Positions 1 to 64,000 of a DNA stretch of 64,000 nt are shown here, one piece after another. How positions within the stretch are numbered: position 1 is the first letter of the stretch; every line of letters begins with the position of its first letter. This stretch comes from an uncultured Pseudokineococcus sp. (GTDB lineage Bacteria > Actinomycetota > Actinomycetes > Actinomycetales > Quadrisphaeraceae). Both the position numbers and the translations under genes were made by a program. The stretch is taken from NCBI RefSeq assembly GCF_947495735.1, contig NZ_CANMAA010000003.1, forward strand, positions 186,001 to 250,000. The letters are read 5' to 3'. The notes beneath the pieces were generated by a model, which saw nothing but the letters and a program-made list of their open reading frames with translations, did not search any database and was not told the DNA's origin.

Positions 1-902
1 TCGAGCTCGACGGCGGCGACGGCGTCGTCGAGGTGGTGCGGCTTCGTCGTCCCGACGATCGGCGCCGAGACGGCCGGGCGGCGCATCACCCACGCCAGGG
101 CCACCTGCGCCGGCGGCACGTCCCGCTCGCGGGCGACCTGGGCGACGGCGTCGACGATGCGGCCGTCGTCGTCGCGGTAGAGCTTCTTCCCGAACTCGTC
201 GGTGTCGCTGCGGGAGGTCTCGGAGTCCCAGGCGCGCGTGAGCCGGCCGCGCGCCAGCGGGCTCCACGGGATGGCGCCGACGCCGGTGGCCTCGCAGTAC
301 GGCAGCATCTCGCGCTCCTCCTCGCGCATGAGGAGGTTGTAGTGGTCCTGCATGGAGACGAAGGGCGTCCAGCCGTTCCGCTCGGCGGCGCGCTGCATCT
401 GCGTGAGCTGCCAGGTCCACATCGAGGACGCCCCGAGGTAGCGGGCCTTGCCGGCGCGCACGACGTCGTGCAGCGCCTCCATCGTCTCCTCGACCGGCGT
501 CGCCGGGTCGAAGCGGTGGATCTGGTAGAGGTCGACGTGGTCGGTGCCCAGCCGCCGGAGGCTGTGGTCGACCTCCGCCATGATCGCCTTCCGCGAGAGG
601 CCGGCGCCGTTCGGGCCGGGGCGCATCCGCCCGTGCACCTTGGTCGCGATGACGACGTCGTCGCGAGAGGCCATGTCGCGCAGCGCCCGCCCGACGATCT
701 CCTCGCTCGTGCCGTCGGAGTAGACGTTGGCCGTGTCGAAGAAGGTCACGCCCGCCTCGAGCGCCCGCTTGATGGACTCCCGGCTCTCCTCCTCGGGCAG
801 CGACCACGGGTGCCCGCCCCGCTCGGGGACGCCGTAGCTCATGCAGCCCAGGGCGATCCGCGAGATCTCCAGCCCGGTGGTGCCCAGCCTCGTGTACTGC
901 AT
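1..902 (-). CDS. Aldo/keto reductase, C-terminus cut by the window edge
   Basis: NAD(P)H-dependent aldo/keto reductase of the YajO/Tas-like group. The protein starts MQYTRLGTTGLEISRIALGC, the usual opening of the family, and contains the FDTANVYSDG segment carrying the catalytic Asp and Tyr, followed by VVIATKV with the catalytic Lys. A later segment, VDLYQIHRFDP, is the family's LYQiHr strand. About 300 residues are visible and the reading frame runs off the left edge, so only the last part of the (TIM-barrel) fold is missing. The ATG is preceded by AGGAGG at good spacing. The substrate cannot be told from sequence; it is not in an obvious operon with the STAS gene that precedes it. Confidence 0.93.
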   Translation of the reverse strand, partial: MQYTRLGTTGLEISRIALGCMSYGVPERGGHPWSLPEEESRESIKRALEAGVTFFDTANVYSDGTSEEIVGRALRDMASRDDVVIATKVHGRMRPGPNGAGLSRKAIMAEVDHSLRRLGTDHVDLYQIHRFDPATPVEETMEALHDVVRAGKARYLGASSMWTWQLTQMQRAAERNGWTPFVSMQDHYNLLMREEEREMLPYCEATGVGAIPWSPLARGRLTRAWDSETSRSDTDEFGKKLYRDDDGRIVDAVAQVARERDVPPAQVALAWVMRRPAVSAPIVGTTKPHHLDDAVAAVEL

Positions 903-1027
903 GCCCGACCTCCTGCGTCGCCGTCCGCCGCGCCCGGTGGCGCGCGGTGCCGCGGGCCAGGGCACCACGCCCCGGGCCCCCGCGCGAGGGGAGGGCCTCG
1001 CCCGGCGAGTGCTGCGAGGAGGGCGGA

Positions 1028-1471
1028 TCAGGCGGTCGGGCTCACGCCGTCCTCGGAGGGAGCGGCGCGGTGGTCGAGCACCCCGCTGGTGGCGTGGTCC
1101 CCGGCCCCGCCGAGGCCCCCGTCCAGCGCGTGGTCATCCGCTCCGTCGCACGAGGGGCGCAGCTCGAAGAGCGACTCGACGCCGAGCATCTCCAGCAGCT
1201 GCCGCACCTGGGGCGAGGCGCCCAGCAGCGCCGGCCGCTCCGTGGGGGCGTCGCGGCCGCGGGGCGCCGCCACGCGCAGCATGAGGCCGAGGCCCTGGGT
1301 GTCGACGAAGCTCACCCCGCTGACGTCGATGGTGCGCACCCACGAGAGGTCGTCGCCGCGGCGGTCGAAGGTCTCCACGGCGGACATGTCGACGTCGCCC
1401 TCGAGGACGAGCAGCCGCTCCTCAGGGCGCGCCACGACGCGGCCGGCGTCCTCCCTCGGCCTGCTGGTCAT
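1028..1471 (-). CDS. STAS-domain anti-sigma-factor antagonist-like protein
   Basis: A 147-residue cytoplasmic protein with one STAS domain (about residues 10-105) and an acidic, Gly-rich tail. The core reads TIDVSGVSFVDTQGLGLML, matching the SpoIIAA/RsbV loop in which the phosphorylated serine follows an aspartate. Here Asp57 is followed by Thr58, so the phospho-acceptor would be threonine, and the next residue is Gln instead of the usual Ser/Thr. Proteins of this family bind a switch kinase/anti-sigma factor and release a sigma factor, but no such kinase or sigma gene is in the window. The start has GGGAG upstream. The role is family-based; the partner is unknown. Confidence 0.85.
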   Translation of the reverse strand: MTSRPREDAGRVVARPEERLLVLEGDVDMSAVETFDRRGDDLSWVRTIDVSGVSFVDTQGLGLMLRVAAPRGRDAPTERPALLGASPQVRQLLEMLGVESLFELRPSCDGADDHALDGGLGGAGDHATSGVLDHRAAPSEDGVSPTA

Positions 1472-1629
1472 GCGTCTCCCGTGGTCCACCGGTGCGGGTG
1501 CTCGCCGGTCGTCTCCACCGAGCGTGCAGCGCGCGGCCGCGCTACGCCGTACACCACGGTAACCGCCGCGGGCCCGCACGCGGCACGTGGTGCTCGGCGC
1601 AGGCGCGGTCCGGAGCCGTCCGGGCGCCG

Positions 1630-2559
1630 TCAGGAGCGTCTGCCCGCCTCCCCGGGCGGAGCCAGACGGGTGAGGACGGCTGCCGCGAAGGCTTCCGGCG
1701 CACCGGGTGCCACGTCCAGGAAGAGCGACGGCTCGGCCAGCTCGAGCTCCAGGAGCAGGGGCCCGTCCGGGGAGGGCAGCAGGTCGACGCGGGCGTACAG
1801 CGGGACCCCGCCGGTCCGGGACACCACGACGTCGAGCGCACGGCGCGCGACGTCGAGCTCGGCGTCGGACGGCTCCCGCGGCGTGATCTCCTCCGGGGCG
1901 AAGAGCCCCTCCACCGGGTCCCCGGAGGGCCGCAGCAGCGGCCCCTTGCGCACGGCGTGCAGCACCTCGCCCTCGACCAGGACCACGGCGGTCTCGCCGT
2001 GGACGTCCACGCCCTCCACGTAGGGCTGCACGAGCGCGACGCGCCCGCTCCCGTGGACGGCGCGCACGTGGGCGCGCGAGCGGTCGGCCTCGTCCGGCCG
2101 CAGGCGGAGGGTGTCCTTCGACCCCGCCGAGACCGCGGGCTTCACGACGTGCTCGCGGTCGGTGAAGGGGTGGTCGTCCCCCTCGCCGGGGGCGAGGAGC
2201 ACCGAGGGCACGACCGGCAGACCGGCGGCGCGCAGGTCCTCCAGGTAGGCCTTGTCGGTGCTCCAGCGCAGCAGCTCCGGCGGGTTCGCCAGCTCCGCCA
2301 CGGCGGCGACGCGCTCGGCCCAGGCGAGGAGCTCCGCCCGGCGGGGCACGTAGTCCCACGTCGAGCGGACGACGACGAGGTCGGCCGACGCCCAGTCGAC
2401 GTCGGCGTCGTCCCAGACGGCGGGCCGCGCCTCGACCCCGAGGTCGGCCAGCGCGGCGAGGACCGCCCGGCCCTCCCCGTCCAGGTCGGCCATCTCGCGG
2501 CACGTGGCCAGGAGCACGGTCGGGCGGCCGGGAGCGGTACCGGGAGCGGGAGCCGTCAC
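1630..2559 (-). CDS. ATP-grasp (RimK/glutathione synthetase-like) protein
   Basis: A 309-residue soluble protein of the ATP-grasp fold. An N-terminal pre-ATP-grasp domain contains the segment VVRSTWDY, typical of a widespread uncharacterised group related to glutathione synthetase/RimK. The central part has the lysine-containing strand HVVKPAVSAGSKDT that holds ATP, and the C-terminal half has the metal-binding stretch ARVDLLP...LLLELELAEPSLF. Such enzymes ligate a carboxylate to an amine through an acyl phosphate, but the substrate here is unknown. The GTG start overlaps the stop of the ECF S-component gene (GTGA), so it is probably the last gene of the vitamin-uptake operon. Confidence 0.85.
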   Translation of the reverse strand: MTAPAPGTAPGRPTVLLATCREMADLDGEGRAVLAALADLGVEARPAVWDDADVDWASADLVVVRSTWDYVPRRAELLAWAERVAAVAELANPPELLRWSTDKAYLEDLRAAGLPVVPSVLLAPGEGDDHPFTDREHVVKPAVSAGSKDTLRLRPDEADRSRAHVRAVHGSGRVALVQPYVEGVDVHGETAVVLVEGEVLHAVRKGPLLRPSGDPVEGLFAPEEITPREPSDAELDVARRALDVVVSRTGGVPLYARVDLLPSPDGPLLLELELAEPSLFLDVAPGAPEAFAAAVLTRLAPPGEAGRRS

Positions 2560-3422
2560 GGGCCCATCCTCCCCGAGCCGTCGGCGCGGCCCGGCGCGGG
2601 CGCCGGGGTCGCCGGCGCGACGGAGAAGGACGCGCGCCGCACGACCCGTCGCAGCCCGCCGAGCACCGCGGGCCCGACGACCAGCACGGCGACGGCGGTC
2701 GTCACCGCGCGGCCCGCGTCCCACCCCAGCGAGGTGAGCGCCGAGTACAGGAGCAGCCGACCCAGGTTGTCGGCGAGGGCGTCCCCCGCGACGTAGGAGA
2801 TCCCGGTGCCGGCGGTCGCGAGCGGCCAGCCCCACAGGTTCATGAGCAGGCCGAACCCGAAAGCGGCGACGACGCCGTAGCCGGCGAGCAGCAGCACCTC
2901 CGCCCGGCCCCGGGGGCGCTGCGGCAGCAGGCCCGCGCCCAGCCCCACCCACCCGGCGGCCACCATCTGGAACGGGAGCCAGGGGCCGACGCCGGCGGTG
3001 AGCAGCGCCGAGGCGAACAGGGACGTGCAGCCGAGGACGAAGCCGAAGCCCGGGCCGAGGACGCGGCCGGCCAGCACGAGGAGGAAGAAGACGGTCTCGA
3101 CGCCCACGAGCCCGGCGCCGAGCACCCGCAGGCCGGCGTTGACGGCGGACAGCACGCCGAGCAGCGCGAGCGCCGAGACGTCGATGCCGCCGTCGGCCAG
3201 CTCGGCGAGCACGACGGCGACGAGCACGGGCAGGACCAGCGCGAAGAGCAGCGGCGCGCTCGCGCTGCCCGCGAGCGCCGCCCCCGCGGGCACGAGCAGC
3301 GGCCAGGCGAACATCACGAGGCCCGCGAGCGAGGCGACCGCGAGCACGAGCGCCGAGCGCGGCCGCAGGCGCACCGCCGCGACGCGCCGCCCGGACGCGC
3401 CGGCGCCCTCGTGCGCGCTCAC
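2556..3422 (-). CDS. ECF transporter S component, probably for cobalamin
   Basis: A 288-residue integral membrane protein with about six or more hydrophobic helices, beginning after a short basic N-terminus (RRVAAVRLRPRSALVLAVAS). In ECF transporters the S component binds the vitamin and sits on the A-A'-T energising module, which is encoded directly upstream. Its GTG start overlaps the ATPase stop by GTGA. The substrate is inferred, not read: the operon leader carries a cobalamin riboswitch and the first gene encodes a DUF4430/transcobalamin-like secreted domain, both pointing to B12 or a corrinoid precursor. The short C-terminal tail is Pro/Ala-rich. Confidence 0.85.
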   Translation of the reverse strand: MSAHEGAGASGRRVAAVRLRPRSALVLAVASLAGLVMFAWPLLVPAGAALAGSASAPLLFALVLPVLVAVVLAELADGGIDVSALALLGVLSAVNAGLRVLGAGLVGVETVFFLLVLAGRVLGPGFGFVLGCTSLFASALLTAGVGPWLPFQMVAAGWVGLGAGLLPQRPRGRAEVLLLAGYGVVAAFGFGLLMNLWGWPLATAGTGISYVAGDALADNLGRLLLYSALTSLGWDAGRAVTTAVAVLVVGPAVLGGLRRVVRRASFSVAPATPAPAPGRADGSGRMGP

Positions 3423-5233
3423 GAGCGGTCCCCCGCCGGCTCGGCGCCCGGAGCCGGTCCCGCGGCGAGGGCGGCCCGCACCTGCTGCGGCGTCAGCCAC
3501 GGCTGCGGGGCGAGCACCTTGGCCGTCTGCGGGGCGAAGGCCGGGGAGGAGGCGACCACCTCGGCGGTGGGGCCGTCGGCGACGACCCGCCCCTGCGCCA
3601 CCACGACGACGCGGTCGGCGGCCGCGGCCACGAGCTCGACGTCGTGGGTGGCGAGGACGACGGCGCGCCCCTGGGCCGCCAGCTCGCGGACCACCTGCCC
3701 GACACGGCGCTTGGCCTCCTCGTCGAGCCCCCGCGTCGGCTCGTCGAGCAGCACCACGCGCGGCGTCGCGGCGAGCTGGACGGCCAGCACGAGGGCCAGG
3801 CGCTGGCCCTCGGAGAGGTCGCGGGGGTGGCGCTCGTCGGGGACGCCCGGCGCCACCTCGTCGAGCAGCGCGCGGCACGTGCCCCGGGGTCGGCCGGACT
3901 CGGCGTCCGCCTGGGCGCACTCCTGCCCCACCGTCGGCAGGTAGAGCAGGTCGCCCGGCGTCTGCGGCACCAGGCCCACGAGGGCGCGGGCGCCGGCGGG
4001 CGGCAGCGCTCCCGGGTCCTGCCGCCCGTCGCCCGTCGGCCCGCGCGCTGCTGCCCCCGGACCGCCCGCCGCGGCTGCGGGACGGCGCTGCCACCAGCGG
4101 CGCCGTCCGACGGAGGAGTCCATCGCGGCCCCGTCCCCGAGCACGCCCACCTCCCCGCGGGCGCGCGGCCCGGAGCCCTGCCAGGCCCACAGGAGCGAGG
4201 ACTTGCCGGAGCCGTTGCGGCCCATCAGCGCCACCACCTCGCCGGCGTGGAGGTCGAGGTCGACGCCCGCGACCGCCCGGACCCGCCCCGCCCCCGTGCC
4301 GTGCACCACCACGACGTCGCGCGAGCGCAGGAGCGGCGGCCCGCCGGTCCGCCCCGGCGTCGCCGGGAGCGGCGGCTCGTGCCCGGCGAGGGCCTGCGCC
4401 AGCGGCCCGGCGAGGCGCCGGGCGTCCCGCACCGACAGCGGCGGCGGGTCCCACCCGGCCGCGCGGGCCAGCTCGACGACGGGCGGGGCGCCGTCGTGCT
4501 CGCGCATCATCGCCGCGGGCGCGCCGTCGCGGACGCGGCCGTCGCGGCCCACGAGCACGACGCGGTCGGCGTGCTGGACGACGCGCTCGAGCCGGTGCTC
4601 GGCCACGACCACCGTCACCGCCAGGTCGTGGACGAGGCGGACGAGCGCGGCGAGCACCTCCTCGGCGGCGCCCGGGTCCAGCGCGGAGGTCGGCTCGTCG
4701 AGCACGAGCACCCGGGGCCCGGCCGCCAGCACGGAGCCGATGGCCACCCGCTGGGCCTGCCCGCCGGACAGCGTGCGCAGCGGCCGGTCGCGCAGGTCGG
4801 CGACGCCGAGGAGGTCCAGCACCTCCTCCACGCGGCGCCGCATCGCCGGCGCCGGCACGGCCAGCTGCTCCATCGCGTAGGCGAGCTCGTCCTCGACGGA
4901 GTCGGTGACGAAGCCGGCCACCGGGTCCTGGCCGACGTGCCCCACCAGGTGGGCGAGGTCGCGCGGCGGGGTCCCGCGCGTCGACACCCCCACCACGACC
5001 ACCTCGCCGGCGAGCTCCCCGCCGGTCAGGTGGGGCACGAGCCCGCTCACCGCGCCCAGCAGGGTCGACTTGCCGCTGCCCGTGGGGCCCGCGACGAGGC
5101 ACAGCTCCCCCTCGCCGACCTCCAGGTCGACGTCGCGCAGCGCGGGCGCGGGCGCCCCCGGGTAGGTGAGCGTCACCCGGTCGAACCGGACGGCCACGGG
5201 AGGGCGGGCCGGGCGGCCCGCGGGGACGCTCAC
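3419..5233 (-). CDS. ECF transporter energising ATPase, A1-A2 fusion
   Basis: A 604-residue cytoplasmic protein made of two ABC ATPase domains in one chain. Domain 1 has Walker A GPTGSGKST (about residues 45-53), signature LSGGQAQR and Walker B VLVLDEPTSALDP. Domain 2 has Walker A GRNGSGKSS, a degenerate signature LSEGQRLAL and Walker B VVLLDEPTRGLDE. Between the two is a Gly/Arg-rich insertion in domain 2 near the Q-loop. Fused EcfA1-A2 proteins are common in actinobacteria. Start and stop overlap both neighbouring genes by GTGA, indicating translational coupling. It powers the S/T components encoded alongside. Confidence 0.93.
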   Translation of the reverse strand: MSVPAGRPARPPVAVRFDRVTLTYPGAPAPALRDVDLEVGEGELCLVAGPTGSGKSTLLGAVSGLVPHLTGGELAGEVVVVGVSTRGTPPRDLAHLVGHVGQDPVAGFVTDSVEDELAYAMEQLAVPAPAMRRRVEEVLDLLGVADLRDRPLRTLSGGQAQRVAIGSVLAAGPRVLVLDEPTSALDPGAAEEVLAALVRLVHDLAVTVVVAEHRLERVVQHADRVVLVGRDGRVRDGAPAAMMREHDGAPPVVELARAAGWDPPPLSVRDARRLAGPLAQALAGHEPPLPATPGRTGGPPLLRSRDVVVVHGTGAGRVRAVAGVDLDLHAGEVVALMGRNGSGKSSLLWAWQGSGPRARGEVGVLGDGAAMDSSVGRRRWWQRRPAAAAGGPGAAARGPTGDGRQDPGALPPAGARALVGLVPQTPGDLLYLPTVGQECAQADAESGRPRGTCRALLDEVAPGVPDERHPRDLSEGQRLALVLAVQLAATPRVVLLDEPTRGLDEEAKRRVGQVVRELAAQGRAVVLATHDVELVAAAADRVVVVAQGRVVADGPTAEVVASSPAFAPQTAKVLAPQPWLTPQQVRAALAAGPAPGAEPAGDRS

Positions 5234-6207
5234 GACGCCCCGCCGCGCAGCGGGGAGGCAGCCCCCGCAGGGCGAGCAGGCGACGACTCGCCCTCCGACG
5301 CACGACCCGCAGGGCGAGCAGGCGACGACACGCCCCCGCGGCGCGGCGCCAGGACGGCGGGCAGGACGGCGACCAGCACCGCGGCGAGGCCGAGCAGGCT
5401 CGGCTCGGGCCAGACGGGCGGCGCCGTCGACGGGGCCAGGGCCGCCGGGTCGAGCGCGGCCGCGAGCGCCATGGCGCCGGCCGAGGTGGCGCCGACGGCG
5501 GAGACGGCCCACTCCGGGCCTCCCCACGGGTCGGGCCGGTGGGCGGTGCGGCGCACGCGCGCCGAGGCGAGCCGCAGCCCGAGGACGGCGAGCGCCGCCC
5601 CGGCGAGGAGCACCGGGACGCCGGCCGCCGCACCGGCGGTCGGGTCGAGGAGGCCGAAGAGCCCGAGGCACGTGCCGAGCAGCCCGGCGACGAGCAGCGC
5701 GCCCGACGCGCGGCGGGTGCGGCGCGGGACGCCGGCCGTGCGCCCGTACCCCCGCACGGCCATCGCGCCGGCCAGCGACAGGGAGCGGTCCAGGGCGTCG
5801 GCCAGCACGGGCGACAGGACGGCGGGCAGGGCCCGGACCCCCTCGGCGCTGCCCGCGCGCAGCCGCCGGGCCCGGCGGACCCGGCGCACGCTGTCGACGA
5901 GCTGCGGCGCCGACGTCAGCGCGATGACGACGGCCGTGGAGACCTCCGCGAGCGCCCCGGGGACGGCGCGCAGGAGCCGGCGGGCGTCGGCCAGGCAGTT
6001 GGCGGCGCCGACGCAGACGAGGACGGCGGCCAGGCGCAGCCCCTCGTAGACGCCGGCGAGCAGCGAGCCCGCGGTGATCGGCCCGAGCAGCGTGACGCCG
6101 GAGACGAGGTCGGGCAGCGGGACCCGCGGCAGGTCGAGCACGACCGGTCCGCTGCCGAGCCCGGTGCCGCCGAACAGGACCCGGAAGAGCACGCGCACCG
6201 CCACCAC
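5230..6207 (-). CDS. ECF transporter T component (EcfT/CbiQ-like)
   Basis: Membrane-embedded coupling subunit of the ECF transporter. The conserved cytoplasmic motif AGAMAVRGYGRT (the A-R-G box that docks on the ATPases) is present. The first usable start in frame is GTG at 6207, giving 325 residues, but family-like sequence continues upstream in the same open frame (residues reading GAWWLWALGLAAAASRT near 6360) with no ATG, GTG or TTG available, so the true start may be a rare codon or the first helix may be lost. The C-terminus carries a duplicated SSPARPAG motif encoded by a 22-bp direct repeat (about 5265-5286 and 5308-5329). Stop overlaps the ATPase start. Confidence 0.85.
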   Translation of the reverse strand: MVAVRVLFRVLFGGTGLGSGPVVLDLPRVPLPDLVSGVTLLGPITAGSLLAGVYEGLRLAAVLVCVGAANCLADARRLLRAVPGALAEVSTAVVIALTSAPQLVDSVRRVRRARRLRAGSAEGVRALPAVLSPVLADALDRSLSLAGAMAVRGYGRTAGVPRRTRRASGALLVAGLLGTCLGLFGLLDPTAGAAAGVPVLLAGAALAVLGLRLASARVRRTAHRPDPWGGPEWAVSAVGATSAGAMALAAALDPAALAPSTAPPVWPEPSLLGLAAVLVAVLPAVLAPRRGGVSSPARPAGRASEGESSPARPAGAASPLRGGAS

Positions 6208-6394
6208 GGCCGCCGCGAGGACGAGGTAGTAGCGCAGGTCGAGGCCGGAGGCGGCGTCGTCGCGACGGGCGGCGACGACGAGGCACGCGACGGCGACGAC
6301 GCCCAGCAGCAGCAGGGGGTCGGAGGTCCGGCTGGCCGCCGCGGCCAGCCCCAGCGCCCACAGCCACCAGGCGCCGGGGTGGAGCCCGCGGCGC

Positions 6395-7153
6395 TCAGCT
6401 CTCGTGGGACCTGCGATCGTCCATCTCCTGCTCCACCTGGCGACGGCGGTAGCGCCCGCCCAGGACGATGGCCAGGACCACGAGCACCGCCACGACCACG
6501 ATGATCGCGATGGTGACGACGGGCACGCTCTCGTCCGCCGACTCCCCGACCTCCTCGGCCTGGGCCTCGTCCGCGCCCTCCTCGCCCGCGACCGGGAGGC
6601 CGGCGACGGCCGCCGGGTCCACGCGCGGGGCCGCTCCGACCAGGTCGTCGCCCGACAGCTCCGTCCACGACCACGCCTCCACGCCGCCCGCCTCGGGCAC
6701 GCGGTCCGCGGCGCCGACCTGGCTGGCCGTCCACTCGCCGTCGCGCGGGGCGTAGTAGTAGGCCCAGTAGCCGTCGGTCGTGCAGTCGGCCTGCTCGGGG
6801 GCGGGCACGGACTCGATCGTGCAGACGAAGCCGGGCTGGCTCTCGGTCGCGGTGAACCCTGCCTCCTCCAGCGCCGTCAGCCCGTCGGCCGCCTCGAGCG
6901 CGCACCCGGCCGTCGGCTCCGCGAGCTCTCCGCCGGCCAGGCCCTGCGGGTCCACCAGGACCGTGGCGCCCTCGCCCTCGGGGCACGCCTCGCCCTCGAG
7001 CTCGGCCTCCCCGGCGGCGGTCGGGGTGCTCGTCGCCGTGCTGGTCGCGCCGGCCGTGGGGGTCGCCGCGAGCACCGGGCCGGCGCCGAGGGACACGAGC
7101 AGACCGGTGGCGCCGACGAGGGCGGCGAGGCGGCGGGAGGGGGCAGGGTGCAC
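6395..7153 (-). CDS. Secreted/membrane-anchored DUF4430-like (transcobalamin C-domain-like) protein
   Basis: First gene after the cobalamin riboswitch. 252 residues: Sec signal peptide ending near VLAATPTAG, a low-complexity Thr/Ala linker, one extracellular domain (about residues 50-160), and a C-terminal transmembrane helix (VVTIAIIVVVAVLVVLAIVL) with a short basic cytoplasmic tail. The domain reads ATVLVDPQGL...ALEEAGF...PGFVCTIESVPA...YWAYYYAP, the pattern of DUF4430, which is related to the C-terminal lobe of intrinsic factor/transcobalamin. I infer that it captures the corrinoid outside the cell and hands it to the ECF transporter encoded downstream. GTG start, with a purine-rich site upstream. 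Confidence 0.8.
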   Translation of the reverse strand: MHPAPSRRLAALVGATGLLVSLGAGPVLAATPTAGATSTATSTPTAAGEAELEGEACPEGEGATVLVDPQGLAGGELAEPTAGCALEAADGLTALEEAGFTATESQPGFVCTIESVPAPEQADCTTDGYWAYYYAPRDGEWTASQVGAADRVPEAGGVEAWSWTELSGDDLVGAAPRVDPAAVAGLPVAGEEGADEAQAEEVGESADESVPVVTIAIIVVVAVLVVLAIVLGGRYRRRQVEQEMDDRRSHES

Positions 7154-7287
7154 GGAGGGCCTCTCGGGAGGAGCCCGCGAGACGGCGCCGACCCGCCACC
7201 CGACCCGGGGCGCGCAGGCGCGCCGGGCACGAGGGACCGACCGGGCTCCGCCCCGCAGACCACGGCGGGGATGGCGGGAGCCGCGAG

Positions 7288-7422
7288 CCCCCGACGGGCG
7301 TTCCGGCTCGCGACGGCCCGGCCCGGGGCCGGTCGTCGCCCACGGCTGCGGGTCAGCGCCGGCGTCCGACCGGCTTCCCCCGCGCGGGGACGGGCAGTTC
7401 TCGCGCGGAGCCTAACGTCCGC
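7288..7422 (-). promoter_or_regulatory. Cobalamin riboswitch (compact type) upstream of ECF operon
   Basis: Read on the minus strand, the leader of the DUF4430 gene holds GGGGAAGCCGGTCGGACGCC, then GGCGCTGACCCGCAGCCGTG, the invariant B12-box core, and further on CGAGCCGGAACGCCCGTC, the closing element. The interval between core and closing element is only about 30 nt, so the peripheral arm seen in the larger nrdA riboswitch is missing or very short. Binding of adenosyl- or methylcobalamin to this family lowers expression of the downstream genes. Boundaries are approximate. Confidence 0.85.
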
Positions 7423-7540
7423 GCCGCCGCCGGCGCTCGTCGTCGACCGCCGGGCGAGCGCCCCGCCGAGGGCTCCCGGACGTGCGCACCCCGCGCAGAG
7501 CGTCTGGACGGGCCCGGCGCAGGACGTCACGACAGACCGA

Positions 7541-7589
7541 GACGACGACGGCCCCACCAGCACGTCTGCTGGTGGGGCCGTCGTCGTCG
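7541..7589 (-). terminator. Strong stem-loop after tRNA-Arg
   Basis: A perfect 22-bp inverted repeat, GACGACGACGGCCCCACCAG with a CA extension, separated by a 4-nt loop (CGTC) from its complement. It lies 14 bases downstream of tRNA-Arg on the minus strand. No T-tract follows, as is usual for terminators of high-GC actinobacteria. Confidence 0.75.
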
Positions 7590-7602
7590 CTGTCTCAACG
7601 AG

Positions 7603-7675
7603 TGCGCCCGGAGGGACTCGAACCCCCAACCTTCTGATCCGTAGTCAGATGCTCTATCCGTTGAGCTACGGGCGC
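7603..7675 (-). tRNA. tRNA-Arg (anticodon ACG)
   Basis: 73-nt cloverleaf on the minus strand: acceptor GCGCCCG pairs with CGGGCGC, anticodon stem TCTGA/TCAGA around loop CTACGGA with anticodon ACG, T-arm GGGGGTTCGAGTCCC. Discriminator A; CCA is not encoded. Decodes CGU/CGC/CGA after A34 deamination. Confidence 0.97.
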
Positions 7676-7891
7676 GTGACCCGTTCCCAGGCCGAGAGAG
7701 ACAGTACCCGCTCCGGGGCGGAGGTCGAAATCCGGTTCTCCGCCGGCCCCTCGCGCGCTGCGCGCGCGGGCCTCCGGGGCCCGGCGCGACGGCTCGACCG
7801 GCGGTGCGGCGCGCGGCCGGCGGACGGCCGTGCGCCGCACCGGCCGAGGGCGCTTTGCGGGCGGGCCCGCGGCGTCTGTACCCTCGCTCGC

Positions 7892-7979
7892 GGAGGCGTC
7901 GCCTAGTGGTCTATGGCGCCCGCCTGCTAAGCGGGTTTGGGGTGATACCCCATCGCGGGTTCAAATCCCGCCGCCTCCG
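7892..7979 (+). tRNA. tRNA-Ser (anticodon GCT)
   Basis: 88-nt class II tRNA: acceptor GGAGGCG pairs with CGCCTCC, anticodon stem CCCGC/GCGGG around CTGCTAA with anticodon GCT, a long variable arm (TTTGGGGTGATACCCCAT) and T-arm CGCGGGTTCAAATCCCG. Decodes AGC/AGU. Confidence 0.96.
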
Positions 7980-7983
7980 CACT

Positions 7984-8019
7984 CGAACGGCGCACGACCC
8001 CCGGGTCGTGCGCCGTTCG
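7984..8019 (+). terminator. Terminator hairpin after tRNA-Ser
   Basis: Perfect 15-bp stem (CGAACGGCGCACGAC and its complement) with a 6-nt loop CCCCGG, beginning five bases after the tRNA end. Confidence 0.75.
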
Positions 8020-8032
8020 TCCTCCGGAGCCC

Positions 8033-8087
8033 CGTGCCGCGCAGGCCCCCCGTGCCGCGCAGGCCCCCCGGCCGCGCAGGCCCCCGC
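8033..8087. repeat. Short tandem repeat, about 17-bp unit, three copies
   Basis: The unit CGTGCCGCGCAGGCCCC recurs twice and then as a degenerate third copy beginning CGGCCGCGCAGG. It fills the space between the tRNA-Ser terminator and the 3' end of the LCP gene. No coding role seen. Confidence 0.7.
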
Positions 8088-8102
8088 GCCCCTCTCGCCG
8101 GG

Positions 8103-9584
8103 TCAGGCCTCGCAGATGTCCTCGGAGGCCGAGCGCGCCTCGATCGCCGCCGACGGCTCGCTGCGGTCCGGCAGCGGCTCGGCGCCCAGCCGGTTGGGCA
8201 CCTCGACGACGTCCGGCGCCCCCGTCCCGAGCGTCACGACGACAACCCCCTGCAGGCTGGGGTCCTCCACCACGTTCGCCCCCGGGAAGGCGGCGGCGAC
8301 CGTCTCGGCGGCGTCCTCGGCCCCCGTCGGGTAGCTCACGCGCACGCCCTGCAGCACGCCGGCGTCCGCGTTGCCGGCCACCCGCACGTCGAACCCCTGC
8401 AGCTGGAGGTCCGACTGCGCCTCGCCGGCGCGGCCGCCCTCCCCCGTGCCGTTGTAGACCTCGACGGCGATCGAGCCCGGCGAGACGGTCAGCGGCGGCG
8501 CGGTCTCCGCCGGAGCGGGCTCGGGCTCCGGCTCCGTGCCGGGAAGGGGCGCGTCGGCGCGGATGCTCGCCCAGAGGTCCTCCGCCTCCGGGGCCCACTG
8601 CAGCCGGTTGGGGTCGGGCGCGTACTCCTCGAAGGGCACGGTCACGAAGGAGACGTCGTCCGGGCGCAGGCCCGAGGCGCTCTGCGCCAGCTGCGTCAGC
8701 TGCCCGACGCTGTCCAGCCCGGGGTCCGTGGTGAGGGAGTTCGTGGCGGCGTCGAGGAAGCGCACGAGGCGGTCCGGGCGCAGCAGGATGCCCGCGCTCG
8801 TCACCTCCTGGACGACGGAGGACAGGAACTGCTGCTGGCGGCCGATGCGGCCGATGTCGCTGCCCGAGGTGCCCGGGATGTTGTAGCGGGCGCGCACGTA
8901 GGCGAGGGCCTGCTCCCCCGACACGCGGCTGACGCCGGCCGGCAGGTCGAGCTTGCTCTTCGGGTCCTGGACGGCCTCGGGCAGGCACACCTCGACCCCG
9001 CCCAGGGCGTCCACCACGTCCTGGAAGCCGTCGAAGTCGATGACGGCGAAGTGGTCGATGCGGATGTCGGTGTTCTTCTCGACCGTCGCGATGGCGCACG
9101 CCGGGCCGCCCTCGGCCAGCGCGGAGTTGAACATGGCCACCCGCTCGCGCCCGGCGTCGTCCGGGTCGCCGCACGGCGGCACCGTGACCATCGAGTCGCG
9201 CGGGATGCTCACGGCGACGGCCCGGTCGCGGTCCTGCGAGAGGTGCACCAGCAGGGTCGTGTCCGACCCGCCGCCGCCGATGTCCCCGCCGAAGCCGGCG
9301 CCGCCCTCGGCCAGCTGCGAGCGGTCGTCCGACCCCAGCACGAGGATGTCGAGCGGCCCGGTCGACCCCTCCGCGGTGGCCTCCTCCTCGGGCCGGTCGT
9401 CCCCCAGGAGGGCGTCCACCTCGACCGAGGTGATGTTGCCGTCCAGGCGGGTCACGACCGCGGCGCCCGCGGCGCCGCCGACGACCACCGCGCCCGCGAC
9501 CACCGCCGCCGTGGCAGCAGCGGCGCGCCGCGCCCGGGATCGGGCCCGGACGTGGCGGCCGGCGGCCGTGCGCTGCGCTGTCAT
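8103..9584 (-). CDS. LCP-family (LytR-CpsA-Psr) wall-polymer ligase with LytR_C domain
   Basis: 493 residues from ATG 9584. A short Arg-rich cytoplasmic segment is followed by one transmembrane helix (about residues 20-42). The LCP domain (about 80-320) shows ILVLGSDDR, the strand TTLLVHLSQDR, VSIPRDSMV with the phosphate-binding Arg, the HFAVIDFDGF segment and VRARYNIPGTSGSDIGRIGR, which contains the second conserved Arg pair. The C-terminal part (about 390-490) is a LytR_C domain (VEVYNGTGEGGRA). LCP enzymes transfer undecaprenyl-phosphate-linked glycopolymers to peptidoglycan outside the membrane. Transcribed divergently from the penicillin-binding protein gene, sharing a 170-bp promoter region. 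Confidence 0.93.
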   Translation of the reverse strand: MTAQRTAAGRHVRARSRARRAAAATAAVVAGAVVVGGAAGAAVVTRLDGNITSVEVDALLGDDRPEEEATAEGSTGPLDILVLGSDDRSQLAEGGAGFGGDIGGGGSDTTLLVHLSQDRDRAVAVSIPRDSMVTVPPCGDPDDAGRERVAMFNSALAEGGPACAIATVEKNTDIRIDHFAVIDFDGFQDVVDALGGVEVCLPEAVQDPKSKLDLPAGVSRVSGEQALAYVRARYNIPGTSGSDIGRIGRQQQFLSSVVQEVTSAGILLRPDRLVRFLDAATNSLTTDPGLDSVGQLTQLAQSASGLRPDDVSFVTVPFEEYAPDPNRLQWAPEAEDLWASIRADAPLPGTEPEPEPAPAETAPPLTVSPGSIAVEVYNGTGEGGRAGEAQSDLQLQGFDVRVAGNADAGVLQGVRVSYPTGAEDAAETVAAAFPGANVVEDPSLQGVVVVTLGTGAPDVVEVPNRLGAEPLPDRSEPSAAIEARSASEDICEA

Positions 9585-9754
9585 GCGGGGCGAGACCTCT
9601 CCGTGGTGGTGGTCCGACGTCGGCCCGGGCGCCGGAGGGGACCCGCTCGGGCGCCGGCCGGAGGAGCGGGTGCGTCCTGTCCATGCTACGGGGAGCATCG
9701 GCCGGCCCTCGGGGCCTCTGGAGCCCCGCCGCCCGGGGTGGCACAGTCACGGGG

Positions 9755-11737
9755 GTGCAGCGACCCAGCCGCCGGGCGACCGCCCTCGCCGTGTCCGGTC
9801 TCGTCGTCGTCGGCGCGGGCGCCGGCGCAGCCGTCGTCGGGGCCCAGCGCGCCGCCGAGCGCGACCGCGACGACGCCGCCCGCGCGGCCGCGGAGGAGGT
9901 CGTCGCGGCGTGGGACGCGGGGGACCTCGCCGCGGCCCCGGTCGTGCTGGAGGGCGGCGGTGGAGCCGGGGCCGTCGCCGCCGGCTACGAGGCCCTGACG
10001 AGCGGCATGGGGGGCGCGCGGCCCGCGGTCGAGCTGGTGGACGTCGAGCGCGAGGACGCCGCCGCCACCGCCGACCTCGAGGTGACGTGGCCGCTCGGCG
10101 AGGGGTGGACGACGGCGACCTCGCTGCCGCTCGCCGTCACCGGCGACGACCGGGAGGCCTCGGGGTGGACGGCCACGTGGTCGCCCGCGGTGGTGGCGCC
10201 GGCGCTCGAGACCGGCGACGCCCTGCGCCTGGACCGCGTCCGGGGGCAGCGCGGGGAGGTCCTCGACCGCGACGGGCAGCCGCTGGTCACGGACCAGCCG
10301 GTGGTCGACGTCCAGGTCGACCCGGCCCGCGTGGACGACGCGGACGCCCTGGCGCAGCGCCTGTCCGCGGAGCTGGGGGTGGACGCCGCCTCGCTGGCCG
10401 AGCGCATCGCGTCGGCGCCGGAGGGCCAGGCGGTCTCGGTCATCACGCTGCGCCAGGCCGCCTGGGACGAGGTCTCCGGGGCCGTCGGCTCGCTGCCGGG
10501 CGTCCAGACCCTGCCGGGCGAGCGGCCGCTGGCCCCCACGAGCGGCTTCGCCCGCGACCTGCTGGGCGTGCTCGGCGACGCGACGGCCGAGCTCGTCGAG
10601 GACTCCGACGGCCGGCTCGCCGCCGGGGACACCACGGGCCTGTCCGGCGTGCAGCGCCAGTACGACGAGCGCCTCGCCGGGACGGCGGGCGCCACGGTGG
10701 TGCGGGTGCCCGAGGGCTCGGAGGACGACGCGGCGGGGCAGACGCTGTTCTCCGCCGGCGCCGTCCCCGGCCAGGACGTGCAGCTCTCGCTCGACCCGCA
10801 GGTGCAGGTGGCCGCGGACGCGGCGCTGGCGCAGGGCGTCGGGGACGGCGGCAGCGGCGCGCTCGTCGTCGTCGACGTCGCCACCGGTGACCTGCTCGCC
10901 GTGTCCTCGGCGCCCGCGGGCGGCTTCGACCGGGCGCTGCAGGGCCAGTACGCCCCCGGCTCGACGTTCAAGACGGTCTCGACGCAGGCGCTGCTGGCCG
11001 CCGGCGTCACGCTCGACGAGACCGTCGCGTGCCCGCCGACGACGACGCTCAGCGGGCGCACGTTCCGCAACGCCGAGGGCTCCGCCCTCGGCGACGTCCC
11101 CTTCGCCGTCGACTTCGCGCAGTCGTGCAACACCGCGTTCGCCTCCCTGGCCGACCGGCTCGAGGCCGGCGCGCTGCCCGCGGCCGCGCTGCCGATGGGC
11201 ATCGGCGTCGACTGGGAGGTCGGCGTCCCCGCGTTCACCGGCCAGGTGCCCGAGGCGGGCGGCGAGGACCTGCAGGCCGCCGAGATGATCGGCCAGGGGC
11301 AGGTGCTCACCAGCCCCGCCGGCATGGCGGTGGCGACGTCGACGATCGCCCGCGGGTCGTGGCTGGCGCCGCGCGTGGTGCTCGACCCCGCCCCGGAGGC
11401 GAGCGCCCCGCCGCCCGAGCCGGTCGCCGACCTCGGCGTCGTCCGGGACCTGATGCGTCTCGTGGCGACCGAGGGCACCGCGTCCGAGGCGCTGGCCGGC
11501 GTGCCCGGCGGGCCCGTGGGCGCCAAGACGGGCACCGCCGAGGTCGGCGAGCCGGGCGCCGACGGCGCCTACGCCACGAACGCCTGGACGGTGGCCCTCC
11601 AGCCCGGCGCCGGCCCCTCGGGGACCGACGGCGAGGGCGTCGCCGTGGCGGTGGTCGTCGAGGGCGGCAGCGCCGGCGGGGCCGTGGCGGCGCCCGTGGT
11701 CGCCGACCTGCTCACCGCGCTCGCCGAGCAGGGCTGA
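9755..11737 (+). CDS. Class B penicillin-binding protein (transpeptidase) with MecA-like N-terminal domain
   Basis: 660 residues from GTG 9755. One N-terminal transmembrane helix (about 10-30), an NTF2-like domain resembling MecA_N (about 40-150: EEVVAAWDAGDL...), a dimerisation/pedestal domain starting RGQRGEVLDRDGQPL, and a transpeptidase domain with the three catalytic motifs: STFK (Ser403), SCN (457-459) and KTGT (591-594). It crosslinks peptidoglycan peptides outside the membrane and is the target of beta-lactams. It is monocistronic and not beside FtsW/RodA. MecA_N-type domains occur in many actinobacterial PBPs, so resistance should not be assumed. Confidence 0.93.
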   Translation: MQRPSRRATALAVSGLVVVGAGAGAAVVGAQRAAERDRDDAARAAAEEVVAAWDAGDLAAAPVVLEGGGGAGAVAAGYEALTSGMGGARPAVELVDVEREDAAATADLEVTWPLGEGWTTATSLPLAVTGDDREASGWTATWSPAVVAPALETGDALRLDRVRGQRGEVLDRDGQPLVTDQPVVDVQVDPARVDDADALAQRLSAELGVDAASLAERIASAPEGQAVSVITLRQAAWDEVSGAVGSLPGVQTLPGERPLAPTSGFARDLLGVLGDATAELVEDSDGRLAAGDTTGLSGVQRQYDERLAGTAGATVVRVPEGSEDDAAGQTLFSAGAVPGQDVQLSLDPQVQVAADAALAQGVGDGGSGALVVVDVATGDLLAVSSAPAGGFDRALQGQYAPGSTFKTVSTQALLAAGVTLDETVACPPTTTLSGRTFRNAEGSALGDVPFAVDFAQSCNTAFASLADRLEAGALPAAALPMGIGVDWEVGVPAFTGQVPEAGGEDLQAAEMIGQGQVLTSPAGMAVATSTIARGSWLAPRVVLDPAPEASAPPPEPVADLGVVRDLMRLVATEGTASEALAGVPGGPVGAKTGTAEVGEPGADGAYATNAWTVALQPGAGPSGTDGEGVAVAVVVEGGSAGGAVAAPVVADLLTALAEQG

Positions 11738-11758
11738 GCGGGCGCGAGCGCGACGGGG

Positions 11759-11787
11759 CGCGGGTCACCGAGCGGTGGTGACCCGCG
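11759..11787. terminator. Bidirectional terminator between the PBP gene and glgX
   Basis: Perfect 11-bp stem CGCGGGTCACC with its complement and a 7-nt loop, lying between two convergent genes. Confidence 0.65.
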
Positions 11788-11817
11788 CCTCGTCGCGCCC
11801 GACGACGCCCGCCGGCG

Positions 11818-13866
<2,049 letters not shown>

Positions 13867-13945
13867 AGGCAGTGATCCTGCGACGCGGTGCGCGGCGCCG
13901 CGACTCGGTGCGCAGGACGTGCGCGGACGTCGCCCCGGACGGGCG

Positions 13946-15355
13946 TCAGGCGCGCCAGAGCGGGCGGCTGCGCCAGACCCGGGCCAGCGGCAGGACGTCG
14001 ACGCCCCGCTCCCGCAGGTCGCGCCAGGCCAGCCGCCGCGTGCGCACGATCATCACCACCCCGAACCCCCAGACCAGGTACTGCAGGCCGAAGGCCGCGC
14101 GGAAGTCGCCCAGCGCCGGCACGGCGTCGCCCGCCAGCAGGTCGAGCACCACCCCGATGCCCAGGATCGTCAGCAGCGACGCCGTGAAGCCGCCGGTGTT
14201 CACCACGCCCGTCGCCGTCCCGAGGCGGTCGGGGGGGTTGTAGGTCCGCGCGAAGTCGAAGCCGACCATCGAGCCCGGCCCGTTGACCGACAGGACGAGG
14301 ACGAGCACGGCCACGAGCCCCAGGGGCGCCTCGCCCGGCCAGGCGAGGACGACCGTCCACGCCAGCGCCGTCGTCCCGATGATGCCGAGCACGAGGTAGG
14401 AGCGCCGGAGCGGGTGCAGCGCCGTGAGCCGGCCGACCACCGGCCCGGTGGCGATGCCGCCCGCCACGAGCAGCGTCAGCATCGCGCCGGCCTCGACGGG
14501 GGTGAGCCCGAGCCCCTGGACCATGAACGGGTAGCCCCACAGCAGCGCGAAGACCATGCCGGAGAACTGCGACGTGAAGTGGCACCAGAACCCCAGCCGC
14601 GTGCCCGGCTCGCGCCACGCGCCGACCAGGTCGCCGCGCACCTCCGCGGGCGCCCGGCGGCGGCGGACGACGGCGACGTCCGGCGGCGCGTCCCGCAGGA
14701 CGACGAGGACGAGGACCGCGACGAGCGCGCCGACCCCCGCGGCGCCGCCGAAGGCGACCGACCAGCCCGGCCCCGCGAGCACCGCGGCGAGGGGGATGGC
14801 CGACAGGACCTGCCCGAGCTGGCCGAGGATGCCCGTCACCTGGGTGAGGACGGGCACCCTGCTGGCCGCGAACCAGGCGGGCACCAGCCGCAGGACGCTG
14901 ATGAAGGTCATGGCGTCGCCGAGCCCGACGAGCACGCGGCCCGCGAAGGCGCCCGGCACGTCCGTGACGACGGCGAGCACCGCCTGCCCGGCCACCATGG
15001 CCGTGGCCCCGGCGACGAGCAGGCGCTTGGTGCCGAACCGGTCGACGAGCACGCCGACGGGCACCTGCATGCCGGCGTAGACCACCAGCTGCACGACGGC
15101 GAAGACCGACAGGACGGCCGTGCCGGTCGAGAAGCGCTCCAGCGCAGCGGGTCCGGCGACGCCGAGGGACGTGCGGTTGAACACGGCGATGACGTAGGCC
15201 AGGACGCCCACGCTCCAGACCACGTAGGCGCGGGCCCGGGTGCGGCGCGGGGACGGGGTCGAGGCCCCGGCGCCCGCGGGGGCCGCGGTCGCGGGTCCGG
15301 CGCCCGCGGGGGCCGCGGTCACGGGTCCGGCGCCCGCGGGGCCGGGGCGGCTCAC
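13946..15355 (-). CDS. MFS transporter
   Basis: 469 residues, about 12 predicted helices. The N-terminal half has the MFS A-motif-like loop GVLVDRFGTKRLL and a conserved segment FNRTSLGVAGPAAL; the C-terminal half contains TYNPPDRLGTATGVVNTGGF, which resembles the nitrate/sugar-acid branch of the family. The first 40 residues are a Pro/Ala/Gly-rich cytoplasmic stretch encoded by a tandem repeat. Its GTG start overlaps the GntR gene stop by GTGA, so the regulator probably controls it. The substrate is not evident. Confidence 0.88.
   Translation of the reverse strand: MSRPGPAGAGPVTAAPAGAGPATAAPAGAGASTPSPRRTRARAYVVWSVGVLAYVIAVFNRTSLGVAGPAALERFSTGTAVLSVFAVVQLVVYAGMQVPVGVLVDRFGTKRLLVAGATAMVAGQAVLAVVTDVPGAFAGRVLVGLGDAMTFISVLRLVPAWFAASRVPVLTQVTGILGQLGQVLSAIPLAAVLAGPGWSVAFGGAAGVGALVAVLVLVVLRDAPPDVAVVRRRRAPAEVRGDLVGAWREPGTRLGFWCHFTSQFSGMVFALLWGYPFMVQGLGLTPVEAGAMLTLLVAGGIATGPVVGRLTALHPLRRSYLVLGIIGTTALAWTVVLAWPGEAPLGLVAVLVLVLSVNGPGSMVGFDFARTYNPPDRLGTATGVVNTGGFTASLLTILGIGVVLDLLAGDAVPALGDFRAAFGLQYLVWGFGVVMIVRTRRLAWRDLRERGVDVLPLARVWRSRPLWRA
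15266..15347. repeat. 30-bp tandem repeat inside the MFS gene start
   Basis: About 2.5 copies of a 30-bp unit containing CCGGCGCCCGCGGGGGCCGC. The unit length is a multiple of three and encodes the N-terminal repeats AAPAGAGP of the MFS protein, so copy-number change would not shift the frame. Confidence 0.8.
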
Positions 15356-16011
15356 CGGACGCCCCGGAGCACGTCGCCCGCCCCGCGGACGTGCTCGGCC
15401 GCCAGCCGCGCGAAGGCCTCGGCGTCCCCCGCGGCGAGGGCGTCGCGCAGCGCGGCGTGCTCGCGGACGGCGCGGTCCTGCCGGGCCGTCCCCATGTCCA
15501 TGCTGGCCACGCCCATGCACAGCTGCCGGTCGCGCAGGGAGGCGTACAGGCGTGAGAGCACGGCGTTGCCGGCGGCGTCCACGAGCGTCTCGTGGAAGGC
15601 GCGGTCGGCCTCGACGAGCGCCGCGGCGTGACCCTCGGCGCGGGCGGCGCGCATGGCCGCGAGGTGCTCGTCCAGCAGCGGCAGGACGCGCTCGCGGTCC
15701 TCGACCGCGCGCGGCGCGGCCCACCGCTCGACCAGCTCGCGGGCCTCCAGCACGTCGCGGGCCTCGGTGTCGCTCACGGCCAGGACGAGCGCGCCGCGCT
15801 TGGGGAAGAGCTGGACCAGCCGCTCGGCCTGCAGCTGCAGCAGCGCCTCGCGGACCGGGGTGCGGCTGACGCCGGTGCGCTCGGCCAGCTCGCCCTCGGT
15901 GACGAGGGTGCCGCCGGGGTAGGTGCGGTCCAGGATCCCGGCCTTGAGGTGGGCGTAGACCCGCTGGGAGGCCGGCGCGGGAGGGGCGTCGGGAGGAGAG
16001 GTGGGACACAT
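15352..16011 (-). CDS. GntR-family regulator (FadR/FCD subfamily)
   Basis: 219 residues from ATG 16011. Winged helix-turn-helix near residues 20-85 with the hallmark TEGELAERTGVSRTPVREALLQL, followed by an all-helical FCD effector domain (residues about 90-210) with the DRAFHETLVDAAGN and EHAALRDALAAGD segments that carry metal/ligand-binding residues. It is the first gene of a two-gene unit with the MFS transporter and diverges from the LLM/GH13 operon. The palindrome at its start codon suggests autoregulation. Confidence 0.93.
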   Translation of the reverse strand: MCPTSPPDAPPAPASQRVYAHLKAGILDRTYPGGTLVTEGELAERTGVSRTPVREALLQLQAERLVQLFPKRGALVLAVSDTEARDVLEARELVERWAAPRAVEDRERVLPLLDEHLAAMRAARAEGHAAALVEADRAFHETLVDAAGNAVLSRLYASLRDRQLCMGVASMDMGTARQDRAVREHAALRDALAAGDAEAFARLAAEHVRGAGDVLRGVR

Positions 16012-16022
16012 GATGCATCTAT
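16010..16022. promoter_or_regulatory. Candidate GntR operator
   Basis: ATGATGCATCTAT, a near-perfect palindrome centred on GATGCATC, lies at the start of the GntR gene and upstream of the divergent LLM operon. Position and symmetry fit a FadR-type operator; no binding data can be read from sequence. Confidence 0.45.
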
Positions 16023-16097
16023 GGTGCCCGCCACGACCGGGTGACGGCGCGCGCGTCCACCCGGCGGACGCCGCGGCGGGCACTACCGTCCCGGGCC

Positions 16098-17171
16098 GTG
16101 ACCGTCGTCGGCTTCCACGCCTCCCACGAGCAGATCCCGCCCAGCCGACTCCTGCGCGACGTCGTGCGGGCCGAGGAGGTCGGCTTCAGCGCGGCCATGT
16201 GCTCCGACCACATCACCCCGTGGAGCAGCGACCAGGGGCAGTCGGGGTTCGCCTGGAGCTGGCTGGGCGCCGCCCTGACGAGCACGAGCCTGACCTTCGG
16301 CGTCGTCCACGCGCCGGGGCAGCGCTACCACCCGGCGATCAGCGCCCAGATGGTCGCGACGCTGGCCGAGATGTTCCCGCAGCGCTTCTGGGCCGCCCTG
16401 GGCACGGGCCAGCTCATGAACGAGCACGTCACCGGGACCCCGTGGCCGACCAAGGACGAGCGCGACGCGCGCCTGGCCGAGACGGTCGACGTCGTGCGCC
16501 GCCTGCTCGCCGGCGAGGAGGTCACCCACCGGGGCCGGGTCGACGTCGACCGCGCGCGGGTCTGGAGCCGCCCGCCGGTCGAGGCCGCCCCCGCGCTGCT
16601 CGCCGCCGCCATCAGCGCCCGCACCGCCGCGTGGGCGGGCAGCTGGGCCGACGGGCTCATCACCGTCAACTCCTCCCCCGAGGTGCTGCGCGAGGTCTCC
16701 GGCGCCTACCGCGACGCCGGCGGCCGCGGCCCGCTGTGCCTGCAGGTGCACGTCGCCTGGGCGCCGAGCCGCGACGAGGCGCTCGCCCTCGCCCACCACC
16801 AGTGGCGCACCAACGTCTTCGGCTCGCAGGTGCTCTCCGAGCTGGCCACCCCCGCCCAGTTCGACGACGTCGGCCGCCAGGTCACGCCCGCCGGCGTCGA
16901 CGGGCCGGTCGTCGTCGAGCACGACATGGGCCGCCTCGCCGAGCGCCTGCACGAGATGGTCGACGTCGGCTTCGACCGCGTCTACCTGCACTTCGTGGGG
17001 CAGGACCAGGACGCCTGGCTCGACGCCGCCGGGCGCGACCTCCTGCCGCAGCTCGGCGTCACCGCGCCGGAGCCGCTCGTGGGGACCACCGGGCCGGGCA
17101 CGACGGCCGGCGCGCTGGCGGAGCGGACGCCGCGCCCCCTCGCCGCCGCCCTCGAGGGGGCGGGGGCGTGA
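16098..17171 (+). CDS. LLM-class flavin-dependent oxidoreductase (TIGR03885-like)
   Basis: 357 residues from GTG 16098. A luciferase-like TIM barrel: VTVVGFHASHEQIPPSRLLRD at the N-terminus, CSDHITPWS near residue 36, and ALGTGQLMNEH in the middle. The protein resembles the group described as probable non-F420 flavinoid oxidoreductases, which usually neighbour a GH13 enzyme; here the stop overlaps the start of such a gene by GTGA. The substrate is unknown. The cofactor could be FMN or F420; family knowledge favours a flavin. Confidence 0.88.
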   Translation: MTVVGFHASHEQIPPSRLLRDVVRAEEVGFSAAMCSDHITPWSSDQGQSGFAWSWLGAALTSTSLTFGVVHAPGQRYHPAISAQMVATLAEMFPQRFWAALGTGQLMNEHVTGTPWPTKDERDARLAETVDVVRRLLAGEEVTHRGRVDVDRARVWSRPPVEAAPALLAAAISARTAAWAGSWADGLITVNSSPEVLREVSGAYRDAGGRGPLCLQVHVAWAPSRDEALALAHHQWRTNVFGSQVLSELATPAQFDDVGRQVTPAGVDGPVVVEHDMGRLAERLHEMVDVGFDRVYLHFVGQDQDAWLDAAGRDLLPQLGVTAPEPLVGTTGPGTTAGALAERTPRPLAAALEGAGA

Positions 17172-18805
17172 GGCTCACCACGACCGCCGACGAGTGGTGG
17201 ACGACGAGCGTCGGGTACTGCCTCGACGTCGAGCGCTTCGCCGACTCCAGCGGGGACGGGCACGGGGACCTCGTCGGCCTCGGCCAGCACCTGGACCACC
17301 TCAGCCGCCTCGGCGTGGGGTTCGTCTGGCTGCAGCCCTTCTACCCCTCGCCCGAGGGCGACGACGGCTACGACATCACCGACTACTACGCCGTCGACCC
17401 CGAGACCGGCAGCCTCGGGGACTTCGTCGAGGTCGTGCGCGCCTGCCGCGAGCGCGGGATGCGCGTGCTCGTCGACCTCGTCGTCAACCACACGTCCGCC
17501 GAGCACCCGTGGTTCCAGGACGCGCGGTCCAGCCGCTCCTCGCGCTACCGGGACTGGTACGTGTGGCGCGACGAGCCGGACCCCGCGGACGAGGGCGCGC
17601 AGAACGTCTTCCCCGACGCCGAGGACTCCATCTGGTCCTACGACGAGACGGCCGGCCAGCACTACCGGCACCGCTTCTACAGCTCCCAGCCCGACCTGAA
17701 CACCTCGAACGAGGAGGTCCGCGACGAGATCCTGCGGATCATGGGGTTCTGGCTCCAGCTCGGCGTGGCGGGCTTCCGCGTCGACGCCGTGCCGTTCTTC
17801 GTGGAGACGGCCAGCCGCACCGGTGACGCCGACGACGCCGGCGACCCGGACGGCACGGGGCCCGAGGACGCCGGCCAGGGCGGCGAGCACTCCGAGCACC
17901 TCGACGAGTCGATGCGGATGCTCGACGTCATGCGGACCTTCCTCGCCCGCCGCAGCAGCGAGGCCCTCATGCTCGGCGAGGTCAACCTGCCCTACGAGCA
18001 GCAGGCGGACTTCTTCGGCGGCATCGGCGACCGCATGACGATCAACTTCGACTTCACGCTCAACCAGTCGATGTACCTGGCGCTCGCGCGCGGGACCTCC
18101 GAGCCGCTGCGGCGCACGCTCGCCTCGCGCCCGGTGCTCCCCGACGGCAAGTCCTTCGGGGTCTTCGCGCGCAACCACGACGAGCTCACCCTCGACCAGC
18201 TCTCCGAGGACGAGCGGGCCGAGGTCCTCGCCGCCTTCGGCCCCCGGGAGGACCAGCAGCTGTTCGGGCGGGGGCTGCGCCTGCGCCTGCCCACCATCCT
18301 CGACGGCGACCGGGCGCGGATGGAGATGGTCTACGCGCTGGTCTTCTCGGTCCCCGGCGTCCCCGTCCTCTACTACGGCGAGGAGGTCGGCCAGGGCGAG
18401 GACCTCTCGGTGCCCGGCCGCGTCGCCGTCCGGACGCCGCTGCGCTGGGACCGCGACGCCCCCACCGGCGTCGCCGCGCAGGAGGCCGACCCCGGCTCGC
18501 TCCTGCACGCGATGCGCCGCCTCGTGGCCTGCTACCGCTCCCGCCCCGAGCTCGGCCCGGGCGTGCTGCAGCTGCTCGACGTCGGCGACGAGCGGGTGCT
18601 CGCCTCGGCGAGCACGTGGCGGGGGCGCACCACCGCGGCGCTGCACAACCTCGCCGACGCGGAGGTGGAGGTCCGCCTGCCCGGCGACGTCCTCGACGGC
18701 GACGTCGTCGACCTCTTCTCCGGCGAGCCCGTCGAGGTGCCCGCCGACGGGCTCGCGCTGACGCTCCCCCGCTACGGCTACCGCTGGCTCGGCGACGGGG
18801 CCTGA
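17168..18805 (+). CDS. GH13 alpha-amylase family enzyme, trehalose-synthase-like
   Basis: 545 residues. GH13 barrel with VDLVVNHTS, GFRVDAVPFF (nucleophile Asp), LMLGEVNL (acid Glu) and FARNHDELTLD (third Asp). The order and the phrase RNHDELTLD resemble trehalose synthase (maltose-trehalose interconverting) rather than amylase. It is translationally coupled to an LLM oxidoreductase, so both proteins likely act together, but no maltokinase or GlgE is present. A short acidic insertion after the nucleophile (about residues 220-245) is rich in Asp/Gly. C-terminal beta domain ends in YRWLGDGA. Confidence 0.88.
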   Translation: MRLTTTADEWWTTSVGYCLDVERFADSSGDGHGDLVGLGQHLDHLSRLGVGFVWLQPFYPSPEGDDGYDITDYYAVDPETGSLGDFVEVVRACRERGMRVLVDLVVNHTSAEHPWFQDARSSRSSRYRDWYVWRDEPDPADEGAQNVFPDAEDSIWSYDETAGQHYRHRFYSSQPDLNTSNEEVRDEILRIMGFWLQLGVAGFRVDAVPFFVETASRTGDADDAGDPDGTGPEDAGQGGEHSEHLDESMRMLDVMRTFLARRSSEALMLGEVNLPYEQQADFFGGIGDRMTINFDFTLNQSMYLALARGTSEPLRRTLASRPVLPDGKSFGVFARNHDELTLDQLSEDERAEVLAAFGPREDQQLFGRGLRLRLPTILDGDRARMEMVYALVFSVPGVPVLYYGEEVGQGEDLSVPGRVAVRTPLRWDRDAPTGVAAQEADPGSLLHAMRRLVACYRSRPELGPGVLQLLDVGDERVLASASTWRGRTTAALHNLADAEVEVRLPGDVLDGDVVDLFSGEPVEVPADGLALTLPRYGYRWLGDGA

Positions 18806-18841
18806 GCGCACCGGGAGGACCGGCGCGGGGATGATGCGCGC

Positions 18842-19384
18842 GTGGACGCCTCCGCCGCCCCGGCCGCCCGCCTCGGCCACGACCTCGCGACGGCCGCGCT
18901 GGTGCTCGCCGTGGCCGTCGACCCGTTCACCGGGCTCCGCCGGCGCGCGGGCTTCGCCGAGCTCGTGGTCCACCAGCAGCGCGCCGACGCGGTGATGCGC
19001 CGGGCGGGGCCGGTCCCGTCCGTGGCCTCGGCGGTCGCCGGGCTCGGGGCCTCGGCGGTCGTGGTGCGCCGGGAGCCCGCGGAGGCGGCGCTGCGGTCGG
19101 CGTCGGTGCTGGCCGTCGCCGCCGCGGTGGTGCTCACCGTCCGGGTCCACGTCCCGATCAACGAGCAGCTGCGCACCTGGAGCCCCGAGGTCGAGGTGCC
19201 CGGCTGGCGCGAGACGTGGGGCGCCTGGGAGCGCGCGCACGTCGCGCGCCGGGCCCTCACGGCCCTGGCGGGCACCCTGGTCGTCGCGGCGGCCGCCGTG
19301 CCGACCGGCGGCGGTCGTCGTGGGTCGCCCTGGGCGGCGCGGCAGCAGCAGCCCCGGAGGACCGCGTCGACGGCGTCCGCGTGA
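18842..19384 (+). CDS. DUF1772 (anthrone-oxygenase-like) membrane protein
   Basis: 180 residues, about four hydrophobic helices. The segment VHVPINEQLRTW followed by WERAHVARRALTALAGTLVV is the pattern of the DUF1772 family (fungal anthrone oxygenase-like), in which the N-Asn-x-x and W-x-x-x-H/R residues are conserved. The C-terminus is short, basic and Gln-rich. The gene is 63 bp upstream of the rhodopsin gene on the same strand, so the two may be co-transcribed. Function unknown. Confidence 0.7.
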   Translation: MDASAAPAARLGHDLATAALVLAVAVDPFTGLRRRAGFAELVVHQQRADAVMRRAGPVPSVASAVAGLGASAVVVRREPAEAALRSASVLAVAAAVVLTVRVHVPINEQLRTWSPEVEVPGWRETWGAWERAHVARRALTALAGTLVVAAAAVPTGGGRRGSPWAARQQQPRRTASTASA

Positions 19385-19447
19385 CCGGCTCGCTGCCGCG
19401 AGCGGTGCTCCGCCCCGCGCACGCGGTTGCCGCCCCTCGAGGACTCC

Positions 19448-20179
19448 GTGAGGGTGGGCGGCTCGAGGGGGTGGTCACGTGGTGACGAGGTGTGGCTGTG
19501 GTCGTACGTGGGCGTCATGGCGCTGGGCGCCGTGGTGTTCGGGGTGTGGGCGCGGAACCCGCTCGGCGTCCCCCGCGTCGAGTACGTCGTCGCGGCCGCG
19601 ATCCCCGTCTGGTCCGGCACCTGGTACGCCGTGATGGCGCTCGGCGGCGGGCAGACCGAGGTCGCGGGCCAGACGACGTACTGGGCCCGCTACGTCGACT
19701 GGGTCGTCACCACGCCGCTCCTGCTGGTGGCCCTCGCGCTGACCGCGACCCACGCGCTGCCGCGGTTCCCGCGGCGCCTGGTCGCCGCCCTCGTCGCCGC
19801 CGACGTGGTCATGATCACGGCGGGGGCGCTGGCGGACCTCGCCGAGGCCGCCGCGTGGCGCTACGCGCTGCACGGCCTCGGCTGGCTGGGTCTGGTGGCG
19901 GTGCTGGCGCTCGTCTGGGGACCGCTGCGGCGCCTCGCCGAGCAGCAGCCCCCCGCCATGGCGGCGGCCTTCCGCCGGGTGGCGCTGCTGCTCAGCCTGC
20001 TGTGGCTGGGGTACCCGCTGGTCTGGCTCCTCGGCCCGTCCGGCCTCGGCCTGGTCGGCCAGACCACCGACACCGCGCTGTTCGTCCTGCTCCCCGCGGT
20101 GTCCAAGGTCGTGTGGAGCGTCGTCGACCTGACGGAGCTGCGGACCCTCTCCCGCCGCGGCGAGCTCCGCGTCGCCTGA
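19448..20179 (+). CDS. Xenorhodopsin-type microbial rhodopsin
   Basis: Seven-helix retinal protein of about 243 residues. Helix C reads ARYVDWVVTTPLLLVALALT: Asp84 and Thr88 align with bacteriorhodopsin D85 and T89, while Ala95 replaces the proton donor D96. Helix D has Asp119. Helix F keeps WLGYPLVWL (Trp186, Tyr189, Pro190). Helix G reads LPAVSKVVWSVVD: Lys220 binds retinal, Pro216 replaces D212, and Asp227 lies seven residues after Lys. Pro at the D212 site plus Asp at Lys+7 match Anabaena sensory rhodopsin and the inward proton-pumping xenorhodopsins, whose proton acceptor is that Asp. I infer an inward pump or sensor. No retinal-forming Blh gene is nearby. GTG 19448 is chosen for its GAGG site; TTG 19427 is possible. 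Confidence 0.92.
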   Translation: MRVGGSRGWSRGDEVWLWSYVGVMALGAVVFGVWARNPLGVPRVEYVVAAAIPVWSGTWYAVMALGGGQTEVAGQTTYWARYVDWVVTTPLLLVALALTATHALPRFPRRLVAALVAADVVMITAGALADLAEAAAWRYALHGLGWLGLVAVLALVWGPLRRLAEQQPPAMAAAFRRVALLLSLLWLGYPLVWLLGPSGLGLVGQTTDTALFVLLPAVSKVVWSVVDLTELRTLSRRGELRVA

Positions 20180-20190
20180 GCTGCCCCCGA

Positions 20191-20230
20191 TCCCGCCCCG
20201 TCGCCGCCCGCGGGGGCGGCGACGGGCGGG
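20191..20230. terminator. Bidirectional terminator between rhodopsin and photolyase
   Basis: A 12-bp perfect stem (CCGTCGCCGCCC with its complement, loop GCGG), extended by further C/G pairs with one bulge, in the 53-bp gap between convergent genes. Confidence 0.7.
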
Positions 20231-20232
20231 GG

Positions 20233-21768
20233 TCACGGCGCGTCGCTGCCGCGCTGGCGCTCCTGCTCGACGAGCGCCTCGAGGTCCTTGAGGCGGTGCC
20301 GGCCCTGCAGCGCGCGCCCCATCCGGAAGTTGCCCTCGAGCCGCTCGGCGTTGCGGTCGAGGAACCACCAGTAGCCGGCCGTGAAGGGGCACGCGTCCTC
20401 CCCGACCCGGACGGTGGGCTTGTAGCGGCAGGGCTTGCAGTGGTCGCTCATCCGGTTGATGTACGCCCCGCCCGAGGCGTAGGGCTTGGTGGCCATGAGG
20501 CCGCCGTCGGCGTGCTGGCTCATGCCGATGACGTTGGCCGCCATCACCCAGTCGTAGCCGTCGACGAAGCTGCGCTGGAACCACGCCATCAGCTCCGCCG
20601 GGTCCCAGCCGCGCTGGAGGGCGTAGTTGCCCAGCACCATCAGGCGCGGGATGTGGTGGACCCACCCGCGGTCGCGGACCCCGCGCAGGGCGGAGGAGAG
20701 GCAGCGCGCCTCGACGGCGTCGGCGTCCAGTTCCCAGAACCACTGCGGGATCGGCTCGTGCGCGGCGAGCGCGTTGCGCTGCGTGTAGTCCGCCCCGGCG
20801 TACCAGTAGACGTGCCAGATGTAGTCGCGCCAGCCGATGATCTGGCGCACGTAGCCCTCCACCGACGCCAGCGGCGCGTCGCCGGCGCGGTGGGCGTCCT
20901 CGGCCCGCTCGACGCACTCCAGCGGGTCGAGCAGCCCGAGGTTCATGGGCGCGGACAGCATCGAGTGCGCCATCCACTCGTCGCGCTCGAGGATCGCGTC
21001 CTCGTGCGGGCCGAAGGCCGGCAGGCGGTGGTCGACGAAGTCGTCGAGCGCCGCGAGCGCCTCGGCCCGCGAGGCCGCGAAGGTGCGGGGGCCGTCGCGG
21101 CCGACGAAGGAGACGTCGCCGTCGGCCTCCCAGCGGTCGAGGTCGGCGCGCACCTCCTCGTCGATCTCGTCCTCGACGGGCAGCCAGACGCCCGGCAGCC
21201 CGAGCGTCTCGGCGCCCTTCGGCGGGGGCTCGCGGTTCTCGTGGTCGAGGTTCCACGTGCCGCCGACGGGCTCGGCGCCGTCCATGAGGACGCCGTGCGC
21301 GCGGCGGGCGCGGCGGTAGAAGTCCTCCATGAGCAGCTGCTTGGTGCCGTCGGCCCAGCGGCGGAAGTCCTGCCGGCTCGTCGCGTAGCCCCGGTCGGGC
21401 AGCACCTCGACGGCGGGCAGGTCGCCCGAGCCGTCGAGGGAGCGCACGAGGTCCTCGGCCTGGCGCGACGTGGGCGAGCAGACGCTGAGCGGCAGCGCCG
21501 TCCGCGGCAGCCTCGCCAGGCCCTCGGCGTAGGTGTCGGTGCGGTAGTAGGTGCAGCGGTCCCCCAGCTCCGCGGCGCGGTGGCGCATCGCCGACAGGAT
21601 CAGGTGGGCCTTCTGCCGGTGGAAGCGGCGGCGGGTGAACACCTTCCGCGACTCGATGAGGAGGACCGGCTGCTCGCCGTCGTCGCCCGGGTTCTCGACG
21701 TCGCCCAGGAAGTGCGGGCCGAGCTGGTCGCCGAAGAGCCAGCGGGTCGGCCCGGGTGCTGTCGCCAT
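20233..21768 (-). CDS. FeS-type bacterial (6-4) photolyase/cryptochrome (FeS-BCP, DPRP family)
   Basis: 511 residues from ATG 21768. N-terminal Rossmann-like domain starts RWLFGDQLGPHFL, the DPRP opening, with the antenna-binding region; the helical FAD domain includes GRDDIWH-like GWRDYIWHVYWY. Four cysteines for a [4Fe-4S] cluster are visible: one in ARCLSSALRG and three in HCKPCRYKPT and EDACPF. The segment MGMSQHADGG-like GMSQHADGGLMATKPYASGG is typical of the family. These enzymes repair (6-4) photoproducts or act as blue-light receptors. Convergent to the rhodopsin gene; upstream region holds a 41-bp repeat array. Confidence 0.93.
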   Translation of the reverse strand: MATAPGPTRWLFGDQLGPHFLGDVENPGDDGEQPVLLIESRKVFTRRRFHRQKAHLILSAMRHRAAELGDRCTYYRTDTYAEGLARLPRTALPLSVCSPTSRQAEDLVRSLDGSGDLPAVEVLPDRGYATSRQDFRRWADGTKQLLMEDFYRRARRAHGVLMDGAEPVGGTWNLDHENREPPPKGAETLGLPGVWLPVEDEIDEEVRADLDRWEADGDVSFVGRDGPRTFAASRAEALAALDDFVDHRLPAFGPHEDAILERDEWMAHSMLSAPMNLGLLDPLECVERAEDAHRAGDAPLASVEGYVRQIIGWRDYIWHVYWYAGADYTQRNALAAHEPIPQWFWELDADAVEARCLSSALRGVRDRGWVHHIPRLMVLGNYALQRGWDPAELMAWFQRSFVDGYDWVMAANVIGMSQHADGGLMATKPYASGGAYINRMSDHCKPCRYKPTVRVGEDACPFTAGYWWFLDRNAERLEGNFRMGRALQGRHRLKDLEALVEQERQRGSDAP

Positions 21769-21836
21769 GGACGAATGCTCAGCCAGAACAGGCCCGCACG
21801 CCCGCCGGTCGCGCCGCCAGGTCCAGCCCTCCCCAC

Positions 21837-21986
21837 CCCGCACTCCGTCGTCAGATCCCCGGGGAGGGGCCTCTCCTCCCGCACTCTGTCGGCAGATCGC
21901 GCGGGAGGGGCCCCTCCTCCCGCACTCTGTCGGCAGATCGCCGTCGTGGACGCTTGCGGTCGGCACAGAGTCGACGAAGTGCGGGG
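21837..21986. repeat. 41-bp period direct repeats plus inverted copy, upstream of photolyase
   Basis: The core CACTCTGTCGGCAGATC occurs at 21841 (variant CACTCCGTCGTCAGATC), 21882 and 21923, exactly 41 bp apart; each unit also carries a GGGAGGGGCCCCTCCTCCC hairpin. A fourth, inverted and divergent copy (CAGAGTCGACGAAGTGCGGG) ends near 21985. The array lies 70-220 bp before the photolyase start in a 500-bp non-coding stretch; nothing else was recognised there apart from the small ORF that follows. Confidence 0.75.
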
Positions 21987-22270
21987 GTGGGGGGAGCCGC
22001 CGCGGTGCCGGGTGGAGCGCTCGCGCGTCTCGCGGTGGCCGCTGCGCACGTCGACGCCGGTCGAGTCCGACGTCCGTCATGATCCCTCGGCCAGGATGCT
22101 GCGGATCGTCGGACTCGAGCCGCCCGCGTGCGATCGCGGCATACTCCAAGATCTCCGGGCTGGGGTGCGCGGACGCCGCCTGGACGCTGGAGATCGACCT
22201 CGACGCCCGCTTCGCGTCCTCGGGCGCCGGCACCGACGGCGCCCGTCCGAGCGACCCCCTGGAGGGCACG

Positions 22271-22429
22271 ATGAGCACGACCGCCGACCACCGCACCGCC
22301 GGGTGCTGCGACGCCGCCCACGACGAGCTGCAGGTCCCCTTCTGGATCCCCATGGCCTGCTTCGGGCTGGGCGCCGTGTGGGCCCTCGCGGGAGTGGCGG
22401 TCGGGTGGGCGGTGACGCGAGGCCGCTGA
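22271..22429 (+). CDS. Small single-pass membrane protein (52 aa)
   Basis: ATG 22271 is preceded by GGAGG at good spacing. The peptide has a polar N-terminus with TAGCCDAAHDE (vicinal cysteines and a histidine) and one hydrophobic helix, WIPMACFGLGAVWALAGVAVGW. No family recognised. It is divergent from the photolyase gene across the repeat array. Size and start signals make it plausible, but coding is not proven. Confidence 0.5.
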   Translation: MSTTADHRTAGCCDAAHDELQVPFWIPMACFGLGAVWALAGVAVGWAVTRGR

Positions 22430-22479
22430 CCCGCGAGCTCCCGGACGCCGGGGCTGCCGGACGCCGGGGCCGGTCCGGC

Positions 22480-23646
22480 TCAGCCCTGGACGTCCAGGCG
22501 GACGTCGTCAGCGCCTCGCGCGACGCCGACGCGGCGGGCCTCGTCCTCGAGCGCCGCGCGCACGGCGGCCGACAGGTCACCGACCGCCGTGACGGTGATG
22601 TCGTCGCGCCGCCCGCTCGCACGACGCGAGCCGGCCTTCGCTCGCCAGGTCCCCACGACCTCGGGGCCGGCGAGGACGACGCCCGGGTTGCCGAGGATCC
22701 GCCACACGTCCTTGCGCAGCGCGGTGTCCGGGACCGTCACCTCCCGGTCGCGCGACTGCAGCCACGGGTCGCCCGGCGGCAGGAGGCGCACGGACGCCGC
22801 CGCGCGCTCCTCGACCGCCGGGTCCTCCAGCAGCGCCACGACCGAGGGCGTCGCCAGCGCCCGCCGGCCGTCGACCTCGACCGGCACGAGGTCCTCGGGC
22901 AGCGCCGGGCGCAGCGCACGGACCGAGGTCCCGGCGAGCGCCGCCAGGTCGCCCGGCGAGGCCGGGCCGTGCAGGTCGAGGAGCCGGCGCAGGTGGGCGG
23001 TCGCCGCGGCGGCGTCCGGGCCGTCGCCCTCCGGCCAGTCGTCGAGCGACCGCAGCACGAGGGTCCGCGCCGAGGTGTCCAGCGCCAGGCCCGCCTGGAA
23101 GGCGGTCGGCTGGAAGACCAGGGAGGTCACGTGCTGGGCGTCGCACGGGCGGCACCAGTGGGTCAGCTCGGCGGGCACGCGGTCGCTCACCCCCCGGCTC
23201 AGGTCGCCCTTCGCGACCGACCCGCCGTGCTCGGCCGCCACAGCCCGCGCCGCCGCCGTCGCGAGGCGCCAGGCCTCGAGCCCGAGCGCCCGCCCGGCGG
23301 CCGCCTGGGGCGAGGTGAGCCGGGCGCGCACGTCCTCGTCGGAGCGCGGGTGCAGCGCGCGGGCCAGCGCCGGGAGGTCGCCGACCCGGTGCACGTGCGG
23401 GGCGCCGCGGGTCGCCCACACCAGCGGCAGCGGGCCGCCCGCACGCCCGACGTCGTCGAGCGGGCCGCGGGTGCGCGCCGACGCAGCCACCCGCGCGGAG
23501 CCGTACGGGGTGTCCGCGAGCCCGACGTCGAGGACGGCGAGCTCGGCGACGGCGTCGGTGCGCGCGTCGAGCTGCTGGGCCACGAGCCGAGCCGACAGCG
23601 CGCGGCGCCGGGTCACGGGCAGGGCGGGGACCGCGGGGCCAGCCAC
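22480..23646 (-). CDS. Winged-helix protein of the YcaQ/HTH_42 family
   Basis: 388 residues from GTG 23646. N-terminus VTRRRALSARLVAQQLD, then the domain with AELAVLDVGLADTPYGSARVA and VWATRGAPHVHRVGDL, the typical HTH_42 pattern in which the Q-x-D/GxxxxPxxS region binds DNA or a lesion. Members of this family include YcaQ/AlkX-type DNA glycosylases for alkylated or crosslinked DNA. Many actinobacterial paralogues are uncharacterised, so enzyme activity is only a possibility. It is divergent from the LLM oxidoreductase gene. Confidence 0.82.
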   Translation of the reverse strand: MAGPAVPALPVTRRRALSARLVAQQLDARTDAVAELAVLDVGLADTPYGSARVAASARTRGPLDDVGRAGGPLPLVWATRGAPHVHRVGDLPALARALHPRSDEDVRARLTSPQAAAGRALGLEAWRLATAAARAVAAEHGGSVAKGDLSRGVSDRVPAELTHWCRPCDAQHVTSLVFQPTAFQAGLALDTSARTLVLRSLDDWPEGDGPDAAAATAHLRRLLDLHGPASPGDLAALAGTSVRALRPALPEDLVPVEVDGRRALATPSVVALLEDPAVEERAAASVRLLPPGDPWLQSRDREVTVPDTALRKDVWRILGNPGVVLAGPEVVGTWRAKAGSRRASGRRDDITVTAVGDLSAAVRAALEDEARRVGVARGADDVRLDVQG

Positions 23647-23929
23647 CCGGCCGACGGTAGGACGCGCGGGGCGCGCGGAGAAGGGCTCGCGCCGGGCGAC
23701 CTGCAGAAGTCCCGGTGGCCCGGCGTCACCGCAGGCCAGCGCGCTGCGGTCGCCCGCACGGCGGACTTCGGCAGGTCGCCTCGCGCGACCCGCCCCGCAG
23801 CTCGCCGACGGCCCAGGTCGGCGCCGGGGGCGCGCGCACGGCGGACGTCGTGGCGGGAGAGGGACGGAGCGCCGGTCCCGGCGGCGCGTTCGCGCCACGG
23901 CGGGTCGCCGCAGGCATAGCGTCGCGGCC

Positions 23930-24913
23930 ATGCGCTTCGGACTCTTCGTGCCCCAGGGCTGGCGGCTCGACCTCGCCGGCCTCGACCCCGCCGACCACTG
24001 GCCCGTCATGAAGACCCTGGCCCAGCGCGCGGACGCGGGCCCGTGGGAGTCGGTGTGGGTCTACGACCACATGCACACCGTCCCCGCGCCCACGCAGGAC
24101 GCGACGCACGAGGCGTGGACGCTCATGGCCGCCTTCGCGGCCGTCACGCAGCGGGTGCGACTCGGCCAGATGTGCACGTGCATGGGCTACCGGAACCCCG
24201 CGCTCCTGGCGAAGGTCGCCGCCACCGTGGACGTCATCTCCGGCGGCCGGGTCGAGATGGGCATCGGCGCCGGCTGGTACGAGCACGAGTGGCGCGCGTA
24301 CGGCTACGGCTTCCCCCGCGCCGGCGAGCGCCTCGCGATGCTCGAGGAGGGCGTCGAGGTCATGCGCCAGCTGTGGACCGAGGGCGTCGCCACCCTCGAC
24401 GGCGAGCACTACCAGGTGGACGGCGCCATCTGCCGCCCGCTGCCGCTGCAGGACGGCGGCATCCCGTTCTGGGTCGCCGGTGGCGGCGAGAAGAAGACGC
24501 TCCGCACGGCCGCGCGGTACGCGCAGTACACGAACTTCGACGGCTCGGCCGAGGGCTTCGCCCACAAGTCGTCCGTCCTCGAGGGCCACTGCCGCGACCT
24601 CGGGCGCGACTACGGGGAGATCACCCGCTCGGCGAACTACAACGTGGTCATCGGGCGCGACGAGGCCGAGGTCGAGGAGCGGCTGGCGCAGGTCCGCGCC
24701 CGGGTGGCCGCCGTCCTGCCCGAGAAGGCGGACGAGGTCGTCGAGGGCCTGCGGAGCGGACCCGCCGTGGGCACGCCCGAGCAGGTCGTCGAGGCCCTGC
24801 GCGAGGTCGGCGACCTCGGGATGACCTACGCCATCACCTACTTCGCCGAGGCGGCCTACGACACCTCGGGCCTCGAGCTCTTCGAGCGCGAGGTCGTCCC
24901 CGCCCTCGCCTGA
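23930..24913 (+). CDS. LLM-class (F420-dependent) oxidoreductase
   Basis: 327 residues, normal length for the family. Starts MRFGLFVPQGWRLDLAG, with WVYDHMHTVP near residue 43, LGQMCTCMGYRNPALLAKVA (cis-peptide and isoalloxazine loop), GRVEMGIGAGWYEHEWRAYG, and FWVAGGGEKKTLRTAA in the phosphate-binding end of the barrel. TIGR03560-like F420-dependent group. It acts in the cytoplasm; substrate unknown. A hairpin spans its stop codon. Confidence 0.92.
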   Translation: MRFGLFVPQGWRLDLAGLDPADHWPVMKTLAQRADAGPWESVWVYDHMHTVPAPTQDATHEAWTLMAAFAAVTQRVRLGQMCTCMGYRNPALLAKVAATVDVISGGRVEMGIGAGWYEHEWRAYGYGFPRAGERLAMLEEGVEVMRQLWTEGVATLDGEHYQVDGAICRPLPLQDGGIPFWVAGGGEKKTLRTAARYAQYTNFDGSAEGFAHKSSVLEGHCRDLGRDYGEITRSANYNVVIGRDEAEVEERLAQVRARVAAVLPEKADEVVEGLRSGPAVGTPEQVVEALREVGDLGMTYAITYFAEAAYDTSGLELFEREVVPALA

Positions 24914-24939
24914 AGGCGGGCCGTCGGCAGGCGAGGGCG
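24901..24939 (+). terminator. Hairpin at the end of the LLM gene
   Basis: Perfect 10-bp arms CGCCCTCGCC and GGCGAGGGCG, 19 nt apart, the left arm overlapping the last codons. Long loop makes this only a moderate candidate. Confidence 0.45.
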
Positions 24940-24959
24940 GGCCGGCGCGCACGGCCGTC

Positions 24960-24979
24960 GGTACACGGGGGCGTGTACC
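24960..24979. promoter_or_regulatory. Operator of the CmtR-like repressor
   Basis: Perfect inverted repeat GGTACACG-GGGG-CGTGTACC ending 9 nt before the GTG start of the ArsR-type gene. Its symmetry, position and uniqueness fit autoregulation. The short distance to the start codon means a very short or leaderless 5' end. Confidence 0.75.
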
Positions 24980-24988
24980 GTCTCGGTC

Positions 24989-25363
24989 GTGGACACCCTC
25001 ACCCCGGCCGCGGTGCTGGCCCGCTTCGGCCACGCCCTGTCCGACCCGACGCGCGCCCGGGTGCTGCTGGCCCTGCGCGACGGGTCCGGCTACCCCTCGG
25101 ACCTCGCCGACGACCTGGGGGTGAGCCGCCAGTCGCTGTCCAACCACCTCAGCTGCCTGCGGGGCTGCGGGCTCGTCGTCGCCGTCCCGGAGGGCCGGCG
25201 GGTGCGCTACGAGCTCGCCGACGGCCGCCTCGGCCACGCCCTGGGAGACCTCGTCGACGCGGTCCTCGTCGCCGACGCGGCCTGCCCGCCGGGCAGCGCG
25301 AGCACCGGGGCCGCCCGCAGGACGGCCGACCGGCTCGCCACGAGCGGCGGGGTGGCGCCGTGA
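24989..25363 (+). CDS. ArsR/SmtB-family metal sensor, CmtR-like
   Basis: 124 residues. Winged-helix repressor with the recognition helix VSRQSLSNHLSCLRGCGLV. Cys56 and Cys60 in that helix and Cys99 near the C-terminus match the spacing of the three cysteines (57, 61, 102) with which mycobacterial CmtR binds Cd(II)/Pb(II). I infer a soft-metal sensor that releases the palindromic operator in front of it. Its stop overlaps the start of the cation transporter gene (GTGA). Confidence 0.9.
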   Translation: MDTLTPAAVLARFGHALSDPTRARVLLALRDGSGYPSDLADDLGVSRQSLSNHLSCLRGCGLVVAVPEGRRVRYELADGRLGHALGDLVDAVLVADAACPPGSASTGAARRTADRLATSGGVAP

Positions 25364-26184
25364 GCCCCGACCGCCAGCCGACCACCCCCCTCCGGCTCGA
25401 GGACGACACCTGCTGCGGCGGGGCCCGCGCGACCGCCGCGGCGGCGCGGCTGACGCCCGAGCGCACCGCCCTCCTCACCCGCCGGGTGCGCTGGGTCGTG
25501 GCCGCGACGATCACCTACAACGCCGTCGAGGCCGTGGTCGCCCTGACCGCCGGGCACCTGGCGTCGTCGTCCGCGCTCGTCGGGTTCGGCCTGGACTCGG
25601 TCGTCGAGGTCCTGTCCGCCGCGGCGGTCGCCTGGCAGTTCGCCGCCCCCGACCCCCGCACCCGCGAGCGCGCGGCGGTCCGCACCATCGCGATCGCGTT
25701 CTGGGCCCTCGCGGCCTTCGTGGCCGTCGACGCCGTCCGCACCCTGCTCGGGGACGCCGAGCCCGACCGCTCGCCCGTGGGCATCGCCCTCGCGGCGGCC
25801 AGCCTCGCCGTGATGCCGTTCCTCAGCTGGTTCGAGCGCCGCACCGGGCGGGAGCTCGGCTCGGCCTCGGCCGTCGCCGACTCCAAGCAGACGCTGCTCT
25901 GCACGTACCTGTCGGCGGTGCTGCTCGTGGGCCTCGTCCTCAACGCGACGCTCGGGTGGTCGTGGGCGGACCCGCTCGCCGCCCTCGTCATCGCCGGCCT
26001 CGCCGCCCGCGAGGGGCTCGAGGCGTGGAGGGGCGACACGTGCTGCACGCCGGTCGTCGCCCTCGCGGCACCGGCTGCGGACGAGGCGGCGCACCGCGGG
26101 AGCCAGGACGCCTGCTGCTCCCCCGCGACCAGCGGTGCGGCGCAGCACGACGACGCCGACGGCTGCTGCTCGTCCGGGCGCTGA
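25360..26184 (+). CDS. Cation transporter (CDF-like) with Cys-Cys motifs
   Basis: 274 residues, about six helices. The sequence SALVGFGLDSVVEVLSAA carries the DxxxE/D metal site characteristic of the CDF/TMEM163-like efflux group, and ASAVADSKQTLLCTYLS supplies the second HxxxD-like site. Four vicinal-cysteine motifs, DDTCCGG near the N-terminus, GDTCCTP, QDACCSP and DGCCSS at the end, should bind soft metal ions in the cytoplasm. Coupled by GTGA to the CmtR-like sensor, so it is probably induced by Cd, Pb or similar. Confidence 0.88.
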   Translation: MSPDRQPTTPLRLEDDTCCGGARATAAAARLTPERTALLTRRVRWVVAATITYNAVEAVVALTAGHLASSSALVGFGLDSVVEVLSAAAVAWQFAAPDPRTRERAAVRTIAIAFWALAAFVAVDAVRTLLGDAEPDRSPVGIALAAASLAVMPFLSWFERRTGRELGSASAVADSKQTLLCTYLSAVLLVGLVLNATLGWSWADPLAALVIAGLAAREGLEAWRGDTCCTPVVALAAPAADEAAHRGSQDACCSPATSGAAQHDDADGCCSSGR

Positions 26185-26287
26185 TCCCTCCCACCGCGCG
26201 GACCTCACCACGCCGTGTGGCGGCCGCGCGCGCGTGGCACGCTCGTCCTCGCGGGGCGCTGCCCCGCTGACACCGCGAGGAGATGCC

Positions 26288-26671
26288 GTGCCCACTGTCG
26301 TCGTCGCCGTGGTCGGGGGGTTCATGACCCTCGCCGGGATCGCGCTGCTGGTCCTGCCCGGGCCGGGCATGATCCTCGTGGCGGCCGGCCTGGCCGTGCT
26401 GGCGACGCGCTTCGCCTGGGCCAAGCGGCCGCTGGGCTTCGCCCGCACCCGCGCCGAGGCGGGCATGCGCCAGGTGGCCAACCGCCGCAGGGCCACCCTG
26501 GTCGCGCTGGGGTCGGCCGCGGTGTCGCTCGCCATCGGGGTCCTCGCCCTCCGCGGTGTCGACCTGCCGTACATGACGGGGCTGACGGGTGCGCTCATGG
26601 CCGCCAGCGGTCTCTTCCTCGTCGTCACGGTCCTGTGGGCGCGGCACGCGGGGAACCGCAAGCCCGTCTGA
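26288..26671 (+). CDS. PGPGW-family transmembrane protein
   Basis: 127 residues with about three to four helices. The signature LVLPGPGMILVAAGLAVLATRFAWA is that of the PGPGW family (TIGR02611-like). A basic loop KRPLGFARTRAEAGMRQVANRRR separates helix pairs. Function unknown. GTG start with GAGGAG upstream. No link to neighbours is apparent. Confidence 0.82.
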   Translation: MPTVVVAVVGGFMTLAGIALLVLPGPGMILVAAGLAVLATRFAWAKRPLGFARTRAEAGMRQVANRRRATLVALGSAAVSLAIGVLALRGVDLPYMTGLTGALMAASGLFLVVTVLWARHAGNRKPV

Positions 26672-26759
26672 CGCGGCCGGCCGGGGCAGGCGCTCCGGAC
26701 GCCCGGACGCCCGGGCGCCGGGGCTGGCGTGCCCGGGCCGCCGGTCGGAGCATGGGGCG

Positions 26760-27197
26760 ATGAGCGAGACCACGGACCTGCAGCGCTTCGTCGACGCCCA
26801 GGACAGCGGCGGCACCTACGAGCAGGCGCTCGCCGAGCTGCGCGCCGGCCGCAAGCAGGGGCACTGGATCTGGTTCGTGCTCCCCCAGGTGGCCGGCCTC
26901 GGCCGCTCGGGCACGGCGCAGCACTACGCCCTCGCCGGGCTCGCGGACGCGCGCGCCTACCTCGCCCACCCCGTGCTCGGACCCCGGCTCCGCGAGTGCG
27001 CCCGGGCGCTGGCGGACCTGCCCGGCAGCGACCCCACCGCCGTGCTGGGGAGCGTGGACGCCCTCAAGGTGCGCTCGTCGATGACGCTGTTCGCCCGTGC
27101 CGCCGACGCCTCCGGGGAGGACGCCGAGGTGTTCCGCGCCGTGCTCGCGCAGTACTACGGGGGCGAGGAGGACGAGGCGACCACGTCCCGCCTCTGA
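26760..27197 (+). CDS. DUF1810 family protein
   Basis: 145 residues, soluble. DLQRFVDAQDSGGTYEQALAEL, then GHWIWFVLPQVAGLGRS and the ending KVRSSMTLFARA are the conserved blocks of DUF1810 (calpastatin-like in some annotations). Complete length. No catalytic role is known for the family, and nothing in the surrounding genes suggests one. Confidence 0.92.
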   Translation: MSETTDLQRFVDAQDSGGTYEQALAELRAGRKQGHWIWFVLPQVAGLGRSGTAQHYALAGLADARAYLAHPVLGPRLRECARALADLPGSDPTAVLGSVDALKVRSSMTLFARAADASGEDAEVFRAVLAQYYGGEEDEATTSRL

Positions 27198-27270
27198 GGC
27201 GCGCACCCGCAGGTCACCCCGGCCGAGGGGCGCACCCGGTGACGCACGGTGCCCGGCGTAGCCTCGCGTC

Positions 27271-27888
27271 GTGGACCAGGGGCACGAGCGGGCGCTGCAG
27301 CGGCTGCGCGCCGCGCTCGTCGCCGCGCTCCTCCTCGCCCTCGCCGCGGGCGCCCACGTCCTCGGCGGCGGCGACCTCCCGGACCCGCTGCTCCTGGCCC
27401 TGACGGGCGCCCTGGTCCTCGCGGGCGCCTCCGTCCTCGGCCGGCGGCGGCTGCGGCACCGGACCCTCCTGCCCGTCCTCGGGCTGGGCCAGGTGCTCCT
27501 GCACTCGGCCTTCGCGGCCCTCGCCGTCCCGGCGCAGGCGCAGGCACCGACCCAGGCCGCCTCGCACGGGCACGGGCTCGTGGTCCCGCTGGGGCCCGGC
27601 CCGGTCGACGCCGCGGTCGAGGCCGCCTCGACCGGCATGGTGCTGGCCCACGTGCTCGCGACGCTCGTCACCGCGCTCGCCGCCGTGTCAGCCGACCGCG
27701 CCTGGGCCGTCGCCGTCGCCTGGCTCACCCGCTCCTTCCCCGCGCTGCTCGTCCTCCTCGCCGGTGTCGTCGACGGCCCGGCCCCGAGCGCCCGCCGCAC
27801 GCGCGCCGTGCGCACTGCGCTGCCGCGCGCCGTCGTGCTCAGCACGCGGCCGCGGCGCGGCCCGCCGGCGCTCGCGCCGGCCGTCTGA
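27271..27888 (+). CDS. Membrane protein of the YcnI/CopC copper cluster
   Basis: 205 residues with four to five hydrophobic helices; GTG start. A periplasmic-side loop has ASHGHGL and a helix begins MVLAHVLATLV, giving histidines that could bind metal. Similar proteins accompany DUF1775 and CopC genes in actinobacteria. The C-terminus is basic. A 288-bp gap with an inverted repeat separates it from ycnI, so co-transcription is uncertain. Confidence 0.65.
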   Translation: MDQGHERALQRLRAALVAALLLALAAGAHVLGGGDLPDPLLLALTGALVLAGASVLGRRRLRHRTLLPVLGLGQVLLHSAFAALAVPAQAQAPTQAASHGHGLVVPLGPGPVDAAVEAASTGMVLAHVLATLVTALAAVSADRAWAVAVAWLTRSFPALLVLLAGVVDGPAPSARRTRAVRTALPRAVVLSTRPRRGPPALAPAV

Positions 27889-27959
27889 CCTCTTCTCGCT
27901 CCTCGTCCCCCGGCGACGCCTCGCCCTCGGGCGGTCCTGCTCGCCGGCACCCCGCGCAC

Positions 27960-28041
27960 GGGGAGGACGAAGTCCGCGACCGGCGTCCGCGCACGCCGCT
28001 GACCTGCGCAGACGCTGCGCGACGAGGACTTCGTCCTCCCC
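27960..28041. repeat. 16-bp perfect inverted repeat, 50-nt spacer
   Basis: GGGGAGGACGAAGTCC (27960-27975) and its exact complement GGACTTCGTCCTCCCC (28026-28041) flank a GC-rich spacer that itself contains GCGCAGACGCTGCGC. It lies upstream of ycnI. It could be a terminator of the previous gene, a regulatory RNA or a paired operator. Confidence 0.6.
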
Positions 28042-28176
28042 TGCAGCAGCCGCTCCCGCTCTGCCGGGGCCTCCTGCGCCCCTGGCGCGGACCCCGGACA
28101 CCTCGCCGACGCCCTCGGGCGCCGCACCCCCGCCTCGCCGCCGGCCCCGCCGGCCGCTGCACCTCCTGGAGGACCG

Positions 28177-28938
28177 ATGACCACCGCTCCCCGCACCAGC
28201 CCCACCCACCTCGCCCGCTCCAGCGCCACGGGTCTGCTCGTCGGCGCCCTCGTCCTCGGGCCCGCGCTGGCCGCCTCGGCCCACGTGCGCGTGAGCGCTG
28301 ACGACCCGGCGGCCGGCGGGTACGGCGTCCTGACCTTCCGGGTGCCGAACGAGTCCGACACCGCGGGCACCGTGTCGCTCGCGGTCGACCTGCCGACCGA
28401 CACCCCCCTGACCTCGGTGAGCGTCGAGCCCGTCCCCGGCTGGACCGCCGAGGTCGTCCGGGGCGAGCTCCCGGACCCGGTGGCGGTGGAGGGCGGGGAG
28501 ATCACCGAGGCGCCGCTGTCGGTGACCTGGACCGCCGACGAGGGCGTGCAGATCGGGCCTGGCGAGTTCCAGCGGTTCACCGTCTCGGCGGGCCCGCTGC
28601 CCGAGGAGGGGACCGACGTCGTCCTGCCGGCGACGCAGACCTACTCCGACGGCGAGGTCGTCGCCTGGGACGAGCCGGCCGTCGAGGGCGAGGACGAGCC
28701 GCAGGCGCCCGCCCCCGTCGTCACCACCACCGCTGCGGCCGGTGGGGACGCGGCGCACGCCGGTCACGGAGCGGCGGCGGAGACCGACGCGACGCCGGAC
28801 ACCAGCGCGGCGGCGTCCGGCGCCCAGGGCGCCGACACCACCGCTCGCTGGCTCGCCGGCGGCGGGCTGGCGCTCGGTCTGCTCGCGCTCGTCGTCGCCG
28901 TCTCGGCGCGGACCTCGCGCGGTCGGGTGGCACGGTGA
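28177..28938 (+). CDS. ycnI: YcnI-like copper-binding protein (DUF1775)
   Basis: 253 residues: Sec signal peptide cleaved after LAASA so that the mature protein starts His-Val-Arg-Val, the N-terminal histidine that coordinates Cu(II) in YcnI. The beta-sandwich DUF1775 domain spans about 35-170 (YGVLTFRVPNESDTAG, VEPVPGWTAEV). A linker with HAGHGAAAE follows, then one C-terminal transmembrane helix and a short basic tail, anchoring it to the membrane. ATG with GGAGGA upstream. Partner of CopC downstream in copper acquisition or handling. Confidence 0.93.
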   Translation: MTTAPRTSPTHLARSSATGLLVGALVLGPALAASAHVRVSADDPAAGGYGVLTFRVPNESDTAGTVSLAVDLPTDTPLTSVSVEPVPGWTAEVVRGELPDPVAVEGGEITEAPLSVTWTADEGVQIGPGEFQRFTVSAGPLPEEGTDVVLPATQTYSDGEVVAWDEPAVEGEDEPQAPAPVVTTTAAAGGDAAHAGHGAAAETDATPDTSAAASGAQGADTTARWLAGGGLALGLLALVVAVSARTSRGRVAR

Positions 28939-29087
28939 GGCGGGACCGGCCGTCGCGCCGACCCGCACGCCCGACCACCCCGTCCGCGGGCCGCCCGGTG
29001 ACGAACGACTGCACGAGCGTCCTCCCGCTCCCCGCGCCCTCCCCCGCCGCGGGTGCCGCCCCGCGTCCCTCGACCTCAGGAGCCTCC

Positions 29088-29753
29088 GTGACCACCGCCC
29101 GACCGACCGCTCCCGCCGCGCCCTCCCCCCGCGACCCTCGGGGACGCGGCGCCCGTGCGGCGCTCGTCACCACGGGCGCCCTGGCGGGCGTCCTGCTCGC
29201 CGCGCTGCCGGCGTCGGCGCACGACCGCCTGGTGAGCTCCGACCCGGAGAGCGGCGCCGTCCTCACCGGGGTCCCGGCGGAGGCCGTGCTGACCTTCTCC
29301 TCCGAGGTGCAGGAGCTCGGCACCGTCCTCGAGGTGCACGACGACGCCGGCGGGCTGGTCAGCGACGCCGAGACCCAGGTGGAGGGCCGCGACGTCGTCA
29401 TCGCCGTGCCCGCCGACCTGGGCGCCGGCGACTACGAGGTCGTCTACCGGGTGACGTCCTCCGACGGCCACCCGATCAGCGGCCAGGTGCCCTTCACGCT
29501 CGACGTCGCGGCGCCGGCGCCGACCAGCCCGACCACGACGGCGCCCGCTCCCCCGGCTGAGCCCGCGCCGACGACGAGCGCCCCCGCGGCGCCGCCCTCG
29601 TCGGACGTCGTCGACGGGTCCGACGCGGCGACCACGTCGGCGGAGGCGGACGGCGGCGTCCCGTGGACGGCCGTCGGCGTCGTCGCGGCGCTCGTCGTCC
29701 TGGCGGGGATCGCCGGCGCCGTGCTCTCCCGCCGCCGGCCCCGCACGCGCTGA
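29088..29753 (+). CDS. copC: CopC-family copper-binding protein
   Basis: 221 residues from GTG 29088, which has AGGAG upstream. Signal peptide ends ALPASA, giving mature N-terminal His-Asp-Arg-Leu. CopC domain (about 42-140) shows SSDPESGAVL, VLTFSSEVQ and VTSSDGHPISGQVPF, where His is the second Cu ligand. A Pro/Thr-rich linker leads to a C-terminal transmembrane helix and RRRPRTR. Unlike classic copC-copD fusions there is no CopD domain. Overlaps nothing; 150 bp follow ycnI's stop. Confidence 0.93.
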   Translation: MTTARPTAPAAPSPRDPRGRGARAALVTTGALAGVLLAALPASAHDRLVSSDPESGAVLTGVPAEAVLTFSSEVQELGTVLEVHDDAGGLVSDAETQVEGRDVVIAVPADLGAGDYEVVYRVTSSDGHPISGQVPFTLDVAAPAPTSPTTTAPAPPAEPAPTTSAPAAPPSSDVVDGSDAATTSAEADGGVPWTAVGVVAALVVLAGIAGAVLSRRRPRTR

Positions 29754-29788
29754 GACCGGGCGGCCGCGCCGCACCGACGGGAAGCAGA

Positions 29789-29831
29789 CGACGACGGCCC
29801 GACCACCTGGCAGGTGGTCGGGCCGTCGTCG
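29789..29831. terminator. Bidirectional terminator between copC and nrdB
   Basis: Near-perfect 21-bp palindrome, CGACGACGGCCCGACCACCT then its complement, in the gap between convergent genes. Confidence 0.75.
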
Positions 29832-29855
29832 CGTGCGCTCAGAGCCGGTGCGGGG

Positions 29856-31028
29856 TCAGTCCCAGCTGAGGCCGCCGCCGGTCTGGTACTCGATGACCCG
29901 GGTCTCGAAGAAGTTCTTCTCCTTGCCCAGGTCCATCACCTCGCTCATCCACGGGAACGGGTTGTCCACCGGGGCGTAGACCGGGGCGAGCCCCAGCTGG
30001 CCGCAGCGGCGGTTGGTGATGAAGTGCATGTACTGCTCGCACAGGTCGGCGTTGAGGCCGAGCAGGCCGCGCGGCATCGTCGAGCGGCCGTAGGCGACCT
30101 CCAGCTCGCACGCCTCGGTGAGCATCTGCCGCACCTCGGCCTGGAACTCCTCGCTCCACAGGTGCGGGTTCTCGGCCTTGATCTGGTTGATCGTGTCGAT
30201 GCCGAAGTTCAGGTGGATCGACTCGTCGCGCAGGATGTACTGGTACTGCTCGGCGATGCCCACCATCTTGTTGCGGCGGCCCAGCGAGAGGATCTGCGCG
30301 AAGCCGGTGTAGAACCACATGCCCTCGAAGATCACGTAGAAGGCGATGAGGTCGCGCAGGAACTGGGTGTCCGTCTCGGGGGTGCCGGTGCGGAAGTCCG
30401 GGTCCTCGAGGGCCTGGGTGTACTGCAGCGCCCAGGAGTCCTTGTCGGCGATCGAGGGCACCTCGCGGTACATGTTGAAGAGCTCGCCCTCGTCCAGGCC
30501 GAGGCTCTCGCAGATGTACTGGAAGGTGTGCGTGTGCACGGCCTCCTCGAAGGACTGGCGCAGCAGGTACTGGCGGCACTCGGGGTTGGTCAGGTGCCGG
30601 TAGACCGCGAGCACGATGTTGTTCGCCACGAGCGACTCGGCCGTCGCGAAGAAGCCGAGGTTGCGCTTGAGCATGAGCCGCTCGTCCTCGGTGAGGCCAC
30701 CGGGGCTGTTCCACAGCGCGATGTCGGCCTGCATGGACACCTCGGTGGGCATCCAGTGGTTGCCGCAGCCGGCCAGGTACTTGTCCCAGGCCCACGTGTA
30801 CTTCATCGGGAGCAGCTGGTTGACGTCGGCGCGGCCGTTGATCATCCGCTTCTCGGAGACCTCGACGCGGCCGCCGCTGCGGTCGAGGCTGCCGAGGCCG
30901 GTGGCCGACGCCGTCCCCGCGGACGGGTCCGGCGAGACGGCCGTCGCCGCGTCGCCCGACGTGCGTGCGCCGGGGACGAACGGGGCGGGGGGCGTGGTGG
31001 CGGGAGCGTCGTCCCAGTCGAGCGTCAC
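29856..31028 (-). CDS. nrdB: Ribonucleotide reductase beta subunit, class Ic-like (Phe at radical site)
   Basis: 390 residues from GTG 31028, coupled to nrdA by GTGA. Ferritin-like R2 fold. Metal ligands visible: Glu131 (TAESLVANN), Glu162 and His165 (EEAVHTHTF), Glu in VIFEGMWFY, and Glu/His in [10 protein letters not shown]. The spacing Glu131 to Glu162 equals E. coli D84 to E115. At the position of E. coli Tyr122 there is Phe169 (EAVHTHTF), and the first ligand is Glu not Asp; both are the hallmarks of class Ic enzymes of the Chlamydia type with a Mn(IV)/Fe(III) cofactor. C-terminal tail has the radical-transfer Tyr in VIEYQTGG. A ~60-residue acidic/Pro-rich N-terminal extension is present. 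Confidence 0.95.
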
Positions 31029-34000
31029 TGGCAGGCCTCGCACTCGGGGTCGTCGATGGAGCACGCCGCGGGCTGCGGCGCACCAGCGGGCACGACGGCG
31101 GCGGGCGCCGTCGGGGCGGACATGACCGGCGCCACGGGGAAGGACGCCACTGCCGCGGCCGCAGGCGCACCGGTCACCGGTGCGGCTGCCACCGGTGCGG
31201 CGGGGGCCACGGCGACGGCGTTGAGCCGGCCGTCGGTGCCCTTGAGCGTCGACTTCTCGACGTGCGTGCGGCTGGAGCTGCGCAGGTAGTACGTCGTCTT
31301 GAGCCCGCTGCGCCAGGCGCTGCGGTACAGCTCGTCCAGGGTGCGGCCGTTGGGCTCGAGCACGTACAGGTTCAGCGACTGCGCCTGGTCGATCCACACC
31401 TGGCGGCGCGAGCCGGCCTTGACCAGCCACTGCGGGTCCACCTCGAAGGCGGTGGCGTACACCGCCTTCAGGTCGTCCGGCACCCGGTCCACGGCGCCGA
31501 GGCTGCCGTCGTAGTACTTCAGGTCGCTGACCATGACGTCGTCCCACAGCCCGCGCTCCTTCAGGGCGCGCACGAGCGAGGTGGACACGACGGTGAAGTC
31601 GCCGCTCATGTTCGCCTTGACGTACAGGTTGCGGTACTGCGGCTCGATCGACTGGCTGACGCCCACGATGTTGCTGATGGTCGCCGTCGGCGCGATCGCC
31701 ATGATGTTGCTGTTGCGCACGCCGACCCGCTGCACGCGCTCGCGCAGCGAGGCCCAGTCCTGGCGCTCGGTGACGGGCTGGTCGAGGTCGCCGCCGCGGG
31801 CCTGCGCCACGCGGGCCACCGAGTCGTGCGGCAGCACGCCCTGGCTCCAGAGCGAGCCCGGGAAGGACTCGTAGGCGCCGCGCTCCTCGGCCAGGTCCGC
31901 CGACGCGCTGATGGCCGCGTGGCTGATGGCCTCCATGCTCGTGCCGGCGAACTCCACCGCCGCCTCGCTGGCGTACGGCAGGCCGAGCGTGAACAGCGCG
32001 TCCTGGAAGCCCATGAGCCCCAGGCCGACCGGGCGGTGCTTGCGGTTGGAGTTCTCCGCCTGCGGGATCGTGTAGAGGTTGATGTCGATGACGTCGTCGA
32101 GCATCCGGACGGCCGTCTGGACGGTGCGGCGCAGCTTCTCGACGTCGAGGCCCTCGGGCGACACGTGCTGGGCGAGGTTGACCGAGGCGAGGTTGCAGAC
32201 CGCGACCTCGTCCTTGCTCGTGTTCAGCGTGATCTCGGTGCACAGGTTCGAGGAGTGCACGACGCCGGCGTGCTGCTGCGGGGAGCGCAGGTTGCAGGCG
32301 TCCTTGAACGTGATCCACGGGTGGCCGGTCTCGAAGAGCATCGTGAGCATCCGGCGCCACAGGTCCTTGGCGCGCACCGTGCGCGAGACGCTGATCCGGC
32401 CGGCGGCCGCCTCGGCCTCGTAGTGCTCGTAGCGCTCCTTGAAGGCCGTGCCGTAGAGGTCGTGCAGGTCGGGCACCTCGTCCGGCGAGAACAGCGTCCA
32501 CTGCCCGTCGGCCTCGACCCTCTGGAGGAAGAGGTCCGGCACCCAGTTGGCCGTGTTCATGTCGTGCGTGCGCCGGCGGTCGTCACCGGTGTTCTTGCGC
32601 AGGTCCAGGAACTGCTCGACGTCGATGTGCCACGTCTCGAGGTAGGCGCAGACGGCGCCCTTGCGCTTGCCGCCCTGGTTGACGGCGATGGCCGTGTCGT
32701 TGGCGACCTTGAGGAACGGGACGATGCCCGAGCTCTCGCCGTTGGTGCCCTTGATGTAGGCGCCGGTGCCGCGCACGGGCGTCCAGTCGTTGCCGAGGCC
32801 GCCGGAGAACTTCGCGAGCAGGGCGTTGTCGCGGATGCCGGAGTAGATCGAGTCCAGGTCGTCGTCGACGGTCGTGAGGAAGCACGAGCTCAGCTGCGGC
32901 CGCACGGTGCCGGCGTTGAACAGCGTGGGCGTCGAGGTCATGACGTCGAAGCTGGAGAGCGCCTCGTAGAACTGGATCGCCCGCGCCTCGCGGTCGTCCT
33001 CCTCGAGCGAGAGGCCCATGGCCACGCGCAGGAAGAACGCCTGCGGCATCTCGAAGCGGACACCGCCGGTGTGCAGGAAGTAGCGGTCGTAGAGCGTCTG
33101 CAGGCCGAGGTAGGTGAAGGCCAGGTCGCGCTCGGGGTGGATCGCCGCACCCAGGCGCTCGAGGTCGAACTCGAGCAGGCGGGGGTCGAGGCGCTCGTCC
33201 GCGACGCCGTGGCGCACGTAGTCCGCGAAGTAGTCCGAGTAGCGCTCGGCCATCTGCGCCTGGCTGGCCTGCTGCGGCTCGCCGGCCAGCAGGGTCAGCA
33301 CCTCGGTGCGCAGGACGTCGAGCAGGAGCCGCGCGCTGACGCGGCTGTAGTCGGGCTCGGTCTCGACCATGGAGCGCGCCGCGAGGACGGGCGCCTGGGC
33401 CAGCTCGGCGGCGGTGATGCCGTCGTAGAGGCTGCGGACCGTCTCGGCGAGCACGGCCGAGGCGTCGACGGCGGGGTCGAGGTCGGCGCACGCCTCGCCG
33501 ATGACCAGGCGCAGGCGGTCGACGTCGAGCGGGGCCTGCGAGCCGTCGGGAGCCGTGACGCGCAGGTCGGGGATGCGGGCGCCACCGGGCATCTCGGGCA
33601 GCGCGAGCCCCTGCTGGTCCGGGGTCGCGGAGTCGGGGTCGGGCAGGGCGGCGGCCGCGGCGCGCAGGCGGGCGTGCTCCTCGCGGTAGAGCACGTAGGA
33701 GCGCGCCACGCGGTGCTCGCCCGAGCGCATGAGGGCGAGCTCGACCTGGTCCTGGATCTCCTCGACGTCGACGGAGCGGCCGGCGCCGTAGCGGCGCTCG
33801 AGGGCGGTGACGACCTGGCCGGTGAGGACGTCGACGAGCTCCCGGACGCGGCTGCTGCCGCCGGCGCCCTGGCCCTCGACGGCGAGGAACGTGGCGCGCA
33901 TGGCGGCGGAGATCTTGGCGGGCTCGAACGCCGCGACGCCGCCGTCGCGCTTGAGGACGGCGATGCGGGCGGGCTGCCCGGCTGCGGTGGTGGGGGGTGC

Positions 34001-34036
34001 GGCGGCGGGCACCGGCCGCTCGGCGGTCTGGGTCAT
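31025..34036 (-). CDS. nrdA: Ribonucleotide reductase alpha subunit, class I
   Basis: 1003 residues from ATG 34036. N-terminal ATP-cone (about 22-115: [19 protein letters not shown]) followed by a second divergent ATP-cone-like domain (about 165-255). Catalytic core contains the thiyl-system residues: [15 protein letters not shown] (Cys, Glu) and [10 protein letters not shown], and the C-terminal redox pair ECEACQ. It reduces NDPs to dNDPs with the NrdB radical. The tandem ATP-cones are an allosteric feature of class I enzymes. Transcribed from a leader with a B12 riboswitch and NrdR boxes; no nrdI/nrdH is present, in line with Ia/Ic. Confidence 0.95.
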
Positions 34037-34092
34037 CGAGCTGTCTCCTCACGAGCCGTGTGTCCGGCGCTGCGGGGAGGAGTGCCGACGAC

Positions 34093-34112
34093 GGCGCGCA
34101 CGGGGGCGCGCC
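34093..34112 (-). promoter_or_regulatory. Possible expression-platform hairpin of the nrdA riboswitch
   Basis: GGCGCGC and GCGCGCC flank a 6-nt loop, 60 nt before the ATG of nrdA and downstream of the riboswitch. It may be the switch between translation-on and -off forms or a terminator; no U-tract. Confidence 0.4.
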
Positions 34113-34174
34113 TGCGTCGCCACGAGCCCACCCACGAGGCTCCGGACGGCGCGCACCGGCCGGCGCGCGCACCG

Positions 34175-34385
34175 GAGGCAGGTCTTCGGACTCGCGGGCG
34201 CGGGTGCTCGCGCACCCACCTACCGGCCGTCGCTTCCCGGGCTCCCGCCCAGTGCTGCACCCGGCGCCCGGCTCTCGTCGGGCACCGGTGACGGCTCTCG
34301 TTCCCGCTCACCGCTGCGGGGCAGTCCCGGACTCCCACCGGGTTCCCTCTTGCCCCGGCCTTCCCTCGTCACGCGGACTCGGGGG
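34175..34385 (-). promoter_or_regulatory. Full-length cobalamin riboswitch upstream of nrdAB
   Basis: On the minus strand the RNA reads GGGAACCCGGTGGGAGTCCG, then GGACTGCCCCGCAGCGGTG, further GGGAAGCGACGGCCGGTAGG and the closing GCGAGTCCGAAGACCTGCC. These are the conserved B12-box, internal loop and P3-closing elements, with the long peripheral arm. The arrangement of a B12 riboswitch before class I nrdAB is known from Streptomyces, where B12 shuts off the class I enzyme while class II NrdJ is used. Boundaries approximate. The downstream interval to the ATG is about 140 nt. Confidence 0.93.
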
Positions 34386-34406
34386 GCCGGACCTCCAGCA
34401 GCGCTG

Positions 34407-34454
34407 ACACTACATGCGGGGGGCCGGTGGCGCGAAGGCCCCCAGATGTCGTGT
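34407..34454. promoter_or_regulatory. Pair of NrdR-box-like sites
   Basis: ACACTACATGCGGGGG and, in the inverted sense, CCCCCAGATGTCGTGT (reverse ACACGACATCTGGGGG) lie 32 bp apart start to start, i.e. about three helical turns, upstream of the nrdA riboswitch. Both resemble the NrdR consensus ACAC-A-AT-T. NrdR would repress the operon when dATP is high. NrdR itself is not in the window. Confidence 0.65.
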
Positions 34455-34588
34455 CGGCGTGTCGCCCGTCGTCCACAGGCGGTCCCCCCTCCGAGGACCG
34501 CTCGTCCCCCGGTTCTCCCCCGTCCGTCCACCTGTCGTCCCCAGGCGCTGCACGCCGGGGCCGTGACCGGAGCCGCCTCCGCCGGACG

Positions 34589-34611
34589 CCGCGCCCGTCG
34601 GTCGGGCGCGG
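34589..34611 (-). terminator. Terminator hairpin after the EamA gene
   Basis: Perfect 9-bp stem CCGCGCCCG/CGGGCGCGG with loop TCGGT, flanked by further partly paired sequence, just past the 3' end of the EamA gene. Confidence 0.65.
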
Positions 34612-34624
34612 CTCCGGCTCCCCC

Positions 34625-35635
34625 TCACGGGAGGGGCGGCGTCGGCGAGGCGGGGGTCAGGGGCTCCCCACCCGGCGCTGCGGGACGACCGACCGGCCCA
34701 GCTCCGCGGGAGACCGGCCGGGCTGCTGCGACATCGAGGAGCGGTCGCGAGCGCCCCCTGCGCGGCGGCGCGGCGCCGACGAGGACGCCCGCGACCACGA
34801 CCGCGCCGAGGGCGACCTCGACCAGCGGCGTGCGGTCGCCGAGCAGGAGCCACGAGGAGGAGACGCCGGCGACGGGCACGAGCATGGAGAACGGGGCGAC
34901 GACGCCCGAGGGGTGCCGCGCGAGCAGCGCCGTCCAGAGCCCCGACCCGACGACGGTGGCGAGCACGACGACGTAGGCCAGGCCCGCCAAGGCGAGCAGC
35001 CCGGTCCTGCTCGCGGTGGCGGTGGTGACCGCGGTGGCCACCCGCCCGGGCCCCTCGAGCAGGAGGGAGGCGGCGGCCATCGGCAGCGGCGGGACGACGG
35101 TCATCCACAGCACGAGGTGCAGCGGGCGCGGCGGGGCGGCGAGGCGGCTGGAGAGGTTGCCCAGCGCCCACCCGAGCCCGCCGGCGAGGGTGAGCAGCAC
35201 GGCGAGGACGGGCGCGCCGCCGTCGGCGGCACCTCGGTGCACGGCGATGCCGACCAGGCCGGCGACGGCGACGAGCACGCCAGCAGCACGGCGGCCGGTG
35301 AGCCGCTCGCGCAGCAGCACCGCGCCCAGCAGCACGGTGAACGGCGCGGAGGACTGCAGGACGATCGAGGCCAGGCCGGGCGGCATCCCGACGTCCATGG
35401 CGGTGTAGAGGAAGAGGAACTGCAGGACGCCGAAGCCGAGCCCGTAGCCGAGCAGCCAGCGCAGCGGCACCTGCGGGCGGGGCACCAGCAGGACGGTGGG
35501 CACGGCGAGGAGGGCGAAGCGCAGCGCCACCAGCAGCAGCGGCGGGAAGTGCGCGAGGGCGAGCTCGGTCGCCGGGAAGTTGAGGCCCCACAGCAGGGCC
35601 ACGAGGCACGCCAGGGCGCGGTCACGAAGAGGCAC
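34625..35635 (-). CDS. EamA-family transporter (drug/metabolite exporter)
   Basis: 336 residues with ten predicted helices in two EamA repeats: GLNFPATELALAHFPPLLLVALRF in the first and the second starting near LLTLAGGLGWALGNLSSR. Many members export amino acids or small metabolites. It is divergent from a LysR gene with a palindromic site in between, a very common regulator-transporter pairing. The C-terminal tail beyond helix 10 is long, Pro/Arg-rich and cytoplasmic. GTG start with GAGG upstream. Confidence 0.9.
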   Translation of the reverse strand: MPLRDRALACLVALLWGLNFPATELALAHFPPLLLVALRFALLAVPTVLLVPRPQVPLRWLLGYGLGFGVLQFLFLYTAMDVGMPPGLASIVLQSSAPFTVLLGAVLLRERLTGRRAAGVLVAVAGLVGIAVHRGAADGGAPVLAVLLTLAGGLGWALGNLSSRLAAPPRPLHLVLWMTVVPPLPMAAASLLLEGPGRVATAVTTATASRTGLLALAGLAYVVVLATVVGSGLWTALLARHPSGVVAPFSMLVPVAGVSSSWLLLGDRTPLVEVALGAVVVAGVLVGAAPPRRGRSRPLLDVAAARPVSRGAGPVGRPAAPGGEPLTPASPTPPLP

Positions 35636-35693
35636 CTCGCCAGCCTCGGGGTGCGACGTCCGTGCAGTCCATCGACATCTCCGTCATCGACGC

Positions 35694-35708
35694 TTCAGCA
35701 GCGCTGAA
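35694..35708. promoter_or_regulatory. LysR-type operator between EamA and LysR genes
   Basis: Perfect inverted repeat TTCAGC-AGC-GCTGAA, the T-N11-A form expected of a LysR box, midway between divergent genes. Confidence 0.7.
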
Positions 35709-35726
35709 CGGTGCGACGCTGCTCCC

Positions 35727-36629
35727 GTGGACGTCGACGCGCTGGCCGCCCTGGCCGCCCTGCGCAGCCAGGGCGGCGTCACCCGCGCCGCGGCGGTGCT
35801 GCACGTGAGCCCGTCGGCGGTCAGCCAGCGCCTGGCCGCCCTCGCCCGCGCCGCCGGCACGCCCCTGACCGAGCGCGACGGCCGGCGCCTGCGCCTGACC
35901 CCGGCGGGCGAGGCGCTGGCCGACGCCGCCGTCGACGTCGCCGCCGCGCTCGAGCGGGCCCGCACCGCCGCCCGGGCCTCCCTGGACCGGCCGACCGGTC
36001 TCGTGCGCGTCTCCGCCTTCTCCAGCGGCGCCGAGCTGCTCCTGCCCGGGCTGCTCACCCGCCTCGCCCGCTTCCCCGGCGTCGAGGTCGCCTGCTCCGA
36101 CGAGGACGTCGCCCTGGACGCCTTCGCCGCCCTGACCGACCGGCTCGACGTCGTCATCGCCCACCGCCCCGAGAGCGACCCCGCCTGGACGGCGCTGCCC
36201 GCGCAGGTCCGCACCACCCCGCTGCTGCGCGAGCCGCTCGACGTCGCGGTCCCGCTGGACCACCCGCTGGCCGACCGGGCGTCGGTCACCCCGCGCGACC
36301 TCGTCGACGAGCCCTGGATCGCCGTGCGCGAGGGCTTCCCCGTCGCCCACGTCTCCCAGGCCGTCGGCGGCTCCCACGGCCCGCAGCGGGTCGTCCAGCG
36401 CATCAACGACTTCCACGTCGTCCTCGCCCTGGTCGCGGCCGGCCACGGCATCTCGCTGCTGCCGCGCTACACCTGCGGCTCCCACCCCGGCGTCCGGCTC
36501 CTGCCCCTCACCGGCGTCCGCGCCGGCCGCCTCGTCGACGCCCTCGTGCGCCCGGACAAGGCTGAACGCCCCCTCGTGCGCCTGGTCCTCGGCGAGCTGG
36601 CGGCGCTCGCGGCGGAGCTGGCGCCCTAG
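35727..36629 (+). CDS. LysR-family transcriptional regulator
   Basis: 300 residues from GTG 35727. Helix-turn-helix at about 15-60 (ALRSQGGVTRAAAVLHVSPSAVSQRL), then a LysR effector domain (about 85-290). Predicted to control the divergent EamA exporter via the palindrome at 35694-35708. The last four bases of this gene (CTAG) also encode the stop of the convergent flavin reductase gene, a dense packing. Effector unknown. Confidence 0.93.
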   Translation: MDVDALAALAALRSQGGVTRAAAVLHVSPSAVSQRLAALARAAGTPLTERDGRRLRLTPAGEALADAAVDVAAALERARTAARASLDRPTGLVRVSAFSSGAELLLPGLLTRLARFPGVEVACSDEDVALDAFAALTDRLDVVIAHRPESDPAWTALPAQVRTTPLLREPLDVAVPLDHPLADRASVTPRDLVDEPWIAVREGFPVAHVSQAVGGSHGPQRVVQRINDFHVVLALVAAGHGISLLPRYTCGSHPGVRLLPLTGVRAGRLVDALVRPDKAERPLVRLVLGELAALAAELAP

Positions 36630-37282
36630 CGCGCCGCAGGAGGGCGACCGGAGGCCGGCCGGTCCAGGTCGAAGCGGTTCTGCTCGTCGAGGGTGAAGTA
36701 GGCGCTCGGTCCACCGGCGCGCAGCACGGGGTCGGCCAGCGCGGTCTGGTAGACGCCGTCGACGAGCAGCGTGCGGTCGATGTGCACACCGACCACCTCG
36801 CCGAAGACCACGCTGGTGCCGGTGAGCTCTCCCGCGGCGGTGCGCAGCGCGACGACCTGCGTGAGGCGGCACTCGAAGACGGTCCGGGACTCGGCGACGT
36901 GCGGGACGTCGACGACGCGCGAGGGCGCCGGGGTCACGCCGGCCAGGGCGAACTCGTCGACCTCCGGGGGCTCCGGCGCCGCGGTGGCGTTCATGGCCTC
37001 CGCGAGGTCCCGGCTGACGAGGTTCCAGCAGAACTCGCCGGTGGCCTCCACGTTGGCGAGGGTGTTCTTGGCGCCGTTGCTGGCGAAGCCGATGATCGGC
37101 GGCTCGTAGTTGAACGCGGTGAAGAAGCTGTAGGGCGCGAGGTTCAGCACCCCGCCCGCCGAGCGGCTCGAGATCCAGCCGATCGGCCGGGGGGCGATGA
37201 TCGCGTTGAACGGCGAGTGCGGGAGCCCGGTCCCCGCGGCGGGCTCGTAGAAGTGGACGTCCCGGTCGGCCCGAGCGGTCAT
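36626..37282 (-). CDS. Flavin reductase family protein (FMN-binding split barrel)
   Basis: 218 residues. A flavin-reductase-like split barrel: IIAPRPIGWISSRSAGGVLNLAPYSFF is the conserved FMN-binding opening, with NLAPYSFF and the SNGAKNT segment contacting the isoalloxazine and phosphate. Related to DIM6/NTAB. AGGAGG precedes the ATG. It could reduce flavin for an oxygenase or act on an unknown substrate. The neighbouring SDR gene on the same strand is separated by 125 bp. Confidence 0.92.
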   Translation of the reverse strand: MTARADRDVHFYEPAAGTGLPHSPFNAIIAPRPIGWISSRSAGGVLNLAPYSFFTAFNYEPPIIGFASNGAKNTLANVEATGEFCWNLVSRDLAEAMNATAAPEPPEVDEFALAGVTPAPSRVVDVPHVAESRTVFECRLTQVVALRTAAGELTGTSVVFGEVVGVHIDRTLLVDGVYQTALADPVLRAGGPSAYFTLDEQNRFDLDRPASGRPPAAR

Positions 37283-37407
37283 CGACGCCTCCTGCGCTCT
37301 CCCCCGTGCAGCTGAGCCCCCTTCGTACACGCCGGGCGCGGCTCGCCCGCCGCGGGGACGCGCCGTGGCGCGCGAGCGCGGTCCGCAGCGCCCTCGAGGA
37401 GCGCGGC

Positions 37408-38187
37408 TCAGCGCGCCGACCAGCCGCCGTCCGAGCCGATCGTCTGCCCGGTGACCCAGGACGCCTCGTCGCCGAGCAGCCAGGCGACGAGCCGCGCGGT
37501 GTCCTGCGGCGTGCCCCAGCGCCCGGAGGGGCTCGCCGCGGCGACGGCCGCCCGGGCGACGTCGTCGGCGTAGCCGGTGTCGACGGGTCCGGGGTCGACG
37601 CAGTTGACGGTGATGCGCCGCGGCGCCAGGTGGACGGCCAGGCTCCGCGTGAGCCCGTGCAGCGCGGCCTTCGACGCGATGTACGGCAGCTCGTCGGGCA
37701 TCGCGCCGTGGTGCTGGCCCGAGGTGAACCACAGGAGCCGCCCGCCGGGGCGCTCGTCGTCGTGCTGGGCGGCGAAGGCCTGCGCCAGCAGCAGCGTCGC
37801 CCGGACGTTGACCGCGGACGTCAGGTCCAGCTCGGCGGCGGTGAGGTCCTCCAGGCGCTGGGCGCTGCTGCGGGCGTGGTTGGCGACGAGCGCGTCCACG
37901 TGGCCGAAGGCCTCCCGGGCGGCCGCGACGAGGGCCTGCGGCGCCCAGGGGTCCGCCAGGTCGCTGGAGACGTGCTCGGCGCGGGCGCCGTCGCGGCGCA
38001 GCTCGTCGACGAGCGCGGCGGCGCTGCCCTCGTCGGCGCCCCAGGGCTGCTCGGCGTCGTGCGCCTCCCAGGAGTGCACCAGCACGGCGGCGCCGTCGGC
38101 GGCCGCGCGGCGGACGACCGCCGCCCCGATGCCGATGCGCCGGCTGGCACCGGTGACGACGACGACCCTGTCCCGCAGAGGCTGCAC
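37408..38187 (-). CDS. Short-chain dehydrogenase/reductase (SDR)
   Basis: 259 residues from GTG 38187. Classical SDR: glycine motif TGASRRIGIG (NADP-binding Arg after Ser), NHARSS in place of the usual NNAG, the catalytic Ser in LLWFTSGQHHG, and YIASKAAL (Tyr-x-x-x-Lys). C-terminal VTGQTIGSDGGWSAR is typical of 3-oxoacyl-ACP-reductase-like members. Substrate cannot be told. Weak Shine-Dalgarno (GGAGAGG, 13 nt away). Confidence 0.9.
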   Translation of the reverse strand: MQPLRDRVVVVTGASRRIGIGAAVVRRAAADGAAVLVHSWEAHDAEQPWGADEGSAAALVDELRRDGARAEHVSSDLADPWAPQALVAAAREAFGHVDALVANHARSSAQRLEDLTAAELDLTSAVNVRATLLLAQAFAAQHDDERPGGRLLWFTSGQHHGAMPDELPYIASKAALHGLTRSLAVHLAPRRITVNCVDPGPVDTGYADDVARAAVAAASPSGRWGTPQDTARLVAWLLGDEASWVTGQTIGSDGGWSAR

Positions 38188-38245
38188 CGAGCGACCCTGT
38201 CCTCTCCTCACCGAGCGGAGCAAGGGAGTTCCGCGCCCGCCGCGG

Positions 38246-40546
38246 TCAGACGGCGCCGGACGTCGAGCGGAAGCGGCGCAGCCGCAGGCTGTTCGTCACG
38301 ACGAAGACCGAGGAGAGGGCCATCGCCGCGCCGGCGACCATCGGCGTCAGCAGGCCCGCCATGGCCAGCGGGATCGCGGCGACGTTGTAGGCGAAGGCCC
38401 ACACGAGGTTGCCGCGGATGGTCCGCAGCGTCGCCCGAGAGAGCCGGACGGCGTCGGCCGCCGAGCGCAGGTCCCCGCGCACGAGCGTGAGGTCGGAGGC
38501 CTCGATCGCCACGTCGGTGCCCGTGCCGATGGCCAGGCCGAGGTCGGCCTGCGCGAGCGCCGCGGCGTCGTTGACGCCGTCGCCGACCACCGCGACGACG
38601 CGCCCCTCGCCCTGCAGCCGGCGCACGACGTCGACCTTGCCGGCGGGCATGACGCCCGCCACCACGTCCTCGACGCCCACCTCGGCGGCGACCGCCCGCG
38701 CGGCGGCCTCGTGGTCGCCGGTGACGAGCACCGGGCGCAGGCCCAGCGCGCGCAGCTGGCGCACGGCGTCCGCGGACGTCGGCTTCACGGTGTCCGCGAC
38801 CACCAGCAGCCCCCGCGCGACGCCGTCCCAGCCGGCCGCGACGACGGTCTGCCCCTTCGCCTCGGCGCGGGCGCGCGCGGCGGTGAGCTCCTCGGGCAGG
38901 GCGAGCCCGCGGTCGGCGAGCAGCGCCGGGCGCCCGACGAGCACCGCGCGCCCCTCGACCGAGCCCTCGACGCCGAGCCCGTCGAGCGAGGCGAAGCCGG
39001 CGACGTCGGGCAGCCCGCTCCTGCCGTCCTGGCCCGCCGCCGCAGCGATCGCGCGGGCGATCGGGTGGTCCGAGGCCGCCTCGAGCGCGCCAGCCGTGCG
39101 CAGCACCTCGTCGCGCTCCTCCCCCGGTGCCGCGACGACGTCGAGCAGCGCCATGCGCCCCGTGGTCACCGTGCCGGTCTTGTCCAGGACGACGACGTCC
39201 GCGCGGCGCGTCTGCTCGAGCACCTCGGGGCCGCGGACGATGACGCCCATCCGGGCCCCGCGCCCCGTCCCGACCATGAGCGCCGTCGGCGTGGCCAGCC
39301 CCAGCGCGCACGGGCAGGCGATGATCAGGACGGCGACCGCCGCCGTCATGGCCGTGGCCCACCCGGCGCCCGCGCCCAGCCAGAAGCCGAGCGTCGCCAC
39401 CGCGAGCGCGACCACGACGGGCACGAAGACGGCGGACACGCGGTCGGCCAGGCGCTGGATCTGCGCCTTGCCCTCCTGGGCGCGCTCGACGAGGGCCGCG
39501 GTCTGCGCGATCTGGGTGTCGGCGCCGACCCGCTCGGCGCGCACGACGAGCCGACCGCCGGCGTTGACGCCGCCGCCGGCGACCGCGTCGCCCGGGCCGA
39601 CCTCGGCGGGCACGGGCTCCCCCGTCAGGGCGGACACGTCCACCGCCGAGGCGCCGTCGACGACGACGCCGTCCGCGGCGACCTTCTCCCCCGGCCGGAC
39701 GACGAAGACGTCGCCGACGCCCAGCTCCTCGACGGGCACGCGCACCTCGACCACCTCGCCGTCGACCTCGCGGCGCACCGCGACGTCCTTGGCGCCGCTC
39801 TCGAGCAGCTCGCGCAGGGCGGCGCCCGCGCGGCGCTTGGAGCGGCCCTCGAGGTAGCGGCCGGCCAGCACGAACGTCGTGACGCCGGCGGCGGCCTCCA
39901 GGTAGATCGACCCGCTGCCGTCGGCCGACCCGGCGAGCCAGGTGAACCCGTGCGTCATGCCGATCTCGCCGGCGCTGCCGAGCACCAGGGCGTACAGGGA
40001 CCAGGCGAGCGCGGCGAGGGTGCCGACGGACACGAGCGTGTCCATCGTCGCCGCGCCGTGGCGCAGGTTGGTCCACGCGGCGCGGTGGAAGGGCCACCCG
40101 CCCCAGGCCACGACCGGCAGCGCGAGCGCCAGGGAGACCCACTGCCAGGCGGGGAACTGCCAGGCCGGGACCATCGCCAGGACGATCACGGGCACCGCGA
40201 GCACGGCCGAGACGACCACGCGGCGGCGCAGGGCGGTCAGCGGGTCGGCCTCGTCGACCGCGATCTCGGCGCCGGCGGGCTGGTGCTCGCGGGCGGTGTA
40301 GCCGGCGGACTCCACGGCCGCGACGAGGACGCCCGTGTCCGTGCCCGCGGGCGCCGTCACGCGCGCCCGCTCGGTCGCGTAGTTGACCGTGGCGCTGACG
40401 CCGTCGAGCTTGCCGAGCTTGCGCTCCACGCGGGCGGCGCAGGAGGCGCACGTCATGCCGCCGATGGCGAGGTCCAGGCTGCGGACGTCGGCGGCGTCCG
40501 CGGACGCGGCGGCGACCTGGTCGCGGTGGTCGGTGGCACGGGCCAC
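38246..40546 (-). CDS. copA: Copper-translocating P1B-type ATPase
   Basis: 766 residues. One N-terminal heavy-metal domain with GMTCASC (Cys33, Cys36), eight helices, the ion channel motif CPC near 411, phosphorylation site DKTGT (Asp near 455), HP motif SDHPIA, TGD and GDGVNDA. Exports Cu(I) from the cytoplasm using ATP. The gene is last of a csoR-copZ-small-copA series on the minus strand; gaps suggest one regulated transcript from the copZ leader. GTG start with AGGAGG-like AGGAGGTG upstream. Confidence 0.96.
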   Translation of the reverse strand: MARATDHRDQVAAASADAADVRSLDLAIGGMTCASCAARVERKLGKLDGVSATVNYATERARVTAPAGTDTGVLVAAVESAGYTAREHQPAGAEIAVDEADPLTALRRRVVVSAVLAVPVIVLAMVPAWQFPAWQWVSLALALPVVAWGGWPFHRAAWTNLRHGAATMDTLVSVGTLAALAWSLYALVLGSAGEIGMTHGFTWLAGSADGSGSIYLEAAAGVTTFVLAGRYLEGRSKRRAGAALRELLESGAKDVAVRREVDGEVVEVRVPVEELGVGDVFVVRPGEKVAADGVVVDGASAVDVSALTGEPVPAEVGPGDAVAGGGVNAGGRLVVRAERVGADTQIAQTAALVERAQEGKAQIQRLADRVSAVFVPVVVALAVATLGFWLGAGAGWATAMTAAVAVLIIACPCALGLATPTALMVGTGRGARMGVIVRGPEVLEQTRRADVVVLDKTGTVTTGRMALLDVVAAPGEERDEVLRTAGALEAASDHPIARAIAAAAGQDGRSGLPDVAGFASLDGLGVEGSVEGRAVLVGRPALLADRGLALPEELTAARARAEAKGQTVVAAGWDGVARGLLVVADTVKPTSADAVRQLRALGLRPVLVTGDHEAAARAVAAEVGVEDVVAGVMPAGKVDVVRRLQGEGRVVAVVGDGVNDAAALAQADLGLAIGTGTDVAIEASDLTLVRGDLRSAADAVRLSRATLRTIRGNLVWAFAYNVAAIPLAMAGLLTPMVAGAAMALSSVFVVTNSLRLRRFRSTSGAV

Positions 40547-40589
40547 GGGGCACCTCCTGGTGCGGGCGGACGGCGGGCTGGCGGGGGCG

Positions 40590-40811
40590 TCAGCCGTGGT
40601 CGGTGTCGTGCTCGGTGGTCGAGTGCTGCTCCGGCGCGGGCGGCTCGCCCGGCGGGGAGACCGGCCCCACGAGGGCGCCGAGGCCCAGGCCGGCGCCGAG
40701 GACCCCGACGAGCAGCAGCCCGAACAGGCCCAGCGCCCGGCCGGGGCGGTCGGCGGGCGCCCCGTCGCCCTGGCCGTCCGGGGCCGGGGCGGGCCCGGTG
40801 GCCGGGCTCAC
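40590..40811 (-). CDS. Small membrane protein with His/Asp-rich tail
   Basis: 73 residues, GTG start overlapping the copZ stop by GTGA. One hydrophobic helix (GLFGLLLVGVLGAGLGLGALVG) preceded by a Pro/Asp-rich stretch and followed by an extracytoplasmic tail HSTTEHDTDHG, able to bind a metal ion. No family recognised. Its place between the chaperone and the ATPase genes suggests that it accepts copper or assists export. Confidence 0.7.
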   Translation of the reverse strand: MSPATGPAPAPDGQGDGAPADRPGRALGLFGLLLVGVLGAGLGLGALVGPVSPPGEPPAPEQHSTTEHDTDHG

Positions 40812-41023
40812 GCCGGGGCGGGCGTCGCGGAGTAGCCGGCCTCGGTGACGGCGTCGGCGACCATCGCGTCGGTGACGTCGTCGCCCGCCGTCACGACGAG
40901 CGAGCCGGAGGCCAGGTCGACGTCGACGCCGGAGACGCCGGGCACCTCGCCGACCTCCTCGGTGACGGAGCGGACGCAGTGCTCGCAGGTCATGCCGGTG
41001 ACGGCGTAGGTGGCGGTGCGCAT
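40808..41023 (-). CDS. copZ: Copper chaperone CopZ
   Basis: 71 residues, single HMA domain with GMTCEHC (Cys13, Cys16) and ferredoxin-like fold. Starts MRTATYAVTGMTC with AGGAGG in front. Shuttles Cu(I) to CopA. Coupled to the next small gene. Confidence 0.95.
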   Translation of the reverse strand: MRTATYAVTGMTCEHCVRSVTEEVGEVPGVSGVDVDLASGSLVVTAGDDVTDAMVADAVTEAGYSATPAPA

Positions 41024-41151
41024 GGCGTCCTCCTGGGACTCGCGGTGGGTGGTCGAGCAGGTGCGCGGGGGTCTGGTGCCCCTTAGACCCGGGCCTTCGA
41101 CGACTCCGGTGGCGGGGCGCCTCATGGCCGACGTCGGACGGCGCGGGGCGG

Positions 41152-41487
41152 TCAGCTGCGGACGAGGCGGGCGATGGCCTCGGAGGCCTCGCGGACCTTC
41201 GCGTCGCCCTCGGGGCCGCCGGTGGCGACGGCGTCGGCGACGCAGTGGGCCAGGTGCTCCTCGACGAGCCCGAGCGCGACGTTCTGCAGCGCCCGGGTCA
41301 TCGCCGACACCTGCGTGAGGATGTCGATGCAGTACTTCTCCTCGTCGACCATCCGCTGCAGCCCGCGGGCCTGCCCCTCGATGCGGCGCAGCCTCTTGAG
41401 GTAGTCCTCCTTGTGCTGCATGTAGCCGACGTGACCGGCGCCGTGCTCAGCGCCGTCCCCCGTGCTGACCGTGTCCGTGGTGGTCAT
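41152..41487 (-). CDS. csoR: Copper-sensing repressor CsoR
   Basis: 111 residues, all-helical CsoR family. Cu(I) ligands Cys53, His78 and Cys82 (CxnHxxxC) are all present, with the DNA-contact segment LKRLRRIEGQARGLQRM. The N-terminal 25 residues add His-containing sequence (EHGAGHVGYMQH). It should repress copZ-copA and its own gene; a palindrome lies 26 bp upstream of the start codon. Confidence 0.95.
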   Translation of the reverse strand: MTTTDTVSTGDGAEHGAGHVGYMQHKEDYLKRLRRIEGQARGLQRMVDEEKYCIDILTQVSAMTRALQNVALGLVEEHLAHCVADAVATGGPEGDAKVREASEAIARLVRS

Positions 41488-41512
41488 CGCACCCCTCTCG
41501 TCGGCTACACCC

Positions 41513-41527
41513 TACCCCGGTGGGGTA
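41513..41527. promoter_or_regulatory. CsoR operator
   Basis: Perfect palindrome TACCCC-GGT-GGGGTA, the GTACCC-type sequence recognised by CsoR, just before csoR. Supports autoregulation. Confidence 0.7.
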
Positions 41528-41650
41528 TCTGCACAACGAGTTCTGCCCACCGTCTGTTCCGCGCGGCTCCCCCGAGGTGTGGTCCGGCACCGCGGAACCA
41601 GCGCACCCCCGGGTCGCCACGGCCGCACGTCGCCCGAGCGCGGGACGCGG

Positions 41651-41680
41651 GGAGGGCGACGTGGCCGCACGTCGCCCTCC
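41651..41680 (-). terminator. Terminator after xylulokinase gene
   Basis: 13-bp perfect stem GGAGGGCGACGTG/CACGTCGCCCTCC with loop GCCG, 16 bp past the stop of xylB. Confidence 0.7.
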
Positions 41681-41695
41681 CCCTCGAGGCCCGGG

Positions 41696-43162
41696 TCAGC
41701 GGTCGGTGAGGTCGCGCACCTGGGCGTAGCGCTGGCGGACGGCGAGGCCCGCGGCCGGGTCGGCGGGCGCGTCGAGCGAGACGCTGTCGCCGTCGCGCGC
41801 CCCCTCGCCCCACTCCGGGGCCTCGGCGCTGCCCAGCGCCACCCACGCGGCCTGCCGGGCGGCGCCGTCGGCGACGTACTCGGCCGGGGGCGGCACGATC
41901 ACCGGGCGCCCGAGGACGACCGGGGCGATCTGCCGCAGCGCCTCCGAGCGCGCCCCGCCGCCGACGAGGACGACCCGGTCGACGCGCGTGCCCTGCTCGA
42001 CGAGCGCGTCGATGCCGTCGGCGAGCCCGCACAGCAGCCCCTCGACGGCGGCGCGCGCCAGGTGGGCGGGCGTCGACGTCGCCAGCGTCATGCCGTGCAC
42101 CGCGCCGGTGGCCCCCGGACGGTCGGGCGTCCGCTCGCCCTCGAGGTATGGCACGAGCACGAGGCCGCCGGAGCCGGACGGCGCCTCGAGCGCGAGCTCG
42201 GAGAGGCGACCGACGTCGACGCCGAGGATGCTCGCCGTCGCCGTCAGCACGCGCGCGGCGTTGAGCGTGCAGACGAGCGGCAGCTGCCGGCCCGTCGCGT
42301 CGGCGAAGCCGGCGACGATGCCGCTCGGGTCCACCGGGGCGGTGTCCGACGGCGCGGAGACGACGCCCGACGTCCCGATGGAGACGACGACGTCGCCCGG
42401 CCGGGCGTCGACGCCGAGGGAGGCGGCGGCGTTGTCGCCCGTCCCCGCACCGAGCTGCGCGCCGGGCGCGAGCCCGCCCTCGACACCGCGGCCGGCGCTC
42501 TCGGCTGGGCCGAGGACGCGCGGCAGGTGCGGCAGCTCGGCGCCGGCGTCGCGGCGCAGCGCCCGGCGGAGCAGCTCCGGCACGTACTCGCCGGTGGAGG
42601 CGTTCCAGTAGCCCGTGCCGCTGGCGTCGCCGCGGTCGGTCGCGAGCGCCTCGAGACCCGCCTGCGGGCCGCCGGCGAGCATCCAGGTCAGCCAGTCGTG
42701 CGGCAGCGCCACGGCCGCCGTCCGCGCGGCGTTCTCGGGCTCGGAGTCGGCCAGCCAGCGCAGCTTGGTGACGGTGAAGCTCGCGACGGGCACGATGCCG
42801 ACCTGCTCGGCCCAGGCCCGGCGCCCGGCCTCCTCGTCGCCGTCGCCGAGCTCGAGGATGAGGTCCTGCGCCGCCTGCGCGGAGCGGGTGTCGTTCCACA
42901 GCAGCGCCGGGCGCACGACCTCGCCGGCGGCGTCCAGGCAGACCATGCCGTGCTGCTGGGCCCCCACCGCGACGGCCTCGACGTCGGCGAGCCCGCCGGC
43001 GTCCTCGACGGCCTCCTGCAGGGCCGCCCACCAGGCGGCGGGGTCGACCTCGGTGCCGTCGGGGTGCGACGCCCGGCCGGAGCGCACGAGGGCGCCGGTC
43101 TCGGCGTCGCGGACGACGACCTTGCAGGACTGGGTGGACGAGTCGATCCCGGCGACGAGCAT
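41696..43162 (-). CDS. xylB: Xylulokinase
   Basis: 488 residues from ATG 43162, AGGAGG upstream. FGGY-kinase fold: N-terminal [17 protein letters not shown] (phosphate-binding loop), [11 protein letters not shown] (substrate), LWNDTRS, the [11 protein letters not shown] signature and [21 protein letters not shown] in the C-terminal domain. Phosphorylates D-xylulose to xylulose-5-phosphate. Full length. No xylA or xylose transporter is adjacent. About 300 bp of non-coding sequence lies upstream; it contains a short possible gene fragment (see findings). Confidence 0.95.
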
Positions 43163-43461
43163 GGCGGTGGAGCCTCCTGGACGGGTGTCCGCGCGCGACG
43201 CGCGCAGCGGGGGCGCCGGCCGCAGCGCCGCGCGCCAGCCTGCCACGCCCCGCCCCCTCCCCCGGCGGGCGGACCCGGAGGAGGTGGCGGGCACGCGTCA
43301 GCGGACGACGAGCGGGTCGGCCACGAGCGCCGTCGCCCGGCCCTGCGGCGACACCCGGAGGCTGACAGGCAGCGCGTGTCGTCGTCGACGGGTCGACGCG
43401 GGCGACGGCGACGTCGTGCCCCGGCCCGGAGCACGGGCGGCGCTCGCCGGGCCGAGGCGGC

Positions 43462-44454
43462 TCAGAGCAGCTCGACCCGGTCCGCCTGCGGCCCGCGGTC
43501 GCTCTGCCGCACGCCGTAGCGCACGCGGTCGCCCTCGCCGGGGACGTCCGTGCCGCGGACCACCGAGACGTGGACGAAGAGGTCGTCCCCGCCGGCGTCC
43601 GGCCTGATGAAGCCGAAGCCCCGGTCGGCGTCGAAGCGCACGACGACGCCCTCGCCACCACGTGCCGGCGCGGCGCCCCGCGGGGAGGCACCACCCCGCG
43701 GGGCGGAGGTGCCGCCGCGGGGACCACCGCGGGCGTCGGCGGCGCCCCGCGGCTCCCGGTCACGGCCCGCCTCGCTGCGGTGCGGCGCACCGCCGACCAC
43801 GCGCACGTCCTGCGCCTGGGGGCCGCGGTCGCCCTGGACGACGTCGTACGCGACGCGGTCGCCCTCGGCGAGGGACGTCAGCCCCTCGGCGAGCGCGCGG
43901 GCGTGGACGAACACGTCCCCACGGCCGCTGTCGGGCGCGACGAAGCCGAAGCCCTTGTCCTCGTCGAAGAACTGCACCGTCCCGTCGGCCCCGTCCGCGG
44001 CCGCCGCGACCGGCTCCGCGGTGTCCTCGAGCGGCAGGACGTGCTCCGCCTGCGGGCCCTTCTCGCCCTCCCCGAGGAGGAAGGCGACCCGCTGCCCCTC
44101 GCCGAGGACCGCTCCGCCCACCACCGCGGACCCGTGCACGAAGACCTGCGGACCGCCGCCGTCGCGGATGAGGAAGCCGTAGCCCTTGGTCGGCTCGAAC
44201 CAGGCGACGCTGCCGAGCACGCCGAGGGCGACGTCGGGCGCGGTGTCGCCGGTCACGCGGACCCGCAGGGCCTGCGGGCCGCGCGGCCCCTCCCCCTCCT
44301 CGAAGTCGACGACCTGGCCCTCGCGCAGCGCCCGCACGCCGTCGCCGCCGAGCACCTCGGAGGCGTGCACGAAGACGTCGTCGGAGCCGTCCTCGGGCGC
44401 GAGGAAGCCGAAGCCCCGCTCGGTGTCGAACCAGCGGACGGTGGCAGCAGGCAC
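43462..44454 (-). CDS. Protein with four cold-shock domains and an Arg-Gly linker
   Basis: 330 residues from GTG 44454. Four repeats of a cold-shock-like domain are visible: [17 protein letters not shown] (about 4-70), [16 protein letters not shown] (about 80-150), [17 protein letters not shown] (about 157-225), and [16 protein letters not shown] (about 268-330). Each keeps RNP1-like K/RGFGF and RNP2-like VFVH (V.FVH) strands, so each should bind single-stranded RNA or DNA. Domains 3 and 4 are joined by a linker rich in RGG ([15 protein letters not shown]). Ordinary bacterial CspA proteins have one domain of ~70 residues. Role likely in RNA remodelling; inference. Confidence 0.9.
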
Positions 44455-44599
44455 GGGGGAGCTCCTCGGGAGGACGGGCGGTCGGCCCTCCAGTGTCACG
44501 GACGTCGCGCGGTCGGCGAACCGCGGGCGGGGCGCCGTCCGACCGGTCGGACGGCCACCCCGCCGCGACCCAGCGCGCGCTCGCGCGAGGGTGGAGGTG

Positions 44600-44686
44600 C
44601 GGAGGGCGTGGGATTCGAACCCACGGGACGGTCGCCCGCCCAGCGGTTTTCAAGACCGCCGCCTTCGGCCGCTCGGCCAGCCCTCC
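44600..44686 (-). tRNA. tRNA-Ser (anticodon TGA)
   Basis: 87-nt class II tRNA: acceptor GGAGGGC pairs with GCCCTCC, anticodon stem GCGGT/ACCGC around CTTGAAA with anticodon TGA, long variable arm and T-arm CGTGGGTTCGAATCCCACG. Discriminator G. Confidence 0.96.
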
Positions 44687-44771
44687 TCGCCCCGCCGAGG
44701 GGCGCCCGCTCAGTCTGCCGGACGGCGTGCGGCGGCGGCTCGCCCGACCGGCGCGAGGGCCCTCGGACGCG

Positions 44772-44807
44772 ACGACGGCCGCCACCCGGGTGGGTGGCGG
44801 CCGTCGT
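44772..44807 (-). terminator. Terminator after MFS exporter gene
   Basis: 16-bp perfect stem ACGACGGCCGCCACCC/GGGTGGCGGCCGTCGT with loop GGGT, 15 bp past the 3' end of the MFS gene. Confidence 0.75.
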
Positions 44808-44822
44808 GGGGTGGCGCAGCGG

Positions 44823-46178
44823 TCAGGCGGCGCGCGCCGACGACGCGGGGGCGGCGAGCACCTTGGGCTGGACCACGAGCATGAGGATCACCAGGGCGAC
44901 CAGCGCCGCGCCGACCATGACCGAGGCCATGCCGAGGGAGCCGCCGCCGACGAGGCCGACCATGGGCGCCGCGAGGGCGCCCACGCCGAACTGGGCGCAC
45001 CCGAGCAGGGCGGCCGCCGTGCCGGCGGAGCGGCCGTGCCGCGTCAGCGCCAGCGCCGGCCCGTTCGGGAGGATGAAGCCGACGGCGCCGAGGGTGAACC
45101 AGACGGGCACGAGCAGGCCGAGGACGCCGCCGGTGCCGGTGCCCACGAGGACGAGCAGGGCCGTCGTGAACGCGACCGCCGCGACGAGCGCGCCCTGCAT
45201 GACCCGGACGGGGTGGAAGCGCTCGACGAGCACCGGGTTGAGCTGCGTGGCCCCGATGAGGGAGATCGCCCCGGCGCCGAAGGCGAAGGCGTACTGCTGC
45301 TGGCTCAGGCCGAACTCCTCCTGCAGGACGAAGGACGACCCGGAGACGTAGGAGAAGAGGATCGAGAACGCGAAGCCGGCCACGAGCACGAGACCGACGT
45401 ACCGGCGGTCGCGGAGCAGGCCGCGGTAGGTGCGCAGCACCTCGCCGGCACCGCCCGTGCGACGGCGCTCGACGGGCAGCGTCTCGGGGAGCAGCTTCGC
45501 CGCGACGACGACGAGGACGACGGCGAGCCCGGCGAGCGTGACGAACACGCCGCGCCAGCTGGTGTGCGAGAGGAGGAATCCGCCGAGGGCCGGCGCGATG
45601 ATCGGCGCGGCGCCCATGACGAGCGTGAGCCGCGAGAGCGTGCGGGCGGCGGCGACGCCGCTGAAGAGGTCGCGGACGACGGCGAGCGCGACGACGGCGC
45701 TGGCTGCGGCGGCGACGCCCTGCAGCACGCGGGCGGCCGTGAGCAGCTCCACCGTGGGGGCCAGCGCGCAGAGCACCGACGCGAGCCCGTGGACCGCGAC
45801 GCCCGTGATGAGCACCGGACGCCGTCCGAGCCGGTCGCTGAGGGGGCCGAGGACGAGCTGGCCGAGCGCGAGGCCCGCGAGCAGCCCGGTCAGCGTCAGC
45901 TGCACCTGGGCCTCGGTGGCGAGCAGCTGCTCCGAGATGGCCGGGAGCGCGGGCAGGTAGAGGTCGATCGTCAGCGGGCCGAGCGCGACGAGGACGCCCA
46001 GCACGAGGATGAGCCGGACCCGCTGGCCCGTGGACCACGAGGCGCCGACGTCGGGCCCCTGGTCGTCGTCGTGCCGGGGCGGCGGGAGGTCCTCCACCGG
46101 CCGGCCCTGCGGCGGGGCCTCGCGGGTGTGCGGGACGGCGGCGTGGTGCACCGGGGCGGATCGGGGTGTGGCAGTCAC
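44823..46178 (-). CDS. MFS drug transporter, Bcr/CflA type
   Basis: 451 residues from GTG 46178, twelve helices. The first helix TIDLYLPALPAISEQL and the loop GPLSDRLGRRPVLITG are the Bcr/CflA (DHA1) signatures, including motif A and the D-motif. N-terminal 50 residues are cytoplasmic, Pro-rich and basic-acidic. These proteins export drugs or cysteine-like metabolites with proton antiport. Start is fairly far from AGGAAG, so the exact N-terminus is uncertain. Confidence 0.92.
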   Translation of the reverse strand: MTATPRSAPVHHAAVPHTREAPPQGRPVEDLPPPRHDDDQGPDVGASWSTGQRVRLILVLGVLVALGPLTIDLYLPALPAISEQLLATEAQVQLTLTGLLAGLALGQLVLGPLSDRLGRRPVLITGVAVHGLASVLCALAPTVELLTAARVLQGVAAAASAVVALAVVRDLFSGVAAARTLSRLTLVMGAAPIIAPALGGFLLSHTSWRGVFVTLAGLAVVLVVVAAKLLPETLPVERRRTGGAGEVLRTYRGLLRDRRYVGLVLVAGFAFSILFSYVSGSSFVLQEEFGLSQQQYAFAFGAGAISLIGATQLNPVLVERFHPVRVMQGALVAAVAFTTALLVLVGTGTGGVLGLLVPVWFTLGAVGFILPNGPALALTRHGRSAGTAAALLGCAQFGVGALAAPMVGLVGGGSLGMASVMVGAALVALVILMLVVQPKVLAAPASSARAA

Positions 46179-46402
46179 AGGGTCTGTCTGCTTCCTGGAC
46201 GGGGCGCAGTACGCCGGCGGTCGGTCGGACGGCGGCTGCACTGCGCACCTGTGAGACCAGAAGCCCGTGCCTGCGGCATCTGTTCCCGCTCCCAGGATGT
46301 CACTGCCCGGCTCGTCCGTCACGTGGCTTCTGCGCCGCGACCGCCGACGACGTGCCCGCGCCCCCGGGGACGCGGGGCGAGGACGCCCCGCCGGCGGGTC
46401 GG

Positions 46403-46978
46403 TCAGACGCGGGTGCGGTGGAAGCTCGCCGCGGAGCGGCTGGCCGTGGGGCCGCGCTGGCCCTGGTACCGGGAGCCGTGCCGCTCGCTGCCGTAGGGGT
46501 GCTCGGCGGCCGAGGAGAGCCGGAAGAAGCAGAGCTGGCCGATCTTCATGCCCGGCCACAGCATGATCGGCAGCGTCGCCACGTTCGAGAGCTCGAGCGT
46601 CACGTGACCCGAGAAGCCGGGGTCGATGAACCCGGCGGTCGAGTGCGTGAGCAGCCCCAGACGGCCCAGCGAGGACTTGCCCTCCAGGCGCGCCGCGACG
46701 TCGTCGGGGAGCGTGACGACCTCGAAGGTGGAGGCGAGCACGAACTCGCCGGGGTGCAGCACGAAGGGCTCGTCGGGGCCGACCTCGACCAGGCGCGTGA
46801 GGTCGGGCTGCTCCTGCGCCGGGTCGATGACCGCGTACTTGTGGTTGTCGAACAGCCGGAAGAAGCGGTCCAGGCGGACGTCGACGCTGGAGGGCTGCAC
46901 CATCGCCTCGTCCAGCGGGTCCAGGACGACGCGGCCGGAGGACAGCTCGGCGCGGATGTCCCGGTCGGAGAGCAGCAC
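46403..46978 (-). CDS. dcd: dCTP deaminase
   Basis: 191 residues, full length, from GTG 46978. Trimeric dUTPase-like fold: [23 protein letters not shown] (Ser/Arg), the substrate loop [32 protein letters not shown] with catalytic Glu, and the C-terminal [14 protein letters not shown] tail that closes over the nucleotide. It makes dUTP (or dUMP if bifunctional) from dCTP for dTMP supply. No other nucleotide gene is adjacent. Confidence 0.96.
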
Positions 46979-47116
46979 GCCCGCACCGTAGCGGCCAGCG
47001 CCTCGGCCACGGGCGCTCGCCCGCCGACCGGACCCGCCGCGACGCCGCCGCCCGGTGGCCCGTGGCACGGCCGGGGTCCGGGTAGGGTGGCACCCGCTCG
47101 TCCACGGCGAGGGCGC

Positions 47117-47190
47117 GCGGGTGTAGTTCAGTGGCAGAACTTCAGCTTCCCAAGCTGATAGCGCGGGTTCGATTCCCGTCACCCGCTCCA
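47117..47190 (+). tRNA. tRNA-Gly (anticodon CCC)
   Basis: Acceptor GCGGGTG pairs with CACCCGC; anticodon stem TCAGC/GCTGA around TTCCCAA, anticodon CCC; T-arm GCGGGTTCGATTCCCGT; CCA is encoded at 47188-47190. Reads GGG. Confidence 0.95.
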
Positions 47191-47193
47191 GCG

Positions 47194-47227
47194 CGAAGGG
47201 CCCCGACCGCACGGTCGGGGCCCTTCG
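47194..47227 (+). terminator. Terminator after tRNA-Gly
   Basis: 15-bp perfect stem CGAAGGGCCCCGACC/GGTCGGGGCCCTTCG with loop GCAC. Confidence 0.8.
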
Positions 47228-47247
47228 TCGTCCGCGGCGCGGGACGA

Positions 47248-48135
47248 CTACGCCGGCACCAGCGCCTGGCCGCCCACGAGCCGCTCGCGGTAGTCCGCGG
47301 CGGCCTCGCGGAAGGCCTTGAGCGCGTAGCCCGGCACGGCCATCCCCTTGTCGTGCGCCCAGAGCAGCTGCGACTCGAGCCGCGAGATGTCGCGGACGCT
47401 GCGCTCGAGGTCCTCGTCGAGGCCCAGCTCGACGATGACGCCGCCGAAGTCGGTGCGCTGCTCCTCCGACTTGGCGCCCACGAGGCTGTAGGCGCGCGAG
47501 CGCAGCAGCCGGGCCAGGTGCATCTGCCAGGGGGCGAGGGCGCCGGTCTCCACCATCTCCTGCGCGCTGAGGCGGTAGAAGGCGAAGTGGCCGGGCTCCT
47601 GCACCTTGATCGCGTCGACGACGGTGCGCTGGATCGCCGTCTCCCCCATCTCGGCGAGGCCCTCGCTCATGGAGGCGTAGGCCATCATCGCGGCCTTCTC
47701 CGTCGCCGCACCCGTCAGGTAGTACAGGAGCCGGATGACCTCGTGGACGGGCGTCAGGTGCGAGAGCAGGCCGAGCATGCGGACGCTGCGGGGCACGTCC
47801 TCGGTGTTCGCCGCCACCGGCGGCATGCCCAGGTAGTGGGCCAGGGTGTCGAGCAGGACGCCGTGCCGCTCCTCCTGCGGGCTCCACACGTCGGCGTAGA
47901 AGCGGCGGTCGCTCTCGCTGACCTCGGGCAGCAGGACGGCGAGCTCGAGGACGTTGCGCTCGACCTCCATCTCCACGCGCGCCATGTAGTCGAGCGCGAG
48001 GCCGAAGCGCTCGCGGACCGCCCGGGGGTCGCGGACGGCGTAGTCGGCGGTCGCCAGGTCGATGGGGGGATGGCGCTCGGCGAGTCGGTCGACGTGCTCG
48101 GCGATGCGCGCGGCGTCGGCGCGGGGTGCGGACAT
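47248..48135 (-). CDS. Ferritin-like/acyl-desaturase-like diiron protein
   Basis: 295 residues, soluble, all helical. Potential metal ligands: Glu in [14 protein letters not shown], EExxH in [14 protein letters not shown], and ExxH in [13 protein letters not shown], the pattern of ferritin-like diiron proteins related to acyl-ACP desaturase. In actinobacteria homologues are sometimes mislabelled as LepA; there is no GTPase motif here. Oxidation or metal storage substrates are unknown. ATG start; the ribosome-binding site is weak. Confidence 0.82.
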
Positions 48136-48366
48136 GGTGGCGTGGTGCTCCCTGTGGGCGGGCTGGCGGTGGTGCTCCTACGCCCCTCCTTCGGCAGAGC
48201 CGGCGCGGAGGTTCACTCGCGCGGCCGGAACCGCTCTCTCGGGGGAGGGCGACCCTCACCGGCCGGCGCCGGCGCCCGCGGTGTCGGCGGCCTCTCCTAG
48301 CCTTCGCACCGTCGCCGGTCCTCGGCGCACGGCCCGGCCGGGCCGCCGGACGCCGCAGGAGGCCCC

Positions 48367-51300
48367 GTGCTCGTCGTGCACCGCAGCGAGAGCGCCGACG
48401 CGCTCGTGCGCGGGCTCGCCGACGTGCTCGCCGTGCCTCCCGAGGACCCGTTCGCGCGCGACGTCGTCGCCGTGCCCGCGCAGGGGGTCGAGCGCTGGAT
48501 CGCCCAGCGGCTCTCCCACGCCCTGGGCGCCTCGCCCGGGGGCGCGCCCGACGGCGTCTGCGCGCGGGTCGACATGCCGCGCCCGGGGCGCGTGCTGGAC
48601 GAGGCCGTGGCCGCCGTCTCCGTGCAGCACGCCGCGGCCGTGGAGGCCTGGTCGGCCGGGCGGTCCGCGTGGCCGCTGCTCGCGGTGCTCGAGGAGGGCG
48701 GCACGCCGCTGGACCGCGCGCTCGCCGAGGACGGCCGGCGCATGGCCGCCGTGCAGCAGCTCGCCCAGCGCCTCGCCGCCTACGGGCGCGCGCGGCCGGC
48801 GATGCTCGTCGACTGGGCCGCCGGAGGCTGCTCCGACGGCGCCGACGGCGAGGTCCCCGAGGACCTGCGCTGGCAGGTCGACGTCTGGCGGGCGCTGCGC
48901 GAGCGCCTGGGCCCATCCCCCGCCGAGCTGCTCGAGGGCGCCTGCGCCCGGCTTCTCGCCGAGCCCGACCGGGTCGACCTCCCCGACCGCCTCTCGGTCT
49001 ACGGCCCGACGCGGCTGTCCCCCGCCCGCCTCGCCGTCCTCGGGGCCCTGGCCGGCCACCGCGAGGTGCACCTGTGGCTGCACCACGCGAGCCCCGCGCT
49101 GTGGGACGCCGTCGCCGGCGCCCCGGCGCCCCGGCGGCGGCGCGACGACGTCGTCCGCCGAGCGCTGCGCGAGCCCCTGCTCGGCTCGCTGGGCCGGGAC
49201 CTGCTCGAGCTCCAGCAGCTGCTGCGCCTGCACGGGCTGGCCGGGCCGGCCCCGGACGGCGCGGCCTCCGTCGCGCCGGCGCCGGTCGAGCACCGCGACG
49301 AGCACCTGCCGTCCGACCGGGCCCGGGGCGGTGGCGACGACGGCGAGGGCGACCCGTCGGCCGAGCGCACGCTGCTGCAGCGCCTGCAGCGCGCCCTCGC
49401 CCGCGACGAGGTGTCGGTGGACCCGCCGTCGGTGCTCCCTGGCGACCGGAGCGTCCGCCTGCACTCCTGCCACGGGCGGGTGCGGCAGGTCGAGGTGCTG
49501 CGCGAGGCGGTGCTCGGGCTGCTGGCCGACGACCCGACCCTCGAGCCGCGCGACGTGCTCGTGCTGTGCCCCGACGTCGAGGCCTTCGCGCCGCTCGTGG
49601 CCGCAGCTTTCGGCGCCGGGTCGGTCGAGGAGGGCGAGGAGGGCGCGCCCGGGCCCGTGGTCGCCGCCGCGGGGCACCCCGTCCGGTACCTGCGGGTGCG
49701 CGTGGCCGACCGCGCCCCGCGCCGGGAGAACCCGCTGCTGCAGGTGCTCGCGCAGGTGCTCGACCTCGTGGGCTCGCGCGTGTCCGCCACCGCGGTGCTG
49801 GACCTGGCGGGCCACCCGGCCGTGCGCCGTCGCTTCCGCCTTGACGACGACGCGCTCGAGCGCCTGCGCGGGTGGGTCGTCGCCGCCGGCGTCCGCTGGG
49901 GCCTCGACGCCGACCACCGCGCCGGGTGGGGGCTCAGCGGGCTGCGGCAGGGCACGTGGCGCGCCGGCATCGACCGGCTGCTGCTCGGGGTGGCCGTCGA
50001 GGGCCTGCCAGCGGCCGCCGACCCGGCCGCCACCGCGGACGTCGGCGGCAGCGGCGGTGCCGACCTCGTGCTGGGCGGCGCCGTCCCTCTCGACGACGTC
50101 GACAGCTCCGACGTGGCGCTCGCGGGGTCGCTGGCCGAGCTCGTCGACCGGCTCGACGCCGTCGTGCACCTGCTCGCGGGACGGTGCGACGCCTCCTCCT
50201 GGGCCGCCGCGCTGGAGGACGCGGTGCTCGGCCTCGCGGCGCCCGACCCGGACAGCCCGTGGCAGACCGCCCAGCTGCACCGCGAGCTGGCCGGCGCGGC
50301 CGAGGGCTCCTCCGAGGCGCCGCTGGGGGCCGCCGACGTCCGCGTCCTCCTGGCCGACCTGCTCGTCGGGCGCCCCACGCGCGCCGGCTTCCGCACGGGG
50401 GCGATGACGGTCTGCACGCTCGTGCCGATGCGCTCGGTCCCCAGCCGGGTGGTCTGCCTCCTGGGGCTCGACGACGGAGCCTTCCCGCGGCGCAGCGCCG
50501 TCGACGGGGACGACCTGCTCGTGCGCGACCCGTGGACGGGCGAGCACGACCCGCGCAGCGAGGACCGCCAGCTGCTCCTCGACGCCGTCGCCGCGGCCGG
50601 CGACCACCTCCTCGTCCTCGTCACGGGCGCCGACGAGCGCACCGGCGCGCACGTCCCCCCGGCCGTGCCGGTCGACGAGCTGCTCGACGCGCTCGACCGC
50701 ACCGCCACCGTCCCGGGCGGCCGCGTGCGCGACGTCGTCACGACGACCCACCCCCTGCAGCCCTTCGACGCCCGGGCCTTCCGGACCCCGGCCGCGGACG
50801 TCTCCGCCGGGGACGACCCGGCCGGGGCCCCGACACCGCGTCCCTTCAGCTTCGACACCGGCGCGCTGGCGGCGGCCCGCGCCGCGGCCGGGCTGCGCCG
50901 GCCGCCGCGTCCCGTGCTGGCCGCGCCGTTGCCCGCGCGCCCGCCCGCCGCCGAGGTGTCGCTGGCCGACCTGCGCTCCTTCCTGCTGCACCCCGTGCGG
51001 GCGTTCTGGCGCCAGCGGCTCGAGGTCTCCGTCGTCCGCCCCGGCGAGGAGCCCGACGACGCCCTGCCGCTGGACCCCGACGGCCTCGAGCGGTGGGCGC
51101 TCGCGCAGCGGCTGCTCGACCGGCGGGTCGCGGGTGAGGACGTCGCCGACCTCCTCGCCGTGGAGCTGCACCGCGGCGACCTCCCCCCGGGCCCGCTCGG
51201 CGAGCGGTACCTGCGCGGCGTGGGCAGCGAGGTCGAGGCGGTCGTCCGGGCGTCCGAGGCGGAGCGCTCGATCCCCCCGGGCGCGGTCGACGTCGACGCC

Positions 51301-51945
51301 GACCTCGGCCCGCTCCCGGGCGGTGGCCCGCCGGTGCGCGTGGTCGGCACGGTGGGCGGGGTGCGGGGCGACGTGGCGATGCACCTCACCGCCTCGCGGC
51401 TCGGGCCCAAGCACCGGCTCCTCGCGTGGCTCGACCTCCTCGCGCTCACCGCGGGGGGGCCCGCCGGCGGGGCCGGGGACGGCGGCGCGTCACCGTGGCG
51501 GGCCGTCGCCGTCGGGCGCGCGGGCGGTGACGGCGGGGCCGCCCGCAGCGTCCTCGGCCCCCTGGGCGTGGAGGACGCGCGGACGGCCCTCGCCGAGCTC
51601 GTCGCCCTGCACCGCGCGGGCCTCGACGAGCCGCTGCCGCTGCCGCTCAAGACCGCCGAGGCCTATGCGACGCGCCGCCGCGGTGGCGGCAGCGTGCTCG
51701 CCGCCCAGGACGCCGCGGCCCGGCGGTGGGACTCCGACCGCTTCCCGGGGGAGGCGGCCGAGCCCGAGCACCTGCTCCTCCACGGTCGCGAGCTGCCGTC
51801 GGCCGACCTGTGGGGCCCGCCCACGGACGCCGAGCGCGGCCCGGGCTGGGCGCCCGACGAGCCGACGCGCCTCGGCGCGCTGGCGCGCCGCGTGTGGGAC
51901 CGGCTGCTCGACGCCGAGGCCGGCGGTCGGGGGGCCGCGGCGTGA
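48367..51945 (+). CDS. recC: RecC (exodeoxyribonuclease V gamma subunit)
   Basis: 1192 residues, typical for actinobacterial RecC. Begins [22 protein letters not shown], then the region [18 protein letters not shown] that is diagnostic of RecC; further [22 protein letters not shown] and [20 protein letters not shown]. Lacks helicase motifs, acting as chi-recognition scaffold of RecBCD for double-strand break repair. GTG start with AGGAGG in front; first gene of a three-gene operon. Confidence 0.95.
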
Positions 51946-54900
51946 GCGCCGTGACGGGGGCGGACGAGCCCTCCGTCGACGAGCCCTCCGTCGACGAGCC
52001 GCAGGCCTTCCGGCTCGCGGACCCCCTGCCGCGGGGCACCACGCTGCTGGAGGCGAGCGCGGGCACGGGGAAGACGTGGACCATCGCGGCGCTCGTCGCC
52101 CGCTACGTCGCCGAGGCGGGCCTGCCGGTCGACCAGCTCCTCGTCATGACCTTCAGCCGCGAGTCCACCCGCGAGCTGCGCGAGCGAGTGCGCGCCCGCC
52201 TCGTCGAAGCGCGCGACGCGCTCTCCCGCGACGTCCCGCCGGAGGAGGAGCCCGACGAGCTGCTCGCACTGCTGCGCGGCGGCGGCGCCGCCGACGTGGC
52301 GCTCCGGCGCCGCCGGCTGGCCGACGCCCTGGCCTCCTTCGACGCGGCCACGGTGACGACGACGCACGGCTTCTGCCAGCGCGTCCTCCTCACGCTCGGC
52401 GCGGGCGCCGACCACGATGCGCGCACCGAGCTCGTGGAGGACGTGCGTGACGTCGTCGACGAGGTGGCTCACGACCTCTACCTGCGCCGGTGGGCCGTGG
52501 CGGGCGCCGAGGAGCCGACCCTCTCCCCGGCGGACTTCCGCGAACTCGCCCGCGTGGCCGCGCTCGACCCGGCCACCGACCTGCTGCCGCGGGACGGCGA
52601 GCCCGACGTCCCGGTGCTGCCCGCGCTGCGCGCCCGCGTGGGCCGCGCCGTCCGCGCGGAGGTGCAGCGTCGGCTCCGGGCGGCCGGTCAGATGGGCTAC
52701 GACGACCTGCTGCTGCGCCTCGTGCACGTCCTCGGGGACCCGGGCAGCGGCCCGCGCGCCCGCGAGCGCCTGCGGGCGCTGCACCGCGTCGTCCTCGTCG
52801 ACGAGTTCCAGGACACCGACCCCGTGCAGTGGCGGGTGCTCCGGTCGGCCTTCCACGATCCCGCACCCGCCTCCGGGCCGGTCACGGCGCCCGCGGCCGA
52901 GGCCGGCGTCGCCCGGGCCCTCGTCCTCGTCGGGGACCCGAAGCAGGCGGTCTACGGCTTCCGCGGGGCGGACGTGCGCGCCTACCTCGAGGCGCGCGAC
53001 ACGGCCTCGGACCTGCGGACCCTCACCACCAACCAGCGCAGCGACGAGCCGGTGCTGCGGGGCCTCGACGCCGTCCTCGCCGGTGCCGCCCTCGGTGACG
53101 CCCGCATCCAGGTGCGCCCGCTCGCGGCGCGCTTCACCGGTCGCCGCGTCGAGGGAGTGCCGCCGGTGCGGCTGCGCGTCGTCCCGCGGGACGCGCTGCC
53201 GCTGACGCGCGACGGGCTCGCGCGCGTGCCAGGCATGCGGCAGCGGGTGGTCGACGACGTCGCCGCGCAGGTCGTCGCGCTCGTCGGCGGCGCCGTGACG
53301 ACCACCACGCCCGAGCGGCGCCGCCGGGCGGACCACGCTTCGGCCGCTCCCGACGGGCCCGCTCCCGCGGGCGACGTCGGCGAGGAGCGGCCGTTCGCGC
53401 CGGGCGACGTCGCGGTGCTCGTGCGGACCAACGCGCAGGCCCAGATGGTCCGGGAGGCGCTGGAGCGGGTCCGCGTGCCCGTCGTCGTCGGCGGGCGCAC
53501 GAGCGTCTTCACGACGCCGGCCGCCCACGACTGGACCGTGCTCCTGGAGGCGCTCGAGCAGCCGCAGCGCGGCGCCAGGGTGCGGCTGCTCGCGCTCGGC
53601 GCCTTCGGCGGCCACGACGCCCTGTCCCTCGACGAGGGGGGCGACGCGCTCGTCGACGACCTCGGGCTGCGCGTGCGCGCGTGGGCCCGGCTCCTCGACG
53701 CCCGCGGGGTCGGCGCGCTGCTCGAGGCCGTGCAGCGGCCGCGGCCCGACGCCGCCGGCCTCGCCGAGCGGCTGCTCGGGACCGTGGGCGGCGAGCGCCG
53801 GCTCACCGACCTGCGGCACGTCGGGCAGGTGCTGCACGAGGCCGCCGTGCGCGACGGGCTCGGCGTCTCGGCCCTACTGGCGTGGTTGCGCGAGCAGGTG
53901 GAGGAGGCCGGGCGCGACGGGGTCGTCGAGCGCAGCCGCCGGCTGGAGTCCGACGCCGCCGCGGTGCAGGTCCTCACCGTGCACACGAGCAAGGGCCTCG
54001 AGTTCCCCGCCGTGCTCGTGCCCTTCGCGTGGGACATGTGGCAGAACACCAAGCCGTCGACCGCCCTCGTCCACGACGCCGACGGCCGCCGGTGCCGCGA
54101 CGTCGGGGGCCCCGGCGCACCGGGCTGGGCCGACCACGTCCGCGAGCACCACCGCTCGGAGTCCGACGAGGAGCTGCGCCTCGCGTACGTAGCCCTGACC
54201 AGGGCCGCGAGCCACCTCACCGCCTGGTGGGCGGGGACGACCAACACCGGCCGCGGCGCGCTGCACCGGCTGCTGCTGCACCGGCCTCTCGCCGCTCCGA
54301 GCGCCGCAGGTGCGCTCGACGACGGTGTCCCCCCGGCCGTCGTGCCGGTCCCCTCCGACGACGACGCCGTCGCCGCCCTGGCGGCCCGGGCCGCCACGAG
54401 CGGTGGCTGCCTCGTCGTCGAGCGCGTCGCCGGCCCGCCCGACGGCCGGCCGTGGCGCGCGCCCGACCGGGTGGTCGACGGCCTCGCAGCGGCGCGCTGG
54501 CACCGCGCGCTCGACGCGTCGTGGCGCCGGACCTCCTACAGCGCCCTCACCGCCGCCGCGCACGACGCCGGCCCAGCGCCCGCGGGCGGGGCCCTCGTCG
54601 AGCCGGAGGCGGCGGTCGAGGACGACGAGCGCCTGCCCGCGGACGGCGCTCCCGCCCGCGCCGGGGAGTCCGGCGGGGCCGGCCCGGTGCCCGCGGCGGT
54701 GCCCTCGGCGTGGGACGCCCTCGCCGGCAGCGCGCGCTTCGGCGTGCTCGTCCACGCGGTCCTCGAGGAGCTCGACCCCTCGGCCCTCGCCGCTCCCGAC
54801 GGCGCCCCCGACCGGGTGCTGCGGGACCTCGTCGCCGAGCACGCCGCGGCGCAGGGGCTCGCCCTCGACGTCGACGTGCTCACCGGAGCCCTCGACCTCG

Positions 54901-55589
54901 CCCTGAGGACACCCCTCGGACCGCTCGCGGGCGGGCGCCGCCTCGTCGACGTCCCCGCGCGCGACCGCCTGCCGGAGTTGGACTTCGAGCTGCCCCTCGC
55001 CGGGGGCGACGACGCCGGGGCCGCCGCGCTGCAGCCCTCCCTGGCCGGGCTCGTGCCGCTGTGGCGGCGGCACTGCCCCGACGGACCGCTGGCCTCCTAC
55101 GCCGACGCGCTCGAGCACCTCACCGCGGACGGCGGGCACGACGACGGGGCGGGGCAGGACGGCGGGCTGCGCGGCTACCTCACCGGCAGCGTCGACGCGG
55201 TGCTGCGGCTGCCCTCTCCCGACGGGGGCGACGCGCGCTACGTCGTCGTGGACTACAAGACGAACCGCCTCGGCGTCCCCGAGCGGCCGCTGACGTCCTG
55301 GGACTACCGCCCGGCGGCGATGGAGGAGGCCATGGTGGCCGCGCACTACCCGCTGCAGGCGCTGCTGTACCAGGTGGCCCTGCACCGCTTCCTGCGCTGG
55401 CGGCTGCCCGCGTACGCGCCGGAGCGCCATCTCGGCGGAGCGCTGTACCTCTTCGTGCGCGGGATGGTCGGGCCGTCGGTGGCGCCCGCGGAGGACGGCG
55501 CGGTGCCCGGCGTCATGGCGTGGGCGACGCCGCCCGCGCTCGTGGTCGCGGCGTCCGACCACCTCGCCGGCCGCGGGACGGCGCCGTGA
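51942..55589 (+). CDS. recB: RecB (exodeoxyribonuclease V beta subunit)
   Basis: 1215 residues, GTG overlapping the recC stop. UvrD-type helicase: Walker A EASAGTGKTWTIAALV, motif Ia LVMTFSRESTREL, GFCQRVL, motif II VLVDEFQDTDPVQW, motif III LVGDPKQAVYGFRGAD, motif V VHTSKGLEFPAVLVP and LAYVALTRA. C-terminal RecB nuclease with VVVDYKTNRLG and EAMVAAHYPLQALLYQ. N-terminus has a duplicated SVDEP motif (PSVDEPSVDEPQ), an internal repeat. Unwinds and degrades DNA ends with RecC/RecD. Confidence 0.96.
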   Translation: MSAVTGADEPSVDEPSVDEPQAFRLADPLPRGTTLLEASAGTGKTWTIAALVARYVAEAGLPVDQLLVMTFSRESTRELRERVRARLVEARDALSRDVPPEEEPDELLALLRGGGAADVALRRRRLADALASFDAATVTTTHGFCQRVLLTLGAGADHDARTELVEDVRDVVDEVAHDLYLRRWAVAGAEEPTLSPADFRELARVAALDPATDLLPRDGEPDVPVLPALRARVGRAVRAEVQRRLRAAGQMGYDDLLLRLVHVLGDPGSGPRARERLRALHRVVLVDEFQDTDPVQWRVLRSAFHDPAPASGPVTAPAAEAGVARALVLVGDPKQAVYGFRGADVRAYLEARDTASDLRTLTTNQRSDEPVLRGLDAVLAGAALGDARIQVRPLAARFTGRRVEGVPPVRLRVVPRDALPLTRDGLARVPGMRQRVVDDVAAQVVALVGGAVTTTTPERRRRADHASAAPDGPAPAGDVGEERPFAPGDVAVLVRTNAQAQMVREALERVRVPVVVGGRTSVFTTPAAHDWTVLLEALEQPQRGARVRLLALGAFGGHDALSLDEGGDALVDDLGLRVRAWARLLDARGVGALLEAVQRPRPDAAGLAERLLGTVGGERRLTDLRHVGQVLHEAAVRDGLGVSALLAWLREQVEEAGRDGVVERSRRLESDAAAVQVLTVHTSKGLEFPAVLVPFAWDMWQNTKPSTALVHDADGRRCRDVGGPGAPGWADHVREHHRSESDEELRLAYVALTRAASHLTAWWAGTTNTGRGALHRLLLHRPLAAPSAAGALDDGVPPAVVPVPSDDDAVAALAARAATSGGCLVVERVAGPPDGRPWRAPDRVVDGLAAARWHRALDASWRRTSYSALTAAAHDAGPAPAGGALVEPEAAVEDDERLPADGAPARAGESGGAGPVPAAVPSAWDALAGSARFGVLVHAVLEELDPSALAAPDGAPDRVLRDLVAEHAAAQGLALDVDVLTGALDLALRTPLGPLAGGRRLVDVPARDRLPELDFELPLAGGDDAGAAALQPSLAGLVPLWRRHCPDGPLASYADALEHLTADGGHDDGAGQDGGLRGYLTGSVDAVLRLPSPDGGDARYVVVDYKTNRLGVPERPLTSWDYRPAAMEEAMVAAHYPLQALLYQVALHRFLRWRLPAYAPERHLGGALYLFVRGMVGPSVAPAEDGAVPGVMAWATPPALVVAASDHLAGRGTAP

Positions 55590-57583
55590 GCGGCGACCCC
55601 CGCGCCGGGGACCTGGCGCTGCGCGCCACCGGGCTGCTGCGCGACTTCAACCGGGCCGGCCTGCTGCACGCCGCGGACGTCCACGTCGCCCGCCGCCTGG
55701 GCGCGCTCGCCGGGGAGGAGGACGAGGCCGTCCTGCTCGCCGCGGCGCTCGTGGTCCGCTCCACCCGGCAGGGCTCGGTCGTCGTCGACCTCGCGACGGC
55801 CCGGGACACGACCGCCGCGGACGACGTCGACGACGAGGCGGACGACGGCACCCGGTCCACGGCGGAGGGGACGGCTGACGAGGGAGCGGCAGCAGGCGGC
55901 ACGGTCGACACCGTGGTGTGGCCGGGCGAGGACTGGGCCGCCCGCGTGGCGGCCAGCCCCCTCGCCGGCGGCCCCCTGCGCGTCGAGGGCGGTCGCGTCT
56001 GGCTCGGCCGCTACCGCGACCAGGAGGAGCTCGTCGCGCGCGAGCTCGCGACCCGCGCCGCCGACGTGCCCGACGACCTCGACGCGGGCGTCCTGCGGCG
56101 CGCCCTCGACCGTCTCTTCGACCCGACGGACGCAGACCAGCGGGAGGCCGCCGCGGGGTGTGCGCTCGCCCGCGTCTCCGTCCTCGCCGGGGGCCCCGGC
56201 ACGGGCAAGACGACCACGGTGTCGAAGGTCGTCGCTCTGCTGCGCGAGCAGCACCCGACGTGGCGGGTGGCGCTGGCCGCCCCCACCGGCCGGGCGGCCG
56301 CGCGGCTCGCCGAGGCCGTCCGCGACTCCTCGGCGCACCTGCCGGAGGAGGACCGCGAGCGGCTCGGCGACCTGCCGGCGACGACGCTGCACCGCCTCCT
56401 CGGCTGGCGGCCGGACGCGCGGCACCGCTTCCGCCACGACCGCTCCGACCGGCTGGCCCTCGAGGTCCTCGTCGTCGACGAGAGCTCGATGGTCTCGCTC
56501 ACCCTCATGGCGCGGCTGCTCGAGGCGCTGCGCCCGCACACGCGGCTCGTGCTCGTCGGGGACCCCGACCAGCTGGCCTCGGTCGAGGCGGGCACGGTGC
56601 TGGGCGACCTCGTCGACGCACGAGCCGGCGGTGGGCGCCACCCCCGCCTCGCCGACGCCCTCGCGGAGGTGGGCGCCCTCCCCGCCGACGAGCCCGGTCG
56701 TCGCGAGCCGTCGGACGCCGACGCCCGGGCGTCGAGGCCGGTCACTGTGCGCGACGGGGTCAGCCTGCTGCGCACCACCCGCCGCTACGCCGGCGGCGGG
56801 GTGGTGGACCGCCTCGCGGCCGCCGTCCGCGACGGGCGCGGCGAGGACGCCCTCGCCGTCCTGCTCGCCGGCGACCCGGGCGCCGTCCTGCTGCCGACCA
56901 CGGCCGACGCGGTGCCGGAGGCCGACCTCGACGACGTCCGCGACGACGTCGTCGACGCCGCGACGGCGCTGGGGGCGGCGGCGCGGGCCGGGGACGCCGC
57001 GGGCGCCCTCGCCGCGCTCGACCGGCACCGCCTGCTCACGGCGCACCGCGCGGGCCCCCGCGGGCTGCGCCGCTGGGGCGAGCTGGCCGAGCGCTGGACG
57101 CGGGCGGCCGAGGCGGCCGCGGGCGTCCCCCGCGTGCGCCGCGCGGACGGCCACCACGTCGGCGAGCCCTTGCTCGTCACCGTCAACGACCCGGCCACCG
57201 GGCTGTCCAACGGGGACGTCGCCGTCCTCGTCGACGACGGCGCGGGCGGCCTCTCCGCCGCCGTGGGTGACCGTCGAGACCCGCGGCTCCTGCCACTGGG
57301 GCGACTGCCGAGCACGCGGGCGCTGCACGCGATGACCGTGCACCGCAGCCAGGGCAGCCAGTTCGACGCCGTGACGCTCGTGCTGCCGCCCGCCGGCTCC
57401 CCGCTGCTGACGCGGGAGACGCTCTACACGGCACTCACCCGCGCACGCGAGCGCGTGCGGGTCGTCGGCGACGCCGAGGCGCTGCTGGCCGCCGTCGCGC
57501 GCCCGGCCGCCCGCGCGTCGGGGCTGCGTGAGCGGCTGCGGCCTCCCGTGCGGTCGACTGACGACGGCGTCCACGGCGCTTGA
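55586..57583 (+). CDS. recD: RecD (exodeoxyribonuclease V alpha subunit)
   Basis: 665 residues, GTG overlapping the recB stop. N-terminal RecBCD-interface domain (about 1-140) with an acidic insertion; SF1B helicase core with Walker A GGPGTGKTTTV, DESSMVSLTLM (motif II), LVGDPDQLASVEAG and a C-terminal UvrD-like motif TVHRSQGSQFD plus YTALTRARERV. The fast 5'-3' motor of RecBCD. Its end is followed by a small gene pair of opposite strand. Confidence 0.95.
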   Translation: MSGDPRAGDLALRATGLLRDFNRAGLLHAADVHVARRLGALAGEEDEAVLLAAALVVRSTRQGSVVVDLATARDTTAADDVDDEADDGTRSTAEGTADEGAAAGGTVDTVVWPGEDWAARVAASPLAGGPLRVEGGRVWLGRYRDQEELVARELATRAADVPDDLDAGVLRRALDRLFDPTDADQREAAAGCALARVSVLAGGPGTGKTTTVSKVVALLREQHPTWRVALAAPTGRAAARLAEAVRDSSAHLPEEDRERLGDLPATTLHRLLGWRPDARHRFRHDRSDRLALEVLVVDESSMVSLTLMARLLEALRPHTRLVLVGDPDQLASVEAGTVLGDLVDARAGGGRHPRLADALAEVGALPADEPGRREPSDADARASRPVTVRDGVSLLRTTRRYAGGGVVDRLAAAVRDGRGEDALAVLLAGDPGAVLLPTTADAVPEADLDDVRDDVVDAATALGAAARAGDAAGALAALDRHRLLTAHRAGPRGLRRWGELAERWTRAAEAAAGVPRVRRADGHHVGEPLLVTVNDPATGLSNGDVAVLVDDGAGGLSAAVGDRRDPRLLPLGRLPSTRALHAMTVHRSQGSQFDAVTLVLPPAGSPLLTRETLYTALTRARERVRVVGDAEALLAAVARPAARASGLRERLRPPVRSTDDGVHGA

Positions 57584-57651
57584 GACGGGAGGACGTACCG
57601 CCGACCGTGGTGGGGATCGGCCCGAGCGCGTCGTGACAGCTGTGAGGCGGG

Positions 57652-57858
57652 TCAGTCGCGCCCCTGCCGGGGCGCCTCGCGCACTGGCCGGCCGTCACTG
57701 ACCACCCAGCGCCCGCGCGCAGACCCACGCCCTTCCTTTCGGTCCTTGATCCGCTCCTGAGAGCGGTCGAGGACCTTCTGCACGCGCTTGCGCAGCTCAG
57801 GATCCGTCACACCGTTCCAACCGACCTGTGTGCTGCCGCTGCCGGCGCCGTCACTCAT
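57652..57858 (-). CDS. Small hypothetical protein (68 aa)
   Basis: ATG with GGAGGGG upstream, and its start overlaps the preceding gene's stop by ATGA. Charged, basic: VTDPELRKRVQKVLDRSQERIKDRK, likely a helix-forming region. No family recognised. Base composition is somewhat lower in G+C than neighbouring recD. Probably co-translated with the membrane protein upstream. Confidence 0.6.
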   Translation of the reverse strand: MSDGAGSGSTQVGWNGVTDPELRKRVQKVLDRSQERIKDRKEGRGSARGRWVVSDGRPVREAPRQGRD

Positions 57859-58397
57859 GGCCCCTCCTGGGTCGCCTCGTCGGTCGGCGTGAGCCGCTCG
57901 CTCAGGACAACCAAGAAGCTGTCCTGCTCATCAGTGTGCGCCCGGCGGTCCAGGGCTTCCAAGGCGAGGGTCACCCCGTTCTGGCCGAGTCCGGCAGCGT
58001 CCTCGTAGACCATCCGGTACATCGTCCACCAGCGGTCGTCCTCTCGGTCCTCGAGGGCGTTGAGGCGATCAGCGGCCGCCTGCGCCCGGTCGTGGTCACG
58101 ACTCAGGAGGGCCTGGCGCTCCGTCTGGCGCCGGCCCTCGGCAGCCGCCCGGTACGCCACCCCGGCTGCCACGACAGCAGCGAGACCACCGAAGCCAGGT
58201 GAGACGACGAAGGTCCCGAGCACGCCGAAGAGGTGAGAGGCAGACGCCCCGGCCAGGGCCTCGTCCGGTGTCGCGAGGTCGACGATCACGACGGAGGCGA
58301 CGAAGCCGATCACCAGGCCTCCGACCGCCCAGGGCCATCGGCGGATGGGCCGCTCGATCCCGTCCGCCTCGCCGTCAGTGGTCGTCTCGCGCTGCAC
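57855..58397 (-). CDS. Hypothetical membrane protein with C-terminal helical region (180 aa)
   Basis: Two hydrophobic helices (WPWAVGGLVIGFVASVVIV and GTFVVSPGFGGLAAVVAAGVAY) and a long charged helical C-terminal region (AAEGRRQTERQALLSRDHDRAQ...) that could be coiled coil. No family recognised. Transcribed toward recD with the 68-aa gene; the operon contains no other recognisable gene. Codon use is slightly less GC-biased than in the surrounding genes. Confidence 0.65.
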   Translation of the reverse strand: MQRETTTDGEADGIERPIRRWPWAVGGLVIGFVASVVIVDLATPDEALAGASASHLFGVLGTFVVSPGFGGLAAVVAAGVAYRAAAEGRRQTERQALLSRDHDRAQAAADRLNALEDREDDRWWTMYRMVYEDAAGLGQNGVTLALEALDRRAHTDEQDSFLVVLSERLTPTDEATQEGP

Positions 58398-58418
58398 GGC
58401 GATCGCTCGTCGGGCGGC

Positions 58419-58655
58419 TCAGGGGCGGGGCGGCGGGTAGTCGCGCGGGCGGCGCTCGTCGACGTACTCGACGCGGTCCGTCCGGTGCTGGCGCTGCGTG
58501 CTCTGCACGATGCCGAGCAGCAGCGCCAGGGCGCCGGCCGCGAGGCAGACGAAGCCGACGACGTTGAGGTTGACGCCGCTCACGGCGTCCGCGTCGACGG
58601 CGAAGCCGAGGATGCCGCCGACGACGAGCAGGAAGATGCCCAGTCCGATGCCCAT
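58419..58655 (-). CDS. DUF6458-like small membrane protein
   Basis: 78 residues with two helices (GIGLGIFLLVVGGILGFAV and VVGFVCLAAGALALLLGIV) separated by DADAVSGVNLNV, and a charged C-terminal tail HRTDRVEYVDERRP. The pattern matches DUF6458. ATG with GGAG upstream. Function unknown. Confidence 0.8.
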   Translation of the reverse strand: MGIGLGIFLLVVGGILGFAVDADAVSGVNLNVVGFVCLAAGALALLLGIVQSTQRQHRTDRVEYVDERRPRDYPPPRP

Positions 58656-58802
58656 GCCCAGCTCCGTCCGGCCGCCGGGGCGGCGCTGTCGGGAGCCCGC
58701 CGGTCAGCGGGCTCGCTGGTGGCCGATGATCGTCGCGGCGTCCGGGGCGCGCCACCCGGCCGTCGCCCGTCCGGGCGGCGCGGGAGCCCGACGGGCCCGC
58801 GC

Positions 58803-58820
58803 GCCACCCGGACGGGTGGC
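58803..58820 (-). terminator. Small hairpin after the GH13 gene
   Basis: 7-bp stem GCCACCC/GGGTGGC with loop GGAC just past the 3' end of the alpha-glucosidase gene. Confidence 0.45.
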
Positions 58821-58830
58821 CGGAGCGGCG

Positions 58831-60579
58831 TCAGGGGCCGTCGTCCCCCGCGACGCGCACCCACGCGGACGTGCCGGGCGGCAGCGCACCGCCGGCGACG
58901 ACGGCTGCGTCGCTCGCGAGCAGCAGCTCGCCCGCCGGCAGGGCCACGTCGACCTCGGAGAGGTTGGTGACCGACCGCCAGCCGCCCGGCCGCTCGAGGT
59001 GGAGCACGCCGGGCGCGTCGTCCGCCCACGTCAGGGCGTCGTCGTCCGTCGTCAGCTCTCGCCGCCGGCGCAGGGCCGCGCGGTAGAGCTCGAGCGTCGA
59101 GCCCGGCACGCCGTCCTGGGCGGCCACGGAGACGGCGCCGAACCAGTCCGGCTGGCGCATGCCGGGCAGCGCCCCGCCCTCGGGACCGAAGCCGAGCGTC
59201 GTGCCGTGGGGCGTCCACGGCAGGGCGACGCGGCAGCCGTCCCGTCCCTTCTCGGCGCCGCCGGAGCGGACGGCGATGGGGTCCTCGAGGGCGTCCCAGG
59301 GGATGTCGGCGACCTCGTGGAGGCCGAGCTCCTCGCCCTGGTAGAGGTAGACGGCACCGGGCAGCGCGAGCTCGAGCAGCAGGGCCGCGCGGGCGCGCCG
59401 CAGGCCCAGGTCGAGGTCGACGGGGTCGCGGCCGTCCGTCGTCACCCACGCCTTGGCGGCCTCCTGGGAGCCGGCGCCCCCGCGGGTCGGCACCCCGAAG
59501 CGGGTGGTGTGGCGCACGGAGTCGTGGTTGGACAGGGTCCACGTGGCCGAGGAGCCCGCCGCCATCTGCGCCAGGCCGCCGTCGATCGCCGTCCGCATCT
59601 CGTCGGCGTCCCAGCCGCAGGCGAAGAGGTCGAAGTTGAAGGCCTGGCCGAGCCCCAGCGGGTCGGCGTAGCGCGCCCTCCGCCCCGGGTGGACCGAGGC
59701 CTCCGCGACGGCGGAGCGCGGCGGGTCGTAGGCGTCGAGGACGTCGCGGCGCCAGGAGGCGTAGACCTCCTGCACCTCGTCGCGGTCCCACAGCGGGTGG
59801 TTGCCGCCCTCGCGGCCCGTCTCGAGGATCTCGACGTGGACGTCGAGGTGGCCGTCGACGTCCTTGACGAGCCCGTGCGCGACGTCGACCCGGAAGCCGT
59901 CGACGCCGCGGTCGGCCCAGAAGCGCAGCGTCTCGAGCATGTCCTCGCGCACCTCCTCCTCGGACCAGTCCAGGTCCGGCTGCTCGGGCGCGAAGATGTG
60001 GAGGAACCACTGGCCGGGGGTGCCGTCGGCCTCGGTGACGCGCTCCCAGGCCGGGCCGCCGAAGATCGACTGCCAGCTGCTGGGCGGCTCGTCGCCGCCG
60101 GGGCCCCGCCCGTCGCGGAAGACGTAGCGCGAGCGGGCCCTCGAGCCGGGCGGGGACGCGAGCGCCTCGCGGAACCAGGCGTGCCGGTCGGAGGTGTGGT
60201 TCGGCACGACGTCGACGACGACGCGGATGCCGGCGGCGTGCAGCGCGCGCACCATCGCGTCGAAGTCCTCGAGGGTGCCCAGGCGGGGGTCGACGGCGCG
60301 GTGGTCGTCGACGTCGTAGCCGCCGTCGGCGAGCGCCGAGGGGTAGAAGGGGCTGAGCCACACCGCGTCCACGCCGAGCGAGGCCAGGTGCCCCACGCGC
60401 GAGGTGACGCCGCGCAGGTCGCCGAGGCCGTCGCCGTCCGCGTCGGCGAAGCTGCGCGGGTAGACCTGGTAGACGACGGCGCGGCGCCACCAGTCGCGGG
60501 CGTCGGGCGAGGCGGGCGTGGGGGACGCCAGCGGCGCGCTCGCGGGGGTGCGGCGGGCCGGGGCGGTGGTGCTCGTCAC
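58831..60579 (-). CDS. GH13 alpha-glucosidase (oligo-1,6-glucosidase/maltase type)
   Basis: 582 residues. GH13 barrel: AVVYQVYPRSFADADGDGLGDL, VDVVPNHTSDRH, GVDGFRVDVAHG (nucleophile Asp), AVAEASVH (acid Glu) and WTLSNHDSVRH (third Asp). Resembles AglA, which cleaves maltose and short maltodextrins in the cytoplasm. The invariant acid is Glu in AEASVH. Last gene of the maltodextrin operon, after a tandem repeat in the leader. GTG start. Confidence 0.93.
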   Translation of the reverse strand: MTSTTAPARRTPASAPLASPTPASPDARDWWRRAVVYQVYPRSFADADGDGLGDLRGVTSRVGHLASLGVDAVWLSPFYPSALADGGYDVDDHRAVDPRLGTLEDFDAMVRALHAAGIRVVVDVVPNHTSDRHAWFREALASPPGSRARSRYVFRDGRGPGGDEPPSSWQSIFGGPAWERVTEADGTPGQWFLHIFAPEQPDLDWSEEEVREDMLETLRFWADRGVDGFRVDVAHGLVKDVDGHLDVHVEILETGREGGNHPLWDRDEVQEVYASWRRDVLDAYDPPRSAVAEASVHPGRRARYADPLGLGQAFNFDLFACGWDADEMRTAIDGGLAQMAAGSSATWTLSNHDSVRHTTRFGVPTRGGAGSQEAAKAWVTTDGRDPVDLDLGLRRARAALLLELALPGAVYLYQGEELGLHEVADIPWDALEDPIAVRSGGAEKGRDGCRVALPWTPHGTTLGFGPEGGALPGMRQPDWFGAVSVAAQDGVPGSTLELYRAALRRRRELTTDDDALTWADDAPGVLHLERPGGWRSVTNLSEVDVALPAGELLLASDAAVVAGGALPPGTSAWVRVAGDDGP

Positions 60580-60596
60580 GGGAGGGCTCCAGGCGG

Positions 60597-60672
60597 TCGG
60601 GGCGTGCGGGTCGTCGGTGGTGCGGTCGTCGTGGTGCGGTCGTCGGGCCGTGCGGTCGTCGGGCCGTGCGGG
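60597..60672. repeat. Tandem repeat between two GH13 genes
   Basis: Copies of GTGCGGTCGTCG with spacers GGGCC/TG recur four to five times. It lies in the 135-bp gap before the alpha-glucosidase gene. It may influence mRNA folding; no function known. Confidence 0.7.
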
Positions 60673-60714
60673 TGCCGGGGCGCTGCCTCCCCCCGGGGCG
60701 GCGCCGCGCGGGGG

Positions 60715-62637
60715 TCAGCCCTCGAGGGCCCAGGCGGACGCCGAGGGCCCGTGCGAGGGCAGCTCGACGACGCCGTCGCGCTCCACGGGGAGCGCCTCGC
60801 CGACCAGGGGCACGAGCTGGGCGGCCGAGCGCAGGCCGAGCGCGGCCAGCGGGAGGCGCACCGCGGCGTGGTCCGCGCGGGCGGTGTGCACGAGCACCCG
60901 CTGGTCGGCGTGCTCGCGCAGGTGCACGAGGACGTCGTCGCGGGCGGCGACCCACCGCAGGCCGCCGCGGCGCAGCGCGACGCAGTCCCGGCGCAGCCGC
61001 CCCCAGGTGCGGACGGCGTCGAGGGTCGGCGCGTCCCACGCCCCGGGGCGGTCCCAGGGCATGGGCGTCCGGGAGTGCTCGCCGTCGAGGCCCGTGAACC
61101 CCGCCTCGTCGCCGGCGAAGAGCGTCGGCACCCCGGGCAGGGTCATCTGCAGCGCGACCCCGACGACGGCGCGGTCGCGCCCGCGGCCCGCGAGGTCGGC
61201 CAGCCCGGTGCGCCCCCCACCGGTCACCGTGCGGAAGCGGGGCGTGTCGTGGGTGTCGAGGTGCGAGGTCGACGCCGCCCACGACCGCCAGGGCATCGCC
61301 GCGTGGACCGCGCGCATCGTCGCCACCACGTCGCCGCCGGGCTGCACCGGCACGGGGACCGGCCAGCCGAGGAAGGACAGCCCGTGCTCCTCCCCCGGCC
61401 CGCCGGGGTAGCCGCCGTTGAGCCAGGCCCACACCGGCCGGGTGAAGCCGGCGTAGTCCATCGCGCCGTGCCAGCCGTCGCCCACGAGGTCGGCCGAGGC
61501 GTCGTGGCAGTGCTCGGCGAGCATCCAGGCGCCGGGGCTCACCGCGTGCGCCGTGGCGCGGGCGAGGCGCGCCACCTCGACGGCGAGGTCGTCCGCGCCG
61601 AGGCGGCCCGTCATGTTGGCGACGTCGATGCGCCACCCGTCGAGGCCGCGGCGCAGGTGCTCGGCGACCACGGAGCCCGGCCCGTCCACCAGGCGCGCCC
61701 GCAGGGCCGCCGACGTGTGGTCGAGCTTGGGCAGCGTGTCGACGCCCAGCCAGGTCTCGTAGCCGATGGGGTCGTCGTCGAGGAAGCGGTAGTAGCCCGC
61801 CTCCTCCGACGACCGGTCGGCCGCCGCGGCGCGGAACCAGGGGTGCTCGACACCCGTGTGGTTGGTCGTGAGGTCGCCCATGACGCGCATCCCGCGGGCG
61901 TGCGCGGCGGCGACGAGCCGGCCCATCGCCTCGTCGCCGCCGAGCACCGGGTCCACGCGGTCGAAGGTCACCGCGTCGTAGCGGTGGTTGGAGCGGGCCT
62001 CGAAGAACGGGGTCAGGTACAGCAGCGAGGCGCCCAGCGACTGCACGTGGTCCAGGTGCGCGGCGACCCCGTCGAGGTCGCCTCCGAACCACTGGCGCGG
62101 CGTGCCCGGGCCCCGGTGCACCACGGCGTCGTCCCACGCGGCGGCGTCCGCCCAGGACGGCGTCGCCCGCGGCGTCCCGGAGCGGGCGAAGCGGTCGGGG
62201 AAGACCTGGTAGGCCACCTGGTCCGCGACCCACTCGGCCGGACCGGGCGAGGCGAGGAGGCGGAAGTCGGCGGCGTCGGTGACGTCGCGCGCGCTGGTGC
62301 CCTCCCCCGTGAGCCAGCGGTGCGCGGGGCGCCCGGCGGCGTCGCGCCCGGAGAGGAGGAAGCGGTAGCTCGTGACGGGGTTGCGCGCCTCGACCTCGAC
62401 GCGGAACCACGTGCCCCCGGGCCCGCGGCCGTCGGGCTCCGCCGCCCGCAGCGCCGGCTCGCCGTCGCGCAGCTGGCGCACGTGCACCTGCCCGCCCCAC
62501 GCCGAGCCGTCGGCCGCGTCGGGCACGAGCACCCGCACGGGCACGCGCTCTCCGAGCTCGGGCGCCGACGTGCCCGTCATCAGCGCCGAGCCGTCGTGGT
62601 GCGGCTCGCCGAGCAGGTGCCCCGAGGTGCCGCTCAC
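60715..62637 (-). CDS. GH13 maltodextrin-degrading enzyme (neopullulanase/cyclomaltodextrinase-like)
   Basis: 640 residues from GTG 62637, overlapping the malG stop by GTGA. N-terminal beta domain (about 20-150, CBM34-like: VEVEARNPVTSYRFLLSG) then a GH13 barrel with WVADQVAYQVFPDRFARSG, FFGGDLDG-like QWFGGDLDGVAAHLDHV, LTTNHTG, GWRIDVANMTG (nucleophile Asp), MLAEHCHD (acid Glu) and DTHDTPRF. The CBM34 head and the GGDLDG motif are typical of neopullulanase/maltogenic enzymes. Degrades imported cyclic or linear maltodextrins. Confidence 0.92.
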   Translation of the reverse strand: MSGTSGHLLGEPHHDGSALMTGTSAPELGERVPVRVLVPDAADGSAWGGQVHVRQLRDGEPALRAAEPDGRGPGGTWFRVEVEARNPVTSYRFLLSGRDAAGRPAHRWLTGEGTSARDVTDAADFRLLASPGPAEWVADQVAYQVFPDRFARSGTPRATPSWADAAAWDDAVVHRGPGTPRQWFGGDLDGVAAHLDHVQSLGASLLYLTPFFEARSNHRYDAVTFDRVDPVLGGDEAMGRLVAAAHARGMRVMGDLTTNHTGVEHPWFRAAAADRSSEEAGYYRFLDDDPIGYETWLGVDTLPKLDHTSAALRARLVDGPGSVVAEHLRRGLDGWRIDVANMTGRLGADDLAVEVARLARATAHAVSPGAWMLAEHCHDASADLVGDGWHGAMDYAGFTRPVWAWLNGGYPGGPGEEHGLSFLGWPVPVPVQPGGDVVATMRAVHAAMPWRSWAASTSHLDTHDTPRFRTVTGGGRTGLADLAGRGRDRAVVGVALQMTLPGVPTLFAGDEAGFTGLDGEHSRTPMPWDRPGAWDAPTLDAVRTWGRLRRDCVALRRGGLRWVAARDDVLVHLREHADQRVLVHTARADHAAVRLPLAALGLRSAAQLVPLVGEALPVERDGVVELPSHGPSASAWALEG

Positions 62638-63596
62638 CCCTTGACCCCCCCGGCCGTGATGCCGCCGACGATGAAGCGCTGCAGGTACTGGAAGAGCAGG
62701 ACGACGGGGACCGCGGTCAGCAGCGCACCGGCCGCGAACAGGCCGAGGTTGTTGGAGCGGTCGTTCTCGATGACCGACCACAGGCCGACGGCGACCGTCC
62801 GCACGCCCGCCTCGCGCAGGAAGATCGAGGCGATGAGGAACTCGCTGATGACGCCGACGAAGGCCAGCAGGCCGGTGACGGCGAGGATCGGCTGCAGCAG
62901 CGGCAGCAGGATGCGGAAGAAGATCGTCGCGTGCCCGGCGCCGTCGACCGTGGCGGCCTCGTCGAGGGACTGCGGGATCGAGTCGAAGAAGCCCTTGATG
63001 AGCCACACCTGCGCGAAGGCGTTGCCGCACATGACGAGGACGTACCCGAGCAGCGTGTTGAGGCCGATGGCCGGGATGACGGTGCCGAGCTCGGTGAAGA
63101 GCAGGAACAGCGCGATCGTCGCGAGGATCTGCGGGAACATCTGGATGAGCAGCAGCGCCAGCAGGCCGCCGCGGCGCCCGCGGAAGCGGAACCGGCTGAA
63201 GGCGTAGGCGGCGAGGGCGCTGCACGTCACCTGGATGACGGTGACCGAGGTGCACACCGCGAGGGTGTTGAGCATCCACCGGCCGAAGGGCCGTGACGGT
63301 TCGCTGAACAGCGCCTGGAAGTTGACGAGGCTCAGCTCGCGGGGGACCAGGCTCGTCGAGACGACGCTGCCCAGCGGGTTGAAGGCCGCCGAGACGATGT
63401 AGAGCACGGGGAAGACGGCGAAGGCGACCGCCGCCAGGCCGACGGCGTGGCGCCAGCCCACCTCGCGCCACCAGCGGCCACGGCTCATCCGGTTCGCCGC
63501 CGGGGGCGTCGAGGGCGCGGAGGGGCCCGCGCCGCCCGGCGCCGCGAGGTGGCCGGGGCCGACGGGCGCACCCGTGCGGAGCTCCTGGCTGGTCAT
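62634..63596 (-). CDS. malG: Maltodextrin ABC transporter permease MalG
   Basis: 320 residues. N-terminal Pro/Gly-rich cytoplasmic tail of about 40 residues, then six helices. The conserved EAA loop reads SLDEAATVDGAGHATIFFRILLPL, which docks on the ATPase. Closest to MalG-type inner membrane permeases. Overlaps the GH13 gene start; one base separates its ATG from malF. The first helices FPVLYIVSAAFNPL match the family start. Confidence 0.92.
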   Translation of the reverse strand: MTSQELRTGAPVGPGHLAAPGGAGPSAPSTPPAANRMSRGRWWREVGWRHAVGLAAVAFAVFPVLYIVSAAFNPLGSVVSTSLVPRELSLVNFQALFSEPSRPFGRWMLNTLAVCTSVTVIQVTCSALAAYAFSRFRFRGRRGGLLALLLIQMFPQILATIALFLLFTELGTVIPAIGLNTLLGYVLVMCGNAFAQVWLIKGFFDSIPQSLDEAATVDGAGHATIFFRILLPLLQPILAVTGLLAFVGVISEFLIASIFLREAGVRTVAVGLWSVIENDRSNNLGLFAAGALLTAVPVVLLFQYLQRFIVGGITAGGVKG

Positions 63597-63597
63597 G

Positions 63598-64000
63598 TCA
63601 GATCACGTCCTCGAGGCGTCGGGTCAGGCGGAACTGCAGGGCGGCGACGACGCCCGTGATGACGAAGAGGAGCACCGCGATGGCGGAGGCGAAGCCGAAC
63701 TGGGCGCCGCTGGCGCCGAAGGCGAGGCGGATCGTGTAGCTGATGAGCAGGTCGGTGCCGCCCGCGGTCGGGTTGTCCGGCGTGAAGGGCCCGCCGCCGG
63801 TCAGCAGGAAGATGGTGTTGAAGTTGTTGAAGTTGAAGGCGAAGGACGCCACGAGCAGCGGGGCGGTCGGGATGAGCAGCAGCGGGAAGATGATCGTCCG
63901 GAACCCGGTGAACCCGCTGGCCCCGTCGATGCCGGCGGCCTCCTTCAGGTCCTCCGGGATGGCCTGCAGCGCGCCGGTGACGACGAGGAACATGTAGGGG
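63598..64000 (-). CDS. malF: Maltodextrin ABC transporter permease MalF, N-terminus beyond the window
   Basis: About 134 C-terminal residues are visible and the frame stays open to the right edge, so this is a partial gene. The EAA loop reads PEDLKEAAGIDGASGFTGFRTIIFPLL, and FNNFNTIFLLTGGGP is a MalF hallmark of the substrate-facing loop. It forms the channel with MalG for maltose/maltodextrin. Confidence 0.9.
   Translation of the reverse strand, partial: PYMFLVVTGALQAIPEDLKEAAGIDGASGFTGFRTIIFPLLLIPTAPLLVASFAFNFNNFNTIFLLTGGGPFTPDNPTAGGTDLLISYTIRLAFGASGAQFGFASAIAVLLFVITGVVAALQFRLTRRLEDVI

Follow-up and report, generated by a model that had tools for sequence, protein, structure and literature searches.

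Anabaena sensory rhodopsin (ASR) works with a partner, ASRT. The described xenorhodopsins include BcXeR of Bacillus coahuilensis, PoXeR of Parvularcula oceani and NsXeR. In PoXeR an Asp located seven residues after the retinal lysine (Lys+7) is the proton acceptor, assisted by a Glu partner and by an Asp in helix D; the substitutions E35D/Q, D108E/N and D216N are reported to reduce pumping markedly, and D216E to increase it about threefold (PMC5118547). The same paper reports NDQ, NTQ and xenorhodopsin genes together in P. oceani, and poses the question why cells keep an inward H+ pump, which is costly in proton-motive force. On the residue of NsXeR that matches the Lys+7 Asp, D220, the literature disagrees: it was described as the acceptor in 2021 (PMC8518763), and as not being the initial acceptor in 2026 (PMC13093656). 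For the L state of BcXeR, a three-water chain leading from the Schiff base toward Ser211 has been described (PMC13093656). We report on a gene of this family found in the window, the whole 64,000-nucleotide stretch of Pseudokineococcus DNA.

A xenorhodopsin gene in Pseudokineococcus and its phylogenetic placement

The gene and the signal preceding it are:

19439-19443, plus strand: GAGGA, putative ribosome-binding site read from the sequence, 4 bases 5' of the GTG at 19448
19448-20179, plus strand: xenorhodopsin gene, 243 aa, GTG start, TGA stop

The GTG at 19448 is a plausible start codon, although the gene may begin instead at GTG 19454 or GTG 19490. Translation gives 243 residues and a stop in an intact frame, whose G+C content at the three codon positions (0.76/0.53/0.98) is as expected in a G+C-rich genome, and which is thus coding-like. 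A scan for sigma-70-type promoters and terminators, which says little at such high G+C, found none. The protein has a single Pfam match, Bac_rhodopsin (PF01036; E 4.6e-49, 167 bits, residues 13-229), a profile without matches in any of 14 control genomes. Among sequences of known structure ASR matched best (2m3g, E 1.7e-53), and the xenorhodopsin 7zng came third (E 3.8e-53). The AlphaFold2 model, built with 21 sequences, displays seven helices with a mean pLDDT of 93.9; in a Foldseek search the ten top entries of the 50 listed all belong to BcXeR (TM normalised by query length 0.87-0.89, rmsd between 1.0 and 1.2), and ASR comes next among those 50, one of its entries being the mutant 4tl3, which transports inward. 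The residues singled out by an earlier, sequence-only reading of this DNA (D84, T88, A95, P216, K220 and D227) all occur in the translation under these numbers.

Relatives were sought in genome_contigs with two peptide patterns, one of which contains the Arg of helix C and misses xenorhodopsins having Trp or Phe there. The main maximum likelihood tree comprised 82 rows, the PoXeR and NsXeR sequences not being among them. Short or broken frames (L035, L063, L065, L061, L071, L064, L072, L020, L091 and L092) were left out, as were L087, having no retinal lysine in the alignment, the duplicates L066, L067, L070 and L078, and L001/L003, which represent the window itself. In this tree the window protein belongs to a clade of 43 rows that also includes ASR and BcXeR (support 100/100) and, beyond the actinobacterial trio described below, members from cyanobacteria, Hymenobacter and Bacillaceae. 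Rows that have Asp at the position of bacteriorhodopsin (BR) D212 (Rubrobacter/Thermoleophilia-type) fall outside it, as do those of NDQ and DTE type. The window protein is therefore a member of the xenorhodopsin/ASR clade, a further representative of a known family that is rare. A placement among outward-pump or NDQ rows, against which the sequence-only reading was to be checked, was not obtained.

Within the clade the window protein forms a trio with those of Micromonospora phaseoli and M. halophytica (support 100/99), and a separate tree of actinobacterial xenorhodopsins did not split it from Micromonospora rows that carry Pro at the D212 position (Pro type). The M. phaseoli protein (L021) is the nearest relative found, with 67% identity and the same DTA motif in helix C, Pro216, Asp119 and Trp223; it differs in having Arg38 and Gln40 for Pro and Gly and a Gly at position 222, and its gene lies, as read from the open reading frames, between guaA and a GMC-type oxidoreductase gene. 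BcXeR (PDB 7zmy/7zng) shares 46% identity with the window protein over the aligned part and superposes on it with a TM of 0.89 by query length and an rmsd of 1.0. Both have Ala at the D96 position, Asp at position 119, Pro at the D212 position, Ser at Lys+4 and Asp at Lys+7, whereas BcXeR has Ser where the window protein has Thr88, and Gly-Phe where it has Val222-Trp223. ASR (PDB 1xio) is 44% identical over its aligned part and likewise has the Pro, the Lys+7 Asp and a Glu at its position 36; it differs by Gln in place of Asp119 and Ser in place of Ala95. PoXeR was compared by its published description rather than by alignment: its acceptor Asp, Glu partner and helix D Asp all have counterparts here, and its helix C motif is DTL, as opposed to DTA in the window protein (PMC5118547).

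Two rhodopsins from contigs labelled as Bifidobacterium breve MAGs (L077 and L081) grouped with those of Thermoleophilia, and the labels look doubtful. A partial match from another family of the phylum (L020, G613:C50) carries Pro-x-x-Ser-Lys in helix G and Val at Lys+7; its N-terminal half is not clear in frame, and it is possibly a broken or diverged xenorhodopsin. In viral_contigs, 18 stretches matched a pattern and none was confirmed as a relative, so that viral carriage was rejected; no relatives were found in plasmids.

Locus, neighbours and origin

The surroundings of the gene were compared with those in the three other genomes of the genus:

18778-20218, no strand: 1,441-base segment that the congener G001 lacks at this place (blastn)
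18842-19384, plus strand: membrane-protein-like gene, 180 aa, with a weak Anthrone_oxy match (PF08592; 28.6 bits, cut-off 27.3)
20233-21738, minus strand: photolyase-related gene (DPRP, PF04244), convergent neighbour, in 4/4 genus genomes compared

In G001 the sequences flanking the segment (up to 18777 and from 20219) align by blastn only 77 bases apart. The segment corresponds to the rhodopsin gene plus the 180-aa gene upstream, and since both are missing from G001 they were gained or lost together. Matches to PF01036 occur in one of the four genus genomes, that of the window, and a 394-genome sample of the class yielded a single genome with a match at E 1e-30, that of the window. This patchy spread favours gain of the segment rather than loss. 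In the two other congeners the available sequence beyond the photolyase gene (4.2 kb in G003; 0.6 kb, to the contig end, in G002) had no match to window positions 10-30 kb, so that neither congener shows the rhodopsin or the flank of the window there. The restricted distribution within the genus and the empty syntenic site in G001 would also fit a recently gained gene that is unused or decaying, but with an intact, coding-like frame in which the functional residues conserved in the clade have been kept, we regard this as quite improbable.

The photolyase-related gene, whose counterparts in the three congeners share 88-91% identity with it, ends 53 bases from the end of the rhodopsin gene. A heliorhodopsin of Trichococcus has been reported to work with a photolyase (PMC9769723), and the proximity of the two gene ends would agree with a similar partnership here. 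We consider this very unlikely: the two genes are encoded on different strands, three congeners that gave no PF01036 match have the photolyase all the same, and the other rhodopsin loci (L021-L065 and L116-L139, with flanks of at most roughly 1.5 to 6 kb) gave no photolyase match.

Functional residues and the direction of transport

Residues were counted over 49 aligned clade rows besides the window protein, setting aside rows broken at the position in question. The codons concerned are:

19580-19582, plus strand: Glu45, at the position of PoXeR E35 and ASR E36; Glu in 47/47 rows with a readable helix B
19697-19699, plus strand: Asp84, Schiff-base counterion, BR D85 position; Asp in 48/48 rows with a letter there
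19802-19804, plus strand: Asp119, ASR Q109 position, Asp in BcXeR; Asp in 10/49 rows, Gln in 38/49, Asn in 1/49
20093-20095, plus strand: Pro216, BR D212 position; Pro in 43 of the 44 rows that have the lysine of helix G, the exception being a Ser (M. halophytica)
20105-20107, plus strand: Lys220, retinal Schiff-base lysine, from the alignment
20111-20116, plus strand: Val222-Trp223 (Lys+2/Lys+3), from the clade alignment
20126-20128, plus strand: Asp227, ASR D217 and PoXeR D216 position, Lys+7; Asp in 42/44 rows, Glu in 2/44

The window protein possesses both the retinal lysine in helix G and the counterion in helix C, together with the residues of an inward pump, namely an acidic residue at Lys+7 (Asp227), a Glu in helix B (Glu45) and an Asp in helix D (Asp119); E45, D84, D119, D130, P216, S224 and D227 are all present. 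Asp119 is assigned to the place of PoXeR D108 because it aligns with ASR Gln109 and PoXeR numbering runs one below that of ASR (D216/D217, E35/E36). Ser224 is Ser in 44/44 clade rows and matches Ser211 of BcXeR, and the position of NsXeR His48 is occupied by Ala (Ala49), as it is in BcXeR. Trp or Phe at the BR R82 position has been reported as a xenorhodopsin trait (PMC9601134). The window protein, ASR, BcXeR and 48/48 clade rows with a letter there have Arg (Arg81), a count biased by the search pattern that contained this residue; since ASR and BcXeR also lack the aromatic residue, it does not define the clade.

The unusual residues of the window protein, as judged from the alignment, are Val222 and Trp223 beside the retinal lysine. 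Position 222 is Gly in 44/44 other clade rows, and position 223 is Phe in 42/44, Trp being found in the remaining two, both from Micromonospora; Trp223 is common to all xenorhodopsin rows of a wider Micromonospora alignment. Both residues are unlike those of ASR and BcXeR, the two characterised members aligned, and might interfere with the passage of protons on the inner side. Ala95, at the BR D96 position, had been thought noteworthy by the sequence-only reading, with possible effects on kinetics. It is in fact ordinary, with Ala in 31/48 clade rows with a readable helix C (Ser in 14, Thr in 3) and in NsXeR, where it is Ala87 (PMC13093656); special kinetics need therefore not follow, and Ala95 was rejected as a special feature.

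We consider a light-driven inward H+ pump to be the best explanation for the window protein, with a probability of roughly two in three (0.66), judging from its residues and by analogy with characterised relatives. As in PoXeR and BcXeR, the retinal on Lys220 would isomerise in light. Because BR Asp212 is replaced by Pro, Asp84 would be the sole residue holding the Schiff-base proton at the outer side. That proton would move to the cytoplasm by way of water and Ser224 toward the Glu45/Asp227 pair, after which the Schiff base would be reprotonated from outside. This path and its direction are what we infer from the relatives. That the Lys+7 Asp could serve as acceptor, as the sequence-only reading had it, agrees with what is reported for PoXeR, but stands less firmly in view of the disagreement over NsXeR D220.

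An outward proton pump like actinorhodopsin would not be foreign to the family, as two other genera of it have DTE-pattern rhodopsins with Asp at the D212 position (L099-L102). In the window protein, however, Pro216 replaces Asp212 and Ala95 the proton donor of such pumps, and the grouping with ASR and BcXeR at full support sets it apart from the DTE rows, making outward transport very improbable. It is this placement, apart from rows with Asp at D212 and from NDQ and DTE rows alike, that upholds the earlier expectation of an inward pump or a photosensor as opposed to an outward pump.

The choice between the two is less sharp. ASR, a photochromic sensor of the same clade, has most of the same residues, so that residues by themselves are no proof of pumping, and the window protein might be an ASR-like photosensor without net transport, whose partner would be either soluble or the membrane protein encoded upstream. 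The 180-aa gene lies on the same strand at a distance of 63 bases and is absent from G001 together with the rhodopsin gene, as a partner might be; it has, on the other hand, no relative in the other rhodopsin loci compared. We lean to a pump because of the Asp at the PoXeR D108 position, which is Gln in ASR, and because of the short C-terminal tail, both being pump features rather than features of ASR. After D227 the window protein continues for 16 residues, compared with 44-48 in four of the five cyanobacterial rows inspected; the fifth, from Oculatella (L025), has 22 residues and also an Asp at position 119. PoXeR is likewise described as being without a long Arg-rich tail, such as ASR has (PMC5118547).

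The distribution of ASRT genes (PF07100) was examined for its bearing on a sensory role. In the window's genome (G000, 96.7% complete) no ASRT match was found at E 0.001, a weak test that counts only slightly against a sensor. Among 47 xenorhodopsin-clade loci, five have an ASRT gene (PF07100; 2ii7-like), all of them cyanobacterial, with the gene just 3' of the rhodopsin. A query with one such protein matched in 6 of 11 genomes: its source genome, four Micromonospora with Pro-type xenorhodopsins, and the Metabacillus genome of the BcXeR relative L030. No match was obtained in M. halophytica, Hymenobacter arizonensis or the genomes of the close ASR relatives L044 and L058. The homologues in all four Pro-type Micromonospora tested would favour a sensor, except that they lie 29-47 kb from the rhodopsin gene in the three genomes having both on one contig. 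As ASRT is absent alongside the ASR relatives L044 and L058 and present alongside a relative of BcXeR, it does not separate sensors from pumps, and its absence was rejected as strong evidence for pumping. Taken together, a photosensor appears unlikely, though by no means negligible, and an inward pump remains our preferred reading.

A second rhodopsin, retinal supply and the Micromonospora gene pairs

The genome of the window encodes a second rhodopsin on another contig (G000:C10; L002:1450-2286), with Asn97, Asp101 and Gln108 forming the NDQ pattern of sodium pumps. It is 63-69% identical to Micromonospora copies, and its gene has a G+C content of 0.68, versus 0.77 for the window. Its matches in the PDB include sodium pumping rhodopsin chains (4xtl and others), with better E-values for chains including those of a chloride pumping rhodopsin; the best match, 8qle, is labelled only as bacteriorhodopsin-like. 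Because sodium and chloride pump labels are mixed among these matches, Na+ as its ion is deduced from the motif. To judge by their motifs, the host is thus likely to possess two light-driven cation pumps that work in opposite directions, and in this it differs from B. coahuilensis, in whose genome (G725) the NDQ protein had no match. PoXeR, too, comes from a genome with an NDQ rhodopsin (PMC5118547).

Retinal is probably made by the host, since a gene for beta-carotene 15,15'-dioxygenase (BCD) is present (G000:C4); the two rhodopsin genes and the BCD gene are located on three different contigs. Among 13 genomes of the family that were searched, five have a rhodopsin and all five of these a BCD gene, and one further family genome, that of the congener G003 (G003:C4, L098), has BCD without a PF01036 rhodopsin.

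A search of 160 Micromonospora genomes gave PF01036 matches in 27, of which 24 were above the cut-off; the loci of the three below it showed no xenorhodopsin, NDQ or BCD match and were left out of the counts. By similarity, 23 of the 24 have a xenorhodopsin-clade protein and one (G860) an NDQ rhodopsin only. In 14 of the 23 the NDQ gene adjoins the xenorhodopsin gene in divergent orientation, with 104-217 bases from start to start (measured between matched ends); in each of these 14 the NDQ motif could be read and a BCD gene follows 3' of the xenorhodopsin gene on the same strand. Two further genomes (G682, of M. phaseoli, and G790) have both genes apart, in G790 by about 1.2 Mb, each with the NDQ motif, and the other seven have no second PF01036 match.

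These 23 xenorhodopsins, all of which keep Asp84, Glu45 and Asp227, fall into three types. Four genomes have the Pro type, as in the window. Sixteen have a Ser type (L120-L135, L022:6004-6684), in which Pro216 is replaced by Ser and Asp119 by Asn, with Asp84 and the Lys+7 Asp retained. Three have a fast-evolving His type (L137, L138 and L139) with His for Arg81 and for Tyr60, followed by the BCD gene. The paired xenorhodopsins are mostly of the Ser type (11/14), versus the Pro type of the window. As the D212 position is said to set the direction of pumping, such natural Pro to Ser and Asp119 to Asn variants bear on that question. A 2018 paper on Micromonospora genomes lists genes for proteorhodopsin and, in M. 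halophytica along with three other species, for sensory rhodopsin II (PMC5765111). Photocurrents reported for one Micromonospora NDQ rhodopsin were 1-2 pA, KR2 giving equally small ones in that assay (PMC5531490). In the mostly open-access literature covered by our search, we came across neither a description of an actinobacterial xenorhodopsin nor one of a divergent xenorhodopsin/NDQ pair.

The repeated occurrence of actinobacterial xenorhodopsins beside a sodium-pump-type gene offers a concrete and testable setting, in a clade with named species (M. phaseoli, M. halophytica), for the question of what an inward pump is for. It is conceivable, though doubtful, that the NDQ rhodopsin (Na+ out) and the xenorhodopsin (H+ in) of actinobacteria form a two-pump module, which at matched rates would amount to a light-driven Na+/H+ exchange with little net charge, as their gene arrangement and motifs might suggest. 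Such a module would serve to regulate pH and salt, and not to supply energy. Against it speak the scattering of the three genes in the window's host, the 7/23 Micromonospora that have a xenorhodopsin and no NDQ gene, the predominance of the Ser type over the window's Pro type among the paired xenorhodopsins, and the scarcity of NDQ rhodopsins in the clade outside the actinobacteria, where 3/43 genomes searched have one.

In total the NDQ protein was searched against 45 other genomes that contain loci of the xenorhodopsin clade, the genome of L061 not being among them, and matched in 11, five of which have the NDQ motif: M. phaseoli, M. halophytica, Hymenobacter arizonensis, Oculatella and Gloeocapsopsis. 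With the motif in 5/45, a general link between the two kinds of rhodopsin across the clade was rejected. In the three non-actinobacterial cases (L105-L107) the roughly 1.5 kb around the NDQ gene contain no xenorhodopsin gene. The NDQ tree did not split the copy of the window's genome from those of Micromonospora, Hymenobacter and cyanobacteria, and since it leaves this copy unplaced, joint transfer of the pair finds no support in it. A further Gloeocapsopsis copy (L114) contains an internal TAA, and two xenorhodopsin-bearing Hymenobacter genomes have second rhodopsins with a DTK pattern in helix C (L111 and L112).
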